Shown here: positions 1-24,848 of the stretch, piece after piece
Layout: the number at the start of each line of letters is the position of its first letter
Numbering within the stretch: position 1 is the stretch's first letter
Made by a program: the position numbers and the translations under genes
Source of the DNA: a virus
Strand: one strand, 5' to 3'
Length of the DNA: 24,848 bases
Virus record (IMG/VR): IMGVR_UViG_3300047496_000063
Coordinates: 1-24,848 of that record
Notes under the pieces: model-generated
Databases searched by the model: none
Seen by the model: only the letters and a program-made list of their open reading frames with translations
Told to the model about the DNA's origin: nothing

Positions 1-813
1 AATTCAAACTTCTCCTTTTCGAAGAATATCGCAATCGTACCTTTCGAAACGACCAAAATTCCAGCTTCATGGATTGAGCGCATCAATACCTTCGATGCTC
101 TCCTTGTACCTTGTCAGCAGAATATCGAAGCCTTTCGCGCGAGTGGAGTCAAAGTCCCGATTGACCTCATTCATTGGGGCGTAGACGAAAGCATCTACTT
201 TCCGCTCGAGCGCGCATCGAATCGGCCGTTCACGTTCGGTACGATGGGCTCACTTAGTATTCGAAAGGGTACTGATCTCCTCGTAGAAGCCTTTTCGAAG
301 GCATTTCCGAACAACGAGAACGTGCGGCTCATCTGCAAGACTTCCGCTCATGGCTACTTCTTTATGTCGAAAGACAAACGCATCAAAGTGGAGATGACGG
401 CCTGGACATACGAAGAACTCATCGCGAACTTCTTCAAGCAGGTGGATTGCTTCGTCTTCCCGACTCGTGGCGAGGGTTTCGGAATGCCACCGCTCGAAGC
501 TATGGCGACCGGCCTGCCGGCTATCGTGACTGGATGGAGCGGACCGCTCGAGTACATGAATGAGGAAGTTGGATGGCTCATTGACCACAAAATGGCTCCG
601 GCCACGAACTTCTCAGAGGTCATCTACAAAGAGGAATGTGGAGATTGGGCCGAACCCTCATTGGAACACCTGATCGCTCTCCTACGGCACGCATACGAGC
701 ACCAGGACGAAGTGAAGAAGAAAGGAGAAGCAGCAGCGAAGCATGTGCGTGAAAATTGGCTCTGGAAAGACAAAATCAAGATGTTCCACGGAGCTCTTAA
801 CAAGTTTCTTTAA
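1..813 (+). CDS. GT4-family glycosyltransferase, 5' partial
   Basis: The frame is open from base 1, so the true start lies upstream; the 189-residue ORF beginning at the internal ATG at 244 is only the C-terminal half. Visible are the end of the N-terminal Rossmann domain (IPASWIERINTF, VPCQQNIEAFRASGV), the GSLSIRKGTDLL segment that opens the C-terminal domain, and the nucleotide-sugar-binding motif PTRGEGFGMPPLEAMATGLP with the E-x7-E glutamate pair typical of GT-B/GT4 retaining enzymes. The family transfers a sugar from an activated donor. Acceptor and donor cannot be read from the sequence. It sits just upstream of head-completion genes, so modification of virion protein, phage DNA or host surface glycan are all possible (inference). 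Family call is confident; role is not. Confidence 0.9.
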   Translation, partial: NSNFSFSKNIAIVPFETTKIPASWIERINTFDALLVPCQQNIEAFRASGVKVPIDLIHWGVDESIYFPLERASNRPFTFGTMGSLSIRKGTDLLVEAFSKAFPNNENVRLICKTSAHGYFFMSKDKRIKVEMTAWTYEELIANFFKQVDCFVFPTRGEGFGMPPLEAMATGLPAIVTGWSGPLEYMNEEVGWLIDHKMAPATNFSEVIYKEECGDWAEPSLEHLIALLRHAYEHQDEVKKKGEAAAKHVRENWLWKDKIKMFHGALNKFL

Positions 814-829
814 TTAATCAAAAAATATC

Positions 830-1048
830 ATGGCTCAAAAAATTGTAGTAGGCGACAAAATCACGGATACAGTAAACGGAGTTGGAACTGGCGGACAAAT
901 CGCTTCTGTCGTAACTCGCGCAAATACGAACGCAAAATCGGTCGCAACCGTCACGGTTCCGACCGGAAATATCGTCAAAGACGAAGACCTTATAACGCTT
1001 TCGCACACTGACGTAAACGGACGCCAGACGTTCGTAGTCGGACAATAA
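830..1048 (+). CDS. small hypothetical protein in head region (72 aa)
   Basis: A 72-residue Gly/Thr/Val-rich protein with alternating hydrophobic beta-like character, no membrane segment and no cysteine. I do not recognise a family. It lies 16 nt after the glycosyltransferase and 1 nt before the next gene. The start at 830 is preceded by the A-rich leader AAAAATATC, which recurs exactly before the gene at 16268, and there is no Shine-Dalgarno. Position between capsid-side genes and the neck makes a small virion or decoration protein possible (inference only). Confidence 0.75.
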   Translation: MAQKIVVGDKITDTVNGVGTGGQIASVVTRANTNAKSVATVTVPTGNIVKDEDLITLSHTDVNGRQTFVVGQ

Positions 1049-1049
1049 T

Positions 1050-1340
1050 ATGGACAAAACTTTCAAAAAATTCTGGGCTAACCAGATACAAAAAGCAGAA
1101 ACTCCCCGAACTTTCTCAATGGTTCGGAATTTTGATGAAAGTGGTGTTAGTGGAATAGGTAAAGTCCTCGATGGAGTTATTTTCCCTTGTGGGAAAGTCG
1201 CCGTATGCTGGGACCCAGTCAATCCGACTGGAAATGAAAGTGTGAATAGTGTGGCGGTCTTCGATACCTTTGAAGCCTTCCTCAACATTCACGTTGACGC
1301 GCATCCGGACAACGGAACAGATATAATCTTCAACCCATGA
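1050..1340 (+). CDS. conserved small phage protein (96 aa)
   Basis: A 96-residue protein of the type I know from other phages, with pattern VRNFDESGVSGIGKVLDGVI, then FPCGKVAVCWD, then an aspartate/phenylalanine stretch (VFDTFEAFLNIHVDAHPDN). These small proteins have no assigned function that I know of; two beta-hairpins and a C-terminal helix would fit. Its stop codon overlaps the next gene's start (ATGA, 1337-1340), which points to translational coupling with the connector-like gene. No signal peptide or membrane helix is visible. Confidence 0.8.
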   Translation: MDKTFKKFWANQIQKAETPRTFSMVRNFDESGVSGIGKVLDGVIFPCGKVAVCWDPVNPTGNESVNSVAVFDTFEAFLNIHVDAHPDNGTDIIFNP

Positions 1341-2326
1341 ACCCACAACAAAGAGTACCATCAGGATTTTTCACAACGCCAAACAATACGCCGTCGGGAA
1401 AGCCGATGGTCATTGCGGTTGATAACCCATACCTCACGAAAGATGAATTCATCACGACAGAGGGTGCTATCGGACTCGGCCTCACGGCTCTGAGTCCTTT
1501 GTACGTTTCCGGCCGACTCGACCGCATTCTTCTTTCAGCTTCCGGCCAGGTCAATCGCTACTGCCGACGCTGGTTCGACACTCAAACCATCGACGAAACA
1601 AAAAACGGCATCACGATTCGCCCTATCAACCCTCAGCTCGTCACCAACGTCCTGCAAAATCGACCATACCAGAAAATCAATACCATCTACATTCAGGTGC
1701 TCAAGTGGTTCATTCAAATCCTTACGACTGGACCGGATAGCTACCTCCAAGACTTTCCAGACAAAGGACTCTACAAGATTGTGCCTCTTCTTTCGAACTC
1801 CGGTACTGGTGCGGGCTCTCCTATGCCTGCCGAGATTGTCGATAAGACTCCGCTCGGCGTACTTTGGACGAATTACACATTTGGCTACGGAAAGGACCTT
1901 ACCGGCATTACCTGTCCGCAGATGGGCGCACTTACAGACCTTAAAACGTACCAAGCACCTCTGTATAACCGACTTTTCGCGCCTTCACAGACGATAAACG
2001 TGTATGTAAACTCGGTTTTGGCCGACCCTTCAACGTACTCAATCACCGATTATCCGAACGGAATCATCGTTTTCAACAACGCGAATCCAGGTGGAGCGGT
2101 CGTTACAGCCGATTATACGACCAATGAAACGATCCCCGTAGACATTAAGGAGGCCGTTATTTTGCTCGCAACCTACATGATTGGCCAAGGGACGCAGAAT
2201 GCACTCGGAGCGCAGAGCTACAGTATTCAAACTTACAGCGTCAGTTGGGGAGGAAAGAACAGCACAAAAGATCGCTTCGAAGAGATCCTTCATCCTTACA
2301 GTAATACGCTGCCAGTCTTTATCTAA
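1337..2326 (+). CDS. head-tail connector / adaptor-like protein (329 aa)
   Basis: The N-terminal part (about residues 20-85) has the helical pattern of gp6-like connectors: a helix ending near LDRILLSASGQVNRYCRRWF, where AS..I..Y...WF matches the usual 'AS..id.~~gR.F' signature. The C-terminal helix (IKEAVILLATYMIGQG) fits the last helix of that fold. Connectors form a ring between portal and tail. At 329 residues it is about three times the usual ~100, with a beta-rich insertion around residues 140-270 (for example NVYVNSVLADPSTYSITDYP) that looks like a tail-type beta domain. The start at 1337 overlaps the preceding stop. The assignment rests on pattern and order, not on a database hit. Confidence 0.65.
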   Translation: MNPQQRVPSGFFTTPNNTPSGKPMVIAVDNPYLTKDEFITTEGAIGLGLTALSPLYVSGRLDRILLSASGQVNRYCRRWFDTQTIDETKNGITIRPINPQLVTNVLQNRPYQKINTIYIQVLKWFIQILTTGPDSYLQDFPDKGLYKIVPLLSNSGTGAGSPMPAEIVDKTPLGVLWTNYTFGYGKDLTGITCPQMGALTDLKTYQAPLYNRLFAPSQTINVYVNSVLADPSTYSITDYPNGIIVFNNANPGGAVVTADYTTNETIPVDIKEAVILLATYMIGQGTQNALGAQSYSIQTYSVSWGGKNSTKDRFEEILHPYSNTLPVFI

Positions 2327-2327
2327 A

Positions 2328-2681
2328 ATGATTCCAGGAATTTTTAACACACCAGTCACAGTCAAAAGACGCGTCAGCACAGGGCGCGACTCTTTGAACA
2401 ACCCAACTTACGGAAATCCTACCTCCGGCTCGGGCTGGTCTACGGTCTACGCTTCGATGCCGGCTCGTCTTGCTTTCAGCTCGAAGGCTATCCAGTTCGC
2501 GACGATGGCAGAACGACCGACGCCGAACGGAGTGTGTTATTACGGACCGGACTACACTGTTCTTTCAGAGGATCGCATTCTCACGACGGACGGTATCGAA
2601 TATGTCGTCACCAGTGTGGTGCCTGGCTACATCAACAACACCGTGGTCGATCATTACGAAGCACTTCTTGCTCTTCCATAA
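2328..2681 (+). CDS. putative head closure / head-tail joining protein (117 aa)
   Basis: I place the start at the ATG at 2328, 1 nt after the connector-like gene's stop, instead of an in-frame upstream ATG inside that gene. The 117-residue product opens MIPGIFNTPVTVKRRVSTGR, then WSTVYASMPARLAF, and ends with beta strands (DRILTTDGIEYVVTSVVPGY). A small beta-barrel starting with a 'V..R' strand, a middle 'v~~mpArl' strand and a late D-x-I......YEV-type strand is typical of SPP1 gp16 / HK97 head-tail joining proteins. It would seal the connector after DNA packaging. Gene order (after connector, before gp10-like) supports this. Confidence 0.65.
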   Translation: MIPGIFNTPVTVKRRVSTGRDSLNNPTYGNPTSGSGWSTVYASMPARLAFSSKAIQFATMAERPTPNGVCYYGPDYTVLSEDRILTTDGIEYVVTSVVPGYINNTVVDHYEALLALP

Positions 2682-2682
2682 T

Positions 2683-3120
2683 ATGAACTTCACAAAATTT
2701 TGGCAGCTATTCAATTCAAACTGGAGTGATGGAAATTACTTTCAGAAAACAAAACTCACGTCCGATGAGCTTGTGAAAATTCAACATTTTATCTACGCTC
2801 AGCAGAAAGCTGGTAAACCTTCCACGGAAATCATCACTGCGCTTCAAAGCATGAACAAAAAGTTGAATGAGCGATGGAAAGCAGAACGTGCATTCTGGAC
2901 GGAATTGAAACGTCGAGACACCGTCATTGTTGAAGAGTCTGCCGAAGATCTCGATATGGATGAGTTCACTGTCATTCTTTCTCCGGATGCGTGCATGACA
3001 TGTCGAACAAAAACAGAAAATGGTAAAAAAGTTTTCAAGAGTTCTGATGTGCGCAAGGCTGGTTACGGACACGTCCCTCCTTTTCACCCAAACTGCTACT
3101 GCATAATCATTCCAAAATAA
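2683..3120 (+). CDS. small head-morphogenesis-like protein with Mu gpF C-terminal Cys motif (145 aa)
   Basis: The start at 2683 follows the previous stop by 1 nt. The protein is helical and charged for about 95 residues, then carries a metal-binding-like motif: PDACMTCRTKTENGKKVF followed about 20 residues later by GHVPPFHPNCYC. The C-x2-C ... PPFHPNC-x-C arrangement is the C-terminal signature of phage Mu protein F-type minor head proteins (MuF domain). Normal MuF proteins are larger and encoded beside the portal; here the motif sits in a 145-residue protein within the neck/tail cluster. It may be a split or reduced MuF protein. The motif is clear; the role is inferred. Confidence 0.65.
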   Translation: MNFTKFWQLFNSNWSDGNYFQKTKLTSDELVKIQHFIYAQQKAGKPSTEIITALQSMNKKLNERWKAERAFWTELKRRDTVIVEESAEDLDMDEFTVILSPDACMTCRTKTENGKKVFKSSDVRKAGYGHVPPFHPNCYCIIIPK

Positions 3121-3596
3121 TGGCTTTTAAAGGAACTTCATTTAATCCTAAATATGTCGATGCGGTCAGCAAAATTTCTGACAAGCTTCGGGGTGAATTT
3201 GAAAACCAGAGTAAGTCTTTGAATAAAAAAATGCAGAGTGCGACGAATATTATCTGGACTACGGCAACAGCACGACGTCCGATGATTACGAATGCCGTAG
3301 CGAAGGCTCAAGGTCGAGGAAAAACAAAAAACGGAAAACTCAAGCGTGTATCAAATCCGGATGCATCTGCCGGTGTCCCGGTTGCTTCCGGAGAACTTCA
3401 AATCAGTATCAAAAAAGAGATCACAATGAAAGACGGTAAGGCAACAGGAAGGGTTTATACGAATAATTCAAACTCGAAAGTTCCTCATCATATTTTTATA
3501 GAGTTCGGTACTTCAAAGATGCCGGCTCGACCATTCATGCGACCAGCGCTTAATGTGAATATGGATAAGGTGCGAAGAATATTTCGAGGACAATAA
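3120..3596 (+). CDS. HK97 gp10-like neck / tail completion protein (158 aa)
   Basis: The C-terminal region carries the recognisable HK97-gp10 motif: HHIFIEFGTSKMPARPFMRPAL. The preceding helix plus 'GVPVASGELQISIK' (usually 's.G.Lr.Si') is also typical. Family members lie between head-closure and tail-terminator genes and are needed for head-tail joining or tail completion. The ATG at 3120 overlaps the preceding TAA by one base. The 158-residue length is normal for the family. A lysine-rich loop (GRGKTKNGKLKRVS) around residues 65-80 is the only unusual stretch. Confidence 0.85.
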   Translation: MAFKGTSFNPKYVDAVSKISDKLRGEFENQSKSLNKKMQSATNIIWTTATARRPMITNAVAKAQGRGKTKNGKLKRVSNPDASAGVPVASGELQISIKKEITMKDGKATGRVYTNNSNSKVPHHIFIEFGTSKMPARPFMRPALNVNMDKVRRIFRGQ

Positions 3597-3598
3597 CT

Positions 3599-4009
3599 AT
3601 GTTAGAAATACTTCAAAATATCATGGCGATTCTGATTGCGGATGCGACACTCACTGCGATCATTCCAGCTGCGAATATGTTCTCTGGACCTGTTGATGTG
3701 GTCGGGGAAACACAATCCGGTCTTTTAGTTCCTCAGCTTAATGTTCATATTGTGAGTGAAGTGTCACGTTCTGTTCCAAGTAATACGCGCGACACGGTCA
3801 TTCAAATCGACATCTGGTCGCGCAACAGTTATATCGAAACTGTGCAGGTTTATGAACGTATAATTCAGCTTTTGAATTATCAAAATCCGACAGTTGGTAC
3901 GGCGCGTATCTTTTGGGAGCGTCTCGGGAGTGCGGTTGACCAATACGAGAGCGACCGACGCATATTTCATCGTTCAATGAGCATTCAGGCTTGGTCGCAG
4001 AAGCCATAG
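3599..4009 (+). CDS. tail terminator-like protein (136 aa)
   Basis: The product has an N-terminal helix (LEILQNIMAILIADATLTAII), a beta strand with VPQLNVHIVSE, then 'DTVIQIDIWSRNSYIETVQVYERIIQLL'. The ~D-x-W(S) strand followed by an amphipathic helix is the hallmark of tail terminator proteins of the gpU/DUF3168 type, which form a ring that ends tail-tube polymerisation. Length and position (after gp10-like, before tail tube) match. The start at 3599 is 2 nt after the previous stop, with no Shine-Dalgarno. Confidence 0.75.
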   Translation: MLEILQNIMAILIADATLTAIIPAANMFSGPVDVVGETQSGLLVPQLNVHIVSEVSRSVPSNTRDTVIQIDIWSRNSYIETVQVYERIIQLLNYQNPTVGTARIFWERLGSAVDQYESDRRIFHRSMSIQAWSQKP

Positions 4010-4025
4010 GGAGAAAAAAGGCTTG

Positions 4026-4038
4026 TTGTCATTATACT
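4026..4038 (+). promoter_or_regulatory. possible -10 promoter element upstream of tail tube gene
   Basis: In the 64-nt gap before the tail tube gene there is TGTCAT-TATACT (TATACT at 4033-4038). No convincing -35 element lies 16-18 nt upstream. A similar element, TGTCGG-TATAAT, occurs at 14905-14916. Major structural genes often have their own promoter, but this call rests on the -10 match only. Confidence 0.3.
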
Positions 4039-4073
4039 TAAAACATACAAATTAAAAGTTAACCTTTATCACA

Positions 4074-4541
4074 ATGGGATTCATCAACAACGGCAGTAAT
4101 GTTACACAACGAGTTGTATTTAACTCTGGTACGCTCGATTTCGGCTCGAATCGCATCGTTGACCTCGATAACATCGCGGTGAACATCGAATGGACGACTC
4201 TCGGGCTCTATGTCCTCGGATCAATTAAGCCTCAGGACTTGGTTCGACACACTCAGAAGGTCACTCTTACCGGAAAGGTCAAATCTTTCCCACCAGAACT
4301 TTCCATGTACGCGCTCGGCTCTTCCACGCCAGGCACGCCGCAGGAAATCGACACGCTGGACGGTCAGCCGACTTTTGTCAATCCAGTCGTCACGCTCTTT
4401 GACCGAAACAACAAAGAGATTCAGTATCAGCTCTCCGGTGCTATCTTCAAGAGCAACAAGCTCACCGCGAAAATGGAAGACTTCGCAGAGTGGGACTTTG
4501 AGCTCGAAGCAAAAGACATCGTTGAAGTTTATACTGCCTAA
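4074..4541 (+). CDS. major tail tube protein (155 aa)
   Basis: A 155-residue, beta-rich, cysteine-free protein directly followed by the frameshifting chaperone pair and tape measure, which is the diagnostic place of the tail tube gene. It shows 'LDNIAVNIEWTTLGLYVLG', then 'QKVTLTGKVKSFPPELSMYALG' and ends 'FAEWDFELEAKDIVEVYTA'. The late W-D-F-E-x-E strand is a feature often seen in tube proteins (for example '.~~~~~~eF~a~~d~~g~~~'). Hexameric rings stack into the tube around the tape measure. Codon choice here is more uniform and C-ending (GAC, CTC, TTC) than in neighbours, which would fit high expression. It also has the longest leader in the cluster (64 nt). Confidence 0.8.
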   Translation: MGFINNGSNVTQRVVFNSGTLDFGSNRIVDLDNIAVNIEWTTLGLYVLGSIKPQDLVRHTQKVTLTGKVKSFPPELSMYALGSSTPGTPQEIDTLDGQPTFVNPVVTLFDRNNKEIQYQLSGAIFKSNKLTAKMEDFAEWDFELEAKDIVEVYTA

Positions 4542-4544
4542 TCT

Positions 4545-4892
4545 ATGGACTACGCACTCACAAATCCGGAGTTCAATTTCACTTTCAACGGAAAAATGTA
4601 TCGCGTTCGGAAAGCTAATCTTGATAAGGCGATTCAGTACCAAATGAAAGTTAAGGAATTGAGCGCCATCAAAGATGGTTCAGGCGATGGCAAAATTGTT
4701 GCTTTTGCCATTTTCTTGGTTCTTAAAGATTACGAAAAAGAGAATCCAGGCTTCACTGAACAATATGTTCTCGATAATACTCCGGGAGACATAGACTTCA
4801 TTGAGTGCATGACAACCTTGGGTTTTATCAACCCGAACAAGGTACAACTGGCAAAGACGATTCAGGAAACGCTTCAGAAAAATCTTCAATAG
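4545..4892 (+). CDS. tail assembly chaperone, G-type (115 aa)
   Basis: A 115-residue mainly helical protein (YRVRKANLDKAIQYQMKVKE, then FLVLKDYEKENPGFTEQYVL) lying between tail tube and tape measure, where lambda gpG-like chaperones are encoded. These coat the tape measure during tail assembly. A -1 overlapping frame continues past its stop to 5095, and the slippery heptamer GGGTTTT is present at 4820-4826 in the right phase, so this is the unshifted product. It starts 3 nt after the tube gene's stop (TAA-TCT-ATG). Confidence 0.85.
   Translation: MDYALTNPEFNFTFNGKMYRVRKANLDKAIQYQMKVKELSAIKDGSGDGKIVAFAIFLVLKDYEKENPGFTEQYVLDNTPGDIDFIECMTTLGFINPNKVQLAKTIQETLQKNLQ
4820..4826 (+). promoter_or_regulatory. 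programmed -1 ribosomal frameshift slippery site GGGTTTT
   Basis: The 0-frame codons are TTG GGT TTT, giving the canonical X_XXY_YYZ arrangement G_GGT_TTT at 4820-4826. The -1 frame has a stop at 4802-4804, just upstream, and is then open to 5095, so only a slip within 4805-4892 can produce the fusion; this heptamer is the single canonical match in that window. A shift here joins 94 residues of the G-type protein to 89 residues of the second frame (183 aa in total). Confidence 0.8.
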
Positions 4893-5095
4893 AAGAGCTT
4901 TTCGTCTTTCTCAGTGACCGTACCGGTTGGACGCCCAACCAAATACGCGAACTCACCATCGGTCAGATCAACATTTACATGAAGGTCTGGAATCAGAAGA
5001 AGAAAACTGAAAATGAGCCTTCTGGTCACGAAGTGGAAATGTTCAACCTCCGTTCGGGAATGAGGCGCATCATAAAGAAAAAAAATGGTACTTGA
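4826..5095 (+). CDS. T-like C-terminal extension of tail assembly chaperone (reached by -1 frameshift)
   Basis: The coding stretch in the -1 frame relative to the gene at 4545 starts with the codon after the slippery site and ends 11 nt inside the tape measure gene. It encodes YQPEQGTTGKDDSGNASEKS (a disordered linker), then IEELFVFLSDRTGWTPNQIRELTIGQINIYMKVWNQKK, a helix pair typical of gpT-like domains ('GW.p.qI..lt..~i'). In lambda-like phages the G-T fusion recruits tube subunits to the tape measure. A GTG at 4805 could give an independent start, but it has no leader or Shine-Dalgarno, so the fusion is preferred. Confidence 0.8.
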   Translation, partial: YQPEQGTTGKDDSGNASEKSSIEELFVFLSDRTGWTPNQIRELTIGQINIYMKVWNQKKKTENEPSGHEVEMFNLRSGMRRIIKKKNGT

Positions 5096-6548
5096 TACAC
5101 TCGAAATTCTCATAGAAGCGGATGCATCAGGTCTTGCGACTCAGCTCAAGAAGGCCACGACTTCAATCTCGAGCTTCGTAGATCAGATGAACTCGCAGCA
5201 AATCAACTGGACTTCAATTCTTGCCAGTACGATTTCACCAGCAATCATCTCGGGGATCGCCTCGAGTTTTGCTATTGCTATTTCTTCGGCTGTGAATTTT
5301 CAAAATGCCATGACGAACGTCGGGAACAATACGCAGGACACAATGGGACAAAGTACCAGTCAGATAGATAATGCTATTACAGGACTCGCAGAAAATACTG
5401 GTCAGAATCTTTCCGATACAGCTTCCGCGTATCAGGCTTTCAACAAGCTTCTCAATGACTCGGCCGGAGCGCAGGATGCAACCACAGCCGCATCTCAGCT
5501 TGCCTTTGCAGCACACATGAGTCTGAATGATGTTGTCAAAATGCTCATTCCTCTTTTCCAGTCTTGGAATATTCAGACTGGTTCTCAGGCTGTTGATGCG
5601 ATGACAGGGCTCGCGAATGCAGCCGGTAAAGGGCAATTCACCCTTTCTGGATTAGTGGATACGCTTGAAAAAGGAGGCCAGGTTCTTTCCAAGAACACAG
5701 ACATTAGCACCACAGCCTTTCAAATCCAAGACCTTAGCACCAAAGCCGGAGAATCAGTGCCTAAGGTGCAAGCTATGTTCGATGAGGTGGTAAAAGACGC
5801 AAACAACGCACAAAGTCCGCTCACCCTTATGGTGGGAGGAATTGAGAAGGTTGGCTCGACGATCGCGGGCGAGGGGGTCATCGGAGCAATTCGACTTTTC
5901 GGAGATAGAATCACGAGTCTTGGTCCGATAGCTGCTGCAAGCTTGGGAATTGTTCAAACCAGTTTCGATGCTTTTGGTACGACAAATAAAAAAGTGACAG
6001 ATCAGGTTGAAGCTGACACTCCGAAATGGTTGGCTTCTTTGCAAAGTCTCGGTGCTCTTGAAGAACAAAATATTACGACTACTCAAAAATTTGAGAAAGC
6101 ATGGAATAAGCTTGCGACTGTTTTGGGTGCGAAAGTTGGCATACCAGTTTTAGACTATCTCACTCAGGTGATGGGGGGTCTTTCTTCTTTGATTACTGAT
6201 CCAGCCGGAACGTTGAAAGATTTTATTCAGAATCCAAACATCACAGGTCCGACAGGCACAACTTCAGGAGGAGATCTTCTGAATAAGGCTATCAGTGCGT
6301 TTTCAAATCCAGGGGGTTTGGTCGCAGGACTTGCTCAAAATTCTGTTGATAGTCTTTTGAATACGGCGCTTCCAAAACAACAAACATCCGGCGCTTCTGG
6401 TTTTGCTACTCCGGGCATGTCTTCTGTTCCAGGTGCAGGTACAACATTTCAGAACACATTCAATATAACCGCAGCTCCGGGTGAGTCTTCGATCACGAGT
6501 AGTAAAGTGAATACTCAGCTTTATAACCAATTCCAAAACACTCACTAA
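5085..6548 (+). CDS. tail tape measure protein (487 aa)
   Basis: The longest gene right after the chaperones, overlapping the T-like frame by 11 nt and starting after an A-run (AAGAAAAAAA-ATG). The N-terminus is a coiled helix (IEADASGLATQLKKATTSIS) typical of tape measures; residues about 44-70 form one long hydrophobic, membrane-capable segment (ILASTISPAIISGIASSFAI and on). The middle (residues about 75-230) is Ala/Gln/Thr-rich helical with phrases such as 'NVGNNTQDTMGQSTSQIDNAI' in the style of tape measures. At 487 residues it is short, so the tail should be short for a siphovirus. No lysozyme or peptidase domain is visible. Confidence 0.85.
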   Translation: MVLDTLEILIEADASGLATQLKKATTSISSFVDQMNSQQINWTSILASTISPAIISGIASSFAIAISSAVNFQNAMTNVGNNTQDTMGQSTSQIDNAITGLAENTGQNLSDTASAYQAFNKLLNDSAGAQDATTAASQLAFAAHMSLNDVVKMLIPLFQSWNIQTGSQAVDAMTGLANAAGKGQFTLSGLVDTLEKGGQVLSKNTDISTTAFQIQDLSTKAGESVPKVQAMFDEVVKDANNAQSPLTLMVGGIEKVGSTIAGEGVIGAIRLFGDRITSLGPIAAASLGIVQTSFDAFGTTNKKVTDQVEADTPKWLASLQSLGALEEQNITTTQKFEKAWNKLATVLGAKVGIPVLDYLTQVMGGLSSLITDPAGTLKDFIQNPNITGPTGTTSGGDLLNKAISAFSNPGGLVAGLAQNSVDSLLNTALPKQQTSGASGFATPGMSSVPGAGTTFQNTFNITAAPGESSITSSKVNTQLYNQFQNTH

Positions 6549-6549
6549 T

Positions 6550-6975
6550 ATGAATCGCTATGTCATCATCGACGGTTATAAATACGCAGTTACTTTCGGA
6601 ACATATATCCGAAAGTGGACGCGTTCTTTTTCGTCGCAGTTGGCCGCGAGCATCATCCGACTTAACTTCGTAGACCGAGGTCCGGGCATCAGGACGTATT
6701 CGATGACCCTTATGCTCAACACCTGGCCAGCTGGGAGCATTCTTTATCAGGACGGTATTACGCAAACGCTTTCTCAGCAGATCGCAAACCTCGAAGCGAG
6801 CTACGCGAAAATTTCCACGCCTATCCAATTCGTCGATCCTTTCGGTGCGGTGCCTGGAGCCGGAGGCGTTTACTTCACAAACCTCAATGAGATCATTCCG
6901 AACTATGCGACCTCTGAAAAACCGTATGTCACGATGGATGTTGAACTTACCGAAGCAACCCAAGTAGTAGCTTAA
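6550..6975 (+). CDS. distal tail / baseplate protein, family uncertain (141 aa)
   Basis: The first gene after the tape measure, 1 nt downstream. A beta-rich 141-residue protein beginning MNRYVIIDGYKYAVTFGTYI with a Trp/Phe-rich follow-up (RKWTRSFSSQLAA). Small proteins at this place commonly join tube and tip (distal tail protein or lambda gpM/L-like). I see no motif that decides between them. No cysteine, signal or membrane segment. Role is from position only. Confidence 0.6.
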   Translation: MNRYVIIDGYKYAVTFGTYIRKWTRSFSSQLAASIIRLNFVDRGPGIRTYSMTLMLNTWPAGSILYQDGITQTLSQQIANLEASYAKISTPIQFVDPFGAVPGAGGVYFTNLNEIIPNYATSEKPYVTMDVELTEATQVVA

Positions 6976-6977
6976 AA

Positions 6978-7514
6978 ATGACACAACCAGACCTTACAAT
7001 CCGAGCAAATTTTTCTCCCTTCAGCGCTCTCAATTCGCTCGTCTTTCTTCAAGCTGCTCCGAGTGGATATCACTTGCCGGTTCTACAGGGTGAGGACTCG
7101 GATGTTAATACCTTTCGTATCTACAATAATTTTGCGCGGAACTCAGGCATCGCTTCGGCTTTGAACGTCATCATCACGACCTTCGATGGCGCCGGAGCTG
7201 CCTCGCATACAGCTATGAAGTCAGTTGTCGGCGAACAATGGATTAAAATGAACCAGATCGGCTTCGGAGAGAGTGTCGGTCCTTCAACTCCATTCACCTA
7301 TTGGGATGCTCAACAACTCGCCATTGGAGGGAGCGGAAATGTTTACACTCCGGAAAAATCAAGCAACGGAGTGGCCGGAAATCAGATACGCGCAGGAGGA
7401 AATAACAACAGTGCCGGCTTCCTGGAGTTTAAGAGTCACGCCGAAGTTCCTTCATACGCGCAAGCCGGAACATTCACGTTTGCCCTAGTAGTAATCTATG
7501 ATTGGATACCATGA
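6978..7514 (+). CDS. hypothetical tail-region structural protein (178 aa)
   Basis: A 178-residue protein, cysteine-free, Asn/Gly/Ala/Ser-rich, with beta-like segments (DLTIRANFSPFSALNSLVFL, TFTFALVVIYDWIP) and a flexible Gly/Asn region around residues 135-150 (QIRAGGNNNSAGFLEF). I do not recognise the family. Its stop overlaps the next start (ATGA, 7511-7514). Composition and neighbours fit a virion component, perhaps an exposed tail decoration, but this is inference. Confidence 0.6.
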   Translation: MTQPDLTIRANFSPFSALNSLVFLQAAPSGYHLPVLQGEDSDVNTFRIYNNFARNSGIASALNVIITTFDGAGAASHTAMKSVVGEQWIKMNQIGFGESVGPSTPFTYWDAQQLAIGGSGNVYTPEKSSNGVAGNQIRAGGNNNSAGFLEFKSHAEVPSYAQAGTFTFALVVIYDWIP

Positions 7515-7924
7515 TTTCAGATCAAATTAAAAAAGAAAAAGATCGAAACATTTACGGAGGACACTTCGGTGTCGTATTTGAAGATGATTCTCATGTTACG
7601 GAAAAGGAATGTAGCTGGAGGGAGCTTTCGGAGGATGCGACAGTAAAATGTAATGGGGGAACAAAAACGGTGAAGCTTTCAAAGTTTCCCGTGAAACTCT
7701 TAAACGTCACGCATGAAGGCTGTGATGTTGGGCTCATTCAAGGTATTCATTTTGAAAAAGGTGACCGCGTTTACTATTCAATCCGAAGTGCTTCTACGTT
7801 CACTCATAATGGTACGCGCAGGGATGAAATTCTCGGAAAAGTATTCGGAGTCGTTCGAGATGGAGAAGTCGTTGAAGAAAGATATATCGACAACAATGGG
7901 AACTTAACCGGCTTTAGAAAATAA
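7511..7924 (+). CDS. conserved small phage protein in tail cluster (137 aa)
   Basis: The start at the ATG at 7511 (ATGA overlap with the preceding stop) is preferred over an in-frame TTG at 7502. The protein is charged and beta-rich: KLSKFPVKLLNVTHEGCDVG, then IHFEKGDRVYYSIRSASTF, then RRDEILGKVFGVVRDGEVVEERYID. The combination 'V..L.V.H......~~~~v.~~~~~YysiRs......g.rr..ilGkv.G.vrdGeVvEE.yi' looks like a conserved phage hypothetical that I recall only as unassigned. It is soluble and has no signal. Its charged composition differs from the Ser/Thr/Gly-rich structural proteins around it, so a non-virion role (assembly, regulation) is possible. Confidence 0.65.
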   Translation: MISDQIKKEKDRNIYGGHFGVVFEDDSHVTEKECSWRELSEDATVKCNGGTKTVKLSKFPVKLLNVTHEGCDVGLIQGIHFEKGDRVYYSIRSASTFTHNGTRRDEILGKVFGVVRDGEVVEERYIDNNGNLTGFRK

Positions 7925-7928
7925 AAAT

Positions 7929-9650
7929 ATGACACTTAATTTTCATAAAACAGTAAACGATGCGGCCGGAAAAGTTCAAAACAATCCGCTTGCGATTGGA
8001 GGAACGAATCTCGTAACGGATGCCACGCTGGACTCGAAAATTTCGGGTCTGGCCTTTCCTTTTTGGCTGACGTTTTGGGCTAACGGTAGCAGTCCAGTCA
8101 CTGATTCTGGAATGGAAATTGTCACAGTCACCGCGCGAGTATCGCCGAATAATTACACCATCACGCGCGCACAACAAGGCACAGCTGCAAGCCAGCATAA
8201 TTTTAACGACAACATCGGACTTCTTTGGACTTCCGGTCATGCCGATGAAGTAAATACAAACCTTACTTCGCTCAATACTGCGATTTCTGCGGTTATCACC
8301 GGCATTCAAAATAGTCAGTATATTTTCGGTGTCGATTCCGGTTCAGCAAATGCATACGTTGTCACAACTTCTCCGGCCACCGTTTCTCTTGTGTCTGGTC
8401 AGGTATATGCTTTCATCGCAGGAAATACAAATAATGGAGTTTCTACGTTGAATCCAAATGGTCTCGGAGTGAAAACGATCAAGAAACAAGACGGCGCGAC
8501 TGACGTTGGTCCGGGCGACATCAAGGCCGGACAACTCATTCTTGCTATGTACAACGCAACTTCTGGCTTCTTCCAAATGATGAATCCGACAGGAACACCT
8601 TCTTTTACCGGTTTATCTTTTTTTGGAGACGGCTCAGACGGAAATGTAACTATCGCATCAGGAACTACGACCCTCACGCGCGATATGTATTACAACAATC
8701 TCACCTTGCAAAACGGTGCGGTTCTGGCAACTGGCGGCTATCAAATCTATGTCCGTGGAGCACTCACACAACAAGGAACTGGTAAAATTGTTAACAACGG
8801 ATTCAATGGAGGAAATGCCGGAAATGCTTCAGGTTCTGCAGCAGGAAGTGCGGGTTCAGCTGCAGCAGCTGCGCCAGGAATTACCGTACCGGCTGGAAAA
8901 GCTGGAGTCATTGGAATTGCCGGAGGAGTTGGAGGAAGCGGAGGAGGTCAGGGAGGAAGTACAGTCGGAACGAACGCTGTTTCTGCAACAAACTCAATCG
9001 GTTCAAATGGAGCGGTGCCGACAGGAACAAGTGGTCGGGGTGGTCAGGCTGGTTCTCCGGCGAGTACTGTAACGAATGGATCGCAGGGTATTGCCACGAC
9101 TTCATCAAGCAAAATAGTAGATGTGATTTCCGCTAAAATTCTTGGAAATTATATTGCTGGAGTTTATAGTGCTTTCTCCTCAAATGCTGGAAACCCTACA
9201 TCAGGAGGCGGTGGGGGCGGATCGGCTTCACCAGGCGGTAGTGCAATAGGAGGCGGGGGGGGCGGATCGGGTGGAGGGGGCTCGAATGGTGGATGGATCG
9301 TAGTCTTTGCTTTCAGCATAATTGTAAATGCCGGAGTAGCTCTCTTCCAAGCAAATGGCGGAAATGGCGGAAATGGCGGAAACGGCGGAAATGCGACAGC
9401 CGGTGGTGGTGCTGATGGCGGAGGAGGCGGAGCTGGTGCGGGAGGTCCGCCAGGGAACGGCGGTGCGGTAATTGTTTGCTACGCCTCCAAATCAGGAGCT
9501 ATTACCTATGATGTTTCAGGAGGTTCAACCGGAAGCGCCGGAACTCCAGGGAACAGAAGCGGAAGTGGCAGCGGAGCTCAAAATGGAGCTGCATCAACTT
9601 TCGCCGTTACACCTATCGCTGGTCAAACAATAGAAATTTTAATTTCTTAA
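7929..9650 (+). CDS. tail fibre / adhesin with glycine-rich C-terminal half (573 aa)
   Basis: The N-terminal ~120 residues resemble tail-fibre attachment regions: 'NYTITRAQQGTAASQHNFND' is the Y-x-I-x-R-x-x-x-GT signature seen at phage fibre N-termini. Residues about 130-215 (VDSGSANAYVVTTSPATVSL, then GVSTLNPNGLGVKTIKKQDG) match a common short fibre repeat domain. From about residue 287 to 545 the chain is dominated by Gly/Ala/Ser/Asn with runs of 5-6 Gly and four GGN units (DNA repeat 9357-9392). Such regions can pack as polyglycine-II helices, as described for the S16 gp38 adhesin, and would form the receptor-binding tip (inference). It starts after AAAAAT, no Shine-Dalgarno. Confidence 0.8.
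   Translation: MTLNFHKTVNDAAGKVQNNPLAIGGTNLVTDATLDSKISGLAFPFWLTFWANGSSPVTDSGMEIVTVTARVSPNNYTITRAQQGTAASQHNFNDNIGLLWTSGHADEVNTNLTSLNTAISAVITGIQNSQYIFGVDSGSANAYVVTTSPATVSLVSGQVYAFIAGNTNNGVSTLNPNGLGVKTIKKQDGATDVGPGDIKAGQLILAMYNATSGFFQMMNPTGTPSFTGLSFFGDGSDGNVTIASGTTTLTRDMYYNNLTLQNGAVLATGGYQIYVRGALTQQGTGKIVNNGFNGGNAGNASGSAAGSAGSAAAAAPGITVPAGKAGVIGIAGGVGGSGGGQGGSTVGTNAVSATNSIGSNGAVPTGTSGRGGQAGSPASTVTNGSQGIATTSSSKIVDVISAKILGNYIAGVYSAFSSNAGNPTSGGGGGGSASPGGSAIGGGGGGSGGGGSNGGWIVVFAFSIIVNAGVALFQANGGNGGNGGNGGNATAGGGADGGGGGAGAGGPPGNGGAVIVCYASKSGAITYDVSGGSTGSAGTPGNRSGSGSGAQNGAASTFAVTPIAGQTIEILIS
9357..9392 (+). repeat. four tandem 9-bp units GGCGGAAA(T/C)
   Basis: Units at 9357-9365, 9366-9374, 9375-9383 and 9384-9392 are GGCGGAAAT except for the third (GGCGGAAAC). 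They are in frame and encode repeated Gly-Gly-Asn in the fibre's glycine-rich half. Copy number could vary by slippage without shifting the frame. Confidence 0.9.
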
Positions 9651-9653
9651 AAT

Positions 9654-10793
9654 ATGGATTTTACAACATTTGCCATCGACTTTCTTACAACTCTTTTAGG
9701 CAGAGCTCCAACTTCTGCAGATCTTTCCGCAATGATTTCTCCCAACTCAATTTCAGGGGGAGGGACTATTACCTTGCAACAGGAAACATATTCCCCCACC
9801 GGCAGCCTTTCTCTTCAGAGCAATGTAATCCTGCAAGGACAAAGTCGAGACGGATCAATCATTGATTTCGGATCGAACGCATACTCTCTGAAACTTTACG
9901 GAAGCAATATCTACAACACCGGAACAGTTTCAGTTACGAATGGAACTACGACCGTTACAGGTTCGGGAACGGCTTGGAATAGCAGCATGGTGGGGAAAAA
10001 AATATTTCTTAATGATACTTACTACACAGTCGCTTCTGTCTCTTCTCTAACATCACTAGATACAGATTCAGATTATTCAGGCGCTAATCTTTCTGGAGCT
10101 GTATACTCTATCGCTGATGTAATAGAAAATTTTAGAATACAAAATATCACCGTTCAAAATTCTTCTGGAGTGGGGATTGATATTTCAAATGCCCTCCAGT
10201 TCTTTGTTGAAGACTGTAATGTATATTCTTGTGGAACTGGAATAAAGACGGTCAATGTAAACAACTGTCTCATCAACGATGGAAACCTCGACAGTAATAC
10301 AGTGAACATAAGTATGACAGATTCGTATGCTTGGACATTCCAAGATACTGGACTTTCAAACAGCACAGGAGATAGCATGACTCTGCTTAGGTGTGGAAAT
10401 TCAGTCTATATTGATAATGGAACAAATAACTGCGGAGGAAACGGAGTGACACTTACCAGCTGCAAGGATATAAGTTTTGCGCTTAGCACGTTCAGCTTTA
10501 ATGGAGGTGACGGACTTGAATTTATTTCAGGAAATAGTGATATTCAAATCAGTTCGAACTCTATTTATAGCAATCAATCAGATGGAATTACTTTGGCAGC
10601 TTCTACGTTGAGGACTATCATAAACAACAACACGATTCGCGGAAATACCAGTTACGGAATTACAGTCGCTGACGCAACGATGGTAGATACATTGATTGTT
10701 GGAAATATTTTTTCTTCAAATGGAACTTCTGCTGTAACCGATTCTGGAACTACAACGAAGATTCGATCGAATATCGGTGTGGCAGATAATTAA
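9654..10793 (+). CDS. right-handed beta-helix tailspike-like protein (379 aa)
   Basis: After a short hydrophobic N-terminus (MDFTTFAIDFLTTLLGRAPT) comes 'TITLQQETYSPTGSLSLQSN', then 'VILQGQSRDGSIIDFG', the classic opening of pectate-lyase-like tailspikes (GTI.L..GtY......~~~~v.l~G.....tii). From about residue 160 on, repeating Asn/Gly/Ser coils (NFRIQNITVQNSSGVGIDIS; SDIQISSNSIYSNQSDGITL; IINNNTIRGNTSYGI) are parallel beta-helix (PbH1) rungs. Such proteins usually bind or cleave surface polysaccharide. No catalytic residues can be assigned from sequence. It follows the glycine-rich fibre by 3 nt. A small beta insert lies about residues 90-150. Confidence 0.85.
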   Translation: MDFTTFAIDFLTTLLGRAPTSADLSAMISPNSISGGGTITLQQETYSPTGSLSLQSNVILQGQSRDGSIIDFGSNAYSLKLYGSNIYNTGTVSVTNGTTTVTGSGTAWNSSMVGKKIFLNDTYYTVASVSSLTSLDTDSDYSGANLSGAVYSIADVIENFRIQNITVQNSSGVGIDISNALQFFVEDCNVYSCGTGIKTVNVNNCLINDGNLDSNTVNISMTDSYAWTFQDTGLSNSTGDSMTLLRCGNSVYIDNGTNNCGGNGVTLTSCKDISFALSTFSFNGGDGLEFISGNSDIQISSNSIYSNQSDGITLAASTLRTIINNNTIRGNTSYGITVADATMVDTLIVGNIFSSNGTSAVTDSGTTTKIRSNIGVADN

Positions 10794-10798
10794 ACTAT

Positions 10799-13700
10799 AT
10801 GTTGAATGAATCATATCTCAATGACGCATTCCTTAACGGCAATGGGCAGGGCTTCAATCCAAATTCAGGAAACACAGATTTCGCTCTCGGCAGTATTACT
10901 GTTTCAGACTACAAGTGGCTCACTCAAACCCTAAAAACGGCTCAACTTCAATTCAATGTTCGGCCGTATTTTAGCTGTGAAATCATTGATGATTCGATCG
11001 TTCCAAATCAGATTCTCACGCCTCCAGGACAACCCTTAAACGGTAGTTCCGTCACCGCGCCGGATGGTGCTATTTTGTCTGTCGGAAAAATCTCGAGCAC
11101 TGGCTATCTTGGTTTTTGGAAAGTCACCGATGCTTCTATTGCGGGAGTATGGGCTTCTCCGACGACGGTACTTGACGCGACGTCGGGATCTTCTGTTTCA
11201 AACGGCTACCGAGGGGATATGAACGCAGCTATCAATGTTTCTGAATACATTGCTGGAACGTACACTATCGACGTCTATTATTTCAAGACTGCGAGTTCTT
11301 TACTTGTTATCGGCCATCAGCGTTCTACTGACGGAGGTCTAACATGGAGCTCGGTAATAGCGCCGAACGCCACAGGTATCGCTTCTTCAGGCTCGAGCTA
11401 CATCGCAGCTGGCAAGCCAGTGCAGGACATCAACGGAAAAACAACCGGTGTATTTTTCTATATCAATCATGGAGCTTCAAACGATACAGTTCACTATCAA
11501 TATTATGCTGGTACGGGATCTTCTTTTTCAGCCGACACTGTATGGTCTCCAAAAAACATCAACTCGGGTGACTGGAAACTTCACAGTTTAGACTCCTATT
11601 TCAAAAAAGGAATCTACTACATTGTTTTCTCAGGCTATCATCAGGTCATCGAAGATACAAATGACAATTACAGTATCTACACGACCGCACTTCTCTCTCT
11701 CACGAGTAGTATTTCCACCGATCTCTGGGACTTTCAGCGACCGGTTCTTTCTTCTTTGTCCTCGGCTTCAATTAACCAGAACAGTTTCACTTTTCCGAAG
11801 GCTTCTTTTGACGGCACAAACGTCTGGGTTTTGTTCAACGCGCAAATCGTCAGCTCGATCAAAACTTCGGCGACTCCTTCCGATCCAGGAAACACAGTCA
11901 CAACGACAACGCAATACTTCCTCACGCGCACGCAGAACATGATCGACTTCACCTATCCTTTTCCGGTCATGTTCACTGATGGTACGGCATTCATGGATAC
12001 AGCCGGAAACAACTTTGTCATCCAAGGTTCGTACTATTACATTCTTGGAAACGGAAATCTCTGGCAATATGTTCAGAACAACATTATCGCGGACATCACA
12101 AACGACACGCTCGGATTTTCAATTCAAGAAAATGCAGGTGAAGCATCTTCCATTTCTTTGCAGGTTGGAAATCAGAACAACCAGTGGGTAGGCGCTAGTC
12201 CCACAAAGCCAGGTGCGGCAGCTATCGCAAAAGACAAGAAGATCCTCTTAAGTGTCGGTTATTACAATGGTGCAGGCGTTCCGGAAACCGTACCGCGCAA
12301 CATCTACTTCATCGACGACATCGCGCAGAACGTAAACACCACCTCGAATGACCTTACAATTACAGGCCGAGATTTTCGACGCAATTTGAAAAATCTTGTG
12401 TCAGCTTTCTTGTATAACTATAACGGTCCATTCTTCTACAATGACATCATGGACGGAACAACCGTATCGAATTGGAATCAAAACGGAGGAACATGGACGC
12501 AGACTTTGAATGAATGGGCGACCCAGGACAGCAATGGTTCAGCGCCAAACTACGATAACGGTACACAGTACACGCTTACGCTTGCGCAACCTGATCTCGG
12601 CCGTTCAACCTCGCTTTATTCTGTTATCGCATCTTTTCCTTTCCTTAGTACGGCGAGCTGTTTTGCAACTTTCTACGCTTTCTATCAGGACGCGGCCAAC
12701 TGGGTGCGTCTTCGAGTCAATTCCATCAACGGTGATTCTTCACAGTGGAGTTATGTTATCGAGAAAAGTGTAGCTGGAACTGTAACTTCTCTACAGACCG
12801 GGAACATCACTTCGGCAAATGGTCGCGCACAACCATATCCGGTTATCATCAAGAAAACGAATTTCTACAAGTACCAGTTCATCGTGGGTAATAACTATAC
12901 GGCGAGCGGAAACGGAATCCTTTCATACCAGCCTTCAGCGAACATCCACGTTCTTGGAGGGGAAGTAGATCTCACTTCGGACTTCACGGCCGGAAACTTC
13001 ACGCGAGGTTCTGTTGGTTTTGGTTCACAGAACTTCCCAGGACAGTTTTCTTTCTTCAAGTACATGCAGTACTCGGACTCTTTGAACATTGCCCAGCTTC
13101 TTGAATCAATCGGAGTGAAGGCTCGAGTATTCAAATACAAGCCGGAAAATAATTTTATTGATCCGATTTTTAATCCTGCCATTTATACCGGAACTTTCAC
13201 GCAACAAAACCGAATCATCAGCGTTGCAAATCAAAACTTAGTCTACAAAAAGAAAGAGTTTATCTCTGACCCTACTGATCTGACTTTCACTGACGGCGAA
13301 GTACGCTTCATGGCGAAGGTTGGAACCGGCGATCCTACTCAGGATTACGGTTTCAATTTCATTTTTCGAAGTGCGACCACAGCCAATTCTTCAAACTCAT
13401 ATCAGTGGAATATCGCTAAAAAAACCGGCAATTCTGGCGTTGCAGAAATAACTTCGCGTTTTAGTATTTCAAATTCAACTGCTGGTGCTGTTGGCGTTCT
13501 CATGCAAAGTTCTTCGATCGTAGATTACACCACGGCATATGCTACGACCTCGGGACTCAATGTTGATCTTACTCAGTGGAATGAATATCGGCTTGTTGCG
13601 ACTGATGGCTGGATGCTCGGCTTCATCAACAATATTTTGGTTCTCGCATGGTATGACAACAACACCACGGCGAACAATACTTCTGGCTACATTGGTTTCC

Positions 13701-14320
13701 AACCGAACGCTAACAGTACGCTTCAGTTCAAGGAACTTATCTCGGGAACTTTTTGGAATCAGATTGAAGCGTATTCGATCAATCCGGACGATGACATGGA
13801 AACGCCAGTAGACAATCTTTCTGGAATCATTCGAGGGTGGAACTTTTCGGATCTCATGGGACGCTTCAAGTCGGTAGTGCTTCGCAGTGATGACGGTGCT
13901 ACCTATGATTACAGCGAACTTGTTCTTCAACAGCAGACAGACAATTCCGCAAAGGAATATTCAAACCAAGTTACAGTCTATGGTGCGGGAGTTTCAGCTG
14001 TCGCTCACTCAGGGGCTTCGATTGGCGAAAATCAAATCCTGCGCAACTTAACAATTACTGACTACAAAATCAAAACGTACAACGACGCTCTCAATCGCGC
14101 GAACTACGAACTTACGAACGCAAACATTTTCAACAACCAAAGTACGATTACTCAGAACATCAACGCTGGTGCTGAAATTTTCGATGCTGTTGGGGTAAAT
14201 AACACTGGCGATAATTCTTCTGAGGTAGACTCTACTCTTCGTGTTTATAACGAACAATTTGCTTCGGGAGACAACAACAAAACAAGTTTCGCTATGCAGC
14301 TTGAAACCGGTAATATTTAA
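10799..14320 (+). CDS. large baseplate hub / tail tip protein with inserted carbohydrate-binding-like domains (1173 aa)
   Basis: The largest protein of the window. Residues about 90-400 look like a beta-propeller: an Asp-box STDGGLTW (near residue 176) and repeated 'W..P......~~~~~' blades. Residues about 430-540 carry hub-like sequence (NDTLGFSIQENAGEASSISL; FIDDIAQNVNTTSNDLTITG then RDF) as in tail proteins with the gp27/gpD-like hub fold. Residues about 565-760 and 785-1000 are two LamG/concanavalin-like jelly-rolls (WNEYRLVATDGWMLGFINNI is the clearest edge). The last ~170 residues (GIIRGWNFSDLMGRFKSVVL, ELVLQQQTDNSAKEYSNQVT) return to hub-like sequence. So the hub appears split by lectin-type insertions, giving the tip glycan-binding capacity (inference). 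Confidence 0.75.
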   Translation: MLNESYLNDAFLNGNGQGFNPNSGNTDFALGSITVSDYKWLTQTLKTAQLQFNVRPYFSCEIIDDSIVPNQILTPPGQPLNGSSVTAPDGAILSVGKISSTGYLGFWKVTDASIAGVWASPTTVLDATSGSSVSNGYRGDMNAAINVSEYIAGTYTIDVYYFKTASSLLVIGHQRSTDGGLTWSSVIAPNATGIASSGSSYIAAGKPVQDINGKTTGVFFYINHGASNDTVHYQYYAGTGSSFSADTVWSPKNINSGDWKLHSLDSYFKKGIYYIVFSGYHQVIEDTNDNYSIYTTALLSLTSSISTDLWDFQRPVLSSLSSASINQNSFTFPKASFDGTNVWVLFNAQIVSSIKTSATPSDPGNTVTTTTQYFLTRTQNMIDFTYPFPVMFTDGTAFMDTAGNNFVIQGSYYYILGNGNLWQYVQNNIIADITNDTLGFSIQENAGEASSISLQVGNQNNQWVGASPTKPGAAAIAKDKKILLSVGYYNGAGVPETVPRNIYFIDDIAQNVNTTSNDLTITGRDFRRNLKNLVSAFLYNYNGPFFYNDIMDGTTVSNWNQNGGTWTQTLNEWATQDSNGSAPNYDNGTQYTLTLAQPDLGRSTSLYSVIASFPFLSTASCFATFYAFYQDAANWVRLRVNSINGDSSQWSYVIEKSVAGTVTSLQTGNITSANGRAQPYPVIIKKTNFYKYQFIVGNNYTASGNGILSYQPSANIHVLGGEVDLTSDFTAGNFTRGSVGFGSQNFPGQFSFFKYMQYSDSLNIAQLLESIGVKARVFKYKPENNFIDPIFNPAIYTGTFTQQNRIISVANQNLVYKKKEFISDPTDLTFTDGEVRFMAKVGTGDPTQDYGFNFIFRSATTANSSNSYQWNIAKKTGNSGVAEITSRFSISNSTAGAVGVLMQSSSIVDYTTAYATTSGLNVDLTQWNEYRLVATDGWMLGFINNILVLAWYDNNTTANNTSGYIGFQPNANSTLQFKELISGTFWNQIEAYSINPDDDMETPVDNLSGIIRGWNFSDLMGRFKSVVLRSDDGATYDYSELVLQQQTDNSAKEYSNQVTVYGAGVSAVAHSGASIGENQILRNLTITDYKIKTYNDALNRANYELTNANIFNNQSTITQNINAGAEIFDAVGVNNTGDNSSEVDSTLRVYNEQFASGDNNKTSFAMQLETGNI

Positions 14321-14323
14321 TCT

Positions 14324-14887
14324 ATGCAAGTACCATTCAATAAAATTTTTAAGTCGCAGAATAACAAACTTCTTCCGGCCACGTTCAAGAAAGGAGTCAT
14401 TTCAGCAGTCCACCCTTCTTCGTGGACGGCCGACGTGTATCTTGTGTCGAATCCTCAGACGATTTTGCGCGGAGTACCGTTCGCGAGCTCAGTGGACGTT
14501 AACAGCGTCATGCCTGGCAACCGATGCCGGCTCGACCTTTTCGATGAAACGAATCCTTCGGACATGGTTATCGCCTACACCTACGGAAGCGGTCAGCCAA
14601 GCGCGGGAGCGACCTTCAAGACTGGTACGGCTTTGATTACTCCTTTTGGAACAGTAATTGCTCATGGTCTTGGAGTTATTCCGGACTTTGTCACCTACAT
14701 GAAATCTTCGGACGCTTCGACACAGATTCCGAACAATAGTGTTGTTGTTACAGGCGGACTCACCGGTTCAGTTCAGGATGATACGATCATCGACGTGTAT
14801 CAGTTTACTCCGGCCGATTCGACAAACATTCACCTGAAATCAGTAAACGGAAATATCAGCGTTCAATGGTGTGCAATTTCTTTTTAG
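14324..14887 (+). CDS. tail tip / baseplate spike-like protein, OB-fold N-terminus (187 aa)
   Basis: Residues about 18-88 (FKKGVISAVHPSSWTADVYL, then VNSVMPGNRCRLDLFDETNP, then MVIAYTYG) match the OB-fold of gp5/gpV-like spike proteins: G-x-V-x-x-V....~~v~V.l.......~~V.~~~~~~~~~Gd.V.v~~~d......~V~~~~~. The C-terminal half (TVIAHGLGVIPDFVTYMKSS onward) is a small beta domain often found at the end of phage tail proteins, with the 'HgLG..P~~V' signature. It follows the large hub by 3 nt, which fits a spike capping the hub. Confidence 0.65.
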   Translation: MQVPFNKIFKSQNNKLLPATFKKGVISAVHPSSWTADVYLVSNPQTILRGVPFASSVDVNSVMPGNRCRLDLFDETNPSDMVIAYTYGSGQPSAGATFKTGTALITPFGTVIAHGLGVIPDFVTYMKSSDASTQIPNNSVVVTGGLTGSVQDDTIIDVYQFTPADSTNIHLKSVNGNISVQWCAISF

Positions 14888-14904
14888 GGAGAATATGAAA
14901 AGTG

Positions 14905-14916
14905 TGTCGGTATAAT
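14905..14916 (+). promoter_or_regulatory. possible promoter -10 element upstream of lysis genes
   Basis: TGTCGG followed by a consensus TATAAT (14911-14916) in the short gap between the last tail gene and the lysis region. No -35 match is visible at the usual spacing. The ATG at 14921 would fall at or before the expected transcription start, so a transcript from here would translate from the ATG at 14945. It resembles the element at 4026-4038. Confidence 0.4.
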
Positions 14917-14944
14917 ATATATGCAATTAAATATTTTTATATCA

Positions 14945-15169
14945 ATGACCTCGCTTAAATTTATTAGTGATAATTGGGAAATATTCGCGGCCATCGGAGC
15001 TATAGTTGTAAGTTATTTAAGATATGAAAACAAAGTGAATAATCTTGAACGGCGAACAAATTATTTGGAAGAAAAGATTGAGAAGATGGACACGACTTTT
15101 CTTCAGCTTCAAAAAGATATCGTCGAAATCAAAACAACTCTCTTATTCATTAAAGAAAAAGTAAAATGA
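14945..15169 (+). CDS. small membrane-anchored coiled-coil protein, putative lysis accessory (74 aa)
   Basis: An alternative ATG at 14921 adds eight residues; I prefer 14945 because of the -10 element at 14911-14916 and the A/T leader. The protein has one hydrophobic segment near its N-terminus (IFAAIGAIVVSYLRY) followed by a charged heptad-rich helix to the end (KVNNLERRTNYLEEKIEKMD and on). It overlaps the next gene (peptidase) by 4 nt (ATGA). One TM plus coiled coil next to a lysin and a holin candidate suggests an i-spanin-like or XhlA-like role, but no family is recognised. Confidence 0.65.
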   Translation: MTSLKFISDNWEIFAAIGAIVVSYLRYENKVNNLERRTNYLEEKIEKMDTTFLQLQKDIVEIKTTLLFIKEKVK

Positions 15170-16257
15170 ACAATCAACTCGTAGAAGGAAAATATGGTCA
15201 TGGTGCTCGAATCACTCCGCATAATCCGGAAGTTGCTCGTTTTGCTGACATAGCGAAAGATACTGCACCATTCGATTGGAATGCCGGTTTCGATGTTCGA
15301 AAGGTTCTTTTGGAGAAAGCTGGCATCTCGGACGTTCCAACTAAAGATCAAGGCATCTCAGGTGCTTGTGGAGGAATTATGATGTCGTATCTCGCACAAA
15401 TTCTTATCGCTATTTTTACTGGAATTTTTGAAGAAAAAAGTGCGAAATTCGTATATGCGCCAGTTGCGTATCCAGATTTTGGGGGTTCTTCGGAGGAAGA
15501 TCTCATCAGACGAGTTATGAATGTTGGAATTTCAAGCGAAAAATTGTGTCCATCCTACGACAACGGCCAACCACCAACAGAAGCTTTCATGGCTCGAGCA
15601 TCAGACATCACGCCGGAAGCCGTCATGAACGCTTTGAAGTCGCATGGTTTTACTCAGGCATACGTTGACCTCGAAAGCATTGATGAGCTCGCGTGCGCTA
15701 TTCGTGACCACTTTGGTATTGGTTCAGGTATCTCGGCTATGAATAACGGAACGTGGGCATCACAGTTTCCAGTCGCTCCAACGCTTCCACCAAGAGATCC
15801 AGGACTCTGGGCTCATTGGGAATATTACGGCCGAGCTCATCTTGTGAATGGGGTAAAGAAGATCTTCGCGAAGAATGGCTGGGGTGATGCTGTCGGAGAT
15901 CATGGCTGGCAGGGAGTCGGTGAAGAATTTCTCCCTTACATGTTCGCTCCTTTCGCTCTTGTCTTTACCGGATTGGTAGAAGGTTTTACCTACACGTTTA
16001 CCCAGGACTTGCGACTCGGTAATGTCGGGGATGAGGTAAGCGCTTTGCAGATGGCTTTGAAACTCTCCGGAGATTATCCGAAAGAACAGGCGCTCACTGG
16101 TTATTTCGGTCAAGTTACCTATGCAGCCGTGAAGAGTTTTCAGACTAAACATGCAGCAGAAATTCTCACACCGGCCGGACTTACTCTTCCAACCGGTATC
16201 GTCGGCGCGAACACTCGAAAAGTCCTTAATGGTTTGTATTTTACAAAGGAGGTATAA
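15166..16257 (+). CDS. papain-like (C1A) cysteine peptidase fused to a peptidoglycan-binding domain (363 aa)
   Basis: Residues about 20-275 follow the papain fold: Gln62 in DQGISGACGG places Cys68 at +6, exactly the Gln19-Cys25 spacing of papain; His225 lies in RAHLVNGV, and Asn237 in KNGWGDAVGDHGW, the N-x-W-G...G..G(W/Y) signature. The usual disulfide Cys22 is replaced by Ser65 and the Trp after the catalytic Cys by Gly. Residues 281-358 are a PG_binding_1 domain (RLGNVGDEVSALQMAL; GYFGQVTYAAVKSFQTKHAA; GIVGANTRKVL). No signal peptide is seen, so export would need the holin. Overlapped upstream by the membrane coiled-coil gene and followed by the holin candidate, it is most likely a lysin that cuts the peptide part of the cell wall or its proteins (inference). 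Confidence 0.85.
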   Translation: MNNQLVEGKYGHGARITPHNPEVARFADIAKDTAPFDWNAGFDVRKVLLEKAGISDVPTKDQGISGACGGIMMSYLAQILIAIFTGIFEEKSAKFVYAPVAYPDFGGSSEEDLIRRVMNVGISSEKLCPSYDNGQPPTEAFMARASDITPEAVMNALKSHGFTQAYVDLESIDELACAIRDHFGIGSGISAMNNGTWASQFPVAPTLPPRDPGLWAHWEYYGRAHLVNGVKKIFAKNGWGDAVGDHGWQGVGEEFLPYMFAPFALVFTGLVEGFTYTFTQDLRLGNVGDEVSALQMALKLSGDYPKEQALTGYFGQVTYAAVKSFQTKHAAEILTPAGLTLPTGIVGANTRKVLNGLYFTKEV

Positions 16258-16267
16258 TAAAAATATC

Positions 16268-16501
16268 ATGAACACATCAACAACAACGGTTAAGCATAGT
16301 GCATGGCGAGGAATATCAGCAGGTATTTCGTTCGTAGTCGGGCTTCTTTTGGTTCATTTTGCATCAACACTGAACCTAACCCTTGCGGACGTTCTCAATT
16401 ACTTTCCGCAGGTAGCGAACATCACTGTCGGAACCATCGTGTACGCCGTGTGGCATTACGCCGAGAAGAACCTGCTCGACTTGCCAGTTGAGCAACAGTA
16501 A
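16268..16501 (+). CDS. putative holin, two transmembrane segments (77 aa)
   Basis: Start at 16268 after the leader AAAAATATC, identical to that before the gene at 830. The 77-residue protein has TM1 at about residues 15-36 (ISAGISFVVGLLLVHFAS) and TM2 at about 49-66 (VANITVGTIVYAVWHYAE), a basic N-terminus and an acidic C-terminus, the pattern of class II holins. It lies between a lysin and a lytic-transglycosylase-like gene. A perfect AAAGGAGGT occurs at 16245-16253, but it codes the end of the previous protein and is 14 nt from the ATG, too far for normal use. No specific holin family is recognised. Confidence 0.7.
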   Translation: MNTSTTTVKHSAWRGISAGISFVVGLLLVHFASTLNLTLADVLNYFPQVANITVGTIVYAVWHYAEKNLLDLPVEQQ

Positions 16502-16509
16502 ACCTTGAT

Positions 16510-16583
16510 TGGAGAATCGACTAATGGCAGGTCAGCGGTCCTTGAAACCGCGCGTCTAGGTCCGAATCCTAGTTCTCCAGCCA
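16510..16583 (+). tRNA. tRNA-Gln (anticodon TTG)
   Basis: A full cloverleaf can be folded by eye: acceptor TGGAGAA/TTCTCCA (16510-16516 with 16573-16579), three-pair D stem GAC/GTC with a 9-nt loop containing GG, anticodon stem GCGGT/ACCGC with loop CCTTGAA (16540-16546), variable GCGT, T stem CTAGG/CCTAG with loop TCCGAAT, discriminator G and encoded CCA. The T1-A72 pair, G73 and the D-arm layout are bacterial tRNA-Gln features and agree with the TTG anticodon (reads CAA). Odd: base 33 is C, not T, and loop position 55 is C in place of T. It begins 8 nt after the holin candidate's stop. Confidence 0.9.
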
Positions 16584-16697
16584 AGGGTCTACAGGAACGC
16601 AATACCTCTCTCTCGCTCGTCGCTTGAGAAAAGGATGAGAAACGGCTGAAATTCCCCTTTCCTTACCCTTATTTTCACAAAATTTGTTTTCAGTGCG

Positions 16698-17099
16698 GTG
16701 CTGTTTTGTTCGGTTTCTGGAGCTTTTCCGTCTACTCAGTCAGCTCCGGCGGATTTCGTGGTGTCTCAACAACCCTCAGAAACGCCTAAAATGCTCGTAG
16801 AGCGCATCTTCGGGAAGGATAGCCCAATGCTCCAAGTCGCACGGTGCGAGTCGGGGCTACGGCAATACCAGCCCGGAGGTGCGCTTTTACGTGGGCGTGT
16901 AAACCCTTCGGACGTGGGGATCTTTCAAATCAATGAACATTATCATCAATCGGCTGCACTCGCGCTTGGGCTCGATATAGAAAAGCCGGAAGACAATGTG
17001 CGGTATGCCTATCATCTTTACCAGCAAAATGGTTTTCAAGATTGGAAAGCTTCGAAAAGTTGCTGGGGAGAAAACAGTTCCAGTACCGATATAATTTAA
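16698..17099 (+). CDS. secreted lysozyme / lytic transglycosylase-like protein (133 aa from GTG)
   Basis: The fold core is ARCESGLRQY (Glu51 as catalytic acid), GRVNPSDVGIFQINEHYH (the G-x-x-Q-I-N motif), then NVRYAYHLYQQ and a closing SKSCW. Cys50 and Cys122 probably form a disulfide, so the protein acts outside the membrane. Small SLT-like proteins with this exact pattern are, to my knowledge, common in Patescibacteria. Start is uncertain: GTG at 16698 gives a short hydrophobic leader without a positive residue. Upstream in frame the hydrophobic sequence continues (FLTLIFTKFVFSAVLF) to a TGA at 16647, behind which lies an in-frame ATG at 16635. It may cut glycan strands for lysis or entry. 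Confidence 0.75.
   Translation: MLFCSVSGAFPSTQSAPADFVVSQQPSETPKMLVERIFGKDSPMLQVARCESGLRQYQPGGALLRGRVNPSDVGIFQINEHYHQSAALALGLDIEKPEDNVRYAYHLYQQNGFQDWKASKSCWGENSSSTDII
17090..17095 (+). promoter_or_regulatory. possible -10 element TATAAT
   Basis: A consensus TATAAT overlapping the end of the lysozyme-like gene, followed 11 nt later by a perfect Shine-Dalgarno and the ATG at 17121. The best -35-like hexamer (TTGCTG, 17060-17065) is 24 nt away, which is too far. Called on the -10 and on the change in gene style downstream. Confidence 0.3.
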
Positions 17100-17120
17100 G
17101 CAGAACAAAGGAGGTGTTTC

Positions 17121-17336
17121 ATGTACAACGATGAGAAGTATCAGGAAATGTATCGGATTTTGGTTGAGCAGTTGTTGCTTCGACCTGAGCAGGTCATTGC
17201 AAATATCAACTGCTTAGTGCATAATAACAACCTAGAAATTGAAATTAGGTTGTTAAGGGCTGATCCTTGTAAGATGCACCACGAGCACGTGGAGCAAAAA
17301 CTTTTCCACTTTGGAGGGAATTATGAGAACGGATGA
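17121..17336 (+). CDS. hypothetical protein with strong Shine-Dalgarno (71 aa)
   Basis: The start is well supported by AAAGGAGGT at 17107-17115, 5 nt before the ATG, the best ribosome-binding site in the window. The product is acidic/helical at first (YNDEKYQEMYRILVEQLLLR) with Cys and His later (NCLVHNN; CKMHHEHVEQKLFHF), without a recognised domain. Bases 17225-17255 inside it form a perfect 10-bp hairpin, so the C-terminal half may double as an RNA structure. It overlaps the next gene by 14 nt. Confidence 0.55.
   Translation: MYNDEKYQEMYRILVEQLLLRPEQVIANINCLVHNNNLEIEIRLLRADPCKMHHEHVEQKLFHFGGNYENG
17225..17255 (+). repeat. inverted repeat, 10-bp arms, 11-nt loop
   Basis: TAACAACCTA (17225-17234) pairs perfectly with TAGGTTGTTA (17246-17255). 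There is no T-run after it, so it is not an intrinsic terminator. It sits inside a small coding region and could act as an RNA hairpin or as a dyad protein-binding site. Confidence 0.7.
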
Positions 17337-17547
17337 AGAGTTGCAAAAAGACATGCACTTGATCTTAAGCAATGACCATCGGCGTAAGGTACGTCAAAAA
17401 CTTGGACATGATCCAAGCACTCAGGAATTGCTCGACAGTTGGAAAAAAGAACCGATTGAACGAAACCAGGAACCGACACCTATGTTTCCGTTCGTCACTG
17501 GTCAACGCGGTCCGGCTGCGCTGACGATCTGGCAAATCAACGATTAG
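17323..17547 (+). CDS. hypothetical small charged protein (74 aa)
   Basis: The ATG at 17323 is chosen because GGAGGG lies at 17313-17318, 4 nt before it. An in-frame TTG at 17311 is the alternative. The protein is charged and helical (MRTDEELQKDMHLILSNDHR, then VRQKLGHDPSTQELLDSWKK), ending in a Pro/Phe-rich tail. No family is recognised. It overlaps the preceding ORF by 14 nt and ends 1 nt before the 20-bp palindrome at 17549. Confidence 0.55.
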   Translation: MRTDEELQKDMHLILSNDHRRKVRQKLGHDPSTQELLDSWKKEPIERNQEPTPMFPFVTGQRGPAALTIWQIND

Positions 17548-17548
17548 G

Positions 17549-17568
17549 TAGCGACATTAATGTCGCTA
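17549..17568. repeat. perfect 20-bp palindrome
   Basis: TAGCGACATTAATGTCGCTA reads the same on both strands. As DNA it could be an operator; as RNA it makes an 8-bp stem with a TTAA loop. No T-run follows. It lies between the stop of the 17323 gene and the Shine-Dalgarno at 17573-17581. Confidence 0.8.
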
Positions 17569-17591
17569 GCAGAAAGGAGGTGGAGGACTTT

Positions 17592-17615
17592 ATGATCCTG
17601 CCAGCACACTGCTAA
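17592..17615 (+). CDS. possible 7-codon leader peptide (MILPAHC)
   Basis: ATG at 17592 follows AAAGGAGGT (17573-17581) by 10 nt and ends at TAA after seven codons. An intrinsic terminator lies about 50 nt downstream. A strong ribosome-binding site in front of so short a frame suggests a leader peptide or a broken gene. Evidence is the Shine-Dalgarno alone. Confidence 0.25.
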   Translation: MILPAHC

Positions 17616-17663
17616 TAACCGCCTTAAGTGCTTGCCAAGAACCTACCCGAAGCGCAATGCTTC

Positions 17664-17695
17664 AACCTCTCAGAAATGGGAGGTTTTATTTTTTT
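17664..17695 (+). terminator. intrinsic terminator closing the late/lysis transcript
   Basis: AACCTCTC (17664-17671) pairs with GGGAGGTT (17678-17685) with one G-T wobble, six-base loop, followed by a T-rich run TTTTATTTTTTT to 17695. It is the first clear terminator after the structural and lysis genes. Confidence 0.8.
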
Positions 17696-17702
17696 CACTC
17701 GG

Positions 17703-17711
17703 TTATCCACA
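17703..17711 (+). promoter_or_regulatory. DnaA box (TTATCCACA)
   Basis: A perfect match to the bacterial DnaA-box consensus, 8 nt after the terminator T-run. Confidence 0.6.
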
Positions 17712-17730
17712 ACTTCATTTTGCCAAGAAG

Positions 17731-17739
17731 TTATCCATA
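17731..17739 (+). promoter_or_regulatory. DnaA-box-like site (TTATCCATA, one mismatch)
   Basis: Same orientation as the box at 17703, start-to-start distance 28 bp, one mismatch (C to T at position 8). Confidence 0.45.
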
Positions 17740-17747
17740 GGGCATTA

Positions 17748-17776
17748 TTGACTCCATGGGAGGAAAAATATATACT
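17748..17776 (+). promoter_or_regulatory. sigma70-type promoter, TTGACT-17 nt-TATACT
   Basis: -35 at 17748-17753 and -10 at 17771-17776 each differ from consensus by one base, with the optimal 17-nt spacer. The best promoter in the window. It points into a short unit that ends at the terminator at 17859-17894. Confidence 0.75.
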
Positions 17777-17782
17777 TCTACA

Positions 17783-17894
17783 CAGGAAACACAGAACACA
17801 TTGCGATCAGAAGAATCGTCATCTGCTCTGTTTTTCTTCCCAGAAAATACACGGAGAGACCGCTTAGAAACAATAGTTTCGAAGGCGGTTTTTT
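17783..17894 (+). ncRNA. putative small RNA of about 110 nt
   Basis: The span between the expected start point of the 17748-17776 promoter and the end of the intrinsic terminator. It has no ATG-initiated frame; a frame from TTG at 17801 is open through the terminator but lacks a well-placed ribosome-binding site. A self-contained promoter-terminator unit of this size next to DnaA boxes suggests a regulatory RNA (replication control or anti-host), or a transcription-attenuation leader for the early genes. Boundaries are approximate. Confidence 0.5.
17859..17894 (+). terminator. intrinsic terminator
   Basis: ACCGC (17859-17863) pairs with GCGGT (17885-17889), with an inner stem GAAAC/GTTTC around an AATA loop, followed by six T (17889-17894). 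Confidence 0.75.
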
Positions 17895-17957
17895 CGTTAT
17901 GTTTGTTTTAGGCTATATCGAAATATCGTTTGGGCTCTGATGGAGATCACCCCACAC

Positions 17958-17987
17958 CTCCCGATGTTCGCTTGCAAGCTACGGGAG
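17958..17987. repeat. nested inverted repeat CTCCCG...CGGGAG
   Basis: Outer arms CTCCCG (17958-17963) and CGGGAG (17982-17987) enclose the 10-bp palindrome GCTTGCAAGC (17970-17979). It could form a branched hairpin. No T-run follows. Confidence 0.6.
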
Positions 17988-18127
17988 AGGCGACACAACT
18001 AAGAGCAGAGAAAAAAACGTATTACCTTTACGTCCCCGGTCCTGGGTGTCAAACGAGCCGGAAGTATCTGTTGGAAGCAAGCTGAACCTACGAAAAAACA
18101 AGTCACGAGGTACGCATACGAGAATCC

Positions 18128-18145
18128 TTGGGGGAAAACCCCCAA
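18128..18145. repeat. G/C hairpin TTGGGGG-AAAA-CCCCCAA
   Basis: Seven perfect pairs with a four-A loop and no T-run on either strand, so not a terminator. Stable hairpins of this kind occur at origins and single-strand initiation sites; here that is inference. Confidence 0.7.
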
Positions 18146-18228
18146 ACTCTTAACATGCAAAAAATTCAAAAATGCAGAATGCAACTTTGAATACAAAAAC
18201 AAAATACAAGTAATAGTTTTATATATAC

Positions 18229-18243
18229 CTATTCTCAGAATAG
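18229..18243. repeat. operator-like dyad CTATTC-TCA-GAATAG
   Basis: Two perfect 6-bp arms around a 3-bp centre in an A/T-rich part, about 110 bp upstream of the early promoter at 18353. Confidence 0.45.
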
Positions 18244-18272
18244 AGCCTATTTGCTGGTTTATTTCATCGAAG

Positions 18273-18286
18273 TTTCTCCGGAGAAA
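18273..18286. repeat. 14-bp palindrome TTTCTCCGGAGAAA
   Basis: Perfect dyad without spacer, 67 bp upstream of the early promoter -35. A possible protein-binding site. Confidence 0.5.
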
Positions 18287-18335
18287 AAACATCCTTTTCA
18301 GGGCTTTGTTGGGCTCTTTCTTCGGAAGCCCTCGT

Positions 18336-18344
18336 TTATCCACA
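18336..18344 (+). promoter_or_regulatory. DnaA box (TTATCCACA)
   Basis: Second perfect DnaA-box match in the gene-free region, 8 bp before the -35 of the early promoter, so DnaA binding there could also affect transcription. Confidence 0.6.
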
Positions 18345-18352
18345 AGCGCTAT

Positions 18353-18381
18353 TTGCAAATATAAAGCAGATAAGGCATAAT
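18353..18381 (+). promoter_or_regulatory. putative early promoter TTGCAA-17 nt-CATAAT
   Basis: -35 TTGCAA (18353-18358) and -10 CATAAT (18376-18381) with a 17-nt spacer, about 48 nt before the first early gene (ATG 18429). It would drive the long gene run to the end of the window. Confidence 0.6.
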
Positions 18382-18428
18382 TGAGAGTGTTAAGGGGGAT
18401 CGAAATTATTAAATAAAGAAAAAAATAT

Positions 18429-18632
18429 ATGGATCGAGTTTTGTTTGAAGATCGAAAGGCAATGCGAAAGTTCTATGACATTTCAATAGCGTTGAAGGGT
18501 TTGAGAAAAATAGCGTTTACGAAAAAGGTCAAGAAGTTGTTTGATACGAAAATCACTTCCGAGGAAGGAGAGTTCGATTCTTTCAACATCACGGTCGATG
18601 ATCTCGAATGCCTCGCAAGCAGCTTCAACTAA
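18429..18632 (+). CDS. hypothetical protein, first early gene (67 aa)
   Basis: Basic N-terminal half (DRKAMRKFYDISIALKGLRK) and acidic C-terminal half (ITSEEGEFDSFNITVDDLEC). Not recognised. The start follows the leader AAAAATAT without Shine-Dalgarno. It is the first gene after the early promoter, a place often taken by host-takeover or regulatory proteins. Confidence 0.65.
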   Translation: MDRVLFEDRKAMRKFYDISIALKGLRKIAFTKKVKKLFDTKITSEEGEFDSFNITVDDLECLASSFN

Positions 18633-18633
18633 A

Positions 18634-18801
18634 ATGACTCTGCGAATCGAGATTCGAGCGGAAGGGAGTGATGGCGAGGGTGGGGAGATTTTCTTTTTCA
18701 AAGGCGTTGCGTATTCCATAGAGCAAGCGGAAGAGGAAATCGGACGGCTAGAAAGGATCATTGAAAGGCGGAAGCAGGGTTTTAAAAACATAATCGAATA
18801 A
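18634..18801 (+). CDS. hypothetical protein (55 aa)
   Basis: The start at 18634 is 1 nt after the previous stop. An in-frame upstream ATG at 18541 would lie deep inside the preceding gene. The product has a beta hairpin (TLRIEIRAEGSDG, EIFFFKGVAYS) and a charged helix (IEQAEEEIGRLERIIERRKQ). No family is recognised. Confidence 0.6.
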   Translation: MTLRIEIRAEGSDGEGGEIFFFKGVAYSIEQAEEEIGRLERIIERRKQGFKNIIE

Positions 18802-18803
18802 TC

Positions 18804-19088
18804 ATGTTTGTCATTTTACTGAAACAAGACGGTACAAGCGAGTTCGTGAAGCCGAAGGACGGAAGTGAGAAGTTTACGCTGGCAGAATTACAGGGGTATG
18901 TTGGTGGCTTCATCGAACCGATCGAATTGAAGGAGGGCGTGGAGCTGGTCGTGAATGAGGAGGGCAAGTACAACGGCTCATTGCCGAACGCGCAAGCGAC
19001 GCTCATCTGGGAAAAATACTTCGGTAAGACTGATGTCATTTTCGGAGATGCGCTCTACATGGAAAAGTACAATTGGAGTCGAGATTAA
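18804..19088 (+). CDS. DUF3846-like protein (94 aa)
   Basis: The sequence has the DUF3846 pattern: a first strand (MFVILLKQDGTSEFVKPKDG), 'FTLAELQGYVGGFIEPIEL' (LQ..VGG.IE), 'ELVVNEEGKYNGSLPNAQAT' (~~v.~eeGk....~~N..At) and 'DVIFGDALYME' (D.I.Gd.~~). The domain is found in phages and plasmids and has no defined activity known to me. It lies 2 nt after the previous stop, in the early cluster. Confidence 0.8.
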   Translation: MFVILLKQDGTSEFVKPKDGSEKFTLAELQGYVGGFIEPIELKEGVELVVNEEGKYNGSLPNAQATLIWEKYFGKTDVIFGDALYMEKYNWSRD

Positions 19089-19105
19089 TTTTTAACTTTA
19101 TTTTT

Positions 19106-19696
19106 ATGGGAGTTACTATTCATTGGAAGTTGGCGCAGGAGGATCGACATATCAAAGAAACACTGGATCGGGCGGAGGAACTGGTAAAGAATTTTAAGAA
19201 AGAAGCCTTGGAAATTCAAATTGATTTTCGTCGAGTAAGTGATAGAGATTTGTTTATCTATATCGGTAATTGTGAGTCTCTACGTTTTAATTTTCAGCCT
19301 TTCTCTTATTGGAAGGATTTGAACGAAAAGCAAAAATGGAATTACGAATACGCAACTATACAGCGAATGAAAGGAGTTTTTGATATCACGGATGAAAGGC
19401 TTTTGTATGGAGCTAGTTTTTGTAAGACACAATACGCCAAGAGCCCACTTGAACACCTGTACGTTGCTGAGATTATTCGAAAGGTTGCTTCTTATTGCCT
19501 ATATGCTTTTGTTCTCGACGAAGGAGATTACTACAATACTAGCCGGATCGGCGACGCTATCCATGCCATAGAAGAGAATGGAAAGCTGATCGCAGGATTA
19601 ACCGGTATGTTGGCAGGGAGCTTCGGTTTGGAAAACGTAAAGGTCGGCGGCGAGACAAAAATTAAAAGCACAACTAAAAAGAAAAAGAATGAGTAA
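19106..19696 (+). CDS. hypothetical protein (196 aa)
   Basis: The start at 19106 gives MGVTIHWKLAQEDRHIKETL; the upstream ATG at 19073 lies inside the previous gene. The protein is helical with a central aromatic-rich segment (FQPFSYWKDLNEKQKWNYEY) and a basic tail (KIKSTTKKKKNE). I have the impression that 'TIHWKL/TIHYKL' proteins recur as unassigned phage proteins, but cannot name a family. It overlaps the nuclease gene by 8 nt, so the two may work together. Confidence 0.7.
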   Translation: MGVTIHWKLAQEDRHIKETLDRAEELVKNFKKEALEIQIDFRRVSDRDLFIYIGNCESLRFNFQPFSYWKDLNEKQKWNYEYATIQRMKGVFDITDERLLYGASFCKTQYAKSPLEHLYVAEIIRKVASYCLYAFVLDEGDYYNTSRIGDAIHAIEENGKLIAGLTGMLAGSFGLENVKVGGETKIKSTTKKKKNE

Positions 19697-20852
19697 AAAA
19701 TGGCAGTTCTCGAAAGTGTGGAATGAAAGTTTACTTGCGCGCGAGGAGCGCGAGCTGAAACCGAGAGACTATCTTTGGGCTTCGGAGTTAGGTAAAGCGC
19801 CGGTCGATGTTTGGTTGAAGATGAAAGGAACGCCGGAAACGAATCCGCCGAACGCGCGTTCACTTCGGAAGTTCGAAGCAGGGAATATCTGGGAGTGGAT
19901 CGTGAAACTCATTCTTCTGAGGTCTGGCATTCTGCAGGCCGAACAAAAGCCGGTAGCATTTCAGTATGAAGGGCTTTTGAAAGTCACCGGACGTATCGAC
20001 TTCATTGCTGGTGGAAAGCCGGACTACGAGAAGGCGAGAAAGGAAATTGAATCACTCGCGCTTCCGGAGGTATTCATACGCGCCGGTCAGAACATCATCG
20101 AGTATTTTGAAAGGGAGTTTCCTGATGGCTTGGAATCGAAGATCATCGAAGTCAAAAGCCTTTCCGCGTTCATGTTCGAGCTCTTCGAGGAGGCGAGCCG
20201 AACCAGTCGAAATCATCGCTTGCAGCTCTTCCATTATTTGAAGTCCGAGAATCAGGAGAGCGGTGAGCTGGTCTACATCTGCCGCGATGATTGCCGAATG
20301 ACCCAGGTTGAGATTTTAAAGGACTCCGGCGTTGAGGATGAATATCGAAAACAGATTGAGCTTTTGACCGCGAATTACCGATCTGATGTTCAACCTCCGA
20401 TTGAGAAGTGTATCGTATTCGATGAAGACACTGGAAAGTTCGCGAAGAATTGGCATGTCGCTTACTCGGCCTATCTGACAATGCTCTACGGCTTCAAGGA
20501 TCAGCAGGAGTTTGATGACATGTACATGCCGGTTGCTTCTCGTTGGAATCGTGTCATGGGTCGATGCAAAATCGCGGAGATGCGGCGCCAGTGGCTTGCC
20601 GGATACGATGTCGGCGAGGAGGACGTGAAGCAGGATAAGATTGAAGGCACGCGAAAAAGAGGCCCCCAGTATATCTGGGTGAATGCGGAAAAGGTCGAGA
20701 TCCCTATCTTCTTGCAGAAGGGTTACAACATGACAGAAAAGAACTTGGCAGCGATTGAGGAGATGAGCATTTCAGGCTTCTCGGTCACGGAATTACTTCC
20801 TAAGTTCTCGCTCAAGGGAGATGGCGAGGACGATGAAAACTCCGATGAATGA
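19689..20852 (+). CDS. PD-(D/E)XK nuclease, RecB/Cas4-like exonuclease (387 aa)
   Basis: Catalytic order of RecB-type nucleases is visible: an upstream Glu-containing helix (FEAGNIWEW, residues 62-70), Asp104 in VTGRIDFIAGG, Glu154-Val-Lys156 in KIIEVKSLSA, and the Q-x3-Y helix HRLQLFHYL (Gln179, Tyr183). No C-terminal Cys cluster is present, so an Fe-S Cas4 type is unlikely. Residues 230-387 are helical and acidic at the end (GEDDENSDE). In phages such enzymes resect DNA ends for recombination or process replication intermediates. The SSB follows one gene later, but no recognisable annealase lies in the window. Confidence 0.85.
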   Translation: MSKKWQFSKVWNESLLAREERELKPRDYLWASELGKAPVDVWLKMKGTPETNPPNARSLRKFEAGNIWEWIVKLILLRSGILQAEQKPVAFQYEGLLKVTGRIDFIAGGKPDYEKARKEIESLALPEVFIRAGQNIIEYFEREFPDGLESKIIEVKSLSAFMFELFEEASRTSRNHRLQLFHYLKSENQESGELVYICRDDCRMTQVEILKDSGVEDEYRKQIELLTANYRSDVQPPIEKCIVFDEDTGKFAKNWHVAYSAYLTMLYGFKDQQEFDDMYMPVASRWNRVMGRCKIAEMRRQWLAGYDVGEEDVKQDKIEGTRKRGPQYIWVNAEKVEIPIFLQKGYNMTEKNLAAIEEMSISGFSVTELLPKFSLKGDGEDDENSDE

Positions 20853-21012
20853 AATGGAAATAAGGTATGAAGATCTGTTTATGGCTTTGAGTGCTGCGCG
20901 GACTGAGGGTTCAGAGCTTCCGCTTAAACTGATTGCGAAGGCTCTCCATGCTGTTTTTTTCAAAGAAGAGTGGGATGCAATAGTGGAAGAAATTAAAAAT
21001 TTTAATTCATAA
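20821..21012 (+). CDS. hypothetical small helical protein (63 aa or shorter)
   Basis: Four in-frame ATG codons (20821, 20833, 20845, 20854) make the start uncertain. The last one follows the nuclease stop by 1 nt, in the style of this genome, and would give 52 residues. The conserved-looking part is acidic and helical (YEDLFMALSAARTEGSELPL, KLIAKALHAVFFKEEWDAIV). Not recognised. It lies between the nuclease and the SSB. Confidence 0.6.
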   Translation: MARTMKTPMNEMEIRYEDLFMALSAARTEGSELPLKLIAKALHAVFFKEEWDAIVEEIKNFNS

Positions 21013-21019
21013 AACAACT

Positions 21020-21727
21020 ATGGGATTTGCAGACAAAATGAGGGCGCAGGAGGAGCAGGCAAAAAAAGAAGGTATCTCTTCCAGTGGAGGTTCGTATTTT
21101 AAGTTCGTCGAAGGAAAAAATCAGTTTCGCGTTCTTACCGAGCCGGAGATGATTTTTGAAAAATTTGATCCAGCAAGAAAGAAGTATGACATCTGTTATA
21201 CCGATTGCGGATATGAAGGTGGTGCAAAATTCATGTGCTATGTGTACGATAAGCTCTCAAGAAAAATTCAGATCGCAAAACTTCCTTATTCTATCGGAGT
21301 GAAAATCGGGGATTGGGAAGAGGATGAGGAATATGCTTTTCAGGGCTTCCCTATGCCTTTTGATATCAAGGTAAAGGCCACCAAGGCTGGTACAAAAGAA
21401 GTGGAGTATAGCACTGATGCCTCTATGCAACGTGCTGAAGTTCCAGCAGAAATTCTTGAACAGCTTGCGGGAATGGAAACGATTGAAGCTATTATCGCCG
21501 AAATGAAGGCAGAAAAGAAAAAGGAACATATGGCCGATGGTTCTTTTGGGCGCGAGCAGGAGCGAAAGGCGGCTCTTAAGTCTGAGATGAGTGAAGCTCG
21601 AAAGCCAGCTCCAGCCGGACAGAAGAAAGGAAAGATGATTACTCCTCCGAAGAAAGGTGAGGTTCTTCCTCCGCTTGAATATCCGGAAGATGAGGAGGAA
21701 GTTAATCCTGAGGATGTGCCTTTTTAA
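21020..21727 (+). CDS. single-stranded DNA-binding protein, phage type (235 aa)
   Basis: An N-terminal helix, then SSGGSYFKFVEGKNQFRVLT, the entry of phage SSB OB-folds ('yfk~~~G.n.~Ril'), an aromatic/Cys section (YDICYTDCGYEGGAKFMCYV), and a long low-complexity C-terminus ending PEDEEEVNPEDVPF. The acidic tail closing with D-V/I-P-F is the protein-interaction tip of SSB proteins. It protects single strands and recruits replication partners. The gene lies between nuclease and coiled-coil genes, in line with a replication/recombination cluster. Confidence 0.85.
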   Translation: MGFADKMRAQEEQAKKEGISSSGGSYFKFVEGKNQFRVLTEPEMIFEKFDPARKKYDICYTDCGYEGGAKFMCYVYDKLSRKIQIAKLPYSIGVKIGDWEEDEEYAFQGFPMPFDIKVKATKAGTKEVEYSTDASMQRAEVPAEILEQLAGMETIEAIIAEMKAEKKKEHMADGSFGREQERKAALKSEMSEARKPAPAGQKKGKMITPPKKGEVLPPLEYPEDEEEVNPEDVPF

Positions 21728-21736
21728 GAAAAAACC

Positions 21737-21970
21737 ATGTCATTATCAACAAAAATGAATATTGACTCGGAGATTCAGCAGATTCGCGAACACCTCATAG
21801 AAGTTGAGGATTATGTGGAAAAGCTTGAAGACTTGCGGGTTGAGGCTCAGGATGAAATGAACGATCTTGAGGAAGAAATCTTCCAGAAGGACAAGCGTAT
21901 AAAAGAACTTGAAGGAGTAGTTGAGTCGCTAGAAAAGGAGCTTCTTGATTTGAAGAAGCAGGCTGAGTAG
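21737..21970 (+). CDS. coiled-coil protein (77 aa)
   Basis: An almost continuous heptad pattern from residue 10 to the end (IQQIREHLIEVEDYVEKLED; RIKELEGVVESLEKELLDLK), strongly acidic, no cysteine and no membrane segment. Probably a dimeric or oligomeric adaptor. Function unknown. The structured RNA element at 21976-22094 begins 5 nt after its stop. Confidence 0.7.
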   Translation: MSLSTKMNIDSEIQQIREHLIEVEDYVEKLEDLRVEAQDEMNDLEEEIFQKDKRIKELEGVVESLEKELLDLKKQAE

Positions 21971-21975
21971 CGGCT

Positions 21976-22094
21976 GGTAGGAGCAATGCGCTTCTACCCC
22001 TGACCGTCGATTTTTTTATTCCGGTGCTTATCAGGGGCAACCGGATATTGTCGGAGAATGGTTTCGATCCCCTTCTCTCACCACGGCGGTCAGG
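21976..22094 (+). ncRNA. predicted structured RNA element, three hairpins plus closing stem
   Basis: Found by base-pair inspection in the 151-nt gap between two genes. Hairpin A: GGTAGGAGC/GCTTCTACC (21976-21984, 21990-21998), 9 pairs. Closing stem: CCTGACCG/CGGTCAGG (21999-22006, 22087-22094), 8 perfect pairs. Inside it, hairpin B: CCGGTGC/GC-A-ACCGG (22021-22027, 22037-22044), and hairpin C: GAGAA-GG/CC-TTCTC (22054-22077) with loop TTTCGAT. It may be a small RNA, a tRNA-like structure, or a 5'-leader regulator of the gene at 22122. No known class is recognised. Confidence 0.5.
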
Positions 22095-22121
22095 TATAGG
22101 AGCGTATTAAAAATAAAAATC

Positions 22122-22478
22122 ATGGCATCAATCAAAGAAAAAAAAGAAGTGTTCGATTATTGGAACTCAAAGGGAATCGTTCTTCACAAGAAGATGACTC
22201 CCGATCAAGCGCTCGAGATCGGCCGGAACTTGAATTACTATTCGAAAGAAGATCTGTTCAAGCTCATAGACTTCTATGCGACGATACTCGAGCCTGGCGT
22301 TCAAGTGGAGGATAAAAAATTCTTTTGGTCGTACAAATGGAATTTGTATGAGTTTCTCAAGCGCGGAGTAAAGAAGTTCGACGGTCAAACCACAGACAAC
22401 TACCTTCGTAAGCAGAACGTAATGTCCAGCAAAGGAGCGGTTATTATCGAACGCGAGGAGGCTAAACTTCCATTTTAA
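22122..22478 (+). CDS. hypothetical protein, possible replication-associated (118 aa)
   Basis: A helical 118-residue protein: MTPDQALEIGRNLNYYSKED, FFWSYKWNLYEFLKRGVKKF, then DNYLRKQN and a basic/acidic tail ending KLPF. The pattern 'W.....l.~FL..g...f......nYL' resembles the C-terminal region of some phage replication proteins, so a replisome accessory is possible, but weakly supported. The leader is AAAAATAAAAATC-ATG without Shine-Dalgarno, preceded by the structured RNA element. Confidence 0.65.
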   Translation: MASIKEKKEVFDYWNSKGIVLHKKMTPDQALEIGRNLNYYSKEDLFKLIDFYATILEPGVQVEDKKFFWSYKWNLYEFLKRGVKKFDGQTTDNYLRKQNVMSSKGAVIIEREEAKLPF

Positions 22479-23005
22479 TGAGAGCAAAATTATTTATCAA
22501 AGGTCTCAAAGACCCTTTTCCTATTACTCCCAAGACCGCTGGTATCGCGGAAAAATTCATGGCAGATGAAAAAATCTCCTATGATACTTCGTTCAGTATT
22601 CCAGGCGTTTGGACCGGTAAGAAGGCGGATATGCGTTTCGTTCATTGGGAGAAAGACGAGAATCGTTACGAAGAAAAGAAAATCGAGCCGATGAAGCATG
22701 AGGATGCCGTTCAATTCGAGAATGAAATAAATGACTGTAAGCCCGAATCTCTTGAGAAAGTCGGGAAGGATTACTATGCAAAGTTCTTTTGGATGCAAAG
22801 CAAGGGTGCGGTGAGCTTAGATTGCTTTACAACTGCCGGAGGCTCAAGGACATTCACTTTGAGAATCAAGAACATTGACCTATACATTTGGTGTCAGGAT
22901 CAAATTGAATCTTTTGAGAAATATTTGAGTCGCCGGAAATTTGCAGAAGATAAGAAATTTGAGGAGATGGAAAAGAAGGTTGGAGAGGAACTTGATAACT
23001 GGTAA
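22478..23005 (+). CDS. hypothetical protein (175 aa)
   Basis: The ATG overlaps the preceding TAA by 1 nt. The product starts as a beta domain (MRAKLFIKGLKDPFPITPKT) and continues with an Arg/Lys/Glu-rich mixed region; the section FFWMQSKGAVSLDCFTTAGG has aromatic and Cys residues; it ends in a charged helix (KFEEMEKKVGEELDNW). 'Q.kg....~~~~~~.~..~~' is not enough to name a family. Coupled to the previous gene, so a related role is likely. Confidence 0.65.
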   Translation: MRAKLFIKGLKDPFPITPKTAGIAEKFMADEKISYDTSFSIPGVWTGKKADMRFVHWEKDENRYEEKKIEPMKHEDAVQFENEINDCKPESLEKVGKDYYAKFFWMQSKGAVSLDCFTTAGGSRTFTLRIKNIDLYIWCQDQIESFEKYLSRRKFAEDKKFEEMEKKVGEELDNW

Positions 23006-23009
23006 AATT

Positions 23010-23489
23010 ATGCGAAATGAAATTTTAAAACTAAATTATTGTCACAAAGCACTCGAGCTTAAAAAAGACATTGAGTTCAGTTATTTGAAGCTTGCTGAGA
23101 TGCTTTATAACATTCAGCTCGAGAAGCTTTATGAGCCTCAGTGGTCTTCCTGGCTCGAATTTTGTATGGAGCTTCGACTTTCCAAGGCTACCGTTTCCAA
23201 GCTTATGGGAATCTATCAGATCTTTATTTTGAAGTATGGCTTTGAGCGTGAGGAGGTTACTGTTGTTGGTTGGACGTTACTCGCTGAGACACTTCCACAT
23301 ATCAAGAAGAAATCAGATGCGATCAAATGGCTTAGGAATGCGTCGAGTCTCTCGCGCGAGCATTTGAAAAAGGAAGTGGTGGAAGCAAAGACGAATGTGA
23401 AGATGTACGAATGCAAGCATAAGGATACTTATACCATTAGAATCTGCCGCGACTGTAAAGAAAAGTGGCAGGATGAAGATAAAAAATAA
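23010..23489 (+). CDS. putative DNA-binding protein with HTH-like helices and C-terminal zinc motif (159 aa)
   Basis: The start at 23010 (AAAATT-ATG) is preferred over the ATG at 22941, which lies inside the previous gene. Residues about 25-75 are helices around LRLSKATVSKLMGIYQIF, a helix-turn-helix-like turn (xLSxATVSKL) similar to phage DUF3102/KorB-like proteins. The C-terminus has C-x-H ... C-x2-C (MYECKHKDTYTIRICRDCKE), a likely zinc ribbon. It may regulate early genes or act at the origin. DNA binding is inferred from these motifs. Confidence 0.6.
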   Translation: MRNEILKLNYCHKALELKKDIEFSYLKLAEMLYNIQLEKLYEPQWSSWLEFCMELRLSKATVSKLMGIYQIFILKYGFEREEVTVVGWTLLAETLPHIKKKSDAIKWLRNASSLSREHLKKEVVEAKTNVKMYECKHKDTYTIRICRDCKEKWQDEDKK

Positions 23490-23494
23490 AAATT

Positions 23495-23899
23495 ATGAAA
23501 CAAGAAATTGAATTTAGAGTTTGGGATTTGAGAAGTAAGGAATGGAGAAAATTTGATTTAGGCGATCTTCGTTATGGAAGACCTTCGAATTATGTAGCTC
23601 TTCTTGATACAAATTCTTGGGTACGTTTCACTGGTTTCAAGGACAAAAATGAAGTAAAAATTTTTGAAGGGGATATTTTAAGATATACAAAGAAGTGGCA
23701 AGTACCTCTTGGAAAAAACAAAGGCAAAGAGAAGATTGAATATCATTACTACGAAGTTTTCATGTCTGATAAAGGACAGTGGTGTGCTCGGCGCAATCTT
23801 GGAAAGGGAGGAGTACAAGTCAATTCTTTGTATGTCATGACTCACAATCATGAAATTGTTGGGAATATTTATCAGAATAAAAATCTACTCGACATTTGA
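23495..23899 (+). CDS. YopX family protein (134 aa)
   Basis: Good match to YopX: starts with EFRVWDLRSKEWRK, has TGFKDKNEVKIFEGDILRYT (GlkDknG..I.EGDI) and ends with HNHEIVGNIYQNKNLLD (hEviGNIYenpeLl). The family is widespread in phages of Firmicutes and Bacteroidetes and has no established function. The start follows AAAAATT. Its stop shares a base with the next gene's start (TGATG). Confidence 0.9.
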   Translation: MKQEIEFRVWDLRSKEWRKFDLGDLRYGRPSNYVALLDTNSWVRFTGFKDKNEVKIFEGDILRYTKKWQVPLGKNKGKEKIEYHYYEVFMSDKGQWCARRNLGKGGVQVNSLYVMTHNHEIVGNIYQNKNLLDI

Positions 23900-24255
23900 T
23901 GGAGCTTTATTTTCCATTTCCGCCGGAGGTTCGGCTTTTGTATCTGCACTGGCATCAGTGCTTTCTGTGCGGAGCGAATGGGTGGAACCGGGGAGGCTTG
24001 CAGATCCACCACATTCTTGGCCGTAGCAAATACGGCTTTTTTTTAGACTCGGCATTTAATGCTTCTTGTCTTTGTGGAACATGTCACGAAAAGATGGGGC
24101 ATAGCCAGGAGGAAGAGCAGCGCCTTTTCCTTTTGCAACTTGAGTTCCTTCATGGCATATTCTACCGGCCTGTGGATAAAGACTATCGCTTTTTGGAACA
24201 TCATCACGATAGAATCATGACGCCGGCAGCTATGCGCTTTTTGGGAATGAAGTAG
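23899..24255 (+). CDS. HNH endonuclease (118 aa)
   Basis: Start at ATG 23899 (TGATG overlap). Zinc pair C21-x2-C24 (CFLCGANGWN), catalytic His pair in LQIHHILGRS (H37, H38), Asn54 in SAFNASCLCG, and C59...C62-H63 (CGTCHEKMGH). The first and last Cys pairs would hold the zinc. HNH enzymes nick or cut DNA, in phages in packaging, homing or recombination-intermediate processing. The position in the early region, far from the terminase genes, favours recombination/repair over packaging, but a homing role is possible. Confidence 0.85.
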   Translation: MELYFPFPPEVRLLYLHWHQCFLCGANGWNRGGLQIHHILGRSKYGFFLDSAFNASCLCGTCHEKMGHSQEEEQRLFLLQLEFLHGIFYRPVDKDYRFLEHHHDRIMTPAAMRFLGMK

Positions 24256-24282
24256 CCAGGGGATATTTTTGCAAAATAGCTG

Positions 24283-24288
24283 TATACT
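24283..24288 (+). promoter_or_regulatory. possible -10 TATACT just before the DUF1064 gene
   Basis: TATACT ends 7 nt before the ATG at 24296, so a transcript from it would be leaderless or nearly so. No -35 match is visible. Weak on its own, but it resembles the arrangement at 14911. Confidence 0.3.
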
Positions 24289-24295
24289 GGTATCT

Positions 24296-24745
24296 ATGAA
24301 AGTAGCAGAATTTCGTGCTTTGCAAAAAGCGGAGAAAGGACGTTCCAAGTATGGGAACAAAAAAACAGTCTACAACGGCCGGGAGTACGACTCGGGAGCG
24401 GAAGCGGAAAGAGCGCAGGAGCTCGACCTGCTCATCCGGGGAAAGGTGGTGCGGGAATGGATACCGCAATACCCGCTCGAGATCAAATACGCCGACGTTA
24501 AGATTTGCACCTACTACGCTGACTTCAAAGTGGTATACGAAAACGGTGACTTGGAGTACGAGGATGTGAAGGGGTTCAGGACTGAAATTTACAAGCTCAA
24601 GAAAAAACTGGTCAAAGCCTTCTACGGAATCGACATAAAAGAAATCAACTATGGCAAACACAAAACAAAAAGTGATTATGAAGTTCAAGGACAAAGAGAT
24701 CCTCGAAAGGTTTTACGCGTTGCTACTCGAGCGCGGAAAGATTAA
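24296..24745 (+). CDS. DUF1064-type PD-(D/E)XK nuclease (149 aa)
   Basis: ATG at 24296 is preferred over a non-ATG start at 24269. The protein shows the family layout: KYGNKKTVYNGREYDSGAEA (GnKk....G..fdS..Ea), LDLLIRGKVVREWIPQYPLE, YYADFKVVYENGDLEYEDVK (YiaDF.y......~~~EDvKG) and 'RTEIYKLKKKLVKAFYGIDI'. The D-F ... E-D-V-K residues form the nuclease site. Family members are phage Holliday-junction-resolvase-like or structure-specific nucleases. The last ~30 residues overlap the next gene in another frame, so this end may not be conserved. Confidence 0.85.
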   Translation: MKVAEFRALQKAEKGRSKYGNKKTVYNGREYDSGAEAERAQELDLLIRGKVVREWIPQYPLEIKYADVKICTYYADFKVVYENGDLEYEDVKGFRTEIYKLKKKLVKAFYGIDIKEINYGKHKTKSDYEVQGQRDPRKVLRVATRARKD

Positions 24746-24848
24746 GGTCAACGGTATGGGTGTCTTTGAGATCAAGAAGCTTGCTGCTCGAGAGGGATGG
24801 AATGTTGGGGCAGGAGGTGGACGTATGATTATCAAAGCGCACAACCGT
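24651..24848 (+). CDS. HU-like DNA-binding protein, 3' partial
   Basis: Open to the end of the window (66 codons). After a short helix (FKDKEILERFYALLLERGKI) comes VNGMGVFEIKKLAAREGWNV, then GGGRMIIKAHNR. The 'v.g~G.Fei.k..AR.g.n...g..i.I.a' run is the beta-arm region of HU/IHF proteins, although the N-terminal helices are shorter than in HU (a later ATG at 24678 is possible). It overlaps the DUF1064 gene by 95 nt. HU-like proteins bend DNA and support packaging, recombination or origin function. Tentative, because the gene is cut off. Confidence 0.6.
   Translation, partial: MANTKQKVIMKFKDKEILERFYALLLERGKIKVNGMGVFEIKKLAAREGWNVGAGGGRMIIKAHNR

Follow-up and report, generated by a model that had tools for sequence, protein, structure and literature searches.

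No cysteine protease fold has been studied better than that of papain, which is known for protein cleavage. The wider superfamily has already been linked to phage endolysins: the N5 domains of mycobacteriophage Lysin A were assigned to it as C39-like in 2012 (PMC3314691), so the original prediction was too strong in denying such a fold to known endolysins. Tailed phages (Caudoviricetes) are also described as having acquired xylellain-type C1A genes, and the passages dealing with these phage copies give them no lysis role (PMC10380794). The open-licence literature on papain, C1 or xylellain together with endolysin yielded no account of a C1A-PG_binding lysis enzyme.

The window analyzed here is the whole 24,848 bases of an IMG/VR virus contig from an uncultured phage, whose ends do not overlap. 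A fragment of a GT4-type glycosyltransferase lies at the contig start (1-813; NCBIfam matches to 6e-10, below cut-offs). The locus around the peptidase gene contains the following features:

14921-15169, + strand: 82-aa membrane/coiled-coil protein, XhlA-like (Pfam XhlA 5.8e-5, below cut-off), overlapping the peptidase start
15166-16257, + strand: C1A papain-type peptidase fused to PG_binding_1, 363 aa, lacking an N-terminal hydrophobic segment
15271-15978, + strand: papain-fold core, about residues 36-271 (family profile, model and structure alignment)
15349-15369, + strand: predicted oxyanion Gln62 to nucleophile Cys68 (QGISGAC), invariant in the 22 rows covering them
15742-15756, + strand: family signature NNGTW, residues 193-197 (N193, N194, T196 and W197 invariant in 23 sequences)
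15814-15816, + strand: predicted catalytic His217, invariant in 23 of 23 and aligned with the chymopapain histidine region
15874-15876, + strand: Asn237, predicted third catalytic residue, Asn or Gln across the family
16027-16227, + strand: PG_binding_1, residues 288-354 (Pfam E 1.4e-9, score 38.5 against a cut-off of 23)
16268-16501, + strand: 77-aa holin-like hydrophobic protein (sequence and hydropathy), whose Shine-Dalgarno AGGAGG lies within the final part of the peptidase gene
16698-17099, + strand: lysozyme/SLT-like protein, candidate second lysis enzyme (profile and model), start uncertain

The peptidase open reading frame begins with ATG, and its frame and motifs are kept in 22 relatives, which confirms the gene as real; the predicted fusion to PG_binding_1 was likewise borne out, the domain scoring above the Pfam cut-off. 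The front part of the protein had no Pfam match, including none to Peptidase_C1, and bears the papain-family marks KDQGISGACGG and KNGWG. Pfam matched neither CHAP nor NlpC-P60 in the window protein or in its 23-sequence family.

An AlphaFold2 model of the protein (pLDDT 89.3, pTM 0.83) was compared with solved structures by means of Foldseek, which returned Xylella xylellain first (5e-14), followed by procathepsins, chymopapain and papain. VIA-align superposed the model on xylellain 3OIS with Z 27.3 (2.5 A over 240 residues), in agreement with the papain-type C1A core that had been predicted from motifs. A profile search with the family sequences also placed xylellain first (9.4e-14), with chymopapain at 1e-7. 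Xylellain aligns to model residues 6-269 and mature papain relatives to about 36-270; residues 1-35 resemble the xylellain N-terminal segment. Among the top matches listed, the nearest by both profile and fold were C1A rather than C39; C1A dominated the fold matches, and CHAP, NlpC-P60 and C39 were absent from those listed, a more distant kinship with them being possible. The model thus places the domain within C1A proper. Against predicted viral proteins, the best matches included phage proteins named 'Peptidoglycan binding-like' and 'Peptidase_C1', and relatives are therefore present in public structure predictions, without a stated role.

The papain order of catalytic residues, Gln-Cys-His-Asn, is present as Gln62, Cys68, His217 and Asn237. 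Gln62 and Cys68 had been correctly identified, both being invariant in all rows that cover them. By contrast, the histidine first proposed, His225, was wrong: only the window protein has it, while every one of the 23 aligned sequences has His217. The family profile aligns the histidine of a WxH motif with the chymopapain histidine region and an SWG motif with papain NSWG. Asn237 held up in part, as the position is Asn in most relatives but Gln in 7 of 23. Replacement of papain Cys22 and Trp26 was confirmed, the equivalent positions being Ser65 and Gly69. Gln62, Cys68 and His217 are invariant among sequences only 25-43% identical to the window protein over the full alignment, which fits selection for catalysis.

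The family comprises 23 sequences with the window protein: 21 of the 22 relatives lie in IMG/VR contigs, and one is a truncated copy in an Acetobacteraceae metagenome-assembled genome (MAG), which stops short of the binding domain and lies near the end of a contig. An exact-peptide search with the single window sequence found nothing; a degenerate DNA pattern of the active-site motif recovered two full-length relatives in IMG/VR, and two further patterns recovered more. The nearest relative, L144, is 45% identical across the papain part. PG_binding_1 was matched by Pfam in 15 of 23 members and went unmatched in eight, one of them truncated, while Peptidase_C1 was matched in only eight (best 7e-6, E up to 0.5). 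In L131, L134, L142 and L143, PG_binding_1 is replaced by a common C-terminal segment (KIIKDxNSPAVGIWLPA...), possibly another wall-binding part. In the phage record that carries relative L123 (L153:7257-16107), there is a series of genes of surface-sugar type together with transketolase-like genes, all recognized by eye.

With tblastn against named phages, the window protein and L041 gave matches to the PG-binding domain only, L123 and L144 gave none, and L134 gave one weak match, in an unannotated 595-kb phage; a plasmid search also returned only a PG-binding-domain match. The deposited phage MW202577 encodes a divergent protein of the papain-PG_binding type (profile E 2e-6, weak PG_binding_1). 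Of 385 genomes sampled from the class to which the Acetobacteraceae MAG belongs, that MAG alone contained the family. Its truncated copy does not favor one odd host, as might go with the earlier suggestion of an unusual wall or surface protein layer. The type of lysozyme described below led us to suspect Patescibacteria (candidate phyla) as hosts, which we do not assert.

As predicted, the window peptidase gene lies between the membrane coiled-coil gene and the short hydrophobic open reading frame. PHROGs spanin and holin matches to the former were weak, and no Pfam holin family matched the latter. The same gene order (tail or tail-fibre-type gene, membrane/coiled-coil gene, papain-PG_binding gene, short membrane protein gene) occurs in the window, L017 and L041. 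Across the family, 16 of 22 loci have a small membrane-protein gene adjoining the peptidase gene; among 92 other large genes on those contigs and on the same strand, 8 have such a neighbor (Fisher p 2.6e-9). A neighbor was counted by crude hydropathy when within 400 bases on the same strand. The six loci outside this rule are the window, L149, L140, L133, L141 and L142; the flanking open reading frames of the window fall below the hydropathy cut, and L142 is excluded solely because its curated holin is too long. That holin, Phage_holin_4_1 (3e-16), lies directly beside the peptidase gene. Both the fusion and its position next to small membrane or holin-like genes are found repeatedly in a family of uncultured phages. 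In MW202577 the divergent papain-type gene is followed by a 67-aa membrane open reading frame and then lyZ1.

More distant C1A-like genes were also seen in phage records. In G004, Phage_holin_4_1 (3e-19) overlaps a divergent C1A-like gene (L155:13378-14686), and a separate set of CHAP-like, holin-like and lysozyme genes is present, as in L103. At L045 (10719-14136), the gene for a different C1A-like protein (11986-12939, DQGRSGSCGG) immediately precedes those for an Rv2525c-like glycoside hydrolase (2e-14) and an SLT protein, which may reflect a further case of C1A peptidases being recruited to a lysis region. A further phage family, carrying DQGNMGSCGG or a similar motif and matching Peptidase_C1 weakly, is represented by L026 (2750-4074), L028, L030, L054, L055, L065, L083 and L099; its L026 member adjoins a thioredoxin-like gene.

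The original prediction named the peptidase as the phage lysin and missed a lysozyme-like gene at 16698-17099, which comes after the holin-like gene and a tRNA-Gln gene (anticodon ttg, 16510-16583). Given this second enzyme, the main lysin of the window is not necessarily the peptidase. Upstream of the GTG listed as the start of the lysozyme-like gene, the hydrophobic stretch continues. A profile built from eight relatives matches C-type lysozymes (6e-6); Pfam SLT_3 is found in five of the eight, the window protein itself being below the Pfam cut-off. Its model (pLDDT 80) gave lysozymes and lytic transglycosylases as leading matches, with a modest Z of 8.4 and Foldseek E-values above 0.1. The profile also located a lysozyme-like gene close to the papain gene in L146, L149, L145 and L132, and likewise in L150 and L141, both of which had contributed to the profile. 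We considered a nearby lysozyme as the mark of one branch of the family and rejected this, since the label was scattered on the tree (L135 was labeled by eye; L146 and L149, added by the later profile, were left out). In L103, a CHAP-like gene precedes the holin-like gene and lysozyme, which suggests that the papain gene occupies a peptidase slot held there by the CHAP-like gene.

In other genomes the peptidase was the sole lysis enzyme detected. The L041 genome is complete and circular, because the ends of its record overlap by 79 bp, and a scan of 38 of its open reading frames against Pfam and PHROGs identified portal, capsid, terminase, tape measure and other proteins. No lysis enzyme besides the papain-PG_binding protein was found there with Pfam, the first 25 PHROGs families listed or the lysozyme profile; a match to phrog_971 'endolysin' turned out to be the tape-measure protein. 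G001, the 36.9-kb record behind L017, likewise had no other lysis enzyme by Pfam and the lysozyme profile. In both genomes a diverged lysin could escape such scans, as the lysozyme of the window itself lies under the Pfam cut-off. The complete L041 genome supports the claim that the peptidase is a lysin; in the window, where the enzyme is not alone, its naming as the phage lysin is not supported.

We consider it probable that the protein is a holin-released, wall-bound peptidase of endolysin type. No N-terminal hydrophobic stretch was found by hydropathy in the family proteins, which would therefore remain cytoplasmic until a holin acts. The C1A peptidase, with Gln62, Cys68, His217 and Asn237, would be made without a signal and stay cytoplasmic until the neighboring holin-like protein opened the membrane; the C-terminal PG_binding_1 domain would then anchor the enzyme on peptidoglycan, and the papain domain would cut peptide bonds of the wall, most likely in stem or cross-link peptides. 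In the window phage, the lysozyme-like enzyme would cut glycan strands alongside, and in some relatives the peptidase seems sufficient by itself. Catalysis, holin dependence and peptidoglycan as the substrate are inferred, the last of these from the binding domain, the cassette and the apparent sole presence of the enzyme in L041. The C1A peptidases characterized so far have proteins as substrates, and D-amino acids occur in peptidoglycan stems; we count both facts against a peptidoglycan-cleaving reading. We give about even chances to the specific proposal that a true C1A peptidase hydrolyzes peptidoglycan peptides, as the only endolysin in some phages (L041) and as half of a papain-plus-lysozyme pair elsewhere, including the window. 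More broadly, phages appear to have enlisted papain-type proteases to assist in bursting bacteria, perhaps through cleavage of the wall.

The main rival, which we regard as unlikely, is an accessory lysis-time protease that would act on protein (S-layer, wall-linked or outer-membrane-associated) while its PG-binding domain provided an anchor and the lysozyme-like enzyme dealt with peptidoglycan. The fold, a true C1A type nearest to protein-cutting enzymes, fits this explanation, as do the lysozyme-like genes in the window and several relatives and the eight members in which PG_binding_1 went undetected. Yet most members are predicted to bind peptidoglycan, and in L041 and G001 the peptidase must suffice unless a lysin there is undetectable. 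Considerably less probable is a virion-associated enzyme or a capsid or tail maturation protease that happens to be encoded near lysis genes: the gene does follow tail or tail-fibre-type genes in the window, L017 and L041, but it repeatedly lies directly beside small membrane or holin-like genes, shows no fusion to tail domains and, in L041, coexists with a separate prohead protease (S78 match). A catalytically dead papain fold with a wall-binding or regulatory role, or a host-derived gene unrelated to lysis, is very improbable, since the Gln at position 237 in seven members and the one truncated MAG copy are set against three invariant active-site residues in divergent sequences and against 22 of 23 sequences coming from virus records, compared with 1 of 385 genomes of the MAG's class.

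If the endolysin-type reading is true, the family would clearly exemplify the turning of C1A enzymes against the bacterial wall and would provide a new catalytic module for lysins. The two-gene arrangement of papain and lysozyme would offer a direct test of lysis shared by separate peptidase and glycan enzymes. Such proteins escape annotation: the window protein has no Peptidase_C1 match, and the MW202577 version is labeled hypothetical.

Among described proteins, xylellain (3OIS) has the same fold and active-site order as the window protein and a similar N-terminal segment; the two are 16% identical, and the 3OIS chain has no PG_binding_1 part. Lysin A N5 is comparable as a papain-superfamily cysteine peptidase that serves a phage endolysin and is accompanied by a C-terminal binding part. 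It differs in being assigned as C39-like, where the closest matches listed for the window protein are C1A, and in usually being joined to a central amidase or glycosidase, whereas the glycan enzyme of the window family is a separate gene or undetected. CHAP and NlpC-P60 endolysins are also clan CA cysteine enzymes of lysis cassettes, and the CHAP-like open reading frame of L103 sits in the same slot; however, their folds are smaller, and the best matches to the window model are all C1A. Finally, phiKZ gp144 (3bkh) carries the same class of wall-binding domain, through which the family profile matches 3bkh at 0.0014 and the endolysin 7rum at 2.6e-5, but its catalytic domain is a lytic transglycosylase rather than a C1A peptidase. 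The C1A-PG_binding lysis enzyme is therefore an extension of known papain-superfamily lysins and known phage C1A genes, rather than a wholly new kind.
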